Positions 1 to 64,000 of a stretch of DNA of 64,000 bases are shown in pieces (the stretch's first letter is position 1; each line of letters opens with the position of its first letter). Origin of the DNA: Candidatus Deferrimicrobiaceae bacterium. GTDB taxonomy: Bacteria; Desulfobacterota; Deferrimicrobia; Deferrimicrobiales; Deferrimicrobiaceae. Position numbers and translations under genes: made by a program. The notes beneath the pieces were generated by a model. The model saw only the letters and a program-made list of their open reading frames with translations. It was not told the DNA's origin and made no database searches. The stretch is taken from the NCBI GenBank assembly GCA_036504035.1, contig DASXVV010000009.1, positions 372,001-436,000 on the forward strand. Reading direction: 5' to 3'.

Positions 1-236
1 AGCTCCCGCTCCTGGACGGTCGCCGGGAGGTCTATCTGCCGCGACAGGATACCCGCCTCGGAGCACGCCTTGCCCTTGTTGCGCACGTAGACCTGGGAGG
101 CGGGGTCTTCGCCGACGAGTACCACCGTGAGGCAGGGGGTGATGCCGGTTCGGGCGACGAAATCCTTGACCTTGACCGCGACCTGGGCGCGGACCGACGC
201 CGCGATGGCCTTGCCGTCGATGATCTGTGCGGGCAT
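1..236 (-). CDS. folD: Bifunctional methylenetetrahydrofolate dehydrogenase / cyclohydrolase FolD, N-terminal part
   Basis: The reverse strand encodes about 78 residues beginning MPAQIIDGKAIA and continuing through a segment with VVLVGEDPASQVYVRNKGKA, which is the N-terminal fingerprint of FolD. FolD interconverts 5,10-methylene-, 5,10-methenyl- and 10-formyl-tetrahydrofolate in the cytoplasm for one-carbon metabolism. The conserved YVRNK segment contains the catalytic lysine region of the family. The start is the ATG at 236, preceded by GGAGG seven bases upstream. The gene runs off the left edge of the window, so the NADP-binding C-terminal half is not visible. Confidence 0.93.
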   Translation of the reverse strand, partial: MPAQIIDGKAIAASVRAQVAVKVKDFVARTGITPCLTVVLVGEDPASQVYVRNKGKACSEAGILSRQIDLPATVQERE

Positions 237-288
237 ATGCAATCCTCCGGGATGAATGGTGAACTCTCACTTTTACACCATTGGGCGG

Positions 289-294
289 TATAAT
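289..294 (+). promoter_or_regulatory. Possible -10 hexamer upstream of the BCAM0308-like gene
   Basis: A perfect TATAAT lies about 65 bases before the chosen start at 361, in the 124-base gap between the divergent folD and this gene. I see no convincing -35 at 16-18 bases. A TTTACA is present at 272-277, but it is only 11 bases away. This is a weak promoter call based on one hexamer. Confidence 0.3.
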
Positions 295-360
295 GGAACC
301 AGGCCAGGAAGCCCCGTCAACCCGCCGAACGCCCCGCAACGGGGAAATGGAGGTACGGGC

Positions 361-873
361 ATGTTGTCCACTGCCAGGTTCAATCCCGCAAGCCGGAAGA
401 ATGTCACCCGCGACACCGACCCCTACATGCCTCGGAAGGCAGCACCTGCCTTGGGCGTCTGCCCAGGCTGCAACGCCGTCAGGGAGGGCCACCGCTGGAC
501 CCTCGATCCCCGGAAGGCCCGGATGCTGATGAAGGAGGAAGGCGTGGATCGCCACCACTGCCCTGCCTGCCGGAAGATCGCCGACGGATTCCCCTTCGGC
601 CTGGTCTCCCTCGAGGGCGGCTTCCTGGCATTCCACCACGACGAGATTCTCTGCATCGTCCGGAACGAGGAGAAGCGGGCCATGTCCACCAACCCGATGG
701 CGCGCATCATGTCGCTCACCGAGGTCGGCGGGCGCGTCGAGATCGCGACCACCGACGAGAAGCTGGCGCAGCGGATCGGGCGGGAAGTCCACAAGGCGTG
801 CCAGGGCGATCTCGAGTACACCTGGTCCGACTACACCAAGTTGCTCAGGGTCCGCTGGATCCGGGACGCCTGA
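361..873 (+). CDS. BCAM0308-like small zinc-binding protein
   Basis: A 170-residue protein with two CxxC pairs about 40 residues apart, CPGCNAVREG and CPACRKIADGFPFG, spaced like a zinc ribbon. The pattern and length resemble the BCAM0308 family, an uncharacterised group with an NMD3-like Cys4 N-terminus. An open frame extends upstream to 256, but the start at 361 is preferred because GGAGG lies seven bases before it and the upstream part is low-complexity and proline/glycine rich. It is transcribed divergently from folD. The function is unknown. Binding of one metal by the four cysteines is an inference from motif spacing. Confidence 0.7.
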   Translation: MLSTARFNPASRKNVTRDTDPYMPRKAAPALGVCPGCNAVREGHRWTLDPRKARMLMKEEGVDRHHCPACRKIADGFPFGLVSLEGGFLAFHHDEILCIVRNEEKRAMSTNPMARIMSLTEVGGRVEIATTDEKLAQRIGREVHKACQGDLEYTWSDYTKLLRVRWIRDA

Positions 874-909
874 CGCCCAGATCGAAGGAACAGGCCAGAA
901 AGCGATCGA

Positions 910-1242
910 TCAGGCAGTCGCCGCGGCGTTCACCCTGGCCGCCATGATGAAGTCGTTCTCATGCAGGCCGTGGATCTTGTGCGTCTGGAAAGAGACCGTG
1001 CAGTAGCCCCACCCCAGTGCGATGTCGGGATGATGCTTCTGCTCCTCCGCGATCGCGCCGACTTTCCGGGCAAACCCGAGCGCCGACACGAAATCGGGGA
1101 AACGGAAGGTCCGGGAGATCCGGGTCGACGCATCCTCGAGCGTCCATCCCGGAAGTTCCGCGATCTTCGCTTCGGACTCTACCGCCGTCAGCGGCGCGAC
1201 GCCGCCCCGACAGGGAACGCAGATCATTTCCTCGAGCTTCAT
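910..1242 (-). CDS. phhB: 4a-hydroxytetrahydrobiopterin dehydratase (pterin-4a-carbinolamine dehydratase)
   Basis: A 110-residue protein, the usual size for the PCD/DCoH family. It has a central motif EEQKHHPDIALGWGYCTVSF followed by a THKIHGLHENDF segment. These supply the histidines that dehydrate 4a-carbinolamine when tetrahydropterin cofactors are recycled. The start at 1242 has GGGAGG eight bases upstream. A longer overlapping frame to 1827 is an artefact of GC-rich coding in the adjacent prpD. No phenylalanine hydroxylase is visible nearby, so the pterin substrate is uncertain. Some bacterial members are linked to molybdopterin metabolism instead. Confidence 0.88.
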   Translation of the reverse strand: MKLEEMICVPCRGGVAPLTAVESEAKIAELPGWTLEDASTRISRTFRFPDFVSALGFARKVGAIAEEQKHHPDIALGWGYCTVSFQTHKIHGLHENDFIMAARVNAAATA

Positions 1243-1274
1243 GCTTCCCACCTCCCTTGAAATGAGGCGAACGC

Positions 1275-2723
1275 TCACGGCGCCGTCGTCAGCGCCATGA
1301 ATTCGTCGACCGGCATCGCGGACAGCCGGGCCCGGTCGAGGCAAAGCGCGACGAGCGTCTCGACCCGCTCGGCCGGGAGCCGCGTCGCGAGGTTTTCGCG
1401 GGCCTTCCGCAGGAGCAGCGGCAGCGCCTCGCTTCGCCGGCGCCGGTGCCCGACGGGGTACTCGACCTCGACTCGGCAGGTCGCGCTCCCATCCCGGAAG
1501 AACACTTGGACCGCGTTGGCAATGGACCGCTTGGCGGGGTTCAGGTAGTCCTGCGAATAGCGGGGCTCCTCGACGACTTCCATCTTTTCCCGCAAGGCGT
1601 CGATGCGCGGGTCGCCCGCCACGGCGTCCTCGTAATCGTCGGCGGTCAGGCGCCCGAAGATCAGGCCGATCGCCGTCATATATTGCAGGCAATGGTCGCG
1701 GTCGGCCGGGTTGTAGAGCGGACCGCGCTTGCTGATGATGCGAACCGCCGACTCCTGCGTCTCGATGACGACCCGCCCGATCTCGCCCAGCCGCTCCCGA
1801 ACGGCCGGGTGCAGCGCCAGGGCGCACTCGACGGCCGTCTGGGCGTGGAACTCGGCCGGGAACGACACCTTAAACAGGACGTTCTCCATCACGTAAGACC
1901 CGTACGGCCGCGGACGGCTGAAGGACCCGCCCCGGAAGGAGACATCGTAGAACCCCCACTCCTTCGCGGTCAGGGCGCCCGGATATCCGGGCTCTCCCGC
2001 AGCCGCCAGCATCGCCAGCCGGACGCCCCGGCTCGTCGCGTCGGCCGCGGCCCACGACTTCCGGGGGCCCGTGTTCGGGGCGTGCCGGTAGGTCCGCAGC
2101 GCCTGCCCGTCGACCCAGACGTTCGAAAGGGCGTTGACGATCGCCTCGCGCCCGCCGCCCAGAAGCCGCGTTGCCACCGCGGCCGTCGCGAGCTTCACCA
2201 GGACCACGTGGTCGAGCCCGACGCGGTTGAAACCGTTCTCGAGCGCCATGATCCCCTGAATCTCGTGCGCCCGGATCATGGACGTCAGGACGTCCCCCAT
2301 GACCAGAGGCGCGGCGCCCGCGCGGCGGTTTCGCCGGCTGACGTGATCCGAGACCGCCAGGATCCCTCCCAGGTTATCGGAGGGATGCCCCCACTCGGCC
2401 GCCAGCCACGCGTCGTTGTAGTCGAGCCACCGGATCTGGGCGCCGATGTCGAAGGCGCCCTGGACGGGATCGAGGACGTGCGACGTGCCGGGAACCCGGA
2501 CCCCGTCGGGGACGACCGTTCCGGGAACGACAGGCCCCAGCATCCGGGCGCAGGCCGGGAAGCGGAGGGCAAGCAGGGCGCATCCGAGCGCGTCGAGCAG
2601 CACGAGGCAGGCCGTCTCGTACGCCTCGGCGCTCCCGACGGTGCCGGAAAGCACGTAATCGGCGATCTCGACCATCTCCCGGTCGGGCTCGGGACGGAGG
2701 TTGGATTCGGGGGCCGTTGTCAT
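1275..2723 (-). CDS. prpD: 2-methylcitrate dehydratase PrpD (MmgE/PrpD family)
   Basis: A 482-residue protein, essentially the family's normal length. It dehydrates 2-methylcitrate to 2-methyl-cis-aconitate in the methylcitrate cycle for propionyl-CoA oxidation. Recognisable segments include [21 protein letters not shown] near residue 100, [19 protein letters not shown], a [14 protein letters not shown] stretch, and the C-terminal region with [12 protein letters not shown] and PRYSQDYL. Its ATG overlaps the stop of prpC in an ATGA arrangement, so translation is probably coupled. It is the last gene of prpBCD. Confidence 0.95.
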
Positions 2724-3865
2724 GCCGCGTGCGCCCCTCCCGCGCGCTGCCGGATCGGCTCGACCGCCCGCGGCCCGGGGCCGACGTAATCGGCGACGGG
2801 GCGGAAGATCCGGTTCGACGCCCGCTGCTCGATGATGTGCGCCGCCCAGCCGGCGACCCGGGCGAACACGAAGACCGGGGTGAACATGCCGCTGGGAATG
2901 CCGCAATGGTGATAGGCCGAGGCGCTGTAGAAATCGAGGTTCGGGTAGAGCCCCTTCTCTTCGCGGACCAGCGTCTCGATCCTTTCGGAGACCCGGAACA
3001 GCCGCAGGTCGCCGGCCGATTCCGCGAGCTTGCGGGACCACTCCTTGATGATGGCCGATCGGGGATCGGGCGCCTTCCGGTAGATCCGGTGGCCGAATCC
3101 CATGATCTTCTCGCCGCCGGCCAGCATGGCGCGGACCGCGACCGCCGCCTCGTCGGGCGTGGCGAACCGGTCGATCAGCCGCATCGCCTCCTCGTTGGCG
3201 CCCCCGTGCAGCGGCCCGCGCAGCGTTCCGATCGCCGAAGTCACCGCCGAGTAGAAATCGGTCAGCGTCGATGCGGTGACGCGGGCGGAGAAGGTGGAGG
3301 CGTTGAACTCGTGCTCTGCGTAAAGGATCAGCGACACGTCGAGCGCGCGCCGGTGGAGGTCGCGGACCGTCCGGCCGTGGAGCAGGTGCAGGATGTGGCC
3401 GGCCAGCGTCTCTTCGCCCGAGTCGGTGTCGACGCGGTGTCCGTTGTGATGGTAATGGTGCCAGTAGAGAAGCATGCCGGGAAGCGCCGACAGCAGACGG
3501 TCGGCGATGTCGCGCGCATCGTGCTTCTCCCGTTCGGGTTCGAGCGTGCCGATCGCCGAGCAGCCGGTGCGGAGGACGTCCATCGGGTGGGATGTTCCGG
3601 GCAGCTCCTCGAGGATGATTTTCAGCGGGCCGGGCAACCGCCGCATCCCGCGCAGGCACAGGCGGTAGGCCTCCAGTTCTTCACGGCCGGGCAGATTCCC
3701 GTGGATCAGGAGATGGGCCACTTCCTCGAACGAGACGTGCGTGGCCAGCTCCTCGATCGGATAGCCTCGATAGCTGAGTCCCCTTCCCTTCTTGCCGACC
3801 GTGCTGATCGCCGTCTCCCCGGCGACGACCCCTTCGAGCCCGGCGCTATAAGCATGTTCGGTCAT
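2720..3865 (-). CDS. prpC: 2-methylcitrate synthase / citrate synthase family protein
   Basis: A 381-residue citrate-synthase-fold enzyme that condenses propionyl-CoA with oxaloacetate. Signatures include the N-terminal VVAGETAIS and [12 protein letters not shown], the catalytic [10 protein letters not shown] segment, and [15 protein letters not shown] followed by [18 protein letters not shown]. The short, roughly 380-residue architecture without the long N-terminal extension is typical of PrpC and type I/short citrate synthases. Its place between prpB and prpD decides the substrate. Its start overlaps the prpB stop by four bases (ATGA), and its stop overlaps the prpD start. Confidence 0.93.
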
Positions 3866-4752
3866 GACGGATCCTCCTTTCCGAACAGCGCATCCAGTTT
3901 TCGCTCGTAGTCTTCGTATCCGATGATGTCGTACATCTCGGCCCGCGTCTGCATGCTCCCCAGGACGTTCCGCTGGGTCCCTTCGGAGCGGATCGCCCGG
4001 AAGACCGCCTGTCCCGCGGCTGCCATCGCCCGGAAGGCGGAAAGCGGGTAGAGCGCGAGCCGGACACCGACGCTGCGCAGCTCTTCGACGGTGTAGAGGG
4101 GGGTGACGCCGAATTCGGTCATGTTGGCAAGGACCGGCACGCCGACGATGTCGACGAACCGCCGGTAATGGGAAAGGTCGGCCAGCGCCTCGGGAAAGAT
4201 CATGTCGGCCCCCGCCTCCCGGTAGCGGCCGGCCCGCTCGACGGCCGCTTCCAGCCCCTCGATCGCCACCGCGTCGGTCCGGGCCATGATCACGAACGAC
4301 GGGTCGGTCCGGCCGTCGACCGCCGCCTTGATCCGGTCGACCATCTCGCCCGGCGATGCGAGCTGCTTGCCGGGGCGGTGGCCGCACCGCTTCGCTGCCA
4401 CCTGGTCCTCGATGTGGATTCCCGCCGCGCCCGCCCGCGTCATCTCCCGGACGGTCCGGGCGATCGCGAAGGCGTGCCCCCACCCCGTCTCCGCGTCGAC
4501 CAACAGCGGAAGGCGGCTCGCGCCGGTGATCCGGCGCGTCTCCTCGAGCACGGTGTCGAGCGAGGTCATCCCCAAGTCGGGCAACCCCAGCGCCGCGTTG
4601 GCAACGCCGGCCCCGGAGAGGTAGAGCGCCCGGAAGCCGGCCCGTTCCGCCATCATCGCCGCGTAGGCATCGATCGCCCCCATTACCTGGAGCGGGCTTT
4701 CCTCCTCGATGGCCCGGCGCAGCAGCGCTCCGGGCGTAACCGGATTCACCAT
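3862..4752 (-). CDS. prpB: 2-methylisocitrate lyase PrpB
   Basis: A 296-residue member of the isocitrate lyase/PEP mutase superfamily that splits 2-methylisocitrate to pyruvate and succinate. It carries [23 protein letters not shown] at the N-terminus, the acidic metal site in DAETGWG, and the active-site loop KRCGHRPGK that marks the lyase branch. It is the first gene of the three-gene operon prpB-prpC-prpD. No PrpR activator, prpE or acnD/prpF gene is present in this window, so the operon is minimal. About 50 bases separate it from archease upstream. Confidence 0.95.
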
Positions 4753-4804
4753 CGTTTGCTCCTTTTCATCCGTCTATTGGATGCCTTGCGGGGTAGTGCG
4801 AGTT

Positions 4805-5236
4805 CTAGACGTCGAGCACGACGGTCGCCTTCCAGCGACCGCGCACCCGGGCGACGGCGAGCCGGTGCAGCGTAACCGCCTTGACGTCTACGAGCAAGGG
4901 ATGCCGGGCCCGGTCGATCCGCTCCCCGATGAGCCGCGCCTCGAGGGCGTAGCCGCCCTCCCCTTCCGTGATGCGCAAGGCATCGGGATGCACGAGGAGA
5001 AGCCTCGCATCCTTCAGGAAAACCAGCTCCTGGAGGAATTCGAAGAGCAGCAGGTCGAGCGCGCCGTTCGATAGCCTAACGGACCGCGTCTCGCTCCGCG
5101 CGACCGTTTCGGGCCGTTCGACCATCGTCCGGAGGAGCGCCTCGGCGCAGGCGGAGAACATCCCCTCCCGGCTGTCCCCCCACGCCGCAAACGCGACGTC
5201 GGCCAAGGCCACCTTCGGGAGGAATCGGAAGGGCAC
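4805..5236 (-). CDS. Archease, RtcB-activating protein
   Basis: A 143-residue protein with the archease C-terminal signature DVKAVTLHRLAVARVRGRWKATVVLDV (quoted only as KAVTLH...W.ATVVLDV) and an N-terminal ADVAFAAWGDSREGMF segment. Archease speeds guanylylation of RtcB ligase and broadens its nucleotide use. The GTG at 5236 begins two bases after the rtcB stop, and AAGGG precedes it, so the two genes form a coupled pair. The conserved acidic residues near the N-terminal and C-terminal Asp match the metal-binding role known for the family. The substrate RNA is not known. Confidence 0.85.
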   Translation of the reverse strand: MPFRFLPKVALADVAFAAWGDSREGMFSACAEALLRTMVERPETVARSETRSVRLSNGALDLLLFEFLQELVFLKDARLLLVHPDALRITEGEGGYALEARLIGERIDRARHPLLVDVKAVTLHRLAVARVRGRWKATVVLDV

Positions 5237-5238
5237 GC

Positions 5239-6696
5239 TCAACCCTTGATGTTGCCGAGCGGGATCATCTTGGCCACCCGGCGGCTGAGGCCGGCGGCCT
5301 CGGTCGTCTCGGCGATCTCGTCGATGTCTTTGTAGGCCAGCCCCGCCTCCTCGGCCAGGCCTCCGTACGAATCGGTCCGGACGTAGATTCCGCGCTCGGC
5401 CATCCCGTCCAGCAGCGCCTTCCCGCGCACCCGCTTCTTCGCCTCGTGACGGCTCATCGTCCGGCCGCTGCCGTGCGCCGTCGTATAGAAGGTGTCGGCC
5501 GCGCCCTTCTCGGCGACAAGCAGGTAGGAGCCGGTTTCCATGCTGCCGCCGATGATCACCGGCTGGCCCGTCTCGCGATAGGCGTCGGGAATGCCGGCCA
5601 TCCCGGGCGGGAAGGCGCGGGTGGCGCCCTTTCGGTGGACCAGCACCTCGCGCATCGCGCCGTCGATCGCGTGCCGCTCGAGCTTGGCGGTGTTGTGCGC
5701 CACGTCGTAAACCATGCGCATGTCGAGATCCTCGGGGGAACGGCGGAAGACGACGGAAAACGCTTCCCGGATGCGGTGCGTGATGACCTGCCGGTTGGCG
5801 AATCCCATGTTGACCGCGCATTTCATCGCCTTGTGGTAGGCCTGCCCCTCGGGCGACCGGAACGGGGCGCACGCCAGTTCGCGGTCGTCGAGATGGATCC
5901 CGTATTTCGGCGTCATGACCTTGAGGAAAGCGTTGAGGGAGTCGGTCGCCACCTGATGGCCGAAGCCGCGGCTGCCGCAATGGAACATCACGAAGATCTG
6001 GTTGGGGAGGGTGATGCCGAAGCTCCGGGCAGTACCGGGATCGAACACGTTTTCGGGCCGGACGACCTGGACCTCGCAGTAGTGGTTGCCCGAACCGGCA
6101 GTGCCGAGCTGGTCGTACCCCCGCTCGATCGCCTTCTCGCTGCAGGCGGCGGCGTCGGCGCCGGCGTAGCAGCCCTCTTCCTCCGTCATCGTGAGGTCTT
6201 CGGGCCAGGCGTAGCCGTTTTTCAGGCACCACCGGGATCCCTTCTCGAGGACGTCGCGAAAGCCGCTCCGGGTCATCTTGACCGTACCAGAGCAACCCAC
6301 GCCGGTCGGGATCCGGGCGAAGAGCAGGTCGACCAGTTCTCGGATCCGGGGCCGGACCTCGTCCTCGGTCAGGTTCGTCCGGATAAGCCGCATCCCGCAG
6401 TTGATGTCGAAGCCGATCCCGCCGGGGGAGATCACCCCGGATTCCGGGTCCATCGCGGCCACGCCCCCGATGGGGAAACCGTACCCCCAATGGCCGTCGG
6501 GCATGCACCACGCATATTTCAGGATTCCGGGGAGGCAGGCCACGTTGGCGGTCTGCGCGAAGACGCCGTCGTCCATCCGCTCGAGGAGCGAACGCGAGGC
6601 GACGAAGCGGGCCGGGACCCGCATCCCCTTCTTGTGGGAAGGGGGCAGCTCCCAGACGGTCGGGGAGATTCTGTGGATCAAAGCAGGGAGCGGCAT
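5239..6696 (-). CDS. rtcB: RNA-splicing ligase RtcB
   Basis: A 485-residue protein, normal for RtcB, which joins RNA 2',3'-cyclic phosphate or 3'-phosphate ends to 5'-OH ends using GTP and Mn2+. Visible signatures are MPDGHWGYGFPIGGVAA, SPGGIGFDINCGMRL with the metal-binding Asp and Cys, GTAGSGNHYCEVQ, FHCGSRGFGHQV, VYDVAHNTAK, and TTAHGSGRTMSRHEAKK with the guanylylated histidine region. The ATG at 6696 is preferred over 6702 because GAGG then sits nine bases upstream. It is followed directly by archease. No RtcR regulator is nearby, unlike the enterobacterial rtc operon. Confidence 0.95.
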   Translation of the reverse strand: MPLPALIHRISPTVWELPPSHKKGMRVPARFVASRSLLERMDDGVFAQTANVACLPGILKYAWCMPDGHWGYGFPIGGVAAMDPESGVISPGGIGFDINCGMRLIRTNLTEDEVRPRIRELVDLLFARIPTGVGCSGTVKMTRSGFRDVLEKGSRWCLKNGYAWPEDLTMTEEEGCYAGADAAACSEKAIERGYDQLGTAGSGNHYCEVQVVRPENVFDPGTARSFGITLPNQIFVMFHCGSRGFGHQVATDSLNAFLKVMTPKYGIHLDDRELACAPFRSPEGQAYHKAMKCAVNMGFANRQVITHRIREAFSVVFRRSPEDLDMRMVYDVAHNTAKLERHAIDGAMREVLVHRKGATRAFPPGMAGIPDAYRETGQPVIIGGSMETGSYLLVAEKGAADTFYTTAHGSGRTMSRHEAKKRVRGKALLDGMAERGIYVRTDSYGGLAEEAGLAYKDIDEIAETTEAAGLSRRVAKMIPLGNIKG

Positions 6697-6733
6697 GTTC
6701 ATTGACCTCCCCACACGGATCAAGCGTCGGGCG

Positions 6734-7012
6734 TTACTCGGAAGCCGCCTTCGGACAACCCGCGCAGGCGGGAGCCCCCTCGGCCTTTCCTTCGGCGCAC
6801 GGCGCCGGTTTCCGGTGGTGCTTGCCCTCGACCGACTTGCTGGCATAATCGGTCTTGTACCAGCCGGATCCCTTCAACTGGAAAGAGCTTTCGGACATCA
6901 CGCGATCGGTCTTGCCGCCACAGGAAGGACAGATGGGCCCCGGATCGTCGTAGCCCTGGATCTGCTCGGTCACCTTCTCGCATTTGCGGCACTGGTATTC
7001 ATAGATCGGCAC
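6734..7012 (-). CDS. FmdB family zinc-ribbon protein
   Basis: A 92-residue protein beginning MPIYEYQCRKCEKVTE, with the second CxxC in ICPSCGGKTDRVMS. This is the standard FmdB zinc ribbon, sometimes called a putative regulatory protein. The family's biochemical role is not established. The C-terminal tail has three extra cysteines (PCAEG, PACAGCPK), a feature seen in many deltaproteobacterial members. AAGGAG lies eight bases before the start. It stands alone between the groEL terminator and rtcB. Confidence 0.85.
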   Translation of the reverse strand: MPIYEYQCRKCEKVTEQIQGYDDPGPICPSCGGKTDRVMSESSFQLKGSGWYKTDYASKSVEGKHHRKPAPCAEGKAEGAPACAGCPKAASE

Positions 7013-7035
7013 GGCTGTTTCTCCTTGGTTCGACG

Positions 7036-7069
7036 TGGAAAAGGGGCCGAGCCCTCACGGCCCGGCCCC
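7036..7069 (-). terminator. Rho-independent terminator of groES-groEL
   Basis: On the minus strand, just after the groEL stop, a GC-rich hairpin forms from GGGCCG (7063-7058) and CGGCCC (7049-7044) with an eight-base loop. A larger GGGGCCG/CGGCCCC pairing is also possible. CTTTTCC follows immediately. Stem plus T-run in the right orientation is the standard intrinsic terminator layout. Confidence 0.7.
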
Positions 7070-7127
7070 CTCTGGTTCGATGCCTTTGCTCCCGCTTCGG
7101 TTCGAAGCGCGCGCCGGCCTGGCCTTC

Positions 7128-8753
<1,626 letters not shown>

Positions 8754-8796
8754 CTACCTCCTCTTGAACTTATGGGTGAATGTAATAATTTCCGGA

Positions 8797-9090
8797 TTAC
8801 TTGCCGGTGATGACGGCCAGGATGTCGTCTTCGCGCAGGATCAGGTGCTCGACGCCCTCGATCTTGATCTCGGTGCCCGAGTACTTTCCGAACAGGATCT
8901 TGTCGCCGGCCTTGACGCCCGGGGCGACGAGCGTGCCGTTGTCGGTCACCTTGCCGGGGCCGACGGCCACGACCAGCGCTTCCTGCGGCTTTTCCTTGGC
9001 GCTGTCGGGGATGATGATCCCGCCCTTGGTCTTCGTCTCTTCTTCGACCCGCTTGACCAGGATCCTGTCCTGCAATGGCTTGACACTCAT
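8797..9090 (-). CDS. groES: Co-chaperonin GroES (Hsp10)
   Basis: A 97-residue co-chaperonin that caps GroEL. It begins [18 protein letters not shown], has the mobile loop around [17 protein letters not shown], and ends with the roof/domain segment [22 protein letters not shown]. It is the first gene of groES-groEL. AGGAGG precedes the ATG. Transcription starts from the sigma-70-like promoter at 9169-9197, and CIRCE lies between that promoter and the gene. Confidence 0.98.
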
Positions 9091-9136
9091 GTCGCATCCT
9101 CCTATTTCGTGATGGGGGTTGATTGCCTGACGGCTG

Positions 9137-9163
9137 TTAGCACTCGTTCACGTCGAGTGCTAA
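9137..9163 (-). promoter_or_regulatory. CIRCE operator (HrcA binding site)
   Basis: A perfect CIRCE inverted repeat, TTAGCACTC-N9-GAGTGCTAA, lies 46 bases upstream of the groES start. CIRCE is bound by the HrcA heat-shock repressor, so groESL should be derepressed on heat stress when GroEL is titrated. The hrcA gene itself is not in this window. Confidence 0.97.
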
Positions 9164-9168
9164 CAAGG

Positions 9169-9197
9169 AATATAAAACGCCCCCGGAATCGTGTCAA
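9169..9197 (-). promoter_or_regulatory. Sigma-70 type promoter of groES-groEL
   Basis: The minus strand reads TTGACA (9197-9192), a 17-base spacer, then TATATT (9174-9169): a consensus -35 and a 5/6 -10 at ideal spacing. The start point would fall at the upstream edge of the CIRCE element, as in classical CIRCE-controlled operons. Confidence 0.85.
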
Positions 9198-9222
9198 GGG
9201 GGAAAGCGCGGAAGGGACGGGA

Positions 9223-9495
9223 CTACAGGTTGCGGCGGGTCATTTCCTCTTCGAAGTACTTGCGGTAGAGGATCTCCCATTCGCGGCCGCCCTCGGGGAC
9301 CCGTTTGACCTGCTTCGAGATCTTGGCGCGCGCGGCGTCGTCGGCTTCGTCGGTCGCCTTCGCGTAGGCGTCGAGGACCGCGCGGGCCTCGCGCTGGGCG
9401 GCGGCGGGATCGGGAAACTCGGCGAGCCCGTCATTCTTCAGTCGTGTCATTTGCAAGTGAGCCCAGTGGCCGCGCCGGTCGTTGGAAATGGTCAT
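9223..9495 (-). CDS. DUF507 family protein (second of pair)
   Basis: A 90-residue protein whose layout matches DUF507: an N-terminal helix with HLAH-like residues ([17 protein letters not shown]), a middle acidic helix, and a C-terminal block with [19 protein letters not shown]. The function of the family is unknown. It occurs in deltaproteobacteria and related phyla, often as two tandem genes. AAGGAG lies seven bases before the start, and 12 bases separate it from the upstream DUF507 gene. Confidence 0.8.
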
Positions 9496-9507
9496 CCCGC
9501 GTCTCCT

Positions 9508-9789
9508 TTAAAGGACGATGCCGCGCTCTTCGGCGAGGCGCTGCTTGATCTTCTGGAACAGCAGGCGGGCGTTGGCCTGTGTCGCGTTGAGCTCCTGCGA
9601 ATGCTTCTCGAGCAGCGCCTCGACTTCCCGGTCGAGCGCCTCTTCCCGCCCGATGTCGGCCATGATGGCCGCGGTCATCGCCGCGATCAGCGCCTCGTCG
9701 GTCCCCTTCTTGCGGATCATCCCCTTGGCGCTCCAGCGCGTGAGCGTCGCCCGGCAGATCCGTTTTGCGGCGTCCTCGGTGAATCTCAT
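9508..9789 (-). CDS. DUF507 family protein (first of pair)
   Basis: A 93-residue protein beginning [19 protein letters not shown] and ending with a helix [14 protein letters not shown], consistent with DUF507. It differs clearly from its neighbour, so the pair looks like an old duplication rather than a recent one. Its ATG overlaps the stop of the MTA phosphorylase gene (ATGA), suggesting coupled translation. No catalytic motif or membrane segment is visible. I cannot assign a function. Confidence 0.75.
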
Positions 9790-10703
9790 CCCTTTCCCCT
9801 CCCCTTCGGCCTTGCGACCCAATCCCGGAAATCGTCGCCGATCGCGCCGCGACGGCGGTACCGTTCCATGGCAACAGAGCACGGGCAATCGCGCGGGCTC
9901 GCATCGAGCGCCCTGGCCGCCGCGATCGCCAGCGCGGGAATCGCGTTCTTGGCCGCCTCGACGCGCCCGGCCTGCTCCGCGGGCAGCATCCCCTCGAACA
10001 GCGCCCCCTTCTCGTAGGGAAGCGCCTTGACCCCTTCGGCGTAGTTGGTGACGTAGAGCACCGGCGCGTAGCAGATCTCGAGCTCGCGCGCGAGGAACGC
10101 CTCGGGGCACAGCGTCATCCCGACCAGGTCGCCCCCCGCCCGTCCGTAGAAGCGGATCTCGGCGGGCGTCTCCAGGCGCGGCCCCTCGGTGCAGGCGTAG
10201 ACGCCGTCACCGTGCATCTTGTGACCCGCGATCCCTTTTCCCCATGCCGCCTGCAATGCAGTGCGGATCGGCTCGCAAAAAACGGGGAACTGCCGGATGA
10301 AGCCGATCCCCTTCCCTTCGTAGAAGGTCGAGGGGCGGTTCTTGGTGAAATCAAGCAGATCGTCGGGGAGCACGAGGTCGCCGGGACGGTATTTCGGAGA
10401 AATGGAGCCGGGGCCCGACCAGGCGATGATCCTTGTCACGCCCAGCGATTTCGCAGCGTAAATGTTGGCCCGGTAGTTGACGTACGGCGCCGTGGTCTCG
10501 TAGCCGTGCTCGCCGTGCCGGGAGAGGAAATAGTAACGAAAGCCGTCTTTTTCGTGAAGGTGGACCGGATTGGAAAGGCCGTACGGCGTACGGACCCGTC
10601 GCGGGGGAGCGAGCCGGACGCCGAGCGTTCCCTCGGGGAGGGCGTAGCCGCCGGACCCTCCGAGCAGGAGGGTCCGGGGCTCTGCCTTGGACGCTGTCTT
10701 CAG
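9786..10703 (-). CDS. S-methyl-5'-thioadenosine / purine nucleoside phosphorylase (MTAP family)
   Basis: The frame encodes a PNP/MTAP-family enzyme that cleaves MTA or purine nucleosides with phosphate. Signatures are the N-terminal phosphate loop [69 protein letters not shown] and [13 protein letters not shown]. The first in-frame GTG (10439) would remove the phosphate loop and the RHGEHG motif, so the real start lies upstream. No ATG, GTG or TTG is in frame near the family's usual N-terminus. The best candidate is CTG at 10703, which overlaps the stop of the upstream porin-like gene. An assembly indel or an unusual start is possible. Confidence 0.8.
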
Positions 10704-11293
10704 AAACCGACCCGGACGCCGAGATTGACCGTCCAGCCGCCGACATTGACGTCCTGTCCGAAATAGGTGGACTCGACGATGTGGTACTTCCCTTCGAAGT
10801 TGAGGGCGATCTTGGGGTTGAGCCAGGCGTCGGCTCCGAGCGACAGGTAGCCGCCGAAATTGGTGTCGGAATCGCTGATGCCGATCGGGTTGTCCAGATT
10901 GGAGCGATAGAAGCCGAGCCCCAGACCGATGTACGGTTCGACGACCGGCTGCGGGTAGATCAGTCGCGCGCCGAACGTCAGCGGGACGACCGACACCTTG
11001 GCTGCACCGGGACCATCCGCGCCGTAGGCGCCGAGGTTCGCTTCTATGGCGATGTTCTCGTTGACGCGCGAGCCGAGGCCGAAGTCGACGTTGTAGCCGC
11101 TGTCGAACCCATCGAGCCCGTCGGTGTCGTTGTTGGGGGAGAAGATCCCCAAATGCCCGAAGAGGTAGGGTTCGCCGAACTGCGCGTGGCGAGGAGGCGG
11201 TGCGCCGCCGGAGAAGCCGCGCGCGGCGAATGCCGCGGTCGACAGCGAAAGCATCGCGGCGAGCGCGATCAGGATTGAAATCCGTTTTTTCAT
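10700..11293 (-). CDS. Outer-membrane beta-barrel protein (OmpW/OmpA-barrel-like)
   Basis: A 197-residue protein with a Sec signal peptide (MKKRISILIALAAMLSLSTAAFA, cleavage after AFA). It then shows repeated amphipathic strands typical of a small eight-strand barrel: GLGSRVNENIAIEANLGAYG, TFGARLIYPQPVVEPYIGLGLGFYR, LSLGADAWLNPKIALNFEGKY. The last residue is phenylalanine in VRVGF, a BAM recognition feature. AGGAGG precedes the start. It is the first gene upstream of the MTA phosphorylase. The ligand or transported solute is unknown. Confidence 0.8.
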   Translation of the reverse strand: MKKRISILIALAAMLSLSTAAFAARGFSGGAPPPRHAQFGEPYLFGHLGIFSPNNDTDGLDGFDSGYNVDFGLGSRVNENIAIEANLGAYGADGPGAAKVSVVPLTFGARLIYPQPVVEPYIGLGLGFYRSNLDNPIGISDSDTNFGGYLSLGADAWLNPKIALNFEGKYHIVESTYFGQDVNVGGWTVNLGVRVGF

Positions 11294-11381
11294 GGTATCT
11301 GACCTCCTGGTGAGTTTACGGCTGCCGCATACCGTTCGAGGATAACTCCCGAGCGGGTAGAAATAAAGAGCGACGCGCGCC

Positions 11382-11387
11382 TATAAT
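11382..11387 (+). promoter_or_regulatory. -10 hexamer upstream of aroF
   Basis: A perfect TATAAT lies 36 bases before the DAHP synthase start, in the divergent gap between it and the barrel-protein gene. No good -35 is seen at 16-18 bases (AGAAAT at 17). The promoter may be weak or activator-dependent. Confidence 0.4.
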
Positions 11388-11422
11388 GGACGCCATCCCC
11401 CAAACGGGCAAGGAGTCGCCTC

Positions 11423-12442
11423 ATGATCATCGTCATGGCGCCGTCGGCGTCGAAAAAGGATATCACCTCCGTCATCGCGCGGATCAAGGAGCTGGGATAC
11501 ACCCCCCACCCCATTTACGGCACCACGCGCACGGTTATCGGCGCGATCGGCGACGAGCGGGGGAAGGCGATCCTCCAGTCGCTCGAGCCGCTGCCGGGCG
11601 TCGAGCAGGTCGTTCCGATCCTCAAGCCCTACAAGCTGGCCAGCCGCGAGATCAAGTCCGAGCGGTCGGTCATCAAGATCGCCCCCGGCGTCACGATCGG
11701 CGGGAGGCAGCTGCTCGTCATGGCCGGCCCCTGCTCGGTCGAGAGCGAGGCCCAGATGATCGAGACGGCCCACGCGGTCAAGGCCGCCGGCGCCCAGGTG
11801 CTGCGGGGCGGCGCGTTCAAGCCTCGCACCAGCCCCTACGCCTTCCAGGGACACGGCGAGAAGGGCCTCAAGATGCTGCGCAAGGCGGGCGACGCCGCGA
11901 AGATGCCGGTCGTCACCGAAGTGATGAACACCGAAGAGGTCGGATTGGTTTCCGAATATGCCGACATCATCCAGATCGGCGCGAGAAACGTCCAGAATTT
12001 CGCGCTGCTCAAGAAGGTCGGGAAGTCGAAGCGCCCCATCCTGCTCAAGCGCGGCATGATGACCACGATCAATGAAACGCTGATGAGCGCCGAATACTGC
12101 CTCTCCGAGGGCAGCCGCAGCGTCATCCTGTGCGAGCGCGGCATCCGCACCTTCGAGGACGCCACCCGCAACACGCTCGACCTTTCCGCCGTGCCGGTCT
12201 TCCACGAGCGCACGCACCTTCCCGTCATCGTCGACCCGTCGCACGGCACGGGCCACGCCCAGTACGTCCAGCCGATGGCGCTCGCCTCGGTCGCCGCCGG
12301 CGCCGACGGGCTGATGATCGAGGTGCACCCGACGCCCGAGAAGGCGTGGTCGGACGGCCCCCAGTCGCTTGATTTCGCGAAGTTCGCCGAGTTGATGAAG
12401 GCGCTCGCCCCCTTCATCGCCGCCGCGGGCCGGACGCTTTAG
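11423..12442 (+). CDS. aroF: 3-deoxy-7-phosphoheptulonate synthase (DAHP synthase, type I-beta)
   Basis: A 339-residue enzyme for the first shikimate-pathway step, PEP plus erythrose-4-phosphate to DAHP. Residues 1-75 form the ferredoxin-like regulatory domain of the AroF/AroG-beta type (MIIVMAPSASKKDITSVIARI). The catalytic barrel begins at MAGPCSVESEAQM. It continues with GGAFKPRTSPYAFQGHGEKGL, IGARNVQNFALL, KRGMMTTINETLMSAEYC, GIRTFEDATRNTLDLSAVP and VDPSHGTGHAQYV. The N-terminal domain usually mediates aromatic amino-acid feedback. AAGGAG sits seven bases before the ATG. ileS follows after nine bases, so the genes are probably co-transcribed. Confidence 0.95.
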   Translation: MIIVMAPSASKKDITSVIARIKELGYTPHPIYGTTRTVIGAIGDERGKAILQSLEPLPGVEQVVPILKPYKLASREIKSERSVIKIAPGVTIGGRQLLVMAGPCSVESEAQMIETAHAVKAAGAQVLRGGAFKPRTSPYAFQGHGEKGLKMLRKAGDAAKMPVVTEVMNTEEVGLVSEYADIIQIGARNVQNFALLKKVGKSKRPILLKRGMMTTINETLMSAEYCLSEGSRSVILCERGIRTFEDATRNTLDLSAVPVFHERTHLPVIVDPSHGTGHAQYVQPMALASVAAGADGLMIEVHPTPEKAWSDGPQSLDFAKFAELMKALAPFIAAAGRTL

Positions 12443-12451
12443 GAGAATACG

Positions 12452-15235
12452 ATGGACTACAAAAATACGCTGAACCTTCCGCAGACCGACTTCCCGATGC
12501 GCGGCAACCTGTCGCAGCGCGAGCCCGCCTTTCTCGAGCAGTGGGCGAATGAGGATGTCTACCGCAAGCTGGTCGAGAGCCGCAAGGGACACCGGAAATT
12601 CGTCCTTCACGACGGCCCCCCTTATGCCAACGGTCACATCCACATCGGCCATGCGCTCAACAAGATCCTCAAGGACGTCGTCGTCAAGTACAAGTCGATG
12701 ACCGGGCACTACGCCGAATACATCCCGGGATGGGACTGCCACGGCCTGCCGATCGAGCACCAGGTCGACAAGAACCTGGGGGGAAAGAAAGAGGCGATCG
12801 ACAAGGGCGAGAAGCGGAAGATGTGCCGCGAGTATGCGGAGAAATTCGTCGCCATCCAGCGCGACGAGTTCAAGCGGCTGGGCGTCCTGGGCGACTGGGA
12901 TCATCCCTACAAGACGATGACGTTCGACTACGAGGCGGCGACGCTGCGCGAACTGGGCAAGTTCGTCGAAGCCGGCGCGGTCTACAAGGGCTACAAGCCG
13001 GTCCACTGGTGCCTGTCGTGCAAGACCGCGCTGGCCGAGGCCGAGGTCGAGTACGCCGACCACACCTCCCCTTCCATCTACGTGAAATTCCCCTTCAACG
13101 GGGCGCCGGAAGCGATCCACCCCGCGCTCGCCGGCAAGAAGGTCTCCTTCGTCATCTGGACGACGACCCCCTGGACGATCCCGTCCAACCTGGGCGTCGC
13201 GCTCCATCCCGAGTTCACCTACGCGGCGATCGAAACGGGGGGCGAAGTCCTCGTGGTCGCCGAAGAGCTGGCCGAATCGTTCACGAAGGCGGTCGGCATC
13301 GAGGGCGCGGTCAAGCTCGCGACGTTCACCGCCCCGCACCTCGACAAGATGACGTGCCGCCACCCCTTCCTGGACCGCGATTCGCTCATCGTCCTCGCCG
13401 ACTATGTCACGCTCGACGCGGGAACGGGCTGCGTCCACACGGCGCCCGGCCACGGCCAGGACGACTACAAGACCGGCGTCCGCTACGGGCTCGACATCTA
13501 CGCCCCGCTCGACGACGCGGGCCGCTTCCTGGCCGACGTTCCCTTCTTCGCCGGGATGCGCGTCTGGGACGCCAACCCGAAGGTCATCGAGAAACTCGCC
13601 GAGGTCGGCGCGCTCGTCCAGGCGGGTTCCGTCGACCATTCCTACCCGCATTGCTGGCGCTGCAAGAGCCCCGTCGTTTTCCGGGCAACCGCGCAGTGGT
13701 TCGTCTCGATGGACAAGACCGGGCTGCGGCAGAAGGCGCTCGACGCCATCGCGAAGGTGCAGTGGGTTCCCGCCAAGGGACAGGCGCGCATCGAGGGGAT
13801 GATCTCCGGCCGCCCCGACTGGTGCATCTCGCGCCAGCGGTCGTGGGGCGTGCCGATCGCCGTGTTCCGCTGCGAGGCGTGCAACACGCACCTGCTCGAC
13901 CGGAAGCTCATCGACCGCGTCGCCGACTTCTTCGAAAAGGAAGGGGCCGACGCCTGGTTCAACCGGCCGGTTTCCGAGCTGCTTCCCGCGGGGACGACCT
14001 GCCCGTCGTGCAAGGGATCCGCGTTCGTCAAGGAGACCGACATCCTCGACGTCTGGTTCGACTCGGGCGTCTCGTGGGCGGCTGTCTGCGAAGGCAAGGA
14101 AAGTCTCGGCGTCCCGGTCGACCTCTATCTGGAAGGATCCGACCAGCACCGGGGGTGGTTCCACTCGTCACTCCTGTGCGGCATCGGAACGCGCGGGTAC
14201 GCACCCTACAAGGCGGTGCTCACGCACGGCTTCGTCGTCGACGGCAAGGGCGAGAAGATGTCCAAGACCAAGGGCAACGTCGTCGCCCCGCAGGACATCA
14301 TCAAGACGCACGGCGCCGAGATCCTCCGGCTCTGGGTCAGCGCCCAGGACTTCCGCGAAGGCGACATCCGCATCAGCAAGGAGATCGTCGACCAGCTTTC
14401 CGAGGCCTACAAGAAGATCCGCAACACCGTGCGCTACCTGCTCGCCAACATCGGCGACTTCGCGCCGGCGCGCGACGCGGTGCCGCACGACAAGATGGAG
14501 GAGATGGACCGGTACGCGCTGGCGCTCTTCCGCAAGCTGGCCGTCGAGGTGCGCCGCTGCTACGACGCCTACGAGTTCCACACGATCTACCAGGCGCTCA
14601 ACAACTTCTGCATCGTCGACCTGTCGGCTTTCTACCTTGACGCGATCAAGGACCGGATCTACTGCTCGAAGGTCGACGACCCGGCGCGCCGCTCGGCGCA
14701 GACCGCGCTTTTCGAAATCGCGAAGGGGTTTCTCCCGCTGATTGCCCCGATCCTGTCGTTCACGGCCGACGAGGCGTGGCGTTACCTGCCCGCTTTCCCA
14801 GGCAAGCCGGAAAACGTCTTTCTGGCCGACATCCCCGAGGTCGACCCGCTGCCGGGCGAGGCCGAGGTTGCGGCCGTATGGGAACGGATCCTCGCCTTCA
14901 AGGCAGAAGCAGCCCAACCGCTCGAGGCGGCGCGCAAGTCGAAGGAGATCGGGAAGGACCAGCACGCCCGCGTCGTGGTGGCTCCGGGGCCGTTTGCCGA
15001 CCTGTTCGAAAACCGCCTGTCGTCGCTGAAAGAAACGCTCATCGTCTCGGGACTCGAAGCTGGCGACCCATCCGGCGAGGGCGTCTACGAGAGCGCCCTC
15101 TATCCGGGGCTTCGAATCAAGGTCGAGAAGGCGCCCTGGGCACGGTGCGAACGGTGCTGGAACCAGGAACCGGCGGTCGGGACGCTATCCAACCCCGACC
15201 TGTGCCCCCGCTGTACCGAGGTCATCGGTGGGTGA
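12452..15235 (+). CDS. ileS: Isoleucyl-tRNA synthetase
   Basis: A 927-residue class I synthetase of normal bacterial length. It has the HIGH signature in [15 protein letters not shown] near residue 66, the editing (CP1) domain with [12 protein letters not shown] and [16 protein letters not shown], and the KMSKS loop as [12 protein letters not shown]-terminal zinc finger (CERCWN...CPRC) marks the bacterial, mupirocin-sensitive type. It charges tRNA-Ile. The stop overlaps the lspA start by eight bases, giving the common ileS-lspA pair. Confidence 0.98.
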
Positions 15236-15734
15236 GACCGCGGCAAAGTTTTCCCTGACGCCCAAGAAGCTGGCGGCGCCGCTGCTGATCGCCGTCGTCG
15301 TCGCGCTTTTCGACCAGTGGAGCAAGGGGGCGGTCGTCCGGGCCTTCGGCCTGTTCGAGGGAAAGGCCGTGATCCCCGGCTTCTTCAACGTCGTCCACGT
15401 CCACAACACGGGCGTCGCCTTCAGCATGTTTTCGGGGATGGACCCGCGCTGGTCTGTCCCCGCGCTCGTTTTCGCCACGCTTCTGGCCGTCGCCGGCGTG
15501 GTCGGCTACCTGGGCTACCTGCCCGCAAGGGGCGCCACCCAGGCCGCGCTGGGGCTTATTTTGGGGGGCGCCGTCGGCAACCTGGCCGATCGCGCCCGCC
15601 TCGGCTATGTCGTCGATTTCCTCGACGTCTATTGGAGGAGGTTTCACTGGCCCGCGTTCAACGTCGCCGACATCGCGATCTCGGCCGGAGTCATCCTGCT
15701 GGCGATCGAGCTGCTGCTTGAGCCGAAACATTAA
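15228..15734 (+). CDS. lspA: Prolipoprotein signal peptidase (signal peptidase II)
   Basis: A 168-residue inner-membrane aspartyl protease that cleaves diacylglyceryl-modified prolipoproteins. It has four hydrophobic segments and both catalytic blocks, HNTGVAFSM and GAVGNLADR with the first Asp and [12 protein letters not shown] with the second. It starts with GTG at 15228, eight bases inside the end of ileS, so translation is coupled. A lipoprotein gene follows 16 bases downstream. Confidence 0.95.
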
Positions 15735-15750
15735 CCCGGAGGTTCCGTCG

Positions 15751-17388
15751 ATGAACCGGTCCCGCCTGCTGTTCGTGCTCCTTTTCGTACTCTGCCTGCT
15801 CTTCCTGGCCGCCTGCGGCGGCTCGTCCTCGCCGGCGACCGGGACCGTGCAGATCCGGTTGACCGACGCCCCGGCGACCGAGAGCGGCATCGACAATGTC
15901 TGGATCACCGTCCGGGGGGTCCTGTTTCACCGGCTCGACACCGCCGAGCCCGAAGATGCCGATTGGATCGGCAAGCGGTTCGCCGACAACGAGACCGTCA
16001 CCCTGAACCTGGCGCGGCTTTCCGGCGGCGCCATGCAGACGGTGTTCGATAATGTGTCGCTGCCGACCGGCCGTTATCGCCAGATCCTGCTGTTCGTCGA
16101 GCCGACGCGGGGGCGCGACAACGTCGCGGCGTCCGCCCGGGCGCTGGGCCTGCATTTCAACAACCAGGTCGATACGGCCACGGGGCAGGCGCCCCTGCGC
16201 ATCCCCGACGCGCTTCGTGGAATCCGTCTCGCAGGCACGTTCGACGTCAACAAGTCGGCCCCTCTCCGGCTCGCCATCGATTTCGACATCGGCCACGACA
16301 TCGTCCGGATCGCTCGCGGCACGGCCGATGAATACCTGCTAAAACCGCTGCTTCGCATCTTCGACCTTGCCCGCGCCGGCGCCATTACCGGCCGCATCGA
16401 CGCGGCCGCTGCTTCCGACAACGCTGCATTCTACGTGTTCAAGGCCGAACAGCCCAACGCCGACAACACCTTCCGCGTCGTGCGCCGCTTCACCTCGCTG
16501 ACCGACAACACGGGCCGCTTCGTCTTCTACCCGATCGCCCCCGGCAAGTACGACATCGTGCTGCGCGGCCGCAACCGCAAGACCGTCATCGTCAAGGGGG
16601 TCAACGTGCTCGCCGGAACCACCCCGTCCGTCGGCGCCGCCGACCTGGGGATGGTCCCGATGCCAACCGGCACCGATTTCCAGGTCAACACGCGCGTCTC
16701 CCCGTCCGGGTCGTGGGTCTCTTTCTATCAATACCTTCCGGCCGGGATCGATCCGATCGCCTACGAGGTCCGTTTCCGGCACGTCAACCCGTTCACCGGC
16801 GCCTTTTCCGACAACATTTCGCTCTCCGCCACAAATCTCCGGGTCGGAAACTGGTCGACCAGCGGCGCGGCAATCGCCTTTTCGGACGTCTCTCCGGTCG
16901 ACAACACGACCGCCCCCCTCAACGGCACCTTCTTCGCCGTCGCCGATGCGCTCCTCTACGACCGCAGCACGCCGCTCCAGGTCACGCCGCTCGACAACGG
17001 AAACACGCTCTCGCTCGGGACGCTCATCCCCTCGGCGCCCGCCGTGGCCAGCACGGCGCGAGGCCGCATCATGATGTTCGCCCCCGGCATGGGGCTGGAC
17101 AACGGGCTCATGCTCGCGGTCCGGGGCGGGCTGATCGTCGACCGTCTCGACGTGAGCGGCATGATGGGAAACCCGGGGGGTGCATACCAGTTCGCCAACC
17201 TCCCCGGCGGCACCGTTCTTTCGCCCTTCAACCCGGGCGTCTACGGGCTCGAGACGTTCGGCTGGACCTCCGCCACGCCCGCGACGTTTGCGGTCGGCTT
17301 CCGCAACCTGACGCTCCTGCCGCCCGTCGCCAACCTCCGCTTCGGCGACCGGGGCAACATCGACCTCTGGATGGTGCTGTTGCGCTAG
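15751..17388 (+). CDS. DUF4382-domain lipoprotein
   Basis: A 545-residue secreted lipoprotein. Residues 1-22 form a lipoprotein signal with lipobox LAAC and Cys22. Next comes a DUF4382 domain (GTVQIRLTDAPATESGIDNVWITVRGV, then the NLARLSGG and LPTGRYRQILLFVE segments), and then a carboxypeptidase-like Ig/CNA fold around residues 215-300 (GRFVFYPIAPGKYDIVLRGRNRKTV). The C-terminal half has no domain I recognise and contains repeated beta-like segments. Family members are surface lipoproteins of unknown role. Start 15751 has CGGAGG upstream. It lies directly behind lspA. Its TAG overlaps the TAG of the convergent oxidase gene in a shared CTAG. Confidence 0.8.
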   Translation: MNRSRLLFVLLFVLCLLFLAACGGSSSPATGTVQIRLTDAPATESGIDNVWITVRGVLFHRLDTAEPEDADWIGKRFADNETVTLNLARLSGGAMQTVFDNVSLPTGRYRQILLFVEPTRGRDNVAASARALGLHFNNQVDTATGQAPLRIPDALRGIRLAGTFDVNKSAPLRLAIDFDIGHDIVRIARGTADEYLLKPLLRIFDLARAGAITGRIDAAAASDNAAFYVFKAEQPNADNTFRVVRRFTSLTDNTGRFVFYPIAPGKYDIVLRGRNRKTVIVKGVNVLAGTTPSVGAADLGMVPMPTGTDFQVNTRVSPSGSWVSFYQYLPAGIDPIAYEVRFRHVNPFTGAFSDNISLSATNLRVGNWSTSGAAIAFSDVSPVDNTTAPLNGTFFAVADALLYDRSTPLQVTPLDNGNTLSLGTLIPSAPAVASTARGRIMMFAPGMGLDNGLMLAVRGGLIVDRLDVSGMMGNPGGAYQFANLPGGTVLSPFNPGVYGLETFGWTSATPATFAVGFRNLTLLPPVANLRFGDRGNIDLWMVLLR

Positions 17389-18941
17389 GGCATGATGTTC
17401 CAGATGCCCATCATGCCGATGTCCTCGTGCTCGACGATGTGGCAGTGGAACATCGCCATTCCGTCGAAGTCGGCGACCGGCACCAGCAAGCTGGCGCTCC
17501 CGAATTTGGGGATGTTCACGACATCTTTCCACGCGGGCTTGTTCGCGTAGAGCGCGGCGGAAGCCGGGTCACCTCCCGAGACCGAGAGGACTTGGCACGG
17601 GTTGACATGCTGATGGAACGGGTGGTCCATCCCGCTCTGGTTGACGATCTCCCATACCTCGCAGGTCCCGAGCGACGAGTCCACGGTCGTCGTCGCATTC
17701 ATGCCGGCGAACGATACCCCGTTGATGTACCCCTTTCCCTGCCCCATGCTCAGCACCAGCCGGCGCGTCGCGACGGATTCGAGGGGAATCCGGACCGCCT
17801 CCGGGTCGACCACCGCGGGGATGCCGGCGTCGTTTGCGCTGCTTTTCCCCTTGCAGGACATCGTGAGCAGCGTCACCTGCTGCCCCATGCCTCCGCACCC
17901 CCGGTCGTAGGCCAGGGAAAGCAGCCGGTAGTTTCGCGTCGTCGGGTTGGCCTTGACGAGGAGATCGACGCGTTCGCCCGGTGCGACGACGATCTGCGAT
18001 AACGGATAAGGCCTGTCGAGCAGCCCCCCGTCCGTCCCGACCAGCTGGAGCATGTGCCCCTCGAGCGCCAGCTTGTAGTACCGCGCGTTGCTCGCGTTCA
18101 GGATGCGCCACCGCTGCACTTGCCCGGGGCGGATCGGCAGGACCGGGTTGACCTGGCCGTTCACCGTGACCAGGTTCCCCTCCTTGCCGTGCATATAATC
18201 CATCATCGTGTCGTAAGGGGCCGGATTGCCGCCAGCGATCGAGATGTCTTTGAGGACCATGAGGTGGGTTTCAAATCCCTCGAGGACCGATAGATCGTCC
18301 TCGACGATGAGCGCACCCGCCAAGCCGCCCCAGTATTGCTCGGCGACTGTCCCATGGACGTGTGGATGATAGAAATCGAGCGTGCCGGGCCGGTGCATCG
18401 ACAGGTTGTATTCGTAGACGAACTCTCCGCCAGGCTCAACCATCACCATGACGTTGTCGGAATTCCCCATGGGAGAGACGTGCAGCCCGTGCGTGTGCAG
18501 GTTGGTGATGTCGCGGACATGACCGAGGATGTTCGTCCCCGGAATTGAAAGGGAATTTCGGAAATGGATCCGCAGGGTGTCGGTATTCCTGACGCGGATG
18601 GTCGGGCCTGGAAAGGACCCGTTGTATGTCAGCAGGTTCGCGATCGACCCGTTGAGGTTCACCGGGGTGGCACTGGCCTCGAGACTCACCTCGACCAGGT
18701 TCTTCGCCAGAGGAAACATGTTCTGCAGCACCGGGGGATCCTGGAAACGCAGGCCGGGGGGAGGATCGATGACGCCCGTGGAACCACCGCCCATTCCGCC
18801 CATACCGCCGCCCATCCCTCCCATGCCGCCCCCCATCATCCCGGCCGCCGCCTGGGCGGATTTCAGCCCGAGATACCCGCCGGCAAGCGTGATCGACGAC
18901 AGCTCCAGAAACTCCCTCCGCGTCACGTTCTTCTTGCCCAT
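17385..18941 (-). CDS. Tat-exported multicopper oxidase with Met/Gly-rich segment
   Basis: A 518-residue multicopper oxidase. The N-terminus has a twin-arginine motif (TRREFLELSS) and a hydrophobic stretch, so it should be exported folded. A run of GMM/GGM repeats follows at residues 34-55. Copper ligands are visible as HTHGLHV, HPHVHG, HPFHQHVNP and HCHIVEHEDIGMM, completing the type 1, 2 and 3 sites. Such enzymes oxidise Cu(I), Mn(II), Fe(II) or phenols. The substrate here is unknown, but Met-rich segments suggest Cu(I) handling. The start at 18941 has GGAGG six bases upstream. A longer frame to 19082 lacks an RBS. It lies upstream of a TolC-like gene. Confidence 0.88.
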   Translation of the reverse strand: MGKKNVTRREFLELSSITLAGGYLGLKSAQAAAGMMGGGMGGMGGGMGGMGGGSTGVIDPPPGLRFQDPPVLQNMFPLAKNLVEVSLEASATPVNLNGSIANLLTYNGSFPGPTIRVRNTDTLRIHFRNSLSIPGTNILGHVRDITNLHTHGLHVSPMGNSDNVMVMVEPGGEFVYEYNLSMHRPGTLDFYHPHVHGTVAEQYWGGLAGALIVEDDLSVLEGFETHLMVLKDISIAGGNPAPYDTMMDYMHGKEGNLVTVNGQVNPVLPIRPGQVQRWRILNASNARYYKLALEGHMLQLVGTDGGLLDRPYPLSQIVVAPGERVDLLVKANPTTRNYRLLSLAYDRGCGGMGQQVTLLTMSCKGKSSANDAGIPAVVDPEAVRIPLESVATRRLVLSMGQGKGYINGVSFAGMNATTTVDSSLGTCEVWEIVNQSGMDHPFHQHVNPCQVLSVSGGDPASAALYANKPAWKDVVNIPKFGSASLLVPVADFDGMAMFHCHIVEHEDIGMMGIWNIMP

Positions 18942-18996
18942 ATCCGGCCTCCTCTGTTGGTCGGTCGGCAGCGGACTGCCTCCGGACGGAAACTTC

Positions 18997-19012
18997 GGCA
19001 ATATCCATACCA
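18997..19012 (-). promoter_or_regulatory. Possible sigma-54 promoter upstream of the multicopper oxidase (proximal)
   Basis: The minus strand reads TGGTATGGATATTGCC, with GG and GC separated by ten bases as sigma-54 requires and about 12 matches to TGGCACG-N4-TTGCW. The start point would be about 45 bases before the oxidase ATG. No enhancer-binding protein is encoded nearby. Confidence 0.4.
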
Positions 19013-19077
19013 GTATTGAATACGTCCTGTTCCGATAGAGCCCCGCCCGGGCGACGGGGGCAATCCTCCTGGTCGAA

Positions 19078-19093
19078 AGCATTATTTTTGCCA
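19078..19093 (-). promoter_or_regulatory. Possible sigma-54 promoter upstream of the multicopper oxidase (distal)
   Basis: The minus strand reads TGGCAAAAATAATGCT, with correct GG-N10-GC spacing and a perfect TGGCA -24 block but a weaker -12 block. It lies in the same 214-base gap as the proximal site. At most one of the two needs to be real. Confidence 0.3.
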
Positions 19094-19155
19094 GGACCGG
19101 CAGATTATTTCCTGATTTATGGCGTTTCGGGGAACAGGCGGAGGGACGGGATTTG

Positions 19156-20520
19156 TCAGCGGGCGACGAGCGGAAGCAGGTAGTCCATCAGTTCGCCGCG
19201 CGTATAGGTCAGCCGGTAGCGTGCCTCGAACACGTCGTGGGTACTGTTCTGGAGATCGATCCGGGCCCGCGTCAGCAGCGTTTGGGCGTCGATCTGCTCG
19301 GTGGAGATCGCGATGCCCTCCCGGTAGCGGTCGTCCTGGATCCGCAGGTTCTCGGTCGCGGCCGTTACGGCCCTTTCGGCGGCCTCACGACGCTGCACCG
19401 CCTCGCGCAGGGCGAGGTGCGCCGCCTTGACATCAAGCGCGATCGTGTCCTTGAGGAGCGCGAGTTCGGATTCGCGCCGGTCGACTTGGCGTTGCGCCTG
19501 CCTCCGGGCGACCTGGTCGGCGTTCCCGGCGAACAGGTTGATGCGCCCGCCGATCAAAAGGGAAAAAAGGTTGTGGTTGGGGTTGTACCCGTTGCTGTCG
19601 TAGGCGTAGCCGGCGCGCCCGAAAAAGGTCGGCCCGAATTCGGCATCGGCCGCGCGGGCGGCTTCCCGCCCTTCCCGGATCGCGCCTTCCTGCGCCCGGA
19701 TCTCGCGACGCTGGTTCGATGCGGCCAGGACGCTGTCGGCCTGACCGGGAACCGCCGCAAGCGGGACCGGGATATCGCCCGCGTCGGGGAGTACGGCCCG
19801 TTCGCCGGAAATTCCCATCCGGAGCGCCAGCCGGGACCGGGCGATCTCGACCCGGTTCTCGGCGGCGACCAGCGCCGCCTCGGCGTTGGCGACCGAGACA
19901 TCGGCCGCCAGCAAGTCGTTCCTCGCCACGGATCCCTGATCGTAGAGATCACCCGAGACCTTGCGATGCTCGCGCGCAAGGACGAGGGATTCGGCTGCCA
20001 CCGCCTTGAGCCCTTCGGAGCGACGCGCCGTGATGAAGGCGCCGATAACCTCGAGCGCCTGCCGCTCGCGGGCGACGGCGGCAGCCTCGTTCGCGCCGTC
20101 GGCGCGGGCGTCCGCTTGCCCGATGCGGGCCGAGGTGCGGCCGTAGTCGTAGAGCGTCTGCTCGGCGGTCACCCGGATCCCGAAAATGTCCCGGTCGGCG
20201 GTGTTGACCGGGAAGCCGTTGATGATGGCCCCCGGCTGCGCGGACAGCATGGTGAGGTCGGCCCCCGCATCGACCCGGGGAAGGTACCCGGCCCTGGCCC
20301 GTGCCATCCCGAGACGGGCGACGCCGGCGTCGATGTCGGCGGCCTCGAGTTCGCGCGCGTGGCCCAGGGCGTAGCGGAGCGACTCGACCAGCGTGACGGG
20401 CTGCCCGCCTGCAAGCGCCTCGAACGCCGCCGGAGGCGCCGTCGCCGTGGGCGCGGCGTAAGCCGTGGTTGCAAGCAGGAAGGGCAAGGCGATCGATGGA
20501 AGACGGTTGCGCTTTCGCAT
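19156..20520 (-). CDS. TolC family outer-membrane efflux protein
   Basis: A 454-residue protein with a Sec signal (ending TTAYA) and two copies of the TolC/OEP coiled-coil repeat, at about residues 40-240 and 250-440. Alpha-helical heptads such as ALVAAENRVEIARSRLALRMG alternate with beta strands such as INLFAGNADQVARRQAQRQVD. It would form the trimeric outer-membrane channel of an RND, ABC or type I export system. No adaptor or pump genes are adjacent. It lies between the oxidase gene and glnA. I see only a weak RBS. Confidence 0.9.
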   Translation of the reverse strand: MRKRNRLPSIALPFLLATTAYAAPTATAPPAAFEALAGGQPVTLVESLRYALGHARELEAADIDAGVARLGMARARAGYLPRVDAGADLTMLSAQPGAIINGFPVNTADRDIFGIRVTAEQTLYDYGRTSARIGQADARADGANEAAAVARERQALEVIGAFITARRSEGLKAVAAESLVLAREHRKVSGDLYDQGSVARNDLLAADVSVANAEAALVAAENRVEIARSRLALRMGISGERAVLPDAGDIPVPLAAVPGQADSVLAASNQRREIRAQEGAIREGREAARAADAEFGPTFFGRAGYAYDSNGYNPNHNLFSLLIGGRINLFAGNADQVARRQAQRQVDRRESELALLKDTIALDVKAAHLALREAVQRREAAERAVTAATENLRIQDDRYREGIAISTEQIDAQTLLTRARIDLQNSTHDVFEARYRLTYTRGELMDYLLPLVAR

Positions 20521-20569
20521 GCGGTAGAGGATAGCGCCAAATATGCCGGGTGGGAAGGGTGCCGGACGC

Positions 20570-20599
20570 GGAAAGGGGGCCGTGACGGGCCCCCTTTCC
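20570..20599 (-). terminator. Strong hairpin downstream of glnA, likely terminator
   Basis: A perfect 12-bp inverted repeat, GGAAAGGGGGCC and GGCCCCCTTTCC, with a six-base loop, sits 32 bases after the glnA stop and 50 bases before tolC. No T-run follows on the minus strand, so it may be a Rho-assisted or processing hairpin rather than a classical terminator. Confidence 0.6.
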
Positions 20600-20631
20600 T
20601 TGCGATCCGATCGTTGCTTTATTCGCCGGAC

Positions 20632-22044
<1,413 letters not shown>

Positions 22045-22092
22045 GCCTTCCTCCTGAAATATTATTTTTGTGGCGGGAAGCGGACGTCCGGG

Positions 22093-22437
<345 letters not shown>

Positions 22438-22460
22438 TCACCTCCCGGTTCGCATGGGTA

Positions 22461-22476
22461 AGCAACAGGCATGCCA
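22461..22476 (-). promoter_or_regulatory. Sigma-54 promoter of glnB-glnA
   Basis: The minus strand reads TGGCATGCCTGTTGCT, matching TGGCACG-N4-TTGCW at all conserved positions except one, with exact GG-N10-GC spacing. The start point would fall about 19 bases before the glnB ATG. This is consistent with NtrC/RpoN nitrogen control, which is known for glnBA in proteobacteria. Confidence 0.8.
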
Positions 22477-22588
22477 GGCCGGGCTACGCGACCGGCCTAT
22501 CTGAATTTCTTTACGGATTCGATGGGTTTCGAAGGTCGCCCGGTTCGCCGCAATAAACGGCCTGAGGCGTGCCGCGAGACCCGTTGCC

Positions 22589-22616
22589 TAAAAGTCGATC
22601 ACGATCTGCCCGATAA
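22589..22616 (+). promoter_or_regulatory. Sigma-28-like motif facing the plsY 3' end
   Basis: The plus strand reads TAAA, a 16-base spacer, then CCCGATAA, seven of eight matches to the GCCGATAA -10 of sigma-28 and the same spacing as two flagellar promoters in this window. It points into the antisense strand of plsY, and no plus-strand gene follows. It may be a chance match, or the start of an antisense RNA. Confidence 0.3.
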
Positions 22617-22632
22617 ACAGGCAGCCGGTGCG

Positions 22633-23241
22633 TCAGCGTCCGAACTTGCGTTCCTGTCCGGCCACGAGCCGGCGGATGTTTTCGCGATGGGTCCAGAAGA
22701 CCATGACGCCGATCCCCGCCGAAAGCGCAAGGAGAGGGGGAGGGGCGCCAAGCAGCATCATGGCGGGCATCAGGCCCGCCCCGGCGACGAGCGAGCCGAG
22801 CGAGACGTAGCGCGTGGCGGCGAACACGGAGGCGAAAAGGAGAAAGAGGATGCAGGCGGCGGCCGGCGAAAAAGCCAGGACGACGCCGAGCGCCGTGGCG
22901 ACTCCCTTGCCGCCCCGGAAGCCGAGGTAGACGGGAAACAGGTGGCCGAGGAACGCGGCGCCCGCGGCAGCGGCCGGCAGGACGAGATCGCCCGGCGGCG
23001 CCAGCGCCTTTGCCGCGAGTACGGCGGCGGCGCCCTTCGATGCGTCAAGCAGAAGCGTCAGGATGCCGGGCCACTTGCCCAGCGTCCGCGCGACGTTTGT
23101 CGCCCCGATGTTGCCGGAGCCGGTGGCCCGGAGGTCGATGCCCCGATCGAACATTTTCGCCACCAGGACGCCGAACGGAACGGCGCCGAGCAGGTAGGAC
23201 GCCAGCACGAGCGCAGCGGCCGTGAGCCAGGATATCTGCAA
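22633..23241 (-). CDS. plsY: Acyl-phosphate:glycerol-3-phosphate acyltransferase PlsY
   Basis: A 202-residue integral membrane protein with five or more hydrophobic segments. It has the three PlsY motifs: GSGNIGATNVART after the first loop, GFRGGKGVATALG in the middle, and HRENIRRLVAGQE at the C-terminus. It acylates glycerol-3-phosphate with acyl-phosphate to start phospholipid synthesis. Its promoter lies in the gap shared with the divergent cytochrome gene. A CTGCC/GGCAG hairpin lies just after its stop. Confidence 0.96.
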   Translation of the reverse strand: MQISWLTAAALVLASYLLGAVPFGVLVAKMFDRGIDLRATGSGNIGATNVARTLGKWPGILTLLLDASKGAAAVLAAKALAPPGDLVLPAAAAGAAFLGHLFPVYLGFRGGKGVATALGVVLAFSPAAACILFLLFASVFAATRYVSLGSLVAGAGLMPAMMLLGAPPPLLALSAGIGVMVFWTHRENIRRLVAGQERKFGR

Positions 23242-23320
23242 TACGACTTTCCCCTTTCCGGGCGACGATAAAACCGTCCTGCAACACCGTGCATGATATC
23301 AAATAAAACTAAACCGGCGG

Positions 23321-23349
23321 TTTACGAACGATCATTCGTCCTGTAGAAT
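23321..23349 (+). promoter_or_regulatory. Sigma-70-like promoter with palindrome in spacer, for the cytochrome gene
   Basis: TTTACG, a 17-base spacer, then TAGAAT (5/6 -10) on the plus strand. A 16-base near-palindrome (ACGAACGATCATTCGT, 23324-23339, imperfect only at one mirrored pair) fills the -35 edge and spacer, where a repressor would act. The start point would fall within about ten bases of the ATG at 23362. Confidence 0.5.
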
Positions 23350-23361
23350 GACTGCCCTGTC

Positions 23362-24594
23362 ATGAGGAATTATTTCCGCCATATCGCAGCTTCGTTGTCC
23401 ATGGTGCTCGCGGCGGTCGCCTGCCTGCCTTGCGCGGCCTCGCCGGCGCCTGTGCCTGCGTCCGGCTACCAGTCCGCCTCGGTCTGTGTCGAATGCCACC
23501 CGGCGATCTACAAGGCGTGGGCCGCCTCCGAGCACGCGACCGCGTTCACCAGCCCCGAGTTCCAGATCCCCTACGACCGGATCCGCCGGGTCAGCCCCGC
23601 CCAGGCATCCCAGTGCGAGCAGTGCCACAACCCGATGAAGTTCCTCATCGCCAAGGGCGATCCGAAGGCCGACATCTTCAGCCAGGAGGGGGTCGGCTGC
23701 GATTTTTGCCACTCCGTCGAGAGCGTCAACGCCAAGGGTCCGTGGCCCCGCTACCGGGCAAAGCCGGGCATCAAGTTCGGGCCGCAGGGCGGCAACCCGG
23801 CCAACACGGCCCACGTCACCCAGTTTTCGCGCCTCCACATCACGTCCGAATTCTGCGCGGGCTGCCATGAATACCGCAACGAGTACGGCGTCCCGATCCT
23901 CACGACGACCAGCGAATGGGAACAGAGCTTCTACCGGGGTGAGCAGGTCCATTGCCAATACTGCCACCTGCCCGAGCTCTTCGACGCCCGCTTCATAGAC
24001 AAGCAGCAGAAGAAGGGTCCGGTCGACCACGGCATGGTCGGGGGGCACTCCCGCGAGCGCCTCGCCCGCGCCATCCCGATCAAGGCCAACCTCGATTTCT
24101 CGGGCGACGAGGCGCGCCTCACCGTCACCCTCAAGAACGAGACCGTCGGGCACAAGACGCCCTCGGGGCTCCCCATGCACAAGATCCGGCTCGCCTCGAC
24201 GCTCTACGACGCGCAGGGAGCCGTCATCGACCGCAAGGAAGAACTTTTCGAGCGCATCATCGGCGACGGCTCCGGCAAGGCGCTCGAAAAGCCCGAGCAG
24301 GTGTTCACCGAGGGGCGCGAAGTGCTCAAGGATAACCGGATCGGGCCCAAGGAATCGCGCGTGGTCGTCCAGAAGTTCTCGCTGCACGGCGTCACGCCCG
24401 CATCGGCGTCCATCGCCCTCACCTATGAGCGTCCCATCATCGACCTCTCGCCCTCGCTCAAGTCGGTCGAGATGCCGATCTCCCAGCTCACCATTCCGGC
24501 GAAGCCCGAATCGCCGGCGCTCCGCTACCTGATCGTCGCCCTCGTCGTCATCGCACTTCTCGCATTGATCGTCGCCCTCAAGAAACGCAAGTAG
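23362..24594 (+). CDS. Pentahaem c-type cytochrome (cytochrome c554-like), membrane-anchored
   Basis: A 410-residue exported protein. It has a signal peptide (residues 1-26) and five CxxCH haem sites at Cys42, 85, 113, 165 and 198. A haem-free region of about 190 residues rich in beta strands follows, then one C-terminal transmembrane helix (residues 384-405) ending in KKRK. The haem domain resembles the cytochrome c554 family. It is probably a periplasmic electron carrier or reductase held in the inner membrane. The partner and substrate are unknown. No Shine-Dalgarno is visible before the ATG, and the mapped promoter leaves almost no leader, so it may be leaderless. It stands alone, divergent from plsY. 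Confidence 0.88.
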   Translation: MRNYFRHIAASLSMVLAAVACLPCAASPAPVPASGYQSASVCVECHPAIYKAWAASEHATAFTSPEFQIPYDRIRRVSPAQASQCEQCHNPMKFLIAKGDPKADIFSQEGVGCDFCHSVESVNAKGPWPRYRAKPGIKFGPQGGNPANTAHVTQFSRLHITSEFCAGCHEYRNEYGVPILTTTSEWEQSFYRGEQVHCQYCHLPELFDARFIDKQQKKGPVDHGMVGGHSRERLARAIPIKANLDFSGDEARLTVTLKNETVGHKTPSGLPMHKIRLASTLYDAQGAVIDRKEELFERIIGDGSGKALEKPEQVFTEGREVLKDNRIGPKESRVVVQKFSLHGVTPASASIALTYERPIIDLSPSLKSVEMPISQLTIPAKPESPALRYLIVALVVIALLALIVALKKRK

Positions 24595-24669
24595 CCCCTC
24601 AAGACGCCTTCTTCGGGCGCGAGAGGCGAAAAGGACATCCGCCTTGCGATGATCGGGGGAGGGACTTGC

Positions 24670-26028
24670 CTAGGTTTCTTCGGCTTCTTCGCCGCGCGCG
24701 CGCGCCACGCCGGATTCGAACGCGGCACGCTCGACCGCCTCGGCGACCTTCTGGTGCATCTCGAGGTTGAGGATCGACGGGACGAGCTCCCCCGCCTCGG
24801 CGAACGAGCTGATGGTCCGGGCGGCCGCGATCTTCATCCGGTTGTTGATCTTGCGCGCGCGGGCGTCGAGCGCCCCCCGGAACAGCCCCGGGAACGCCAG
24901 CGCGTTGTTGACGCCGCGGCCGTCGGCTGCGAAAGAGGCGCCCGCTTTCCGGGCATCCTCGGGCCTGATCTCGGGATTCGGGTTGGAGAGCGCCAGGATG
25001 ACCTGCCCCTTACGGATGCTTTCGGGAACGATGAGCCCGGGGACGCCGGTCGTGCTGATGACGATGTCGGCAGCGGCCATCACCTCGGGCAGCGTCATCG
25101 GCTTCCCGCCCGCCTTCTCGAAGATCTCGCGCGCCTCGGGGTTGATGTCGACGCCCACCATCTTGCGGACGCCGTAGGCCATGAGCAGCTTGGCGATGCC
25201 CATGCCGGCGGCGCCGAGCCCTACCATGCCCACGACGTCGTTCTTGACCTGCATGCCGGCGTAACGGCTGGCGTTGAGCAGCGCGGCGAGGACGACCACC
25301 GCGGTGCCGTGCTGATCGTCGTGCATGACCGGGATGTCGAGCATGTCGCTCAGCCGATCCTCGATCTCGAAGCACTCGGGCGCCTTGATGTCTTCGAGCT
25401 TGATGGCGCCGAACGTCGGGGCGATCGCGGCGATGGTGCGGATGATCTCTTCGCTGTCCTTGGAGTCGATCAGAATTGGAAAGCCGTTGATGCCGACCAG
25501 GGCGTCGAAGAGCGCCGCCTTGCCCTCCATGACCGGCATGCCCGCGACGGGTCCGATGTCGCCCAGGCCGAGAATGGCGGTGCCGTTGGTCACGATGGCG
25601 ACCGTGTTGCCGATGGCGGTATAGTCGTACATCCGCTCGGGCTTGCGCTGGATGAGGCGGCAGACCTTGGCGACGCCCGGCGTGTAGATCTTGCGGATGA
25701 CGGAAATGCTGTCGATGGGGATGCGCGACTTGACCCGGATCTTGCCCCCCTTGTGAAGTTCGAGGACCGGGTCGATGATGTCGGAGATGATGACGCCTTC
25801 GACCTTGCCGAGCTCTTCAAGGATCGCCTGGAAATGCGTCTCGTCATTTGCGAAGACGGTGACGTCGCGGGTATTGTATTCGATGCCGTAGTTGACCAGG
25901 CGGATATCGCCCAGGCTCCCACCGGCGGCGCCGATGGCGGTGGCCAGGCGTCCGAAGTAGCCCGGCTTGTCGAGAACCATGACCCGGATGTTCTTGACGA
26001 CCTTGTCTACGCCCTTTTCGATCTGCAT
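24670..26028 (-). CDS. Malate dehydrogenase (oxaloacetate-decarboxylating), malic enzyme with N-terminal ACT domain
   Basis: A 452-residue malic enzyme converting malate to pyruvate. An ACT domain occupies residues 12-88 (IRVMVLDKPGYFGRLATAIG). The catalytic part follows with KIYTPGVAKVCRLI, the lysine/aspartate region IKLEDIKAPECFEIE, MHDDQHGTAVVVLAALLNA and the NAD(P) loop GLGAAGMGIAKLL. It ends with ALSNPNPEIRPEDA and NNALAFPGLFRGALDARA. The ACT domain suggests allosteric control by an amino acid or other small ligand. Cofactor choice is not decided by what I can see. The gene is convergent with the cytochrome gene and divergent from ino1. The RBS is weak. Confidence 0.92.
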   Translation of the reverse strand: MQIEKGVDKVVKNIRVMVLDKPGYFGRLATAIGAAGGSLGDIRLVNYGIEYNTRDVTVFANDETHFQAILEELGKVEGVIISDIIDPVLELHKGGKIRVKSRIPIDSISVIRKIYTPGVAKVCRLIQRKPERMYDYTAIGNTVAIVTNGTAILGLGDIGPVAGMPVMEGKAALFDALVGINGFPILIDSKDSEEIIRTIAAIAPTFGAIKLEDIKAPECFEIEDRLSDMLDIPVMHDDQHGTAVVVLAALLNASRYAGMQVKNDVVGMVGLGAAGMGIAKLLMAYGVRKMVGVDINPEAREIFEKAGGKPMTLPEVMAAADIVISTTGVPGLIVPESIRKGQVILALSNPNPEIRPEDARKAGASFAADGRGVNNALAFPGLFRGALDARARKINNRMKIAAARTISSFAEAGELVPSILNLEMHQKVAEAVERAAFESGVARARGEEAEET

Positions 26029-26058
26029 GGCGACATCTTATTACAGTCGAAATCCGTT

Positions 26059-26086
26059 TTGTCAAACAAAGCGCCGGGGGTAGAAT
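26059..26086 (+). promoter_or_regulatory. Sigma-70-like promoter of inositol-phosphate synthase
   Basis: TTGTCA, a 16-base spacer, then TAGAAT: five of six matches in each hexamer. The start point would lie about 60 bases before the ATG at 26154. It is in the gap between the divergent malic enzyme gene and ino1. Confidence 0.6.
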
Positions 26087-26153
26087 AGCGGACCGGCTTA
26101 TCGGATCGAAATTCGCAGGAATACAAAGCAATCCCGACTGGAGCGGATAACGA

Positions 26154-27308
26154 ATGGGCAGCATCAGGTTGGCGATCGCGGGCGTCGGAAATTGCGCCAG
26201 TGCGTTGGTACAGGGCATCGAGCACTATGGGGCCGCCTCCGGTGCTCCGACCGGCGCTTTTTTCGACGGTCTCATCCACCGCGACGTCGGCGGATACCTC
26301 CCCGGCGACATCGAGGTGGTCGCCGCATTCGATATCGACCGGCGCAAGGTCGGCCTCCCCTTGCGGGAAGCGATCTTCGCCGCCCCCAACTGCACTCCCC
26401 GCTTCGTAGAACGGATGCCGGCCGGCGGCCCGACCGTCCGGATGGCCCCGGTGCTCGACGGCGTGGCGCCCCACATGCGCGACTATCCCGATCGGCAGAC
26501 CTTCCTTCCGTCCGATGCGCCTCCGTGCGACGTCGAGGCGGTGCTTCGCGAATCGGGCGCCGAGATTCTGGTCTGTTACATGCCGGTCGGCTCCGAACAG
26601 GCAGTCCGCTTCTACGCCGAGGCGTGCCTTGCCACGGGCGTGAGCCTGGTCAACTGCGTCCCGGTCTTCGTCGTCTCCGACCCGGCGTGGGGCGAGCGCT
26701 TCCGCGAAAAGGGGATTCCGGTGATCGGCGACGACATCAAGTCGCAGCTCGGCGCGACGATCGTTCACCGGGTGCTCGCGAACCTGTTCACCCAGCGAGG
26801 CATCCGGGTCCGCCGCACCTACCAGCTCAACACGGGCGGCAACACCGACTTCCTCAACATGCTGAGCCGGGAGCGCCTCGAGTCCAAGAAGATCTCCAAG
26901 ACCGAGGCCGTAACCTCCGTGCTGGGACACGAGATCGCCGACGACGACGTCCACATCGGGCCGTCCGATTACGTGCCCTGGCAGAAAGACAACAAGCTCT
27001 GCTTCCTGCGGATCGAGGGGGAGGGATTCGGAGGCCTGCCGATCGAGCTCGAGCTTCGGCTCTCGGTCACCGATTCGCCCAACAGCGCCGGCGTCGTGAT
27101 GGATGCGATCCGGTTCTGCCGCATCGGGCGCGACATGGGCATTGCGGGGCCGATGATCGCCCCCGCCGCTTATTACATGAAACACCCGCCGAGGCAGCTC
27201 ACGGACGACGACGCCCACCGGGAGATCGAGGAGTTCCTGGCCGACCATCGCGCCTGGAAAGCCGCGAAAGAAGCGCAACCCAAGACGCCGCACATCGCGA
27301 CCAGGTAA
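26154..27308 (+). CDS. ino1: myo-Inositol-1-phosphate synthase
   Basis: A 384-residue enzyme that isomerises glucose-6-phosphate to inositol-3-phosphate with NAD. It has an N-terminal Rossmann loop (IAGVGNCASALVQGIEHY) and the family blocks GDIEVVAAFDIDRRKVG, LVCYMPVGSEQAVRFYAEA, VPVIGDDIKSQLGATIVHR (the GDD/KSQ catalytic region), LNTGGNTDFLNML and SVTDSPNSAGVVMDAIRFCR. The length and pattern fit the actinobacterial/archaeal prokaryotic type. The product is a precursor of inositol lipids, solutes or inositol glycosides. Its last 110 bases overlap the end of a convergent glycosyltransferase gene. Confidence 0.93.
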   Translation: MGSIRLAIAGVGNCASALVQGIEHYGAASGAPTGAFFDGLIHRDVGGYLPGDIEVVAAFDIDRRKVGLPLREAIFAAPNCTPRFVERMPAGGPTVRMAPVLDGVAPHMRDYPDRQTFLPSDAPPCDVEAVLRESGAEILVCYMPVGSEQAVRFYAEACLATGVSLVNCVPVFVVSDPAWGERFREKGIPVIGDDIKSQLGATIVHRVLANLFTQRGIRVRRTYQLNTGGNTDFLNMLSRERLESKKISKTEAVTSVLGHEIADDDVHIGPSDYVPWQKDNKLCFLRIEGEGFGGLPIELELRLSVTDSPNSAGVVMDAIRFCRIGRDMGIAGPMIAPAAYYMKHPPRQLTDDDAHREIEEFLADHRAWKAAKEAQPKTPHIATR

Positions 27309-28440
27309 ACGGGGCGGCGAGCCGGGCGCATTCCGCCGCAAGCCGCACCCTCAGCGCATCGTCCGAAGCGATCGCCGCCAACGCCGCATCGATCCCGCCG
27401 GGATCGGCAGGATCGTACGCCAGCCCACCCCCTTCGGATCCGACACGCCTTCCCCAGTAGACCGTCCGGGGCGCCACGATCGGCGTTCCGGACGCGATCG
27501 CCTCAAGCGGCACCAGGCCGAACGATTCGTACGGCGACGGGCAGACGACGGCGTCGGCCGCGGCATAGTAGTCCGGCATCGCGTCGTACCTGACCGGCCC
27601 GGCATAGGCCACGCCGCCTCCGCCCGCGTCCCCTGCCGGGGCACGCTGCCCCGCGACCACCCCCGTGACGTCACGTCTTCCGGAAGCCCGCAAACGTCTT
27701 ATCGCGGTTACGGCCTCCTCTGTGTTCTTGGCCGCGTCCGGCCGCGCGGCTACCAGGAACAGGAAGCAGGCAGGGTCGATCCCAAGCCTCCTCCGGGCGG
27801 CTTCGCGCGCAGGGGGATGGCGGAACCGGTCATCGACGCCCGGCGGGATGACGACCCCGCGGGGGGATGCCTCCAATCGCCAGCGCACCGTCTCGGCCAG
27901 GTCGAACGCCGACAGGCAGACCATCGCGTCGACGGAAGCGGCCAACGCTCGTTCGGAGGCCATCCGGATGCACGCATGGGCGTCGGGGACGGTTCCGGGC
28001 ACGCGATGCTTCCGCTCCTCGATCGTGTGGAACATGAAGGCCAGGGGCAGCGCGGACAAACGGCCTGAGCGGGCGCCGCAGACGGCGCGCGCCGCGATCC
28101 CCGACATCCAGTAATGCGCCGACACGGCGCCATACTCGTCGAGGCGATCGCCCACCAGCGTGCGAGCGGCGGAGATGAAGCGCGGCAAGGCGCGCAATGC
28201 CCCTTCCCGGGTCGGGGGCTCCTCCTCCCAGCCGCAAGGCAGGTGCAGCACCCGGACGCCGGGAACCGGCCGCGAGACGGCAACCACGCTTTTCGTGCCG
28301 CGCGTCAACACATCCGTTTCGATACCGCTCGCGGCGAGCGCCGGAAGCAGTCCCGACAGGAATACGTTCATCCCCCCGGAAAGCCCCTTCCCCGGAGGTT
28401 CGTACGGGCAGGTGTGATAGGAAAACAGAAGGTGGCGCAC
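27199..28440 (-). CDS. GT4 family glycosyltransferase, MshA-like
   Basis: A 413-residue retaining GT-B glycosyltransferase. The N-terminus (SYHTCPYEPPGKGLSGGMNVFL) and the SAHYWMSGIAA and HTIEERKH blocks resemble MshA and related sucrose-phosphate-synthase-type enzymes. In MshA the corresponding parts bind the nucleotide sugar and inositol-phosphate. The C-terminal donor site is clear: VCPSPYESFGLVPLEAIASGTPIVA. It starts with GTG at 28440, two bases after the GNAT stop and without an RBS, so it is translated by coupling. It ends an operon with the binding lipoproteins, kinase and GNAT, and it faces ino1. MshA-like specificity is an inference. Many GT4 enzymes share parts of these motifs. Confidence 0.8.
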   Translation of the reverse strand: MRHLLFSYHTCPYEPPGKGLSGGMNVFLSGLLPALAASGIETDVLTRGTKSVVAVSRPVPGVRVLHLPCGWEEEPPTREGALRALPRFISAARTLVGDRLDEYGAVSAHYWMSGIAARAVCGARSGRLSALPLAFMFHTIEERKHRVPGTVPDAHACIRMASERALAASVDAMVCLSAFDLAETVRWRLEASPRGVVIPPGVDDRFRHPPAREAARRRLGIDPACFLFLVAARPDAAKNTEEAVTAIRRLRASGRRDVTGVVAGQRAPAGDAGGGGVAYAGPVRYDAMPDYYAAADAVVCPSPYESFGLVPLEAIASGTPIVAPRTVYWGRRVGSEGGGLAYDPADPGGIDAALAAIASDDALRVRLAAECARLAAPFTWSRCAASWVALLSRLSRRDGRPGTPRSPGGRRRP

Positions 28441-28442
28441 GG

Positions 28443-29438
28443 TCAGGCGCGGGTGATCGTCGCCCGATAGACGGCTCGGTCGACGCCGCCGAGGTCGTAC
28501 TTGTACCGCTCGGTGCCGCGCAGGAAGTCGTACTCCCGGAACCCCTCGGCGATCGCCCGTTCGATGGCGCGCGCGATGAGCACCAGCCCCGCATTCGCGT
28601 CCCGGTGCGCCGGGTCGAACCCGGAATTGTAGAGCAGGAGCCGGTCGCCCGCGACGATCTGGAAAGCGGCCGCAACGTCCCCGGGTTCGCCGGAGAGAAG
28701 CGCCAGCCGCAACGTGCCGTCCTCCGCGAACCTCTGCGCCACCTCGGAGAAAAAGGCCGCCATCGCCTCGGTCATGAACGCAGCCTTGTCGGGATGGCTT
28801 TTCCGGTGCAAATCGAGGAAGGCCGGGAAAGCGGAGGCCACCTCGCCGGGATCGCGGCACACGCGGAAAGAGATCCCGGGCAACGCCTCCCCCGCCCGCC
28901 GCATCTTGCGGCGCAGCTCGTGGCGCGCCTTCTTGTCGAGCCCCTCCACATATTCATCGAAGGAACCCGGCAGCGACATGCAGGGCGATCTTTCGATCTC
29001 CTCGATCTGCAGGGATAATCCTGCAACCGCGCAACGAAGGGCAAGATGCTCGAGCGTAGGCGTTCCGGCGACCAGGTTCTGGAGGACCAGCGGACCCGCC
29101 TCGAGCAAGACGCCAAACTCCCCGATCACGGCGTCCCAGAAAGACGCTTCCATCCCCGGGACGATCAGGGCATCGAGGATGTCCGCGACGTCGGTCCCCC
29201 CCATGAGTTCCCACCCCGGGTACTCGTCCCCCCGTTCGCAGAGGAAGAGGAAGCCGCTTGCAACGCCGGACGATTCCCACCGCGCGATCCGCCGGCGACG
29301 GCCGGATGCGAATGCGATTTCCCATGGCAAGAGGAAGGAAGGGGACAGGAAGGGGGAGCGCGCCGCGGAGCGTTCGTGGACGGATCGCCACTCACCGGCT
29401 TCGATGTCTGTCGCCCGGTCGAGCCATGAGATCGGCAT
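28443..29438 (-). CDS. GNAT-superfamily acyltransferase (Acetyltransf_6 / FemAB-like)
   Basis: A 331-residue protein. The central block KKARHELRRKMRRAGEAL and the C-terminal AFQIVAGDRLLLYNSGFDPAHRDANAGLVLIARAIERAIAEG followed by FLRGTERYKYDLGG match the double-GNAT Acetyltransf_6/BioF2-like family (quoted blocks are within that pattern). Members acylate or aminoacylate polysaccharide or lipid-linked sugars. The start at 29438 is four bases after the kinase stop, and an upstream extension to 29534 overlaps the kinase and lacks an RBS. The acceptor is unknown. Its position before a glycosyltransferase suggests both modify one glycoconjugate. Confidence 0.75.
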   Translation of the reverse strand: MPISWLDRATDIEAGEWRSVHERSAARSPFLSPSFLLPWEIAFASGRRRRIARWESSGVASGFLFLCERGDEYPGWELMGGTDVADILDALIVPGMEASFWDAVIGEFGVLLEAGPLVLQNLVAGTPTLEHLALRCAVAGLSLQIEEIERSPCMSLPGSFDEYVEGLDKKARHELRRKMRRAGEALPGISFRVCRDPGEVASAFPAFLDLHRKSHPDKAAFMTEAMAAFFSEVAQRFAEDGTLRLALLSGEPGDVAAAFQIVAGDRLLLYNSGFDPAHRDANAGLVLIARAIERAIAEGFREYDFLRGTERYKYDLGGVDRAVYRATITRA

Positions 29439-29442
29439 GGCG

Positions 29443-31277
<1,835 letters not shown>

Positions 31278-31281
<4 letters not shown>

Positions 31282-32996
31282 TTCTTCTCCAACGGGTATC
31301 CGGTATCGCTCGCGAGCGCGTAGACGTTCGCATAATCCGCATCGGCCGTCGGGACAAACCGGTCGGCGCCCAGCGCCTCGAGCGATCGCCTGCCGGCCAC
31401 GCTCTTGTGAATCGACAGGAGCAGGTCGCGGAACCGTCCCACCTGCCGCGCGTTCATCTCGCGGGAGACGACCAACGCGTTCTCGGGAAAAGTGGACGTC
31501 CGGTCGATCTCCCGAAGATGCGCGGCCACGCCGGGCTCGGTCCGCACGATGCGCCGGAGGACGAGGTCCTTGACCGCCGCCGCGTCGGCCTTTCCTTCGA
31601 GCACCATCCGGATGGCCTCTTCATGGGATCGGGCCCGGATCGCCTGGCCGAAGAACGCCACGGGATCGCTTGCGCCCATCTTCCGCTGGATCGACCGCAT
31701 GCATAGCTCGCCGGCGGAGGTGTCGGGGACGTAGGCAAACCGTTTCCCGCGCAAAGCCGAAAGGCTCCTGAGGGAGCCGTCGGCACGGACCACCACCACC
31801 CCCCGATACCACGAGACCCCTTCGGCCTCGGGCCGGGCCACGGGAACGATGCCGAACCGGGTCTTCAGGCGCGCATACGCCAGGCTGCCGACAAAGGCAG
31901 CATCGATCCGTCCCTCCTGGAACGCTTGAACCACGTCCTCGTAGGTCAGGAGAAGCTTGATTCTCGTATCGACGTCGAGCTGCTCGGCAATCATCTGGGA
32001 GATGCCCGCGTACCTTTTCTCCTGGACGATGGCGCCGAGTTCGGGGATCACCCCGATGGTCAGCGTTCCGGACAGCGGCGACTTCTTCTTCGGGGTGGCA
32101 TCGCCATCGGTCGCCCGGCAGTGGCAGGAAGTGACCGGAAACTTGTCGACGGCCGCGACCAGCCCCAGGGAGGTGATCTGGTGGACTCCTTCGACGGAAA
32201 CGAGGTGGTTCGCCATCTCCTTGACCGGATCGGGCGCGTCTTTCCGGAAGATCATGGCGTATTCCAGGCGGTAGGGGTAGGCGGCTTCCCGGTCGCCGGA
32301 GGAAACGGGCGGCCGGCCGTCGATCGCCAGCGGGACGACCGGGAACTTCTCGACCAGTGTCCGTGACAGGGGAACGCAGGCAAGGATGCCCGTAATCGAC
32401 CGGGTCGCATGCAGGACGGCCTCACTCGTCTCGATCGGGAGGGCGGAGGAGCGCGAGGCCGGCGAGTGCCCCGCCACCGACTCGGCGGCGGCCCGCAGCG
32501 TCGAGTTGGCAGGCCGCTCGACGACCCGGATCGGGAGGTCCTTCCCGCCCACTTCCTTCCAGTTGGCGATGCGGCCGCCGTAGATGGCGGCCAGCTGGGC
32601 GGAGGTGAGGGCGGTCACGCCGGCATCCTCCCCGGCGATGAAGACTGCGCCGTCCCAGGCGAACGGAACGTAGTTGATGTCGCCCTCGATGATCCCGGGC
32701 CCCGGCCTCCGGGCCGTCACCCCGAGGTCGGCGGCCCCCTTCCGGATGATACCCGGGATGTCGGCCGACTGCGCGTGAATGATTTCGACCGTCAGGTCCG
32801 CACTCGCGGAGTATCCCTCGACCAGCTTCCGGAACGCGGAGATGTTCTCGTCGGAGGCGACGACGCGAATGATCTTGCGGGAATCGGCGGGCGCCGGCAG
32901 CACCTCGACCCGGTGCTTGTTCGCGTCGCACCCGGCCGCAACCGAAAGCAGGAGGACGGCCGCCGAAAGTATCGAAGGGATGCGGGGGAAACTCAT
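31278..32996 (-). CDS. Fused PstS-like and PhnD-like substrate-binding lipoprotein
   Basis: A 572-residue lipoprotein. The signal ends in lipobox VAAGC with Cys23. Residues 41-285 look like a PstS-type binding domain (KIIRVVASDENISAFRKLVEGY, LTSAQLAAIYGGRIANWKEVGG). A linker contains CHC at 291-293. Residues 309-572 look like a PhnD/phosphonate-type binding domain (LTIGVIPELGAIVQEKRYAGISQMI, LLLTYEDVVQAFQEGRIDAAFVG, RGKRFAYVPDTSAG). No ABC permease or ATPase is nearby, so sensing for the downstream kinase is more likely than transport. Both ends overlap neighbours by ATGA. Two binding domains in one lipoprotein is unusual. Ligands are unknown but oxyanions are plausible. Confidence 0.82.
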
Positions 32997-33664
32997 TTCG
33001 GGCCGTCAGCGCCCCCTGCGCCCGGAACGGCTGGGGTGCCGGAAGCCGGGGCGAAGGCGCTGCGCAGCGTCATCAGGCGCAAGGCAGCCTCCTCGGCAAC
33101 CCCGTTCGCCGCGGACGCGACCGATTCACGCACGCCGTCCGGCGTGACGAAAAACGGCTCTGACGTCCAGACGTCCGATGAGATCACACCGCTGTTCCAT
33201 CCGCCCGGTACCCCCTCCCCCTCTGCGGAAACAGTCAACCCGATGGATGCGAAGGACTCGACCTTGACGGAGTGGATGCGCTTGGCGCTGACCCGGAAAT
33301 CGTCGATCCGGCCGCGAACCGTCACCAGGACGCCCGCCGGGACGTGCCCGGCCATCGACACCCGGACGACGGGGACCCCCCGTTCGAAGAGGGACGCCGA
33401 CACGAGGTCGGCGACCGCCGCGCCCGGTGTGCCTTTCCACATGATCGGCCGCACGTTGTCGAAGTCGCGTCCAAGGACCGCGTCTTCCCCGCCGGCATAT
33501 TCGAAATCGACCACGGCGACGCGCGGAAGGACGTTGTCGGACGAAATCGTCCGACCCGGGGAGAGCAGGCTCCCGGTAAGCGAGAGCGGCCGCCCCGAAG
33601 CGCACCCGCATCCCATCGCCGCGATCATCAGCCCGATCAGGATCAACCGTTTATTCCCTGGCAC
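32993..33664 (-). CDS. Small lipoprotein of unknown function, first gene of sensor operon
   Basis: A 223-residue protein with a lipoprotein signal (LILIGLMIAAMGCGCAS, probable modified Cys19). The start is GTG at 33664 with GGAGG five bases upstream. A longer frame to 33967 has no RBS. The mature part contains PRVAVVDFEYAGGEDAVLGRDFDN and segments such as AVADLVSASLFERGVPVV and VRGRIDDFRVSAKR. These resemble lipoproteins of the CsgG/LpoB-like or DUF799-like broad group, but I cannot place it firmly. Its stop overlaps the start of the fused binding protein (ATGA). It may belong to the same sensing or envelope complex. Confidence 0.7.
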   Translation of the reverse strand: MPGNKRLILIGLMIAAMGCGCASGRPLSLTGSLLSPGRTISSDNVLPRVAVVDFEYAGGEDAVLGRDFDNVRPIMWKGTPGAAVADLVSASLFERGVPVVRVSMAGHVPAGVLVTVRGRIDDFRVSAKRIHSVKVESFASIGLTVSAEGEGVPGGWNSGVISSDVWTSEPFFVTPDGVRESVASAANGVAEEAALRLMTLRSAFAPASGTPAVPGAGGADGPK

Positions 33665-33839
33665 GAATTCCTCCGAATGATGTTCCGACCTGCGCCGTTC
33701 CGATGGCAGGCCTGCTTTAACTCTATGGGATTCCCGGGAATCTTTCAACGGCGCCGCCACTTGAAAGCGTGCGGCTCGATGGCGTATCTTGAACTTCCCG
33801 CCCGGGAAAGCCTGGAGCCGGGGCAGACAAGGAGAACAT
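33665..33839. promoter_or_regulatory. Palindrome-rich divergent intergenic region
   Basis: This gap separates the sensor operon (minus) from the aminotransferase operon (plus). It contains GCAGGCCTGC (33706-33715), the 14-base perfect palindrome GATTCCCGGGAATC (33729-33742), an inverted repeat CTTTCAA-N12-TTGAAAG (33742-33767), and TTCCCGCCCGGGAA (33795-33808). A plus-strand promoter TTGAAA-N18-TATCTT (33761-33790) overlaps these repeats. Confidence 0.5.
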
Positions 33840-35042
33840 ATGCCCGCAGCGGCCGAAATACGGGAAGCGATCCTCAAGGGGTCCTGGATCCGCAAGATGT
33901 TCGAGGAGGGGGCCCAGCTCAAGGCCGCGATCGGCGCCGACAAGGTGTACGATTTCACGCTCGGCAACCCCTACGGCAACCCTCCGCCCCGTCTCGCGGC
34001 CGAGATCGCCCGACTCGCCGACCACCCGGCTGCCGACCTCCACAAATACATGTCCAACGCGGGATTTCCCGAAGTCCGCGAAACCATCGCCGGGTCTCTG
34101 GCGAAATCGACCGGCGTTCCCTTTTCCGGAAGCATGCTCGTCATGACGGCCGGCGCTGCGGGCGCCCTCAACATCGCGCTGCATGCGCTGCTGTCTCCCG
34201 GCGATGAGGTGATCGTCGTCGCCCCCTATTTCGTCGAGTACATGTTCTACATCCGCAACGCCGGCGGGGTGCCGGTCGTGGCCGAGTCCGATGCCGACTT
34301 TCGGCTCGACCCGTCCGCCGTCGCCGCTGCGCTGACGGCCCGGACCAAGGCGATCATCCTCAATACGCCCAACAACCCGACCGGCACGATCTACCCTGAA
34401 AGCGCGCTGCGCGCGCTCGATGTGCACCTCGCCGAACGGGAGCGGGCGACCGGGAATCCGATCTACGTGATCTCCGACGAGCCCTATCGGAAGATCGTCC
34501 ATCCCGGCAACCGTTTCGATCCGCCCGCCGCGTCGCTCCGGAATTGCCTCGTAGCCTACTCCCACTCCAAGGATCTGAACATCCCGGGCGAGCGGATCGG
34601 CTACCTGGCCGTCAGCCCCCGCGCCGCCGACGCGGACGAAGTCGCCGAGGCGTGCGTGTTCTGCAACCGGGTGCTCGGGTTCGTCAACGCGCCGTCGCTG
34701 ATGCAGCGCGCGGTCGCATCGCTCCAGGACGAGCCCGCCGACATGTCGGTGTACACCGCCAATCGCGACGCTCTCCTCGAGGTCCTCGGCGAGTCCGGCT
34801 TCCGCGTCCTCCCGCCGGGGGGCGCGTTCTACCTGTTCGTCCCCACGCCCGGCGCCGACGAAATGGAATTCGTCTCGGCCGCGCACGCCGAAAACGTGCT
34901 TGTCGTCCCCGGGAGCGGATTCGGTAGGCCCGGGCACTTCCGGGTGGCTTACTGCGTGTCCCCCGGCACCGTCGAACGCTCGCTGCCAGCATGGCGCCGC
35001 CTTGGCGAACGGTTTTTCGGAAAGCGTGGTGGCCGCTCATGA
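33840..35042 (+). CDS. Pyridoxal-phosphate aminotransferase, class I/II
   Basis: A 400-residue fold-type I aminotransferase. Features are DFTLGNPYGNPP near the N-terminus, TAGAAGALNIALHALLSPGDEV, NTPNNPTGTIYPE with the PLP-contacting Asn, SDEPYRK with the cofactor Asp, and SHSKDLNIPGERIGY with the Schiff-base lysine. The C-terminus has GGAFYLFVPTPG and the substrate-carboxylate arginine in HFRVAYC. The start at 33840 follows GGAG by five bases. Substrate is not decided, though aspartate/alanine/aromatic types are all possible. It overlaps hisC by ATGA, so both may serve amino-acid synthesis. Confidence 0.9.
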   Translation: MPAAAEIREAILKGSWIRKMFEEGAQLKAAIGADKVYDFTLGNPYGNPPPRLAAEIARLADHPAADLHKYMSNAGFPEVRETIAGSLAKSTGVPFSGSMLVMTAGAAGALNIALHALLSPGDEVIVVAPYFVEYMFYIRNAGGVPVVAESDADFRLDPSAVAAALTARTKAIILNTPNNPTGTIYPESALRALDVHLAERERATGNPIYVISDEPYRKIVHPGNRFDPPAASLRNCLVAYSHSKDLNIPGERIGYLAVSPRAADADEVAEACVFCNRVLGFVNAPSLMQRAVASLQDEPADMSVYTANRDALLEVLGESGFRVLPPGGAFYLFVPTPGADEMEFVSAAHAENVLVVPGSGFGRPGHFRVAYCVSPGTVERSLPAWRRLGERFFGKRGGRS

Positions 35043-36121
35043 AGCTTCCATGGCGCCGGGACATCGCGAGGATGACGGGCTATGCCCCGGGCGAACAGCC
35101 GCGCGAAGAGGGATTCGTCAAGCTCAACACCAACGAGAATCCGTACCCGCCTTCGCCGAAGGTGCGCAAGGCGATCCTGGGGGGGCTCGACGCCTCGCTA
35201 CGGCTCTATCCTTCCCCCGACGCCGCCGTGCTGCGCCGACAGGCGGCGCTGACCTACGGAATAGACGAAGACCGCATCATCGCCGGCAACGGGTCGGACG
35301 ACTTGCTGGCCATGATCGTCCGGTGCTTCGTCTCCGAAGGGGGAACGCTCGCCTGCCCCACCCCGACCTACACGCTCTACGACACGCTGGTCACGATCCA
35401 GGGCGGGAAAGTGAAAGGCGTCCCCTATCCCGACGACTATGCGCTTCCGAAGGCGCTCTTCCGCAACCGGGCGCCGGTCACCATCGTCGCGAACCCCAAC
35501 TCACCCTCCGGAACGGTCGTACCTTACGGGCAGCTGGCCGACCTGGCCGACGCGGTCCCGGGCCTGCTCGTGATCGACGAGGCCTACGCCGATTTCGCGG
35601 AGGAAACGGCCCTCCCCCTGGCCCGCGAAAAGGAAAACGTCATCGTGCTGCGCACTTTTTCGAAGTCATTCTCCCTGGCGGGCATGCGGATCGGCCTGGG
35701 CTTCGCCCACCCCGAGGTCATCGAAGGGCTGAACAAGGTCAAGGACTCCTACAACATGAGCCGGCTGTCGATTCTGGCGGGAGAAGCGGCGCTGAAGGAT
35801 GCCGCGTGGATGGAGCGCAACGTCGGGAAGGTCCGGGCGACGCGGGCGCGGCTGGCCGCGATGCTGCCCGAGGCGGGGTTCGTTCCCTACCCGTCCCAGG
35901 CCAATTTCATCCTCGCGCGGCGCTCCGGCGGCGATTCCGCACGGCCCGTCTACGAAGCGCTCAAGCAGCGCAAGGTGCTGGTTCGCTATTTCGACACGCC
36001 GCGGCTATCCGATTGCCTGCGCATCACGGTCGGCACCGATGCGGAGATCGACGCGCTGCTCGGGGCGATGAAGGAGATCGGGCGCGGCGGTGGCCGCGCC
36101 CGCAAGAACGCTAAAGGGTGA
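35039..36121 (+). CDS. hisC: Histidinol-phosphate aminotransferase
   Basis: A 360-residue aminotransferase. It has VKLNTNENPYPPSPKVRKAI at the N-terminus, IIAGNGSDDLLAMIVRCF, PTYTLYDTLV, NPNSPSGTVVPY, VIDEAYADFAE, and the lysine site RTFSKSFSLAGMRIGLGFA. This is the HisC set. It converts imidazole-acetol phosphate to histidinol phosphate. Its ATG overlaps the upstream aminotransferase stop. An upstream frame start at 34991 lies inside that gene and is rejected. The last 11 bases overlap the convergent gene at 36111. No other his genes are close. Confidence 0.92.
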   Translation: MKLPWRRDIARMTGYAPGEQPREEGFVKLNTNENPYPPSPKVRKAILGGLDASLRLYPSPDAAVLRRQAALTYGIDEDRIIAGNGSDDLLAMIVRCFVSEGGTLACPTPTYTLYDTLVTIQGGKVKGVPYPDDYALPKALFRNRAPVTIVANPNSPSGTVVPYGQLADLADAVPGLLVIDEAYADFAEETALPLAREKENVIVLRTFSKSFSLAGMRIGLGFAHPEVIEGLNKVKDSYNMSRLSILAGEAALKDAAWMERNVGKVRATRARLAAMLPEAGFVPYPSQANFILARRSGGDSARPVYEALKQRKVLVRYFDTPRLSDCLRITVGTDAEIDALLGAMKEIGRGGGRARKNAKG

Positions 36122-37055
36122 TCCGCCAGTTCCCCCCGCCTTCGCGGTTGCGCCATTCGGCCCGGATCGTTCCGTCGGGAGAACGACGCAGCAGGTGGAA
36201 GCAGTATTCCGCCTCGGTGCCCGAGGGGCCCGCCAGGTAGCCCTCGAAAACGCGCGGCACCGGACGATCCGAGATCGCCGCCTGCCGTTCGGCTGCGAAT
36301 TGCGCCGGATCGGCGGCAAAGAAGTGGTTTCCCGATCCCAGAGGACCTTCCCCGTAATTCTTGATCTCCATGACTGTGAGGTTGGATGCGCCCCACGCGG
36401 CGTCTCCCCAGAGCAGGCGCGCGGCGACGACGTCGCCCGATGCGTCGGAGAAGGTGATGCGCGCCGAGGCGATCTTGTCCTGGCGCAGCTGCCCGTCGAC
36501 CGGGTCGACGTGATAGAGGAAGTAGGGCATCGGGCGCGCCTTCAGCACCGAAAGCGCCTCGGGCGCCTCGACGACCGGGACGCCCCCGTCCCCCGCGGGA
36601 ATCGAAAGCCGGCACAGCGCATCGGACGGTTTTTTCCGCATGGCGCCGAACCCGAAGCGGACGACGGCGCCCGGGGCGGGATGCCTGAGGGGCAGCAGCA
36701 TCCGGAACATCCCGCGCCCGGGAGCCGGTCCGAGATTACCGGGGGGGAGCTCTTCGAGGCGGGTCATCCCCTCCTCCGCGGCGCCTTCAGCCAACGCCAG
36801 TTCGAACCGGGGGGAATACCACTCGCCGCCGCCCGAAACGGTCGAATAGCGGTAGCGAATCAGCAGCGGACGATCGGGTGACGGGTCCGGGAGGAACAGG
36901 AAGGTCTCGCGGACCCCGGCGTCCCGTCCCGGAGGCATGACGCACGACGCGCGAGAGATGACGGATCCCGTCTTCGGCTCGACCATCGAATAATGGATGA
37001 CCACCAACTCGGGGCATCCCTCACCGTCTGAAAACTCACGCCGGAGCAACAGCAT
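36111..37055 (-). CDS. Hypothetical protein, 314 residues
   Basis: I do not recognise this protein. It has no signal peptide or membrane helix and is rich in proline, glycine and beta-prone segments. Examples are PELVVIHYSMVEPKTGSVI, RPLLIRYRYSTVSGGGEWYSPRFELAL and DKIASARITFSDASGDVVAARLLWG. These suggest one or two immunoglobulin- or sandwich-like domains. The repeated 'pro-serine-pro-aspartate' turns and a single start near MLLLRREFSD fit a soluble protein. Codon use matches the neighbours. It overlaps the end of hisC and is 101 bases from the metallopeptidase gene upstream. Confidence 0.65.
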   Translation of the reverse strand: MLLLRREFSDGEGCPELVVIHYSMVEPKTGSVISRASCVMPPGRDAGVRETFLFLPDPSPDRPLLIRYRYSTVSGGGEWYSPRFELALAEGAAEEGMTRLEELPPGNLGPAPGRGMFRMLLPLRHPAPGAVVRFGFGAMRKKPSDALCRLSIPAGDGGVPVVEAPEALSVLKARPMPYFLYHVDPVDGQLRQDKIASARITFSDASGDVVAARLLWGDAAWGASNLTVMEIKNYGEGPLGSGNHFFAADPAQFAAERQAAISDRPVPRVFEGYLAGPSGTEAEYCFHLLRRSPDGTIRAEWRNREGGGNWRITL

Positions 37056-37156
37056 CGTTTCTTACCCCTTCCCGGGCCCACGCCCCCACCGTTTGTCCAT
37101 GCATGAATCCATTTGTATACCCTTCCGGAAACGGAAATAAAGACCAATGTGCGGCA

Positions 37157-37525
37157 TTATCCGTAGCCGAGCTGCGAGAGCGCCTCCTCGTCGAGCCCGA
37201 AATAATGGCCGATCTCGTGGAGGAGCGTGATCCGGATCTGACGCTGCAATTCGGCGGGATCGGGGAAGTCCTCTTCGAGCGGCCCCTGATAAATGGAGAT
37301 GACGTCGGGCAGGCGATAGGGATCGCCCACGGAGCGCTCGGGAAGCGGGGTGCCCTGGTAAAAGCCGTAGATCGTGCCCACCTCTGGGACCCCCAGGTCG
37401 TCCAGGAGATCGTCCGGGGGCCAGCCCTCGACCACGATCGCGAGGTCGTCGAGCGCATCGCGGAACTCGGCGGGAAGAGCCTCGATCGCTCCGGCCAGGA
37501 TCCGGTCGAACCGGGAGGGGCGCAT
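37157..37525 (-). CDS. Zincin-like metallopeptidase family protein (PF06262-type)
   Basis: A 122-residue single-domain protein. It has an N-terminal FDRILAGAIEALPAEFRDAL, a middle RLPDVISIYQGPLEEDF, and the zinc motif TLLHEIGHYFGLDEEAL (HExxH with downstream Asp/Glu). Length and pattern match the small metallopeptidase family Zincin_1. The substrate is unknown for the family. It lies 15 bases after an exported hypothetical protein, so they are probably co-transcribed. Confidence 0.85.
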   Translation of the reverse strand: MRPSRFDRILAGAIEALPAEFRDALDDLAIVVEGWPPDDLLDDLGVPEVGTIYGFYQGTPLPERSVGDPYRLPDVISIYQGPLEEDFPDPAELQRQIRITLLHEIGHYFGLDEEALSQLGYG

Positions 37526-37540
37526 GGGAAGAATCCGCCT

Positions 37541-38698
37541 TTATTTCCGGCGATGCACTTTCATCCCGGCCCTGATGCGTGCAATGGCTTCTTCCGGCAG
37601 CGACGCCGTGAGGGAGTACCCTTCGTCCGCCCGGATCTTTTCGATGGTGACCGGCACCTCGTCGCGCTCGTCGGAGCCGACCACCACGTAAAGCCTTTCG
37701 CCGGTCACGGCATAGGGCGTAATAAAGGAAAGGGCGAGCTGCCGGCCAATCACGGCCGTCACTTTCCCCTCGTTCACGAACGCGTCGAGAACGGGGCGAT
37801 CGGTCACGAACGATTCGAGATAGGCCTTCGTCCGGAGCGTGTTCTTGAGGTCGATGACGAAATCCTGCCGCTGGAGGTAGACGGCACCGTCGAGCGTCTC
37901 GCTCGACATGAGGAGCTGCGGGGAAAAGACGAGCTGCTCTTCGAGCGAAAGCTCGCCCAAGGGAATGATCGTGCGCACCGTGCCGGGTGCGTTGAAGATG
38001 AGCGGGACGAGCGCCTCGTCGATACCGTACTGCTGCGTCAGCAACCGGTGCAGCTCCCAATAGATCACTTCGCGCGCCTGCAGGAGCGGCGTCTGTTGGG
38101 CGGATGCGGCCTTCGGGCCGAACGGGTTGAAGCCGACCTGGATACGCACTGGGAAAAAGAAGGGGTTGGTCTCCTCCCGGTTCCAGTTCCGCATGATCTC
38201 TTGCGCGATCCGGTTGCCGAGTCGGTGATATTTTTCGATCTTGTTGAGGGTCGATCGGGAGGTGACCTTGCCGCTTCCTCCGTCGTCTTCCATCAGCGCA
38301 TTGCCCATCGCATGCCGAAGGGAGTTCTGCTGCTCGTGGATGGCCGTCAGCCGGCGGTTGAGCGCTTCGGTCGTCAGCGGGATGCGCCAGTTGACGAATG
38401 GAGTCCATGCGTCGAGGTCGATGGCGTCGAACAGGGCTGCGGGAAGCGTCTCGGTGTAACTGCTGTCGTCGTAGACGGAGGTGAGCTTGAGCGTCATGCG
38501 CTCGCGGGTCTTCCGGTTCTCGATCGTCACCGACCCCTGGCCGTCGAGCTCGAACTCGGACAGCGAGGTGACCAGCTTTCCGGATGACTTCCTCAGGAGC
38601 CGGCCGTCGATCCGGAGCACCAGGAACTCGTCGGCAGACGCGGCAGAAGCGAGAACCGACAGCAGGACCAGAAAAAAGACGATGCATTTTCTAACCAT
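37541..38698 (-). CDS. Exported protein of unknown function, 385 residues
   Basis: A secreted protein with a clear signal peptide (MVRKCIVFFLVLLSVLASAASA). The mature part has EFELDGQGSVTIENRKTRERMTLKL-type beta segments, a basic helical middle (STLNKIEKYHRLGNRIAQEIMRNW), and beta-rich C-terminal segments ending KVHRRK. I do not recognise a domain. The start at 38698 is preferred over 38704 because GGAG sits eight bases before it. It lies 68 bases downstream of the HD-GYP gene and just before the metallopeptidase gene, so it may be the tail of the che operon or a separate unit. Confidence 0.7.
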   Translation of the reverse strand: MVRKCIVFFLVLLSVLASAASADEFLVLRIDGRLLRKSSGKLVTSLSEFELDGQGSVTIENRKTRERMTLKLTSVYDDSSYTETLPAALFDAIDLDAWTPFVNWRIPLTTEALNRRLTAIHEQQNSLRHAMGNALMEDDGGSGKVTSRSTLNKIEKYHRLGNRIAQEIMRNWNREETNPFFFPVRIQVGFNPFGPKAASAQQTPLLQAREVIYWELHRLLTQQYGIDEALVPLIFNAPGTVRTIIPLGELSLEEQLVFSPQLLMSSETLDGAVYLQRQDFVIDLKNTLRTKAYLESFVTDRPVLDAFVNEGKVTAVIGRQLALSFITPYAVTGERLYVVVGSDERDEVPVTIEKIRADEGYSLTASLPEEAIARIRAGMKVHRRK

Positions 38699-38766
38699 GC
38701 CCAACGCTCCATCCCCCTGCCGTTTTTCGATGATTCTACATCAATTGAGGAAAGCTGGGAGGCTGG

Positions 38767-40026
38767 TCAGAGCGCGGGCTTGGGTAGGTACATTTCCGGA
38801 TCGATGACGTACGCCGCCGGGTCGACGGGCCGGACGATCGTCCGCCTGAATTTCCCCGGGTCGGAAGGCGAAGGCTCGGTCAGGTCGACCTCGACCGGCA
38901 CCGGCAGCCGGCGGCGGTCGTCCCTGCACACCAGCAGCACCTTCGGCCGGAGCACCTTCTCGTGGTTGACCGACACGACGATGCCGATCTCGGCGCTATC
39001 GAGCTGGACGGTCGTCCCGACGGGATAGATGCCGAGGCACTGGATGAATCGCTGTGCGAAGATCGGGTTGAAGTCGGTCTTGCTCAATTCGAAAATGCGT
39101 CTGATGCCGTCGGGGGGGGTCATCGGACGACTGTAGACCCGGGTCGTCGTCATGGCGTCGTACGCGTCGGCGATGGCCGTGATCTGGGCGGAACGGCTGA
39201 TCGCCTCTCCCGCCAGTCCCCCCGGGTAGCCGGTTCCCCCCATCCGTTCATGGTGCTGGAGCGCGACCAGCTTCGCCTCGCCCGGGATGTCGGCCGCCAA
39301 GTCGAGGATCTCGCGGCTGTAGATCGTGTGCCGCTTCATCTCGGCGAATTCGGCGTCGGTCAGCTTTCCCGGCTTGTGGAGGATCTCGGCCGGCACACGC
39401 ATCTTGCCCGCGTCGTGCAGCAGCGCCCCGACGCCGAGCGACTGCATCTCTTCGCGGTCGAGGTCGAGCTGGCGTCCCAGCGCCAGCGACAGGACGCAGA
39501 CGTTGACCGAGTGTACGAAAGTGTATTCGTCGTATCCCTTGATCCGGGTCAGGCTCGACAGGGCATCCATGTTGCGGAAGATGCTGTCGATCATCCGGTT
39601 GACGACCTTTTCGGCCTTGCCCCCCTCGACGTTCTTGCCGAGCCGGACATCGTTCAGGACGTCGTTGACGACGGTGTGCGCTTCCTGCTGGACGACCTTG
39701 GCGACCTCGATCTCGCGGTCGAAGGGGAGCTCTTCCTTGAGGGGTTCCGGCAGGTTCTCGGGAACGGGCACCTGCTCCGGTGGGAGAGGGTCGGGGTCTA
39801 CGATCTCGACTACCGGCTCCGGCCCGGCGACCTCGGGAGCGACGTCGTCCCCGATCTCGGTGTTGATGTAGACCTCGTGGATGCCGTACTCGCGCAATCG
39901 TTCGATATGAACCTGGGAGGTGATCTTCTTGCGGTTGGTCAGGAACGGGTGTTCGAGCCAGGAACGGTCCATCTTCTCGATGACCATTCCGGGCTTGAGC
40001 GCTTCGATCCCGATCTTCTTCAGCAT
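38767..40026 (-). CDS. HD-GYP domain cyclic-di-GMP phosphodiesterase
   Basis: A 419-residue cytoplasmic protein. Residues 1-60 match the DUF3391 N-terminal domain (IGIEALKPGMVIEKMD). A proline/glutamate-rich linker follows at 62-100. The HD-GYP domain occupies 145-335, with HSVNV, HDAGK (H204, D205), HHERMGGTGYPGG (GYP at 266-268) and DAYDAMTTTRVYSRPM. All catalytic motifs are intact, so it should hydrolyse c-di-GMP to GMP or pGpG. It starts five bases after the cheB stop and is probably the last che-operon gene, linking chemotaxis to c-di-GMP turnover. Confidence 0.93.
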   Translation of the reverse strand: MLKKIGIEALKPGMVIEKMDRSWLEHPFLTNRKKITSQVHIERLREYGIHEVYINTEIGDDVAPEVAGPEPVVEIVDPDPLPPEQVPVPENLPEPLKEELPFDREIEVAKVVQQEAHTVVNDVLNDVRLGKNVEGGKAEKVVNRMIDSIFRNMDALSSLTRIKGYDEYTFVHSVNVCVLSLALGRQLDLDREEMQSLGVGALLHDAGKMRVPAEILHKPGKLTDAEFAEMKRHTIYSREILDLAADIPGEAKLVALQHHERMGGTGYPGGLAGEAISRSAQITAIADAYDAMTTTRVYSRPMTPPDGIRRIFELSKTDFNPIFAQRFIQCLGIYPVGTTVQLDSAEIGIVVSVNHEKVLRPKVLLVCRDDRRRLPVPVEVDLTEPSPSDPGKFRRTIVRPVDPAAYVIDPEMYLPKPAL

Positions 40027-40031
40027 GTCCT

Positions 40032-41075
<1,044 letters not shown>

Positions 41076-41936
41076 TCATCCCTCCTGGTCGAACATCGCC
41101 ACGATACCGTGGAACTGCGCCTCGACTTCCATCAGCCGGATCATGGCCCGTTCGAATTCCCTGGGGCCGATCCCGTTCGACCTGCACTGGTCGTAGTCGA
41201 TCTTGTATTGCAACCCGTCCGCCCCGACGCCGATGCCGCTGGTCAGGCACAGGATGTCGCTCAGATGGACCAGGAAGGGAAGCTTTGAGCCCCCACTGGC
41301 CTCGGCCGGGGCATGGTGATGCCTGATCGCATCCGTCAATTCCGAGTCGAAACGCCACAACTCCCCGAGGCGCCCGCCGATCTCGGCGTGGCTGATGCCG
41401 AGGATGTGCGTCTCGGCTTCGAGGAAGGAGATCCTGCCGGCCCCCGCGGCCTCACGGATGGCCTCGTAGGAGCCCGCAACGAATTCGGCCATCGCCAGCT
41501 TGCCGACATCGTGGAGCAGCCCGGCCGTGAACGCCTTGTCGGGCGACGGGTAACTGACGACGTCGCACAGCGATTCGGCGAGCAGGGCGCAGAGCATTGA
41601 GTGTTTCCAGAGCTCGCCGCGCTCGAGGTCGTAGCCCAGGACCGCACGCTCGAGGAGGTCGGTACCGCCCGCGGACATGATGATCTGCAGAAGCTGCTTG
41701 TTGCCGATGCGCACCAGCGCGTCGCGCAGCGTGGAGACCGGCATGGTCCCCATCACGAGGGTCGAGTTGCACATCTTGATGACCTTGGCGGTGATGGCCT
41801 GGTCGTACTTGACGACGTCGAGGATCTTGTCGGCGCCGACTAGCGGATCGGACATCAGCGCCATGACCTTCTGGATGACCGCGGGGAACGGAGGAAGGTC
41901 GCCTGCCTTTTCGAGGATCTCGTCGACGCTGCTCAC
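41076..41936 (-). CDS. HDOD domain protein
   Basis: A 286-residue protein with an HDOD domain (residues 12-205). It begins LEKAGDLPPFPAVIQKVMALMSDP, then SALRDALVRIG-like (STLRDALVRIGNKQLLQIIM), AFTAGLLHDVGKLAMAEFV and ETHILGISHAEIGGRLGELW. HDOD proteins are non-catalytic signalling modules. Here it sits inside the che operon between cheD and cheB, as in several deltaproteobacteria. Its ATG overlaps the cheD stop. Function is unknown; a signalling scaffold role is plausible. Confidence 0.88.
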   Translation of the reverse strand: MSSVDEILEKAGDLPPFPAVIQKVMALMSDPLVGADKILDVVKYDQAITAKVIKMCNSTLVMGTMPVSTLRDALVRIGNKQLLQIIMSAGGTDLLERAVLGYDLERGELWKHSMLCALLAESLCDVVSYPSPDKAFTAGLLHDVGKLAMAEFVAGSYEAIREAAGAGRISFLEAETHILGISHAEIGGRLGELWRFDSELTDAIRHHHAPAEASGGSKLPFLVHLSDILCLTSGIGVGADGLQYKIDYDQCRSNGIGPREFERAMIRLMEVEAQFHGIVAMFDQEG

Positions 41937-42412
41937 AGGGATACCACCCCTTCTCCTGATGTCTTGAGAACAACCATGCCGGTATTCATTTCAAGGGAGA
42001 TCGTCCGGTTGACCGTTCCCCCGAGCGCGGTCGCGCCCATGGTCACCCCGTTCTGCCACAGCATCTTTCGCATGGAGAGGATGTTGCGCTTCCCGATATT
42101 GAACAGGCCGTTGGGATCGAGCAGCTGCGCGCCGCCGACCGCCTTGACGACAAGCCGCCCCTTGACCGCCCCGAAACGGTAGCATTCCCTGAAGAGGATC
42201 GGGATGCCCGTATCGCCGAACATGTACGGATTCTTTGCGGCCTTCTCGGGGGATAGCGACGACTCGGGAAGCATGTAGTGGAGCAGACCGCCCACGACCG
42301 CCACGGGATCGTAGATGACGATGCCGATGCAGGAACCCAGCGAGTAGGTGATCAGGACATCGTCGGCACGGTTGCTGACCTTGAGGTCGGCCACCCCGAC
42401 GGTCAACTTCAT
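41933..42412 (-). CDS. cheD: Chemoreceptor glutamine deamidase CheD
   Basis: A 159-residue protein with the CheD catalytic set: Cys in YSLGSCIGIVIYDP, His in GGLLHYMLPES, and a threonine in the C-terminal GGTVNRTISLEM region. CheD deamidates receptor glutamines and, in many bacteria, pairs with CheC/CheX phosphatases. Its ATG overlaps the cheR stop (ATGA), and the HDOD gene overlaps its end. A longer frame to 42940 runs through cheR and is rejected. Confidence 0.93.
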   Translation of the reverse strand: MKLTVGVADLKVSNRADDVLITYSLGSCIGIVIYDPVAVVGGLLHYMLPESSLSPEKAAKNPYMFGDTGIPILFRECYRFGAVKGRLVVKAVGGAQLLDPNGLFNIGKRNILSMRKMLWQNGVTMGATALGGTVNRTISLEMNTGMVVLKTSGEGVVSL

Positions 42413-43317
42413 AAGCGATGTCCCTTGTGCTCGCCCCCCGCGCCCATCTTCCGGTAGACGGCCGGCCTGACATACGTGAACGGATGGGCGACGCTGTTGA
42501 GGCTTTCGGAGTGCCCGATGAACAGGTAGCCGCCGTCCGCCAGATAGCGATAGTAGCGGTTGACGAGCGATTCCTGGGTCGGGCGGTCGAAGTAGATCAT
42601 CACGTTGCGGCAAAAGATCGCGTCGAATGGTCCCTTGAACGGGTACTCGGCGTGCAGGTTCAGGTGCGCGAAGGTCACCATCTTCCGGATGGCGGGCTGA
42701 ACCCGGAAATACCCGCCGTCGCCATGGACCTCGGTCGGGACGAACCAGCGGCTTGCGACGGGCGACGGCATCGTCTTGAGCTTGTCCTGCGAATAGACGC
42801 CGTTCCGGGCGACCTGGAGCACCCGCGTCGAGATGTCGGTCGCGAGGATCCGGGCGTCCCAGCCGTCGACGCCGGGCAGCGTCTCGCGCAGCGTGATGGC
42901 CAGGGTGTACGGCTCCTCGCCGGTCGAGCAGCCCGCGCACCAGATCCGGACCTTCCGGGTCTCCGGTGACGTGCGAACCGCCGCAAGCGCGGGAATCACG
43001 GTCGATTCGATGAAATGGAAGTGGTCGGGCTCGCGATAGAACGACGTGACGTTGGTCGAAATGGCGTCGAGCAGGAGCGTGAGCTCTTCGCCGCTCCGGT
43101 CTGCCTCGACGGCCTTGAGATAGTCGGTGAAGGATCGCAGGCCGCGCCGGCGGAGGATCTTGCCAAGCCGCGCCCGCAACAGCTCTTTCTTCCCTTCGTT
43201 AAGCGTGATCCCCGCAGTGTCGTAGATGATCCGACGGAATTTCTCGAAATCGGCGTCGGTCAGGTCGCGGACGCCCCCCAAGTCTCTTACCATTTCGGTC
43301 GGGCCACCGCTGAACAT
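42409..43317 (-). CDS. cheR: Chemotaxis methyltransferase CheR
   Basis: A 302-residue SAM-dependent methyltransferase for chemoreceptor glutamates. It has an N-terminal helical domain (LTDADFEKFRRIIYDTAGITL), TSFYREPDHFHFI, the SAM site RIWCAGCSTGEEPYTLAI, ILATDISTRVL, and FDAIFCRNVMIYFDRPTQ. The ATG at 43317 comes one base after the cheA stop. An in-frame extension upstream into cheA is rejected, and MVRDLGG at about 43290 is an alternative start. Confidence 0.94.
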   Translation of the reverse strand: MFSGGPTEMVRDLGGVRDLTDADFEKFRRIIYDTAGITLNEGKKELLRARLGKILRRRGLRSFTDYLKAVEADRSGEELTLLLDAISTNVTSFYREPDHFHFIESTVIPALAAVRTSPETRKVRIWCAGCSTGEEPYTLAITLRETLPGVDGWDARILATDISTRVLQVARNGVYSQDKLKTMPSPVASRWFVPTEVHGDGGYFRVQPAIRKMVTFAHLNLHAEYPFKGPFDAIFCRNVMIYFDRPTQESLVNRYYRYLADGGYLFIGHSESLNSVAHPFTYVRPAVYRKMGAGGEHKGHRL

Positions 43318-43318
43318 G

Positions 43319-45571
43319 TCAGTTGAAGGAGGGCTGCTTGCCTGTGATCTCGAAGATTCCCGAGACATCGAGGATCAGCCCCACCCGTCCGTCTCCCATG
43401 ATGGCGCCGCCCGAAATGCCCCGGACATTCGCCATACCGCCGCCGAGCGTCTTGATGACGACTTCCTGCTTCCCGAGCAGCTCGTCGACGAGCACCGCCC
43501 GCTTCTGCCCCTCGCTCTCGATGACGACGACGAGGCCGTCGCACGGATCCTGGATGCCCTCGGGGATGGAGAACAGCCGGTGGAGGCGGATCAGCGGAAG
43601 CAGTTCCTCGCGCACCCGGATGATCTCGGCGCGCTGTTCGACGGTGAGGTAATCCTCGCGCGGGGGCCTCAACGCCTCGACGATGCTGTTGGTGGGCAAG
43701 ATGTAGCGCTGCTCCCCGACCCGGACCACGATGCCGTCGATGATGGCGAGCGTCAGCGGGAACTTCATCTGGAAGGTGGAGCCCTGCCCCAGGAGGGAAC
43801 GGGTTTCGATGGTACCGCGCAGCTTCTCGACGTTCCGCTTGACGACGTCGAGCCCGACGCCGCGCCCCGAGATGTCGGTGATCTTCTCGGCCGTCGAGAA
43901 GCCGGGCTCGAACAGCAGGGCGAAGATCTCGGACTCGGACAGCGACGCGCCCGCCGGGACCACGCCGCGCTCCTGCCCTTTGGCCAGGATTTTCTCGGGG
44001 TCGAGCCCGCGGCCGTCGTCCTCGACCGCGATGACGACATTGCCGCCGTGATGGAAAGCGCGCAGCGTCACGGTGCCGCAGGCGCTCTTGTTGGCCGCAA
44101 GCCGCACGTCGGGCTTCTCGACGCCGTGGTCGACCGAGTTGCGGATCATGTGGACCAGCGGGTCGTGGATCTCCTCGATCATGTTGCGGTCGATCTCGGT
44201 GTCCTCGCCTTCCATCAGCAGCGTGACTTCCTTGCCCGACTTCTTGGCGAGGTCGCGCACCATGCGCGACATCTTCTGGAACGTGGCGCGGATCGGCACC
44301 ATCCGGAGCGACATGGAGATCTTCTGGAGCTCGGAGGTGATGCGGCCCAACTGGGACAGATTGCGATAGAAGCGCTGGCTGTCTATCGACATGACGTCGG
44401 GGTCGTTGCAGACGAGCGACTGGGCGATGACCAGCTCGCCGACCATGTCGACCAGCCCGTCGAGCTTGTGGATATTGACCCGGATGTCCTGCGCCTCGAT
44501 GGCGTTGGCCGCGTTCTTCTGGATGCGGATCGCCTGGGCGACATCCTTGGGGGAGATCTTCTTTTCTTCGACGAGCAGCATGCCGAGCGGCTGCCGTTCG
44601 GCCCCATCGGCCTGCCCGCTGAGCGTCGCGTCGATTTCGGCCTGGGTGATCTTGCCCTGCTCGACGAGCACATCGCCCAGCCGGGGGGGGATCGAAGCCG
44701 CACGGGTCCCGGGAGCGCTGTCCTCGCGCCCTTCCTGGACCGCCGTGATGCGGGCGACGATGCGGTCGGTGCCGATGAACTCGCGCGTGGGGGCGCCGGC
44801 GGAAACTTTTTCGGAGACGTCGCGGACCATCCCCTTCATGCCGTCGATCGCCTCGAAGATGACGTCGATGACGGGCCCGGTGACGGGGAGCTCGTTGCGG
44901 CGGGCCATGTCGAGGAGCGTCTCGGTGCGGTGGGCGAGCTCGTTGACGTCGCGCAGGTTAAGGAAGCCCGAGACGCCCTTGATGGTATGGAAGGCGCGGA
45001 AGATCGCATTGAGCGTCTCGCTGTCGTCGGGCGCAGCTTCGAGGTCGACCATCTTGACCTCGATGGAGTCGAGGTGCTCCATCGACTCGGTGATGAAATC
45101 GGTGTAAAGCTCCTTGTCCTGGTCGAGCGCCATGGACTTGTCGGCGACGGCCGCAGGGGGCGCCTCCTCGACCTCCCCCCCCTCGAGCACGATCTCGAGC
45201 TGCTCGCGGATGTCGGAATAGATGCGGGAAAGCACCGGCCGGTTCATCTTGTTTCCGCGGAACACCTCCTGGCAGCAGGAGGCGAGGCGGGAGAAGATGT
45301 CCATCGCCTGGTCCCAGTGCTTGCGGGCGGTGTCGTCGAACATCAGGGCGGTGCCCACCGCGTCGCCGGCGCGGACCGCATCGGGCACGTCCTCGCGCCC
45401 CTCGGACGCCGCGATCTTGCCCAGCTTCTCGAAGGAGGACAGGATCTCGCCAAGCTTGCGCATATCGTCCCGGGTGGCGGTCAGGACCGCCACCGAAATG
45501 CGGTCGAACTGCACCTCGGCAGGCGTCTTCTCCGGGCCGCCCTGCGGGTCGGAAATCTCTGGTTCGCTCAT
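43319..45571 (-). CDS. cheA: Chemotaxis histidine kinase CheA, with tandem MshEN-like insertion
   Basis: A 750-residue CheA. Residues 1-135 are an extra helical N-terminal region. The HPt domain follows with His195 in RAFHTIKGVSGF. Residues 296-352 hold two LGD/LGM-type repeats (RLGDVLVEQGKIT and PLGMLLVEEKKIS) like the c-di-GMP-binding MshEN/GspE-N fold. Then come the dimerisation helices, the ATPase (MIRNSVDHGVE, VEDDGRGLDPEKI, ISGRGVGLDVVK, GQGSTFQMKFPLTLA) and a CheW-like domain ending DVSGIFEI. No separate P2 CheY-binding domain is clear. It follows cheW by 29 bases. Confidence 0.95.
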   Translation of the reverse strand: MSEPEISDPQGGPEKTPAEVQFDRISVAVLTATRDDMRKLGEILSSFEKLGKIAASEGREDVPDAVRAGDAVGTALMFDDTARKHWDQAMDIFSRLASCCQEVFRGNKMNRPVLSRIYSDIREQLEIVLEGGEVEEAPPAAVADKSMALDQDKELYTDFITESMEHLDSIEVKMVDLEAAPDDSETLNAIFRAFHTIKGVSGFLNLRDVNELAHRTETLLDMARRNELPVTGPVIDVIFEAIDGMKGMVRDVSEKVSAGAPTREFIGTDRIVARITAVQEGREDSAPGTRAASIPPRLGDVLVEQGKITQAEIDATLSGQADGAERQPLGMLLVEEKKISPKDVAQAIRIQKNAANAIEAQDIRVNIHKLDGLVDMVGELVIAQSLVCNDPDVMSIDSQRFYRNLSQLGRITSELQKISMSLRMVPIRATFQKMSRMVRDLAKKSGKEVTLLMEGEDTEIDRNMIEEIHDPLVHMIRNSVDHGVEKPDVRLAANKSACGTVTLRAFHHGGNVVIAVEDDGRGLDPEKILAKGQERGVVPAGASLSESEIFALLFEPGFSTAEKITDISGRGVGLDVVKRNVEKLRGTIETRSLLGQGSTFQMKFPLTLAIIDGIVVRVGEQRYILPTNSIVEALRPPREDYLTVEQRAEIIRVREELLPLIRLHRLFSIPEGIQDPCDGLVVVIESEGQKRAVLVDELLGKQEVVIKTLGGGMANVRGISGGAIMGDGRVGLILDVSGIFEITGKQPSFN

Positions 45572-45600
45572 CTCTATGTTCCCGTTTCCTCGCCGGCTGC

Positions 45601-46098
45601 TCAGCCTGCGAACTGGCCCAGTCCGCCGCCGGAAAGCACCATGCCGATGTCGAGCAGGATGACGACCTTCGACTTGATCTTGGCCATGCCCCGGATGTAT
45701 TCGGTCGAGAAGGAGGCGCCGAATTCGGGCGTCGGCTCGACGTCGGCCTCGGAAATGTTGGTTACCTCGGAGACGGCGTCGACGATGATCCCGACCAGCA
45801 TCTTCCCGTCGGGCGTCTCGAGCTCGACGACGATGATGCAGGTGCGCTCGGTGTATTCGCGCTCGTCGAACCCGAACTTGAGCCGCAGGTCGACGACCGG
45901 GATGATCTTGCCCCGGAGGTTCAGCACGCCCTTGACGAAGGGGGGCGACTGCGGCACGGGAGTGATATCCATGATGCCGATGATTTCCTTGACCTTAAGG
46001 ATGTCGAGACCGTAGATCTCCTCGCCCAGCTGGAAGGTCAGGAACTTGTGGCTTTTGACCGAACCGGTTGCCGCGTCGATACCTTGGCGCTCCGCCAT
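45601..46098 (-). CDS. cheW: Chemotaxis coupling protein CheW
   Basis: A 165-residue CheW linking receptors to CheA. It has FQLGEEIYGLDILKVKEIIG, VLNLRGKIIPVVDLRLKFG, and VDAVSEVTNISEADVEP, a typical set. The start at 46098 is chosen because GGAGGG lies ten bases upstream. The longer frame to 46137 has no RBS and would start on top of the predicted transcription start. It is the first gene of cheW-cheA-cheR-cheD-HDOD-cheB-HD-GYP, expressed from a sigma-28-like promoter. Confidence 0.95.
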   Translation of the reverse strand: MAERQGIDAATGSVKSHKFLTFQLGEEIYGLDILKVKEIIGIMDITPVPQSPPFVKGVLNLRGKIIPVVDLRLKFGFDEREYTERTCIIVVELETPDGKMLVGIIVDAVSEVTNISEADVEPTPEFGASFSTEYIRGMAKIKSKVVILLDIGMVLSGGGLGQFAG

Positions 46099-46142
46099 GA
46101 ACTTTTCCCTCCGAATGAACAGGTTTACGCCGAACATTATAT

Positions 46143-46170
46143 CTATCGGACCGATCCCCTGAAAACTTCA
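46143..46170 (-). promoter_or_regulatory. Sigma-28-like promoter of the cheW operon
   Basis: The minus strand reads TGAA, a 16-base spacer, then TCCGATAG. The -10 matches GCCGATAA at six of eight bases, and the -35 is one base off TAAA. Sequence and spacing agree with the flgM and fliC promoters of this window. The start point would fall about 40 bases before the cheW ATG. Confidence 0.6.
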
Positions 46171-46193
46171 CTCCAATTTCCCGGACGAAGGCC

Positions 46194-46220
46194 TAAAGTT
46201 TCCAGCCGTTTTTCCGATGA
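46194..46220 (+). promoter_or_regulatory. Sigma-28-like promoter of the cheX operon
   Basis: The plus strand reads TAAA, a 15-base spacer, then TCCGATGA. It lies back to back with the cheW-operon site in the same 156-base gap. The start point would fall about 28 bases before the cheX ATG. The -10 has two mismatches, so it is weaker than the others. Confidence 0.5.
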
Positions 46221-46254
46221 GAATTAGGTAGGAAACCAACCCTGGGGGAACCGA

Positions 46255-46746
46255 ATGGTCATCGCAGACATGGGCGCGATCATGATCGACGCCGTCCACG
46301 ACGTGTTCGAGACGCTCATCTTCATCCTTCCCGAGGAGCTGCCTCCCCAGGAAACGGAGGAAAGCCGCCTCTGCGGGGAGCTCATCTCCTCCATCCACAT
46401 TCAGGGCGACCTCAACGGAATCGTCTCGATGTCCTGCTCGCGAAAGTCGGCGGAACTGCTGACGCGCAACATGCTGGGCACCGAAGACGAGCAACCGGCC
46501 GAGGGAGAGGTCGCCGACTGTGCCGGCGAGATCGTGAACATCGTCACGGGCAACATCAAGAGCAAGGCGCTCGAGAAAGGCATCAATTTCACATTGTCGA
46601 TCCCGACCGTGGTCTACGGACAGGAGGTCGTCCTGGCGTTTCCCGAGGAAGTGCACGGGGTGCGCGTCCCCTTCCTGGTCGAAGGCGACGAGATCGTCTT
46701 CTCGTTCTTCTGCAAGGGGGGCGGAGCGGGCCTGCTCGACGAGTAG
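46255..46746 (+). CDS. cheX: CheX-like CheY-P phosphatase
   Basis: A 163-residue protein with the CheC/CheX/FliY phosphatase motif, here ADCAGEIVNIVTGNIK with Asp, Glu and Asn at D-x3-E-x2-N and a following proline in SIPTVV. CheX dephosphorylates CheY. CheX proteins usually form dimers. GGGGG sits six bases before the ATG. It lies upstream of a CheC-like/pseudo-receiver gene and cheY in one operon, matching its role. Confidence 0.85.
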   Translation: MVIADMGAIMIDAVHDVFETLIFILPEELPPQETEESRLCGELISSIHIQGDLNGIVSMSCSRKSAELLTRNMLGTEDEQPAEGEVADCAGEIVNIVTGNIKSKALEKGINFTLSIPTVVYGQEVVLAFPEEVHGVRVPFLVEGDEIVFSFFCKGGGAGLLDE

Positions 46747-46758
46747 CCGCAAAAAACC

Positions 46759-47739
46759 ATGGCGTCGGACAAATTCATCAAGGCGGCGGAATCGCTCCTG
46801 ACCCGTTGCGTCGAGCAGACCGGAGAACGACTTGGCTCCCTCGTCGGGGGCGAAGCCGAGTTCCGGTCCGATGGAATCGGGGTCCTCTCCGCCGAGGACT
46901 ACGCCCGGAAGAACCGCAAGAAGGCCGCGGTCCTGCTGATGGAGAGCAACGGCGACGGTCACGCGCTGATGTTCATCCGGATGCAGGAAGCGATCCTCAT
47001 GGCCGGCACGCTTCTGATGATGCCCCAGAACCAGATCAAGGAGATGATCAAGTCCGGAGAGATGGAGCAGGACCTGAACGACGCCTTCAACGAGGTCGCC
47101 AATATCGTCTACGGCGCCGTCGACGAGCTGACGCACGAGATGTCGCCCGAGAACGGAAAGCTCCGGAACGAGGGCGTGCAGCTGATCGATCCGTCCAAAA
47201 TGAGCGATCTCGAGACGCTTTGGCCGGCCGGCCTCACGTTCGGCGGCGAGTTGTCGATGACGTTCCCCGGATTCGAGGGGGCGTCGGCTTTCCTCGTCTT
47301 CGACGAGGCGCTCCTCACCCAGGTCACCGGGATCCCGGTCGACGAACCCGCTTCGGAAGGATCCGCGGTGGGCCCCGAGGTGCTGCTTTTCGGGACCGAC
47401 CCCACGATCGCGGCCGACCTCGAGCAGTTCCTGTCCGGACAGGGAATCGGCACCCGCCGGATCGACAACGCCGGGGAAGCGGTCGAATACCTGTCGAGAA
47501 AGCCCGTATTGGTCGTTGCCGGGTTCGTGCCCGGCGCCGAATCGTCGATCGAGAAGATCTGCGTCGCCGCCGGCAGCCGGATGCACATCCCGGTCGTGGG
47601 AGTCTCCTCGAACCCGACCCGGGAAACCGTCCTCCTGGCGAAAAAAACGGGGGTCAAGGCCCTCCTCGTACACCCGTTTTCGCCCGACACGCTGCGAACA
47701 AAGGTAGCGCCTTTGATCGCAGGTTGTGTAAAATCCTAA
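46759..47739 (+). CDS. CheC/CheX-like phosphatase fused to degenerate receiver domain
   Basis: A 326-residue protein of two parts. Residues 50-190 resemble CheC/CheX, with a D-x3-E-x2-N motif (D108, E112, N115) in NDAFNEVANIVYGAVDE. Residues 206-322 have the length and spacing of a receiver domain, but the acidic pair, phosphoacceptor and conserved lysine are replaced (LLFGTDP, LVVAGFVPG, VHPFSPD). It therefore probably cannot be phosphorylated in the usual way. It lies 12 bases after cheX and 29 bases before cheY, so it likely controls CheY-P. No clear RBS. A shadow frame of 320 residues overlaps it and is rejected. Confidence 0.75.
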   Translation: MASDKFIKAAESLLTRCVEQTGERLGSLVGGEAEFRSDGIGVLSAEDYARKNRKKAAVLLMESNGDGHALMFIRMQEAILMAGTLLMMPQNQIKEMIKSGEMEQDLNDAFNEVANIVYGAVDELTHEMSPENGKLRNEGVQLIDPSKMSDLETLWPAGLTFGGELSMTFPGFEGASAFLVFDEALLTQVTGIPVDEPASEGSAVGPEVLLFGTDPTIAADLEQFLSGQGIGTRRIDNAGEAVEYLSRKPVLVVAGFVPGAESSIEKICVAAGSRMHIPVVGVSSNPTRETVLLAKKTGVKALLVHPFSPDTLRTKVAPLIAGCVKS

Positions 47740-47768
47740 TATCCGGCAAGCAAGGGGAAACCGACTGA

Positions 47769-48127
<359 letters not shown>

Positions 48128-48140
<13 letters not shown>

Positions 48141-48745
48141 GCCCCCTGCAACTCCCCGAGAAACCGGCTCCAGCCGTCAAGGTTCGGCACCACTTCATAT
48201 TCAAGCACATCGGCCATGAGCGTCCAGTCTTCCCCGCGTTGCGCCTCGAGCAGCCGGTTCAGGATTTCGGCCGTATCGGTCGACGGCGGCTCGGGAGGCG
48301 CCGTCCCCTCTCCCATGATGAAGCAGCCCGCCTGGAAACCGCCGAGGATGGCGCCGCAAAGCTGGAAAAACGTTTCCATCGACGACACGCACGCCATGTA
48401 CATCGACATCCCGCCTTCGAAATCGCCCTGTCGGAACGACGCCGACGCCCGCCCGATATCGGTGCGCATCGCTTCGGCGAGCGAAAGCGCCCCTGCGATG
48501 CCGCTCTTGTAAAGCTCGGCTGCGGTTCCCGTGGTGACGCTCACCTCGGTGAATCCCGCCAGCGGCGTGTCGGCAAGCTCTTTTTCGCCCGCCGCATCGA
48601 GTTCCCTTCCGTCGACCTCGACCCGGCAGACGACGCGCCCCGAATCGGCGCTGTCCTGGTAAAGGCGGAGCATGAGCGCGGACAGGTCCGGCAAGCCGGA
48701 CAGCTCCCACTGCGCCTCGTTTCCGTCGATCAATAGCCTGGGCAT
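48128..48745 (-). CDS. Hypothetical protein in the flagellin modification operon
   Basis: A 205-residue protein I do not recognise. It has an N-terminal beta-rich part (MPRLLIDGNEAQWELSGL, VVCRVEVDGRELD) and a helical middle with MEAFFQL-like content (ASASFRQGDFEGGMSMYMACVSSMETFFQLCGAILGG). A C-terminal helix contains WTLMADVLEYEVVPNLDGW. No signal peptide is seen. Its ATG directly follows the stop of the heptosyltransferase gene, so it belongs to that operon. A role in flagellar assembly or glycosylation is possible only from position. Confidence 0.7.
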
Positions 48746-50419
48746 TCAGCCACTCCCTTCGTGCCGGTCGGACCCGGCGTCCTCACCGTTCGCCAAAAGA
48801 TACGCCAGACTTCGCGTACGGCGCAACAACTTTCCGTAAATCCTGGCATTTTCGGCGGACGCCTCTTCGAGCCCACCCGCTTCCATGTTTTCCTCTTCGA
48901 GCGCAAACATCGTGCATAAACTGTTCACCTCGGGAACGGCCTGCCCCAGCTCCCGGATCGATTTCCCCGAGCGACGGATCGTTTCGAGCCCCGCCTCGAG
49001 CTGCGCCCGGTGGCGCGGGTTCCGGCCCAGTTTTGCAAGATCGCCCCCGGCGTTCCGTCCTTCGAGCGCAAGCGATTCGAGCTTCCTTAGGACAGCGACG
49101 AGTTCGCCGCCTGCCGCGGGCAAGACGAAACGCTCGCCGGGCATCGCCCCCATGTCCCCGAGGGATGCCGGCCAGATCTTGCGATAGGCGCGGACAAGCC
49201 GTGTGCGGAGATCGGGCGGGCGGTCGACCAGTGGCCGATAGTCGAGCATGCCGTCCTCGCCCCAAAACGTCGCATAGACGTCGCACGTCGCAAACGCCCC
49301 GGCGTCGGGAATCGAGCGTTCCGCCAGCGGATCGCCGGAAAGCATCCTGACCGCGGCATCGGCGACAGCTTGCGGCGGGATCATCTCCTTGCACTCGGGG
49401 TTGACGCAGCGGACGTGGAACGAGCAGGGTGCGCAGGCGGCCCGAGACTGGACCACGACGTGCCCCTCCCCGTACGGAGCCGTATTGGAATAGTGGATCG
49501 GCCCGAGCGCGACCGACAGGACGCGCGTCCCCGCAGCCGCCGCGACATGCATCGGACCGGTGTCGTTCGTGATGGCCAGGTCGCAACGCTCCAGGAGCCC
49601 GGCGAGTTGCGCCAGGTCGGTCTTGCCGGCCGCGACGGCGCTCCCCGGCGCGTCGATGCAGGCGAGCGCGCGTTCGGCCACTTCGCGCTCCGCCCCGCCG
49701 CCGCCGACGAGCAGGAAGCGGGCGTTCCCGACCCGTTCCCTGATCGCGCGGCAGGCCAGGACGAACGATGCCGGAGTCCACATCTTGTGGGAGTCGCTTG
49801 CCCCCATGTGGACGGCGACGAGCGGTCCGTCGCCCGCACATTCCCGCGCCAGGAAGTCCTCGGCCCAGCGGCCGGCGTCGGCAGGAATCCGGATCGCGAG
49901 CGGAAACGGCCCTTTCCCGCCCTCGGGCCCAGCCGTCTGCGCGCACAGGTCGACAAGATTGAAGGGGCAGCAGGTTTTTTCCGCGATGTAGGCATGGAGG
50001 AAACGCATCCAGGGATCCGGAACACGCCGCTGCCCCTCGAGCGTCATGACAGGCCCCCGCTTGTCGGCTGCCTGGACCAGGTACATGAGCATCGCGCTCA
50101 CGTGAGTGTGGGTCATGTTGACCGCGATGCGGAATCTCCGGGAAAGGAGCGGCGCGAGGACGGCTTCCGCCTCCCCGAGCATCGACTTCAGCGTGAGGTC
50201 GCTCCTGAGCGAGAGGCGAAGTAGCGCGTCCCGGTCGATTGGGATGATCTCGTCGACGCCGCCCATGAGCCCGGCCGCCGATACGAACTCGGGGAGGACA
50301 CAGACCGCCACGGGGGAATCCGGTTGCCGGCTTCGGAGCCGCTGGGCCAGGGGCGTCAGCTGCACCAGATCGCCGACGCGGACGAACGCCAGGATGAGGT
50401 TGGCGTCAGCGGCCGCCAT
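48746..50419 (-). CDS. GT9 (heptosyltransferase-type) glycosyltransferase with C-terminal extension
   Basis: A 557-residue protein. Residues 5-350 are a GT9 domain: LILAFVRVGDLVQLTPLAQRL, PLVAVHMGASDSHKMWTPASF, CDLAITNDTGPMHVAAAAGTRVLSVALGP. The last 200 residues are helical and unlike standard heptosyltransferases. The start at 50419 overlaps the preceding CgeB-type gene by 14 bases; GGGGAG lies upstream. Given its place behind fliS and another glycosyltransferase, transfer of sugars to flagellin is plausible. LPS core synthesis is the usual role of GT9, but no other LPS genes are here. Confidence 0.82.
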   Translation of the reverse strand: MAAADANLILAFVRVGDLVQLTPLAQRLRSRQPDSPVAVCVLPEFVSAAGLMGGVDEIIPIDRDALLRLSLRSDLTLKSMLGEAEAVLAPLLSRRFRIAVNMTHTHVSAMLMYLVQAADKRGPVMTLEGQRRVPDPWMRFLHAYIAEKTCCPFNLVDLCAQTAGPEGGKGPFPLAIRIPADAGRWAEDFLARECAGDGPLVAVHMGASDSHKMWTPASFVLACRAIRERVGNARFLLVGGGGAEREVAERALACIDAPGSAVAAGKTDLAQLAGLLERCDLAITNDTGPMHVAAAAGTRVLSVALGPIHYSNTAPYGEGHVVVQSRAACAPCSFHVRCVNPECKEMIPPQAVADAAVRMLSGDPLAERSIPDAGAFATCDVYATFWGEDGMLDYRPLVDRPPDLRTRLVRAYRKIWPASLGDMGAMPGERFVLPAAGGELVAVLRKLESLALEGRNAGGDLAKLGRNPRHRAQLEAGLETIRRSGKSIRELGQAVPEVNSLCTMFALEEENMEAGGLEEASAENARIYGKLLRRTRSLAYLLANGEDAGSDRHEGSG

Positions 50420-52223
50420 GACGGAGCTCCCCCAGCATGAGAACCATCGTTTCGAGCTTCGTAAGCGGGTGGCCCGGGTTTCCGCGAATGACGTGGCGGT
50501 GCAGGCGGTCGAAATCGACGAGCGCCTCCGCGTCGAGACCGCGGAGCATCGATTTCCAGTCGGGGTCGGCGCTTTCCTCGGCCAGCGCGCGGGCCGTCGG
50601 TATCTTCCTGCCCGGATCCGGTGGGCAGTGCTCGTGGACCGCCTCGAGGAGCTCGCGCATCCGCTGCGGGTAGGTGTGCTCCCGGAGAACCCGGTTTCGC
50701 GCCTTTTCGGCCATCGAACGGCGGGATTCGGGATCGGCGAGATAAACGTCGAGCAGCGCATCGAACTCGACGCGGTCGGAAAAGCATTCGACCTCGACGC
50801 CCGGCTCGAAGAGGCCGGGCAGGAGCGAGCGACGGTCGACCAGCTGAAAGGCCGCGCAAGCGGCGATCTCGAAGGTCCGCGGGTTGACGAAGTCTCCGAA
50901 CGGATTGATGCCCTCGTGGCTGACCGACGAATGCAGGTTGACGTTGACGTCGGTCGCATTGAAGATCTTGGCCGTCTCCGGAGCCGTCAGTCGCCGCCCC
51001 CCTTCCTGGACCAGCGGCGCCAGCGGACCGTCGGCCGGCCACCCGGTGCCCCAGATCCGGAACGGTTTCGAGGCGAGCGCCTGGAAGAAGCGGATGCGGT
51101 TGTAGTAGGCCGCCCCCATGAACGAGATCGGGGAGCCGAAATCCCGGCGATCTCGCACTTCGAGCACCATCGGGGCGAACACCGAACAGTCCGCGGCCAA
51201 CGGAAGATAATGATGATGCGCCTGTCCCGCCGTCGCGAGCGCCTTGGGGAAATCTCCTTTCTGGATCGGGAGGAACAGATCGTACGACGCGGCTTCGGAC
51301 TCCCAGCGACGCAGCAGGTGCCGGTCTTCGACGAACCATGTGACGACTCGGCGTCCTTGCTCGCGGAACGCGCGAAGCTGGTCGGCCCCCACCGGCGCGT
51401 CGGGCAGCACGACCACGATCGCCGGGTCGAACGCTGCGACGCGTGCCGCGACCTGGGACGACGCCCACGCCAGGAAGGTCGAAACCCCGGCATCGAATCC
51501 GCCTTCGCTCCCCTTCCGCGCATGGGTGGCGTGAAACGCCCGGAGCGGGTTGAGAATCGCCCCGAAGGGCGAGACGTCGACGAAGTCGACCGCCATGCCG
51601 TTGGCCTGGAGGCCCGCCGCCGCATGCCGGGCGGTCTCGACGGCCCCGCCGTAGATGGGCGACACGACGGAGACCTTGTAGCAGGCGTCGCGCGCAGATG
51701 CGATCGCCGCGCATTTGTTCCGGAAATCGTCCGCGAAAGCGGGAAAGAGCCAGGACAGGTAAGGGAGGGGCAGAACCGCCTTCACGCCGGCAAGGAGCGC
51801 CTTGTGTTCCCCCGCCCGAAATAGTTCGGCAGGATCGTCGATCAGGAATAAGGGGACGCGGTCCAGGAATGCCGGGACGTCCCGGTGCGCGGCCATCCCG
51901 GCAAGAAGCGCCCGGACCGGCTCGAAAACGACGGGCTTGAGCCCGGCTTCGAGAAGGGCCTCGGCGACATACCCGAAACCGTTGCCCAGCACCGCGACGG
52001 CTTCACCCTGCCGGGCGTCGACCTGCCGACGGAATGCGTCAACGAAGCGTCGGGCTTCATCGATCGGGTCGTAGCTGCTGTGGATTGTTTTCCCGGCGAA
52101 CCTCGGGACCGGGAGGCCACCGGTGCGCGAGGAGACGACCTCGTCGACGGAGGGGCCCCCGCTCCGTGAGAACGCTTCCAGCTTCAGGGGAAGGGTTTGG
52201 CGTGTTACGAATTCGACAGGCAA
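50406..52223 (-). CDS. CgeB-like glycosyltransferase with Maf-like N-terminal region
   Basis: A 605-residue protein. Residues 1-170 contain SSYDPIDEARRFVDAF and AVAVLGNGFGYVAEALLEAGLKPVVFEP, resembling the N-terminal part of Maf-like motility accessory factors. Residues 180-560 resemble the CgeB / Glyco_trans_1_2 family: SPIYGGAVETARHAAAGLQANG, TWFVEDRHLLRRW, GSPISFMGAAYYNRIRFF, NLHSSVSHEGINPFGDFVNPRTFEIAACAAFQLVD. It follows the fliT-like gene in the flagellin/cap operon, so flagellin glycosylation is the likely role. Sugar donor and target are unknown. Confidence 0.8.
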   Translation of the reverse strand: MPVEFVTRQTLPLKLEAFSRSGGPSVDEVVSSRTGGLPVPRFAGKTIHSSYDPIDEARRFVDAFRRQVDARQGEAVAVLGNGFGYVAEALLEAGLKPVVFEPVRALLAGMAAHRDVPAFLDRVPLFLIDDPAELFRAGEHKALLAGVKAVLPLPYLSWLFPAFADDFRNKCAAIASARDACYKVSVVSPIYGGAVETARHAAAGLQANGMAVDFVDVSPFGAILNPLRAFHATHARKGSEGGFDAGVSTFLAWASSQVAARVAAFDPAIVVVLPDAPVGADQLRAFREQGRRVVTWFVEDRHLLRRWESEAASYDLFLPIQKGDFPKALATAGQAHHHYLPLAADCSVFAPMVLEVRDRRDFGSPISFMGAAYYNRIRFFQALASKPFRIWGTGWPADGPLAPLVQEGGRRLTAPETAKIFNATDVNVNLHSSVSHEGINPFGDFVNPRTFEIAACAAFQLVDRRSLLPGLFEPGVEVECFSDRVEFDALLDVYLADPESRRSMAEKARNRVLREHTYPQRMRELLEAVHEHCPPDPGRKIPTARALAEESADPDWKSMLRGLDAEALVDFDRLHRHVIRGNPGHPLTKLETMVLMLGELRHGGR

Positions 52224-52266
52224 ATCATGGACCTCCGCCGGCGGGACGCACCGGCGATGCCCCGGT

Positions 52267-52665
52267 TCACCCCTCGCCGCTGACGATTCTTGCCTTATCT
52301 CCGGCCGGCGACTGGTACGCGCGATCGACCTTGCGAACCTGTCCCAGGCGGGATAGCTCGGCGCCGATCTCTACCTGGATCGACTGGACCCGGGCGATCG
52401 CGCCGTCATCCTCTTCTTTGATGCAACGGAGGTGCCAATCGCGTTTTTCGAGCAGGGAGACATCTCGTTCGCGTTCGGGGAGGGAGTTCCAGTCGGCGAC
52501 CGCCACGCCGTATCGCTCGATGCAGTCCGCCCGTTCCGCCACGGCCCGTGCGGTACCCGGGTCGTCGAGCTGCCGGATCGACTCGAGAAGATCCGCGGTC
52601 GCCTTGCGGTACGCGTCGAGGATCTCCTCCATCGCCCGGGCGCAGCCCGAGGCGCGTTCCGTCAT
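52267..52665 (-). CDS. FliT-like flagellar chaperone, tentative
   Basis: A 132-residue, mostly helical protein with no signal peptide. Its start overlaps the fliS stop (ATGA at 52662-52665), the usual place for fliT after fliS. Short length, charged helices (EEILDAYRKATADLLESIRQL, CIKEEDDGAIARVQSIQVEIG) and the fliD-fliS context fit the export chaperone of FliD. Sequence similarity to FliT is low by eye, so this is a context call. Confidence 0.55.
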   Translation of the reverse strand: MTERASGCARAMEEILDAYRKATADLLESIRQLDDPGTARAVAERADCIERYGVAVADWNSLPERERDVSLLEKRDWHLRCIKEEDDGAIARVQSIQVEIGAELSRLGQVRKVDRAYQSPAGDKARIVSGEG

Positions 52666-53066
52666 CGTGCTGCCCGAATCTCGTGGGAGCCGGCCAGCGA
52701 TCGGATGGCGCCGTCGAAACCTTCCCGGATCGTGCCCAGGATGCGCGCGACATCGTTCATGTTCTTTCCGAGCAGGCGGACATTGGCTTCGGTCATGTGG
52801 TCGATCAGGAACAGGTAGATCTGCTGCAGGTTCGCGGCAACCTCCCCGCCCACTTCCATGTCGAGGGTGGTCAGGAACTCGGTGACGATCGCCTGGCTCT
52901 TGAGGAGATATTCCCGGAAGCCGACCTTGTCGCCGGCCGCCAGCCGACTGCCGGATGCATTGGCGAAGGAGATCGCGCCGTCGAACAGCATCAAGAGAAG
53001 CTTCTCCCGGGACACCGTCCGAACGGTGCTCTGCTGGTACTTGTTGAGATTTGCCTGCATCTGCAT
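52662..53066 (-). CDS. fliS: Flagellin export chaperone FliS
   Basis: A 134-residue FliS, with the N-terminal QMQANLNKYQQSTVRTVSREKLLLMLFDGAI and FANASGSRL. FliS binds the C-terminal D0 helix of flagellin to stop polymerisation in the cytoplasm and in some bacteria interacts with FliW and CsrA control. It lies 52 bases after fliD and just before the FliT-like gene. Confidence 0.94.
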   Translation of the reverse strand: MQMQANLNKYQQSTVRTVSREKLLLMLFDGAISFANASGSRLAAGDKVGFREYLLKSQAIVTEFLTTLDMEVGGEVAANLQQIYLFLIDHMTEANVRLLGKNMNDVARILGTIREGFDGAIRSLAGSHEIRAAR

Positions 53067-53118
53067 TGACTCATCCTCTTGAGGTGGATCGGACGGTTTT
53101 TAATTGCCCGGGCTGCAA

Positions 53119-54855
53119 TCAGAGTGAACTGAGCGCCCCGGACTGGTTCTTCAAGACTCCGACCAATTGTTCCATGTTCGCGAATTTGACCTTGAGCGAC
53201 GCCTCGTACAACGTCACAGCCGATTCCTTCTGGGTCACCATGGCATTGATGCTTTTGATCCTCGACTGGATGTTCGCCTTCCGGGTAGCGACGAGGCCGG
53301 AGACGGGCGACATCCAGCTGTCGATCTTGTCCATGATCTGCGCGGCCACGCCCTTCGTGCCGGTCGACAGGTTTTTCGTGAAGAGGTCGACGACGCCCTT
53401 GAAATCGGCCGACATCGCCGTGTCCATCTTCGCGGAATCCATGGACATCGTCCCGTCGGACTGCGTCCTGATGCCGACACGAGACAAGGCATTGTAATTG
53501 CCCCCGAGGCCCTTGACCGCGTTGACGAGAAGGGAGGTCAGGGAATTCGACACGCTGGATACCGCCATGTCGCCCTGGAGCGGCCCGGCCTTTTTCGTTG
53601 TCGCGTCGTAGGTCGAGTTGGAGCGGACGTAGCCCGCAAGGTCGTTGTATGCGGCGATGAACGCCTGCACCTTGTTCCGGATCGCGCCGTTGTCCTTGGT
53701 CACGCCGATGGAAATCGACGGCTTTGTGGAGGGAGCGCTCACTAAATTCAGCGTAACCCCGGAGACGAGGTCGGTGATCACGTTGGTCGAGCGGTGAAGG
53801 CCCGTCATGCCGTCGATGTCGATGATGGCGTCCTTCGCCGTCTGGGTGTTGGCGAACGACAGCGTCTTGGGATCTCCGGGCGTCGTGGGCGTGTAGACCG
53901 ACGTGAAGGCAGCCACCTCGCCCATCCCCTTGCCGGTCAGTACCAGCGACCAGGAGGGGGCGGCGGTCGTCCCGGTGTTGATGGCGCTTGCGGAATAGGA
54001 CGGGATCCCGCCGGACAATTTGGAACCGGACAGCTGGATCGCGCCATCGGTACCGCTGCCGCCGGCATTCGTGTTGGTCATCCCGACCAGGTTCCCGCCA
54101 CTGCCCGCAACAGTCGCTTTCACGGTGACGACGCCGCCCGAAGCGGACATGGAGGTTCCGCTTCCGGGGGATGCGGCCGCCAACCGGGTCGCGATGTCGC
54201 CACCGGTTGCCGCGCCGCTGATATCGACCCCGACGTTCGTGCCCGCATAGGCCCCGGCGGAACTGTCGTAGAATTCGTAGGTCTTGTCATCGATGGCGAG
54301 CTTGGTCCCGGTGGCGGGAACGGCCAGGAAAGAGAGCGACCCGTAGGCCGTCGGAGCGGAGTTGTTGATCTTGTCCCGGATGGCCGAGAGTGAATCTCCC
54401 GCTGAGATCGAGACCAGGTTGTCGGGGACGGAAACGCCCGGCATTGCTGCCGGGGTAAACTTGAGGGTTCCGGCCAGGCCGAACGGGTTGTCTGCGGAAA
54501 CGGAAGTTTCGGCCGATTTGGACGACTGCCCGGAGGCCATCTGCTGGACGACGACCGTGTGGTTCCCCTCGGAAGCCGCGGACGAAGCGGCGACGGTCAT
54601 CACGTTGCTGTCGCTGGTGCTGCTGGAAAAGGCCGAGAAGGAGCTTGTCGATGCGATCGCCTGAGCCGCGCTTCGCAGGGCGGTCAGCTTCCCGGAAAAA
54701 GTGTCCATCATGGTCAGGTTGGACTGGTAGTCGGTCACCTGGCTCTGCAAGAGATCGATCGGTTGCCGCTTGGCCGCGACGAGGGCGGCGATCAGGCTCG
54801 ACGAGTCGATCCCGGAGGAGAGCCCGGAGAAATTGACGCTGTTCGTCGTCGCCAT
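53119..54855 (-). CDS. fliD: Flagellar filament cap protein FliD
   Basis: A 578-residue hook-associated protein 2. The N-terminal domain begins NSVNFSGLSSGIDSSSLIAALVAAKRQPIDLL. The FliD_C domain includes GVTLNLVSAPSTKPSISIGVTKDN, IAAYNDLAGYVRSNSTYDATTKKAGPL and a C-terminal coiled-coil region. Residues 186-284 (54004-54300) form an insertion that matches a similar insertion in FlgK. FliD caps the filament and promotes flagellin folding. It follows flaG by four bases. Confidence 0.94.
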   Translation of the reverse strand: MATTNSVNFSGLSSGIDSSSLIAALVAAKRQPIDLLQSQVTDYQSNLTMMDTFSGKLTALRSAAQAIASTSSFSAFSSSTSDSNVMTVAASSAASEGNHTVVVQQMASGQSSKSAETSVSADNPFGLAGTLKFTPAAMPGVSVPDNLVSISAGDSLSAIRDKINNSAPTAYGSLSFLAVPATGTKLAIDDKTYEFYDSSAGAYAGTNVGVDISGAATGGDIATRLAAASPGSGTSMSASGGVVTVKATVAGSGGNLVGMTNTNAGGSGTDGAIQLSGSKLSGGIPSYSASAINTGTTAAPSWSLVLTGKGMGEVAAFTSVYTPTTPGDPKTLSFANTQTAKDAIIDIDGMTGLHRSTNVITDLVSGVTLNLVSAPSTKPSISIGVTKDNGAIRNKVQAFIAAYNDLAGYVRSNSTYDATTKKAGPLQGDMAVSSVSNSLTSLLVNAVKGLGGNYNALSRVGIRTQSDGTMSMDSAKMDTAMSADFKGVVDLFTKNLSTGTKGVAAQIMDKIDSWMSPVSGLVATRKANIQSRIKSINAMVTQKESAVTLYEASLKVKFANMEQLVGVLKNQSGALSSL

Positions 54856-54859
54856 GACC

Positions 54860-55258
54860 TTACCCCTTCTGGTTGACGATCATCCCGCGTTGAGCGCGAA
54901 GGTACTTGATCACCTCGATGACCGACTCGGGCGGGTACTGGCGGATCACCTCACCGTTATCCGCATTGAGCACCTTGGTGACGATCATCTTGAGATCCTT
55001 GTCGAGGGAAATGTCGAGTTTCGAAGGGTCTCCCCTGAAATGGCGCTGAACCTCTTCGGCCAGACGCTCCATCTCCTTCGACTTTTCGACCGATTGGACG
55101 GGAACGACGACATTCGGGTTCGACGGGACAACCACGCCTTCGGCCCCGGTCGCCTGGGCGGGACTGCTCGCCGCGTCCGACTTGCGCGCACCGGATGCAG
55201 GGCGGGAAACATCGACCTCGGCGCCACTTGTCACTGCCTGGATTTTCATGAGGATCAC
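54860..55258 (-). CDS. flaG: FlaG family protein
   Basis: A 132-residue protein with a variable, alanine-rich N-terminus and the conserved FlaG C-terminal block, MERLAEEVQRHF...LDISLDKDLKMIVTKVLNADNGEVIRQYPPESVIEVIKYL. FlaG affects filament length in several bacteria. It sits between the fliC hairpin and fliD, in the standard fliC-flaG-fliD order. Confidence 0.88.
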   Translation of the reverse strand: MILMKIQAVTSGAEVDVSRPASGARKSDAASSPAQATGAEGVVVPSNPNVVVPVQSVEKSKEMERLAEEVQRHFRGDPSKLDISLDKDLKMIVTKVLNADNGEVIRQYPPESVIEVIKYLRAQRGMIVNQKG

Positions 55259-55268
55259 CTCGTAGCAA

Positions 55269-55299
55269 CCGGGGGAGGGGCATGAACTCCCTCCCCCGG
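55269..55299 (-). terminator. Hairpin between fliC and flaG
   Basis: A perfect 11-bp inverted repeat (CCGGGGGAGGG / CCCTCCCCCGG, nine-base loop) lies 35 bases after the fliC stop and ten bases before the flaG start. No T-run follows, so it may attenuate readthrough or protect the abundant fliC mRNA rather than end transcription fully. Confidence 0.6.
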
Positions 55300-55333
55300 C
55301 TTGATGCGATCAGCCTTTGACGATTGGCCCTTG

Positions 55334-56152
55334 TTACTTGAGGAGCGAAAGGGCGATCGAGGGCTGCTGGTTGGCCTGCGACAGGACCGAGACGCCTGCC
55401 TGCACCAGGATCTGGTTCCGGGTGTAGTTGGCGGTTTCCTCGGCGACGTCCACGTCGCGGATGCGCGAGTTGGCGGCCGTGGTGTTCTCGATGCTGACCG
55501 AGAGGTTCCGGATGACCGACTCGAGCCGGTTCTGGAGGGCACCCAGGCTGCCTCGAGCCGTGGTGACCGAGGAGATCGCGGTGTCGATCGTCGTCAGGAC
55601 GGCCTGTGCGGAGGCGGCCGTGGAGATGTTGGCGGCGCTGATGCTCAGCGTACCGGTGGTGACGGTCGAGAGGCCGACGCCCAGCTGTTCGGAGGAGCCG
55701 GTGCCGATCTGCAGGGAAATGCTGGAGACAGTGCCGGTCAGAAGCGCCTGTCCGTTGAACTTGGTCGAGTCGGAGATTCTTCCGATTTCGGCGGTCAGTG
55801 CAGAAAACTCGGCGTTCAGGTTGGTGCGTTCCGTATCGCCGATGTCGCCCGAGGAAGACTGGACCGCCAGTTCACGCATGCGGCTCAGGCTGTTGGTGAT
55901 TTCGACCATCGCGCCTTCGGCCGTCGCCACGACGGAGATGCCGTTGGCGGCGTTGCGGGAAGCCTGCCCGAGGCCGCGGATCTGGGCGCCCAACTTTTCG
56001 GAAATCGCCAGGCCGGCGGCGTCGTCTGCGGCCTTGGTGATGCGCATGCCGGACGAGAGACGGGCGATGGAGGTCGAAAGACTCGCTTGGGAAACTTCGA
56101 GGTTCTTGCGGGCGGTGAGGGCTGCCAGGTTGCTGTTGATTACGACTGCCAT
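55334..56152 (-). CDS. fliC: Flagellin FliC, short form
   Basis: A 272-residue flagellin with only the conserved D0/D1 helices and a small middle part. The N-terminus is AVVINSNLAALTARKNLEVSQASLSTSIARLSSGMRITKAADDAAGLAISEKL (typical flagellin block, abbreviated). The C-terminus is SIENTTAANSRIRDVDVAEETANYTRNQILVQAGVSVLSQANQQPSIALSLLK. The surface D2/D3 domains of long flagellins are absent. It is secreted and forms the filament. It has its own sigma-28 promoter and a leader of about 150 bases. AAGGAGG lies eight bases before the ATG. Confidence 0.97.
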   Translation of the reverse strand: MAVVINSNLAALTARKNLEVSQASLSTSIARLSSGMRITKAADDAAGLAISEKLGAQIRGLGQASRNAANGISVVATAEGAMVEITNSLSRMRELAVQSSSGDIGDTERTNLNAEFSALTAEIGRISDSTKFNGQALLTGTVSSISLQIGTGSSEQLGVGLSTVTTGTLSISAANISTAASAQAVLTTIDTAISSVTTARGSLGALQNRLESVIRNLSVSIENTTAANSRIRDVDVAEETANYTRNQILVQAGVSVLSQANQQPSIALSLLK

Positions 56153-56306
56153 GATCGTATCCTCCTTGATTTTTCCCGGGCATCCTTGCCCTGGGGTTCA
56201 TGGTTGGTTGACGAATTCCGATTCCCATGAAAACCGGCTTTATTCTTTTTGGTCTGTGCCTTCGGTGATCCCCCTTTCCTCTTGGCGCTCCGTGCATTTC
56301 CTTCTG
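56153..56306 (-). promoter_or_regulatory. fliC 5' leader with CsrA-type GGA motifs
   Basis: The leader from the predicted start point to the ATG contains about nine GGA motifs, including one in the Shine-Dalgarno (AAGGAGGAT). At 56178-56191 the RNA would form GGGCA-AGGA-TGCCC, a five-bp stem with AGGA in the loop. The local sequence CAAGGATG matches the core of the CsrA SELEX consensus. csrA and fliW lie just upstream. Confidence 0.6.
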
Positions 56307-56312
56307 ATTTAC

Positions 56313-56340
56313 TTATCGGAAGGAAGCTCCCGCGACTTTA
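56313..56340 (-). promoter_or_regulatory. Sigma-28 promoter of fliC
   Basis: The minus strand reads TAAA, a 16-base spacer, then TCCGATAA, seven of eight matches to the sigma-28 -10. It lies in the gap between the PilZ gene and fliC, and it points to fliC. It shares sequence and spacing with the flgM promoter. Confidence 0.75.
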
Positions 56341-56360
56341 ATGCAAATTGGGGGTTCCCC

Positions 56361-57359
56361 TCAGCTTTCCATCTCCCGGCGTCGGGAAAGGTCGGAAAGC
56401 TGCATCTTCGCAATGTAGACCATCAGACGGCGATCGCAGCCCTCGGCCAACCGGGTGAATTCGAACCCGTAGCGGAAGCGGAACCGGGTCTTGCTCTCGG
56501 AAAGCGACAGCTCGTAGACGCAGCGCGCGGCCCCCTCGATCGGGACCAGCGTCCCCCCCTCGATCCGGAACGACGCCAGTTCCTCCCCCGGCCTGAACCG
56601 GTTGGAGGAGGCCAGTGAGAATCCCCCGGTGCTCACGTCGAGCACGCTGATGTCGGCGGGGTCGGTCCCGCTCGTCCTGCACACGAGGGGCGCCGACAAC
56701 GGAGGATCGACCCGGTAGACGTCCCGGCGCTGCGTAAAGGCAATCGACTCGGGCAACGCCAACCGGTGCATGAACGACCCGCGGTCGGCGTCTTCGCCGG
56801 CCCATGCGCAAACGAAATGGTAGGGAACCCGCTGGTAAAGGTATTCGACCCGGATCGAGCGGGACGACCGGAGCATGTCATTTCCTGCCGCGGGCGACAG
56901 GGGAAGCATCATCAGCTCCTTGCGGTCGTCCGAGATTCCGTCGGCGTGCGAGGAAAAGCGGATGAAGTGATCATCGATCCATATGGAAAACGATATTCGT
57001 TCCTTGAGCACCCTGGCAAGGTGGTCGCGGACGGCGACGGGCGTCATCAGGTTCTCGATCTGGTACCGGGTAGCGCTCTCCGTCTCGCGTCGCCGCGCGG
57101 CGATCCGGGAAATCAGCCGCTGAACCCCCAACAGGATGATGATAACGACCCCGGCCGCCAGCGCCGCCTCGGCCGTGAACACGGTCTGCTCCTCGGGCGC
57201 GAGAGGCTTGCCCGAATCGCGCACGACCTGTTCGTCGAGCGAGCCCTGGAACTTCCGGACGCGCTCGGCGCGCGTGTCGGCCCGGGTCGTAAGGCCGAGG
57301 ACCGGCAGAAGCACCAGGGCCGCGAGAAGGACGGCAGAGATCCCGGGCGCGAACCGCAC
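56361..57359 (-). CDS. Membrane-anchored PilZ domain protein, YcgR/flagellar-brake-like
   Basis: A 332-residue protein. It has a signal-anchor TM at residues 1-24 and another hydrophobic helix around 65-85, so much of the protein is cytoplasmic. A YcgR-N-like region is followed by a PilZ domain: the RRDVYRVDPP segment supplies the RxxxR motif and LDVSTGGFSLAS the D/NxSxxG motif, both needed for c-di-GMP binding. It starts with GTG two bases after the fliW stop. A role as a c-di-GMP-dependent motility brake is an inference from domain and context. The frame to 57677 overlaps fliW and is rejected. Confidence 0.8.
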   Translation of the reverse strand: MRFAPGISAVLLAALVLLPVLGLTTRADTRAERVRKFQGSLDEQVVRDSGKPLAPEEQTVFTAEAALAAGVVIIILLGVQRLISRIAARRRETESATRYQIENLMTPVAVRDHLARVLKERISFSIWIDDHFIRFSSHADGISDDRKELMMLPLSPAAGNDMLRSSRSIRVEYLYQRVPYHFVCAWAGEDADRGSFMHRLALPESIAFTQRRDVYRVDPPLSAPLVCRTSGTDPADISVLDVSTGGFSLASSNRFRPGEELASFRIEGGTLVPIEGAARCVYELSLSESKTRFRFRYGFEFTRLAEGCDRRLMVYIAKMQLSDLSRRREMES

Positions 57360-57361
57360 AG

Positions 57362-57814
57362 CTATCGGTCGCCTCCGGCTTCGGCCGCGGCCGGCGGCAT
57401 CGGGACGCGGACGCCCCACTTGTCGTCCTTGAGCACGAACTGCTTCCCTGAACAGGTCTTCATGTTGACGACGATCGGGGCCCTGAGGTTGAACGTCGTG
57501 TCCTCCTTGCGCCGGCCGCGGATCGTGATCACCGACAGGAGCGCGAGCTCGTCTCCATCCGAGAATCCGACCGCTTCGAGGTCCCCTTCCCCCACGGGCG
57601 CCTCGTAATCGGGGAAGAAGGCGAACGGGTCGGCCACCACGAACGCCAGCTCGGGGCGATCGACGAACAGCATCCATTTGAACTCCGCGCCGGGACGGGC
57701 GTCGACCAGAACGCAGCGGTGGGCGTCGGCGAATCCGGGAAGACCCTCCTCGAGCGTGATGATCTTCTCGTCCGCGATCTCGATGTCGCCCAGCTTGCTG
57801 CCATCAATCTTCAT
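57362..57814 (-). CDS. fliW: Flagellar assembly factor FliW
   Basis: A 150-residue FliW, with [43 protein letters not shown] and LLSVITIRG followed by [14 protein letters not shown]. FliW binds flagellin and, when free, binds CsrA and relieves its repression. It overlaps csrA by 11 bases, giving coupled translation. This is the classical csrA-fliW pair upstream of flagellin. Confidence 0.95.
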
Positions 57815-58034
57815 CTTCGGTCCCCTCCCAGGCTGCCATGAAATCGCGGTCGACGTTCGATGCGGTCCGGTTTTCCTCGACGACCTTCAGGTAGATCTCC
57901 TCGCGGTGGATCTTGACGCCCGGCGGCGCCGAGATGCCGAGCCTGACCTGCCCTTTTCCCACTTCGAGAATGGTGAGCGTAACGTCATCCCCGATCATGA
58001 GCCGTTCGCCCGACTTCCTTGTCAGTACAAGCAT
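57804..58034 (-). CDS. csrA: Carbon storage regulator CsrA
   Basis: A 76-residue CsrA with [24 protein letters not shown] and [19 protein letters not shown]. The extended acidic C-terminus (to residue 76) is typical of the FliW-responsive type. CsrA binds GGA motifs in mRNA leaders. It lies between flgL and fliW. GGGAGG precedes the ATG. Confidence 0.96.
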
Positions 58035-58061
58035 CGCTCCCTCCCTGGAGACTTGGTCTAT

Positions 58062-58991
58062 TTAGCGTTTCACGGCATCGAGCACGGTCATGGACGTGAT
58101 CGTCCCGGCGACCTGGATGGAGGCCTGGAGCACGGCCTCCTGCTTCTTGAGGTCGATCGCCATCTGGGCGATGTCGAGGTCCTGGATATCGGACAGCTGG
58201 CTGGTCAGACTTGCCGACATGTTCATGAGCGAGGAATTGCTCACTCCCATGTGCTTGGTCCGCGTGCCGACCGCCGCCTGGCTCTGGAGCACCTTCTGCT
58301 GTCCCTGGTCCATCGCGTCGATCGAAGCCTGGATCCCCGCGAGATTGTTGGTCTCGAGCGCCGACCGAAACTGGGCGAGATCTTCCATGATGGAGCTTCC
58401 GGGAACGTAGGTCCCTGGAGGCGCCGGCGGCATGGCGCCGACCGTGACCCGGTCCCCGAAGACATTGCTGCCGATCTCGTTGATCTGCATCTTCTCGCTC
58501 TGGCCGATCCGGACGAGGCGGGTCCCGGTGTCGCCTTGCCAGACTCCGTCGTTGGTGTAGGCCGGCGTATCGCTCTTGAATCCCGAGAAGATGTATTCTC
58601 CGCCCAACTTGGTGTTGGCGAATCCGACCGCCTCATTGAACAGCTCGGCGGCCTCGGCCGCGGCGGACTTGCGGTCGGAGGCGCTGGCATCGCCGTTGGC
58701 CATCTGGATGGCCAGCTCCTTGGCGCGGACGAGCGTGTCGTTGATGCCGTTGAGCGCGTTTTCGGTCAGGTCGAGCGATGCATTGCCGAACGTGATGTTC
58801 CGCTGGAACTGGGCCACTTCGGATTGGCCGGTCTTGATCTGCGACGCCTTCTCGGAGGAGCGGGGGTCGTCGGACAGGTAGACGAGCCGCCGGTTCTCGG
58901 CGATCTTCTGCTGGATGGTGAAGAGCGACGAGCGGTTGTCCATCACGGAATTGCGGACGGAATCGTAGATGATCTGTTCGGTGATTCTCAT
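58062..58991 (-). CDS. flgL: Flagellar hook-filament junction protein FlgL
   Basis: A 309-residue HAP3 with the flagellin-like N-terminus MRITEQIIYDSVRNSVMDNRSSLFTIQQKIAENRR and the C-terminal helix LDIAQMAIDLKKQEAVLQASIQVAGTITSMTVLD. The centre has GEYIFSGFKSDTPAYT. It links hook and filament. It lies 11 bases after flgK, and AGGAG precedes the ATG. Confidence 0.95.
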   Translation of the reverse strand: MRITEQIIYDSVRNSVMDNRSSLFTIQQKIAENRRLVYLSDDPRSSEKASQIKTGQSEVAQFQRNITFGNASLDLTENALNGINDTLVRAKELAIQMANGDASASDRKSAAAEAAELFNEAVGFANTKLGGEYIFSGFKSDTPAYTNDGVWQGDTGTRLVRIGQSEKMQINEIGSNVFGDRVTVGAMPPAPPGTYVPGSSIMEDLAQFRSALETNNLAGIQASIDAMDQGQQKVLQSQAAVGTRTKHMGVSNSSLMNMSASLTSQLSDIQDLDIAQMAIDLKKQEAVLQASIQVAGTITSMTVLDAVKR

Positions 58992-59002
58992 GGCTGGCGC
59001 TC

Positions 59003-60826
59003 CTAGACCGTGCTCTTCATCGTGATGAGCGTGTTGAGCATCGAGTCGACGATCGCGATCATCTTGGTGGAGGCCTCGAACGCCCGCTGGAACTTGATCA
59101 GGTTGGTCATCTCTTCGTCGAGCGAGACGCCCGAAACGTCCTGGCGACGTGTCTCGAGATTGTCGACGATCACCTTCTGGTGCTGGAGATCGAGGTTGAC
59201 CCCCTTGGTCTCGGAGCCGATCTGCCCGATCATCCCGGCGATGAAGTCGGGAACGGTGGCGCCTTCCTGAAGGAACGACACCTTGGTGTTCCCCATCCCG
59301 GACAGCAGCAGGGCGTTCCGGTTGTCGCCCACGGGCGGCGGCGGAGCGGGCGTATCGACGCCTCCCGAGAACGACGTGCCCGACAGGTTGATGTATTTCG
59401 AAGCGTCGGTTCCGGCGATCGACATCGTGATGGCGTTGCCCGCGGCGCCATCCAGGCTCGCGACCGCCATCAGCAGGCCGCCCTTCGCCTGAAGCGTGTA
59501 GTTCGCGCCGACGGATGCGGCCGCCAGGCGGGATGCGACGTCGCCCGCCGTCCGGGCGCCTTTGAGGTCGACCCCGGTGTTGGCGCCGGCATAGGCGGCG
59601 ACCGAGCTGTCGTAGAAATCGTAGGTATCGGCGCCGATCGTGATGCTCGGCGCGGGCGCCGAGGCGACCGACGGGACGCCGGTGAACACGATGCTGCCGG
59701 AGCCCTTCGTCGCCCCTGCCGCCGCCACCTTCCGGATGTCGGCCAGGACCGTGGCGTCGACCTGGAAGTTGGACGCCGCGCCCTTGACATCGGAAAGCGC
59801 GGCGAAGAAAGCGTTCCCGGTCGATGCGACGGCCGGCGTGCCGCTCGAAAGCCCGTAACCGACGACGTGCGTCGCGTTGGTCTGGTTGGTGATCGCATAG
59901 GCGAGCTTGTCGATCCGGTCGCGGACCGTGTTGATGTAGCCATCGCGGAACGAGATGGCCGAGGCGATCTGCCCGCCCGAGATGTCGGAAGTGATCGTGT
60001 CGAAATTGTTGATGTCGCCCCGCTGCCCGGGCAGCTGGATCTTGACGTCGTAGAGAAGGTCGGGCGTGCTCGAGTTGATGTCGGCGTAGAGCTTTCCCGT
60101 GTTCTCGCCGTCGACCAGCGCGCGCCCCTTGCCGACGTAGACGTTGACCTGCCCATAGTCGTCGGTGATCGTCGTGAAGCCGATCTTCTGGCCGAGCTGC
60201 TTGAGCAGCTCGCCGCGCTGGTCGAGCAGGTCGTTTGGCGACTGCCCCTGCGCGGTGTTGATCTTGATGCTGCCGTTGAGCGTCGCGATCTGGGAGGCGA
60301 GCTGATTAACCTCGGAGACGAGCGACTTGACGTCCTTGTTGGCGTTTTCCTTGAGCGTCGCGACCTGCTGGTCGACCCGCCGGAACTCGGAGGTCAGGAG
60401 CTCGGCGGTCGACACGACGGTCTGCCGTTCGGCGGTGCCCTGGGGATTGGCCGACAGGTCGTCCCAGGCGTGGTAGAACTCGTTGACCCGGTCGGCGAGA
60501 CTTGCCCCGTTGTTGTCATTGAAGATCGCCTCGACCTGACCGACCGACTTGGATGTGTATTCCAGCCCGCTGTAGGTACTGGTCTCGGCATTGAGCTGGG
60601 TGTCGGTGAACGCGTCGACGCTTCGCGCGATCTGGATGACCTCGGCACCCATCCCGAGCTGTCCCGGGTTGAACGACATCGCGTTGGACTCGGTGACGAT
60701 CGCCTGTTGCCGCGAATAGCCGGGCGTGTTGGCGTTGGCGACGTTGTGGCTGGTCACCTGCATCGCCATCTGGTTGGTGTAGAGCGCTTTCCGGGCGATT
60801 TCCATCGCCATGTAGATGCCGGGCAT
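59003..60826 (-). CDS. flgK: Flagellar hook-associated protein FlgK, with extra module
   Basis: A 607-residue HAP1. The N-terminal rod/hook signature is MAMEIARKALYTNQMAMQVTSHNVANANTPGYSRQ, and the C-terminal signature is SGVSLDEEMTNLIKFQRAFEASTKMIAIVDSMLNTLITM. Residues 395-491 (59354-59644) are an insertion similar to one in FliD, starting TYDFYDSSVAAYAGANTGVD. A proline-rich linker follows. It joins hook to filament. It follows flgN by 14 bases. Confidence 0.95.
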   Translation of the reverse strand: MPGIYMAMEIARKALYTNQMAMQVTSHNVANANTPGYSRQQAIVTESNAMSFNPGQLGMGAEVIQIARSVDAFTDTQLNAETSTYSGLEYTSKSVGQVEAIFNDNNGASLADRVNEFYHAWDDLSANPQGTAERQTVVSTAELLTSEFRRVDQQVATLKENANKDVKSLVSEVNQLASQIATLNGSIKINTAQGQSPNDLLDQRGELLKQLGQKIGFTTITDDYGQVNVYVGKGRALVDGENTGKLYADINSSTPDLLYDVKIQLPGQRGDINNFDTITSDISGGQIASAISFRDGYINTVRDRIDKLAYAITNQTNATHVVGYGLSSGTPAVASTGNAFFAALSDVKGAASNFQVDATVLADIRKVAAAGATKGSGSIVFTGVPSVASAPAPSITIGADTYDFYDSSVAAYAGANTGVDLKGARTAGDVASRLAAASVGANYTLQAKGGLLMAVASLDGAAGNAITMSIAGTDASKYINLSGTSFSGGVDTPAPPPPVGDNRNALLLSGMGNTKVSFLQEGATVPDFIAGMIGQIGSETKGVNLDLQHQKVIVDNLETRRQDVSGVSLDEEMTNLIKFQRAFEASTKMIAIVDSMLNTLITMKSTV

Positions 60827-60840
60827 AGCCGATACCGCCT

Positions 60841-61341
60841 TTACACGTTTTGCCGGACGATCCGGCCTGTTGTGCCCGCGGCGGGGCGGAAATCGCCGTT
60901 CCCGCCGTATACGGGAACCGCGGAAATGCCCTGGATCAGCCCGAGCGTGCTGCGGACCATGAGGAGCCCGTGCGTCATGATCCGGCGCGTCAGATCGTTG
61001 AGCTCGGACAGCGAGGATCGCAGCGAACGGACCCGCGCCAGGGAGCCGACGCCATATTCACGAACCGTAGCCGGGAGCGTCTCGGCCAGGTCGTCGAAGG
61101 TCCTTGCCGCGAATCCGGGGATGCGCCCGAGATCGTCGAGCAGCCCGCGGCGCGCCTCGATCACCACCTGCATCTCGGCAAGCACCGCTTCCTTCAGCCG
61201 GACATTCTCTTCGAGGATTTCGGGGTGCGACTGCGCAATGGCGCGCTGGTCGGCCTGCAGAACTTCGATAAGCCTGGTGAGGTGGGATTCTTCCTGGCGG
61301 ATGATCTCGATCCAGCGCTCTGCGGCGCCCTGGTCCATCAT
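60841..61341 (-). CDS. flgN: Flagellar export chaperone FlgN
   Basis: A 166-residue helical protein in the flgM-flgN-flgK-flgL order. It has long charged helices such as AERWIEIIRQEESHLTRLIEVLQADQRAI and LKEAVLAEMQVVIEARRGLLDDLGRI, and the FlgN-family length. FlgN protects FlgK and FlgL before export. Similarity is moderate by eye; the context is strong. Confidence 0.8.
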   Translation of the reverse strand: MMDQGAAERWIEIIRQEESHLTRLIEVLQADQRAIAQSHPEILEENVRLKEAVLAEMQVVIEARRGLLDDLGRIPGFAARTFDDLAETLPATVREYGVGSLARVRSLRSSLSELNDLTRRIMTHGLLMVRSTLGLIQGISAVPVYGGNGDFRPAAGTTGRIVRQNV

Positions 61342-61389
61342 GACCGGCCCCCTTCCCTGGGTGCTTTCGGCCCCGCGGACGGACTGGGG

Positions 61390-61719
61390 TCAGCGGGTGC
61401 GGTTGCGAACGTCCCGGACGGCTTCGGTAACCAACTTGTCGGCCACCTTTTCGCCCTCGACCTGGTAAGTACCGGCGTCGAGCTCGCTCTGGATGCGTCC
61501 GACCTTCTCGACCCGGATGTCGGGGACGGATTCGAGCATCTTGGCCGCCTCGGCGACGACCCGGCCGAGGTCGGATATGGCGACGCTGGATTCGGTTGCC
61601 TCGCCGACGCCCCCCTGGCCGGACGTGGAGGCAGCCGGTGCGACCGGAGCGACCCCGCTTGTCTTCTTGTATCCGACATTCTTTGCCTCGTTTCCTTTTC
61701 CTCGACCCGATATCTTCAC
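61390..61719 (-). CDS. flgM: Anti-sigma-28 factor FlgM
   Basis: A 109-residue protein with a variable, glycine/alanine-rich N-terminus and the FlgM C-terminal block AAKMLESVPDIRVEKVGRIQSELDAGTYQVEGEKVADKLV. FlgM holds sigma-28 inactive until exported through the completed hook. It starts with GTG at 61719, ten bases after GGAGG. Its own sigma-28 promoter lies just upstream, giving autoregulation. Confidence 0.92.
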   Translation of the reverse strand: MKISGRGKGNEAKNVGYKKTSGVAPVAPAASTSGQGGVGEATESSVAISDLGRVVAEAAKMLESVPDIRVEKVGRIQSELDAGTYQVEGEKVADKLVTEAVRDVRNRTR

Positions 61720-61759
61720 GCGGGGGGTTCCTCCGATCGGTGATCCGCCTATAAATCAC

Positions 61760-61787
61760 CTATCGGAAAAACATGGTCAAAACTTTA
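61760..61787 (-). promoter_or_regulatory. Sigma-28 promoter of flgM
   Basis: The minus strand reads TAAA, a 16-base spacer, then TCCGATAG. The TAAA includes the TAA stop codon of the upstream rod-binding gene. The start point would fall about 35 bases before flgM. Confidence 0.75.
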
Positions 61788-62081
61788 CGGTCGAACCGCC
61801 GATTTCCCCCGGGAAGCCAGTCCCTGCTCGAGCATCTTCGCCAACCCGATCCCGCCCGATTCCGCGATCTTGCGGGCGATCTCGGCATCGAACCGTTCTT
61901 GCCACATCGCCTTGGCGTTGCTGTCCTCCTCGGCCTTGGGAACGGTCTTCCGCATCGTTTTCAGCATTTCGTTCAGGTACATCTCCTCGAAACCCCGGAC
62001 CGCCTCGACCTTGCTCTTCCGGTCGAGCAGCGTCTTCGGGTCGTCGGCCGGTTTCACGGCCACCGCGGACAGCGGATCCAT
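61785..62081 (-). CDS. flgJ: Flagellar rod-binding protein (FlgJ N-terminal domain type)
   Basis: A 98-residue protein with the rod-binding signature VEAVRGFEEMYLNEMLKTMRKTVPKAE and EIARKIAESGGIGLAKMLEQGL. It matches only the N-terminal domain of FlgJ. The peptidoglycan-hydrolase domain of gammaproteobacterial FlgJ is absent, so a separate muramidase must open the wall. It follows flgI by nine bases. Confidence 0.85.
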   Translation of the reverse strand: MDPLSAVAVKPADDPKTLLDRKSKVEAVRGFEEMYLNEMLKTMRKTVPKAEEDSNAKAMWQERFDAEIARKIAESGGIGLAKMLEQGLASRGKSAVRP

Positions 62082-62090
62082 GGCGTTCTC

Positions 62091-63227
62091 CTACATCAGG
62101 GCGAGGTCGGCCTGAAGCGCCCCCGCCTCCTTGAGTGCCTGCATGATCGCAATGAGGTCGCGCGGGGTCACGCCCAGCTTGTTGAGCGCATCGACGAGGT
62201 CGGAGATGGTCGCGCCCTTCTGGATCACCGCCAGCTTGACCTTCTCCTCGGTCGCCTTGACATCGCTTTTCGGGGTGACCACGGTCTGCCCCTTCGACAG
62301 CGGGGCCGGCTGCGACACTTCCAGCTTCTCCCGGATGACGATGTTGAGCGCCCCGTGCGCCAGCGCCACGGTCGAGATGCGGACGTTCTGCCCGATCACG
62401 ACGGTGCCGGTCTTCTCGTTGACGACGACGCGCGCCACCGAGTCGGGCGTCACCTCGCAATCGCCGATGCGAGCCATGAAATCGACCAGGTTGGCCCGGT
62501 CCTTGGCCGGGACGCGCACCAGCACCTCGCTGCCGTCCGCGGGCTGCGCGACCGGCTCTCCCAGCCGCTCGTTGATGGCGGCCGCCGCCCGGGATGCCGT
62601 GGCGAAATCGGGGGCGTTCAGGAGCACCCGGATGTTCTCGCCCCCCTCGGCGAGCGCGATTTCCCGCTCGATCACCGCGCCGCCGGGGATACGGCCGACC
62701 GTCGGGTGGTTCTTCTGGACCCCGGAGCCCGAGGCGCCCGAGACGGCGAAGCCGCCCACCAGCACCGGCCCCTGCGCCACGGCGAATACCTCGCCGTTTC
62801 CCGCCATCAGCGGCGTCATCAGGAGCGTCCCGCCCTCGAGGCTCGTGGCGTCGCCCATGGACGAAATCATCACGTCCATGCGCCACCCCTGCTTCGAGAC
62901 CGCGGGCAGATCCCCCGTGATCATGACCGCCGCGACGTTCTTCGTCTTGATCTTCGAAAGCGGCACCGAGACCCCGAATTTCGCCAGCATGCTCATGATG
63001 CTCTGCATCGTGAAGGTCGACGTGTCGGTGTCGCCCGTGCCGTTGAGCCCTACGACGAGGCCGTAGCCGATGACGGGGTTCGCGCGGGTTCCGCCGATGT
63101 TGGCGATATCCTTCAGGCGCGCGGCGGAGGCCTGCGGCGCCGGCGTGACCATCGGAGCCGTGACGAGCAGCAGCGCGATCAGCGCCGCCCATGCTTTCGG
63201 AAACATCCCTTCGGTCTTCATCGACAT
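62091..63227 (-). CDS. flgI: Flagellar P-ring protein FlgI
   Basis: A 378-residue periplasmic P-ring protein. It has a signal peptide (to about residue 34). The mature start is ARLKDIANIGGTRANPVIGYGLVVGLNGTGDTD, followed by KTKNVAAVMITGDLPAVSKQG, GGTLLMTPLMAGNGEVFAVAQGPV and GVTPRDLIAIMQALKEAGALQADL. Two ATGs (63227 and 63221) are possible; AAGG sits four or ten bases before them. It lies after flgH in flgH-flgI order. Confidence 0.95.
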   Translation of the reverse strand: MSMKTEGMFPKAWAALIALLLVTAPMVTPAPQASAARLKDIANIGGTRANPVIGYGLVVGLNGTGDTDTSTFTMQSIMSMLAKFGVSVPLSKIKTKNVAAVMITGDLPAVSKQGWRMDVMISSMGDATSLEGGTLLMTPLMAGNGEVFAVAQGPVLVGGFAVSGASGSGVQKNHPTVGRIPGGAVIEREIALAEGGENIRVLLNAPDFATASRAAAAINERLGEPVAQPADGSEVLVRVPAKDRANLVDFMARIGDCEVTPDSVARVVVNEKTGTVVIGQNVRISTVALAHGALNIVIREKLEVSQPAPLSKGQTVVTPKSDVKATEEKVKLAVIQKGATISDLVDALNKLGVTPRDLIAIMQALKEAGALQADLALM

Positions 63228-63261
63228 CCCGCCTTCCCGTGTTCGACCGGTCGCCCCATGG

Positions 63262-63954
63262 CTAGAAGGGCCACAGGTGATCGATGATCTTGTGCATCCA
63301 GCCGGGGTTCTGCTTTTCGCTGATGACGCCTTCCCCGTAATATTCGATGCGCGCCTGGGCCACCCGAGACGAGGCGACGCTGTTCATGCCGTCGACGTCC
63401 TCGGGACGGATCACGCCGTGCAGCACCATCACCTGGTTCTCGTTGTTGACGCTGACCGTGCGCTTCGCCTCCAGCTCCATGTTGCCGTTGGGCAGGATCG
63501 TCTTGACGATCGCGGTGACCGTCGTGGTCAGCGATTCCTCGCGCGACGTCTTCCCGGAGCCGTCGAACCCGGTGCTGGTGTTGGACTGGATCAGCGACGA
63601 GGGGTTGAGGCGGCTGTTGGCGCCCGCGACCGACTTGTCGAGGCCGAAGAAGGCCGAGATGCCGAGCTGGCTGGACGAATCGCGCGCGAGCGAAGTGCCC
63701 GCCGCCTTGGAGGCCTTGGCCGATTCGTCGACGACAATCGTCACGACGTCGTTGACCTTGCGCGCGCGCCGGTCGGCGAAGAATGCCCCCCCGCGGTCGT
63801 CCCAGAGCGAAGTGCCGTTGACCGCCGCGACGCGAACCGGGGCCTCCGGCCAGGTCGTCACCTTGTACTCCGCCTTGCGGTCCCAGGCCGGGGCGCAACC
63901 CGCGCTCGCCAGAATCAGCAGCGCCGCGGGCAATCTGGAGTAGAGACGTCTCAT
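63262..63954 (-). CDS. flgH: Flagellar L-ring lipoprotein FlgH
   Basis: A 230-residue L-ring protein with a lipoprotein signal (lipobox ASAGC, Cys20). Visible FlgH segments are TSLWDDRGGAFFADRRARKVNDVVTIVVDESAKAS, LTTTVTAIVKTILPNGNMELEAKRTVSVNNENQVMVLHGVIRPEDV and a C-terminal GVISEKQNPGWM. It forms the outer-membrane bushing. GGGAGG lies nine bases before the ATG. Confidence 0.95.
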   Translation of the reverse strand: MRRLYSRLPAALLILASAGCAPAWDRKAEYKVTTWPEAPVRVAAVNGTSLWDDRGGAFFADRRARKVNDVVTIVVDESAKASKAAGTSLARDSSSQLGISAFFGLDKSVAGANSRLNPSSLIQSNTSTGFDGSGKTSREESLTTTVTAIVKTILPNGNMELEAKRTVSVNNENQVMVLHGVIRPEDVDGMNSVASSRVAQARIEYYGEGVISEKQNPGWMHKIIDHLWPF

Positions 63955-63982
63955 CCGATCGATCCTCCCTCGTGCATCTTGG

Positions 63983-64000
63983 CTAATCGACCCGGACGAC
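63983..64000 (-). CDS. 3' end of an upstream flagellar gene, possibly flgA
   Basis: Only the last five codons (VVRVD) and a TAG stop are in the window. Position upstream of flgH on the same strand suggests flgA, whose C-terminus often ends in a similar strand. The sequence is too short to confirm. Confidence 0.3.
   Translation of the reverse strand, partial: VVRVD

Follow-up and report, generated by a model that had tools for sequence, protein, structure and literature searches.

Why do the filament cap protein FliD and the hook-filament junction protein FlgK of one bacterium share a stretch of sequence that is absent from FlgL and the flagellin FliC encoded between them? The question arises from a window of 64,000 nucleotides, the whole stretch of DNA that was analyzed, taken from Candidatus Deferrimicrobiaceae bacterium (GCA_036504035.1, contig DASXVV010000009.1, positions 372,001-436,000 of the forward strand; Table 1). 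The reading we favor, with a probability of roughly 70%, is that the shared module is a solvent-exposed accessory domain, beta-grasp-like and of the sheath domain II type, which has been slotted into the variable outer regions of axial proteins of the flagellum; it would be passive there, and its two copies would have diverged from each other earlier than the species of the genus.

Table 1. Flagellar genes of the window and the accessory module in two of them (positions count from the first letter of the window).
Feature	Position	Strand	Basis
fliD, filament cap protein, 578 aa	53119..54855	-	PF02465 FliD_N 14-110 (1.9e-19), PF07195 FliD_C 340-569 (2.5e-47)
Accessory module of FliD, aa 173-284	54004..54339	-	BLASTP to FlgK, E 3e-22; missing from FliD of five near relatives
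FliD segment 192-229 (TYEFYDSSAGAYAGTNVGVDISGAATGGDIATRLAAAS), the part of FliD closest to FlgK	54169..54282	-	Clustered FliD/FlgK-only states, p 0.003-0.006 (consensus, four alignments)
flgK, hook-filament junction protein (HAP1), 607 aa	59003..60826	-	PF22638 FlgK_D1 (2.8e-57), Flg_bbr_C, Flg_bb_rod
Accessory module of FlgK, aa 378-490, after D1 and ahead of the conserved GDNRN segment	59357..59695	-	BLASTP to FliD
flgL (HAP3), 309 aa, without module	58062..58991	-	Flagellin_N/C only
fliC, flagellin, 272 aa, without module	55334..56152	-	Flagellin_N/C only

Compared over their whole length by BLASTP, FliD and FlgK yield a single significant segment (FliD 156-284 against FlgK 361-490), with 42% identity, 58% similarity and an E value of 3e-22. 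The two modules align with a score of 232, against 47.9 +/- 7.9 in 2000 shuffles (z 23), and the hosts with their modules cut out score 62 against 50 +/- 8, which is the chance level. The initial annotation had proposed a module common to the two proteins, and these values bear it out; its pattern TY-FYDSS--AYAG-N-GVD--GA-T-GD-A-RLAAAS is likewise present in both, at FliD 192-229 and FlgK 401-438. The extents it gave, FliD 186-284 and FlgK 395-491, are in the right place, but slightly short of those in Table 1. Profile and sequence searches of the organism's own genome found no third copy besides FliD and FlgK. A match at E 0.2 elsewhere in the genome falls in an unrelated frame and was taken as chance.

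Is the module part of the core of these proteins, or an insert? Matches to FliD were obtained in 10 of 24 genomes of the family and matches to FlgK in nine of the 24. The window's genus, represented by three genomes, is the only one in the family with the module in both proteins. One genome of another genus (G012) has it in FliD and not in FlgK: its FlgK is 482 residues long, and the sequence is continuous across the module site (VAAAGAD...VGDNRNSLLL). All remaining family genomes with readable FliD and FlgK have the module in neither; five genomes from three genera carry a FliD of 441-447 residues without it, and the partial FliD of a further genome also lacks it. None of the Pfam matches to FliD_N, FliD_C and FlgK_D1 in the FliD and FlgK of the window covers the module. 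Because the orthologues of near relatives do without it in FliD, FlgK or both, the two hosts are seen to carry the module as an accessory insert, outside the FliD/FlgK core, as the initial annotation had it. That annotation had also named what would undo this view, a general core domain always present in FliD and FlgK. Something of the kind is suggested by head 1 of Pseudomonas aeruginosa FliD, which resembles Burkholderia FlgK (PMC5072837), so that the two proteins share a fold elsewhere. However, most near relatives of both proteins are without the module, it falls outside the Pfam core domains, and module-less hosts are alike only at chance level; the orthologues of near relatives rule out a core domain here, and we give that explanation almost no credence.

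Two side observations concern the same set of genomes. At the module site, FlgK of the other genera in the family carries another outer domain, and the outer slot of FlgK has thus been exchanged inside one family. Many genera, moreover, seem to have lost their flagella, since no FliD match came from 14 of the 24 genomes, most of them nearly complete.

Within FliD, the module is located in the stretch that corresponds to the D3 part of solved FliD heads, residues 106-339 of the FliD model being structurally aligned to residues 103-221 of Escherichia coli FliD. D3 is a loop insertion in D2 (PMC5072837, PMC8533109). A Flagellin_IN-like stretch at FliD 146-166 (PF07196, E 0.0022, under the Pfam cut-off) precedes the module directly in the same head domain, but belongs to the host domain. 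The model has a pLDDT of about 70-86 over residues 170-250 and of 45-60 beyond, and it places strands at 170-176, 185-188, 191-196 and 208-211, a helix at 218-228, and further strands at 234-239, 242-247 and 273-276, the last part at pLDDT 45-60. In the FlgK model the module has a pLDDT of about 25-30 and is unusable, so a shared fold in FlgK is argued from sequence.

Where does such a domain come from? The FliD module of the sister genus matches the phage family phrog_28344 at E 2e-6, and its match to the tail sheath family phrog_165 is at noise level. A profile built from seven flagellar modules, with no phage seed, retrieves a Mu-like tail sheath encoded in another genome of the phylum (E 3.7e-5), and hhalign of the module profile against eight Mu-type sheath domains gives P 5e-4, with a probability of only 32%. 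In structure, residues 167-285 of the FliD model align over 78-97 residues with one and the same domain in the sheath proteins of six phages. The matches include 8kee (Z 8.1, rmsd 2.5 over 86 residues), 8foy (Z 8.0) and residues 100-214 of the Mu sheath (9khy_a, Z 7.5), all for the FliD copy and by VIA-align, where a Z of 7-8 can come from common arrangements and a Z under about 8 is no proof. The stretch of Mu picked by sequence alignment is 98-213, against 100-214 by structure. The FliD module model also aligns with chains of T7-type tail complexes.

Phage_sheath_domII (PF17481), which is domain II of the Mu-type sheath protein gpL, and the module both have G..GN...(S)GG toward the C-terminal side, whereas hairpin and helix lie some 10-20 residues further apart in the flagellar module (YDSS-AYAG-N-GVD). 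No Pfam model matches the module, and for PF17481 this holds up to E 10; by Pfam the same sheath domain is found at residues 99-195 of the phage PY223 sheath. When the modules of FliD, FlgK and the sister FliD were compared by tblastn with 50,697 phage records, no phage donor was found, nor was one found in a scan of viral contigs, and a plasmid search returned no plasmid donor. A search of PDB sequences with the module profile gave chance-level matches only, trimeric adhesins (E 0.07) among them. Together, the sequence and structure comparisons link the module, as a divergent relative, to domain II of Mu-type phage tail sheaths.

Other flagellar proteins carry it as well. One FlgE copy was found independently through phrog_28344 (E 2.4e-5), and once this copy was added to the profile a second FlgE was reached at 2e-5 and a flagellin at 9e-7. 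A scan of the genome collection with whole FliD returned no relative, and an alignment-based scan returned no loci beyond those already known. The hook proteins in question are enlarged FlgE of two other genera of the phylum (L046/L056 and L058, about 774 and 787 residues), and the L046 protein, encoded at 763-3087 on the minus strand, may hold a second, more divergent copy directly before the first. In the flagellin (L057, about 583 residues) the module occupies the outer region between Flagellin_N and Flagellin_C.

This distribution has a published precedent. A study of 2007, in the part available to us, described a five-stranded beta-grasp domain in FliD, in FlgL/FlgK and in Mu-like phage tail proteins (PMC1949818). 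The present module lies in FliD and FlgK, its kinship to Mu-like tails emerges from the HMM, hhalign and structural comparisons, and the FliD model suggests the same order of hairpin, helix and further strands. Because hosts, phage relatives and strand order agree, the module is very probably a member of that domain, as far as the available part of the source describes it. Relative to the same part of that study, this FliD/FlgK pair, its absence from near relatives and the copies in FlgE and flagellin are additions. Another extra domain of the cap head, D4 of Campylobacter jejuni FliD, lies away from the cap cavity, as the module probably does, but it was not among the matches of the module profile in the PDB sequence search.

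How old is the pairing of FliD and FlgK copies? Across the three congeneric genomes, FliD modules are 74-83% identical to one another and FlgK modules 78-81%; FliD against FlgK gives 40-47%, and FliD against the FliD of the sister genus 44-51%. In the module, FliD evolves at about the rate of the rest of the protein and FlgK a little faster. Third codon positions of FliD and FlgK modules have an identity of 0.43-0.57. The initial annotation suggested duplication or gene conversion within the cluster, and in its recent form this did not hold up. DNA identity between FliD and FlgK modules is no higher within genomes (0.57-0.60) than between them (0.56-0.61), and each copy groups with its orthologues in the tree (support 89/98 for the FliD copies and 91/99 for the FlgK copies). 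Conversion that is recent or still going on is thereby ruled out. Whether the pair came from duplication or from parallel gain, its origin is old, and probably lies before the genus diversified. An old duplication fits the data, and its direction was probably from FliD to FlgK.

Two separate gains, from a pool of sheath-like domains in phages and flagella, with constraint keeping the central part of the module alike, would also account for a scattering over FliD, FlgK, FlgE, FliC and phage sheaths. The tree of 15 copies, which are too short and divergent to give the order of events, rejects none of four groupings of FlgK with the genus and sister FliD copies (AU p 0.33-0.38 each). Against this history stands a motif, together with two indel states, which FliD and FlgK of the genus have in common and which is complete in no other copy found, and we regard separate gain as possible but doubtful.

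The central segment, YDSS...RLAAAS, raises a further question. Identity between FliD and FlgK is 59% inside it and 33% outside, with no such jump in the sister FliD, and most of the states exclusive to FliD and FlgK fall within one 36-column segment. Relative to the sister FliD, such states occupy 10 of 14 informative columns inside and 3-4 of 30-31 outside. The YDS residues are common to both proteins of the genus, and four residues inserted in the sister FliD are missing from both. When gaps are collapsed, the consensus gives p 0.003-0.006 for the clustering across four alignments, and single genome pairs give 0.0006-0.30. Could a tract of some 36 codons in the middle have passed from one of the two genes to the other before the genus diversified? 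The clustered states and the step in identity speak for such an ancient partial conversion. However, the signal rests on one sister sequence, p reaches 0.30 for single genome pairs, the test was made on a segment that had already attracted notice, no identical DNA word longer than 14 bases remains, and shared structural constraint predicts the same pattern. The data are compatible with ancient partial conversion, with common descent and uneven change, and with shared constraint, and we consider conversion unlikely. Less probable still is the idea that the cap and junction modules have been kept matched, their central segment having been copied in the ancestor or held alike by a common function, because the two modules come into contact while the cap is still close to the junction, ahead of filament growth.

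To return to the favored reading of a passive plug-in domain, what would the module do? In the window's genus it occupies the D3 head of FliD and, in FlgK, the outer-domain slot, and it would most likely be a passive surface or spacer domain that adds an outward-facing lobe to cap and junction. Adhesion, protection from proteases or phages, and stiffness are conceivable benefits. P. aeruginosa still makes functional flagella when D2 and D3 of its FliD are deleted or exchanged for an unrelated domain, and filament growth relies on the helical parts of FliD (PMC8533109). D4 of C. jejuni FliD has likewise been judged to stand outside flagellin incorporation (PMC12221982). The location in D3 and in the outer slot, together with the dispensability of D2 and D3, is why the module is read as an outward lobe. 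Insertion of flagellin would be the task of the helical D0/D1 parts, without the module, and the module would be tolerated because it makes no contact with assembly. Its surface exposure and the absence of an essential role in assembly are thus suggested by its position in the hosts and by the published work on FliD. The separation of the two copies, through duplication (probably with FliD as the source) or through two gains, would predate the diversification of the genus, and each copy would have evolved on its own since.

Two glycosyltransferase genes on the minus strand (48749-50422 and 50409-52223) adjoin fliS-fliD, their types being GT9 heptosyltransferase-like and Glyco_trans_1_2 with DUF3880, and they are plausible candidates for flagellin glycosylation genes. 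With these genes beside fliS, glycosylation of surface serines and threonines is thinkable.

The kinship of the domain has been known since 2007 (PMC1949818), and, against the available part of that source, the FliD/FlgK pair is a new, lineage-specific case. It illustrates cleanly how the axial proteins of flagella acquire outer domains, since a single plug-in domain, also common to contractile phage tails, is found in cap, junction, hook and flagellin of scattered lineages. The sister genus, with the module in FliD and not in FlgK, provides a small case for how such domains spread.

Follow-up and report, generated by a model that had tools for sequence, protein, structure and literature searches.

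In C. jejuni the leader of the flagellin gene flaA carries two ANGGA stem-loops, documented by compensatory changes, footprints and mutants, and FliW acts as the antagonist of CsrA (PMC4894983); in B. subtilis the hag leader contains two CsrA sites, one of them over the Shine-Dalgarno sequence, and the genes for FliW and CsrA are adjacent and coupled (PMC7652899, PMC6529632). CsrA also binds flaB leaders in Leptospira (PMC8668096), flaB of Borrelia is under CsrA control, as cited in PMC4066749, and the presence of FliW in delta-proteobacteria, anti-correlated with BarA-UvrY, is known (PMC4682653). In Geobacter sulfurreducens FliW acts through CsrA, and the accessible portions of the two papers concerned focus on biofilm and electron transfer and leave a role of FliC open (PMC11934962, PMC13407953).

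In this work we analysed 64,000 nucleotides of a Candidatus Deferrimicrobiaceae genome (the whole stretch is called the window), in which the leader of fliC is very likely a CsrA operator of a FliW-CsrA-flagellin switch, CsrA repressing fliC and FliW relieving the repression. As in C. jejuni flaA, which is transcribed by sigma28, the gene is a flagellin gene of a Gram-negative organism, here with a predicted sigma28 promoter, with two stem-loops that show compensatory changes, and FliW is likewise present; binding, footprints and mutants exist for the C. jejuni system, and the present one, including the role of FliW, is predicted from sequence. The Gram-negative setting, which the sequence-only reading had pointed out, is not new, since flaA already has this two-stem-loop design (PMC4894983). 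Unlike in C. jejuni, where csrA and fliW are not adjacent, the two genes overlap here and precede fliC within the flagellar cluster (PMC4894983). In this coupling, and in having two leader sites with one over the Shine-Dalgarno, the locus resembles B. subtilis, although the order is fliW-csrA there and csrA-fliW here, and the phylum is another (PMC7652899, PMC6529632). G. sulfurreducens has a similar operon, flgJMNKL-csrA-fliW, and a CsrA with N55; the fliC leader site present here is not described for it in the accessible portions of PMC11934962 and PMC13407953. What is new is a phylum-wide two-hairpin element with a near-exclusive link to flagellin among strong matches to our covariance model (R1, below); the literature searched, which covered few subscription papers, yielded no account of such a CsrA element in the flagellin leaders of these groups.

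The gene fliC (55334-56152, minus strand) encodes a flagellin of 272 amino acids (PF00669, E 1.5e-40; PF00700, E 1.7e-26), and its leader occupies 56153-56306 on the same strand. From upstream to downstream, the minus strand reads flgL, csrA, fliW, a PilZ-domain ORF, fliC, flaG and fliD, where flgL is assigned from the position of the ORF and from the second, weaker of the two PF00669 matches in this genome, the other being fliC. csrA (57804-58034, minus, 76 amino acids; PF02599, E 8.2e-24) is the sole CsrA match in its genome, and its end is overlapped by fliW (57362-57814, minus, 150 amino acids; PF02623, E 7.9e-33). The two genes had been placed directly upstream of fliC; they are upstream, but the PilZ-domain ORF (56361 to about 57377, start uncertain, minus; PF07238, E 3.6e-5) separates fliW from fliC. 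This ORF makes a c-di-GMP link to the flagellar cluster possible. A predicted sigma28-type promoter, ATTAAAG-N16-CCGATAAG, lies at 56342-56312 on the minus strand; it occurs once in the window and in 0 of 100 shuffles, and the fliC leaders of relatives hold similar sequence. The fliC RNA is predicted to start near 56305, upstream of the first hairpin, and the predicted transcript contains that hairpin because the promoter lies upstream of it. A start downstream of 56178, which would have removed the hairpin from the RNA, is thus not indicated.

The window CsrA aligns with solved CsrA structures through R44 (IHREEIY), with the RNA-binding site intact, and its C-terminal extension aligns to 1t3o, a longer CsrA, and to 5dmb_D, the CsrA chain of the FliW-CsrA entry 5dmb, with N55 kept and V51 present. 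R44 serves RNA binding, whereas binding of FliW requires V51 and N55 in C. jejuni CsrA and, in B. subtilis, N55 as well (PMC7829508). The window FliW matches 5dmb_A, the FliW chain, with E 1e-20.

The first hairpin, SL1 (GGGCA-AGGA-TGCCC, 56191-56178, minus), has a CsrA-type ANGGAN loop with its GGA at 56185-56183, and its stem is lengthened by CCC (56195-56193) and GGG (56177-56175) beyond a bulged A. RNAfold returns the same hairpin that had been read from the letters, as both the minimum free energy and the centroid structure in 26-nt and 48-nt windows (-13.5 kcal/mol; z -2.2 and -1.9). The leader as a whole, folded over 187 nt, shows no excess of stability over shuffles (z -0.06); whole-leader stability is uninformative and we dropped it as evidence. 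A start-codon hairpin seen in long folds was also rejected, as by eye it is absent from the sequence of a close relative (L085). The leader is rich in GGA, as proposed, with 10 copies rather than about nine (mean of 4.9 in mononucleotide shuffles, P = 0.004). Four of the 10 are ANGGA, at 56303, at 56293, in the SL1 loop and, in agreement with the motif noticed earlier, in the Shine-Dalgarno. The fit of the hairpin core to the CsrA consensus also held up, CAAGGATG agreeing with the core of the E. coli SELEX consensus RUACARGGAUGU (PMC6692469). Over both strands of the 64 kb there are 5 ANGGA[ACT] loops on stems of at least 4 bp, and among them SL1 alone precedes a Shine-Dalgarno and start codon. 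Just 5' of SL1 (about 56200-56212, minus), CAACCAACC is kept in the window and in leaders L085 and L086, that is in 3 leaders from 2 genera, while adjacent bases vary.

The second ANGGA hairpin, overlooked in the sequence-only reading, is the Shine-Dalgarno itself. This SL2 (56155-56172, minus, the coordinates being those of the 18-nt frame used in the test; window row aaaatcAAGGAGgatacg) presents the Shine-Dalgarno in an AAGGAG loop, with GGAs at 56165 and 56162. In the window its stem is 3 bp (AUC/GAU), and it is longer in many relatives, for example AUAUUC-AUGGAG-GAAUAU, CUAC-AAGGAG-GUAG and AAAC-AAGGAG-GUUU. At least 3 contiguous base pairs form in 90 of 123 leaders from genomes with CsrA and FliW and in 9 of 32 from genomes with neither; a CsrA-like Shine-Dalgarno, CANGGAG, is found in 98/121 and 11/32 of them, respectively (the SL2 pairing counts place G018 and G020 in the first group). 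Of 105 distinct sequences, 45 form a stem of 4 bp or longer, whereas random re-pairing of the arms yields 9.3 (maximum 19 in 2000 permutations). The two loops of the window are 20 nt apart, A to A, and the spacing ranges over 20-55 nt (median 25, none below 20) in the 83 leaders that combine a hexaloop SL1 with an ANGGAG Shine-Dalgarno. Sites separated by 10-63 nt can be bridged by CsrA, best at distances above 18 (PMC7652899). The window leader thus contains two CsrA-type sites at bridging distance, one of them over the Shine-Dalgarno.

From the C. jejuni and B. subtilis systems we infer binding, repression and the steps that involve FliW and flagellin. One pocket of a CsrA dimer would hold the AAGGA loop of SL1 and the other the AAGGAG loop of SL2; bound CsrA would keep SL2 shut and exclude the ribosome from fliC. 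FliW, made from the upstream gene that overlaps csrA, would free fliC by docking onto the C-terminal helix of CsrA, and unexported flagellin would capture FliW, so that repression returns. The net effect would be translation of flagellin only during flagellin export. CsrA might instead bind the leader chiefly to stabilise or activate the fliC mRNA, as the rise of flaB transcripts on CsrA overexpression in Leptospira interrogans (PMC8668096) could suggest; this is unlikely here, as the Shine-Dalgarno lies within the second site, in a loop whose stem covaries, and this geometry represses in C. jejuni and B. subtilis (PMC4894983, PMC7652899).

Repression of translation through the two hairpins is consistent with their conservation among relatives. 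Within the order, 10 of 24 genomes have flagellin matches and 8 of these include the fliC start; G019 and G022, in which the gene start is missing, were excluded from the family leaders. Of these 8 family genomes, 6 carry the exact SL1 14-mer ahead of the flagellin gene, in its leader (the window, G018, G009, G017, G011 and G021), and in the other two, G020 (GGGCAGGGACGCCC) and G023 (GGGCATGGACGCCC), loop letters have changed with the four stem pairs intact. Outside the stem-loop and the Shine-Dalgarno the family leaders vary widely. The conservation on which the earlier proposal depended is therefore found, in the 14-mer within the family and in covariation of the stem across the phylum. In G021 the FliW match (G021:C5:25114-25443) has one in-frame TGA, and the fliC element is intact.

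To these 8 leaders we added 100 from the phylum, one per genome, taken from among the matches listed (in G030, G066 and G101 a place other than the first listed was used). If a hairpin is taken to be a stem of 4 bp or more that closes a GGA-containing loop of 4-7 nt between -75 and -15, 79 of the 108 leaders have one, against 5.6 +/- 2.3 (maximum 14) in 500 dinucleotide shuffles and 5/106, 6/107 and 3/107 in upstream control stretches of the same leaders; most of the 29 leaders without it under this rule come from genomes that have CsrA and FliW. The loop has A two positions before GGA in 75 of 78 cases, with the following base free, and after GGA it has U, A or C in 77 of 78 and G in 1. By its letters this conserved loop is the ANGGAN hexaloop described for Csr/Rsm proteins (PMC7652899).

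The stem was also assessed without regard to pairing, by anchoring each leader on the ANGGA nearest -38; rows were not selected for pairing here, as they were for the two-hairpin model below. Such a site exists in 112 of 138 leaders outside the set that lacks CsrA and FliW and in 7 of 23 inside it. In the 89 distinct sites among the 112, 76.9% of cells are paired (51.3% when shuffled) and the covariation is 0.543, a value reached by 0 of 500 shuffles (0.165 when shuffled), although shuffle and permutation tests, these and those above, are inflated by related sequences. Double changes occur at all five SL1 pairs, and sliding the alignment by one column lowers the covariation to 0.224 at most. 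Compensatory changes in the stem, looked for in relatives' fliC leaders at the suggestion of the sequence-only reading, are thus present. One line of evidence was set aside: the exact 14-mer GGGCAAGGATGCCC occurs in 53 of 395 genomes against 2 for the backwards pattern, but because most matches are not leaders, several being in-frame Gly-Lys-Asp-Ala codons and one terminator-like, this enrichment was not counted. In the terminator-like case (L124, in G139) a T run separates the 14-mer from a Shine-Dalgarno and ORF, and the site resembles an intrinsic terminator hairpin. Another match (L130, in G097) stands before an ORF that by eye is ammonium transporter-like, in a genome in which CsrA and FliW were undetected, and is probably due to chance.

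The distribution of the hairpin follows that of the two proteins. Of 395 phylum genomes, 186 have FliW, 190 have CsrA and 184 have both; 243 have a flagellin-domain match, and CsrA occurs in 11 of the 152 that have none. In flagellated genomes with neither CsrA nor FliW the hairpin is present in 1 of 23 leaders (G069; G339 was dropped from this set, its best match beginning at profile position 40), compared with 18 of 30 leaders of CsrA- and FliW-containing genomes with scores in a similar range, these 30 being some of the genomes beyond the matches listed, in label order. When the leaders are pooled, with G062 and G129 counted once and G018 and G020, which are outside the phylum draw, left out, the hairpin is in 87 of 125 leaders with both proteins and 9 of 32 with neither (Fisher 3e-5), an association that is partly phylogenetic and uncorrected, as two families account for 10 and 5 of the 32. 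In families f29 and f39 no hairpin was found, and the drawn members examined have neither protein.

The 9 leaders that keep the hairpin are what one would expect if the hairpins acted independently of CsrA, in mRNA stability, ribosome standby or transcription attenuation, with an incidental AGGA loop. All 9 are in draft genomes from families with CsrA- and FliW-containing members, so that the proteins may be missing through assembly gaps or recent loss. Such a role would leave the restriction of the loop to A-N-GGA with N free, and the lack of the hairpin in 22 of the 23 leaders from genomes with neither protein, to coincidence, and no terminator-like site was found at the fliC leader on the minus strand of the window; we regard it as very unlikely. 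Comparative data strongly support control of the fliC leader by CsrA, as far as sequences can indicate it.

The CsrA operator reading was further confronted with a covariance model, R1, that comprises both hairpins and whose 42 leaders were selected for their pairing, all of them outside the family of the window (44 were listed; L237 and L289 were left out). In the window R1 finds the two-hairpin element up to the start codon (56150-56194, minus) with 51.2 bits and E 1.8e-10 (genome-wide E 8.9e-9), the next match having 16.4 bits. This second-best match lies at 32375-32411 on the plus strand (E 0.041). Rfam 15 has no family at gathering in the whole window, its one sub-threshold match (E 1.4) being on the other strand. 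In the 24 genomes of the order and family, with 150 candidates scored per genome, R1 gives one match of at least 45 bits, at fliC, in each of the 8 with a fliC start, and none of that strength away from fliC; the next best has 29.1 bits and precedes an ORF with a CxxCH motif (G014). The fliC leader might serve chiefly as a sponge, drawing CsrA off other flagellar mRNAs, since the flaA leader of C. jejuni titrates CsrA besides being repressed (PMC4894983), but the one strong two-hairpin element of each family genome is at fliC, which leaves no obvious competitor targets of this architecture, single-site targets aside, and makes such a role highly improbable.

Across 287 genomes, R1 yields 77 matches that pass 1e-4, in 73 of them, when 20 first-look candidates per genome are considered, and 75 of these 77 are flagellin starts (63 called by coordinates, 11 of 13 from fetched sequences and 1, in G045, from the earlier 14-mer matches); 32 of the 73 genomes had contributed a row to the model. 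The other two, G131:C11:244875 (L353) and G159:C30:81075 (L354), precede genes for the same kind of protein in family f41; the proteins share RYLAVLEEN near the N-terminus, and the SL2 stem is much like that of f41 flagellin leaders, which raises the question of a second CsrA target in this family. At 80 named flagellin loci, 32 have an R1 match with E<=0.01 that ends on the flagellin start, namely L002, L003 and, with weaker matches, 30 among the other 78, mainly in Bdellovibrio-type genomes. In Bdellovibrionales, R1 also matches L014:2670-2722 and L021:6158-6209, before non-flagellin ORFs that both have AQEW near their start.

That a hairpin arose by chance in a GGA-rich leader would agree with the unremarkable 187-nt fold, but has a negligible probability in view of the 79 hairpins in 108 leaders against 5.6, the pairing-blind covariation, the match to a model from which the family was held out and the 75 flagellin starts among 77 strong matches. 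The FliW-CsrA-flagellin pattern recognised at the outset is supported by these hairpins and their covariation, by the 51.2 bits of the R1 match, and by the residues of CsrA and FliW and the linkage of their genes.

In conclusion, because relatives keep the two-hairpin layout, flagellin synthesis in this cell is very probably governed by the FliW-CsrA-flagellin switch already known, a mechanism ordinary in kind, and the finding takes this switch beyond a handful of model species, to an RNA element that covaries throughout a deltaproteobacteria-like phylum. More tentatively, CsrA may be a near-dedicated repressor of flagellin here rather than a global regulator, csrA-fliW and the operator forming one three-part module that is inherited with flagella and lost with them, and this may even be the ancestral role of CsrA; the single strong operator of each family genome, the 75 flagellin starts among 77 and the rarity of CsrA in genomes without a flagellin-domain match (11/152) fit this idea, for target searches that covered two-hairpin operators. 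The two-hairpin element, absent from Rfam 15, serves as a genome-wide marker, so that CsrA targets become predictable where co-occurrence alone was known, and flagellin control as the older role of CsrA becomes testable.
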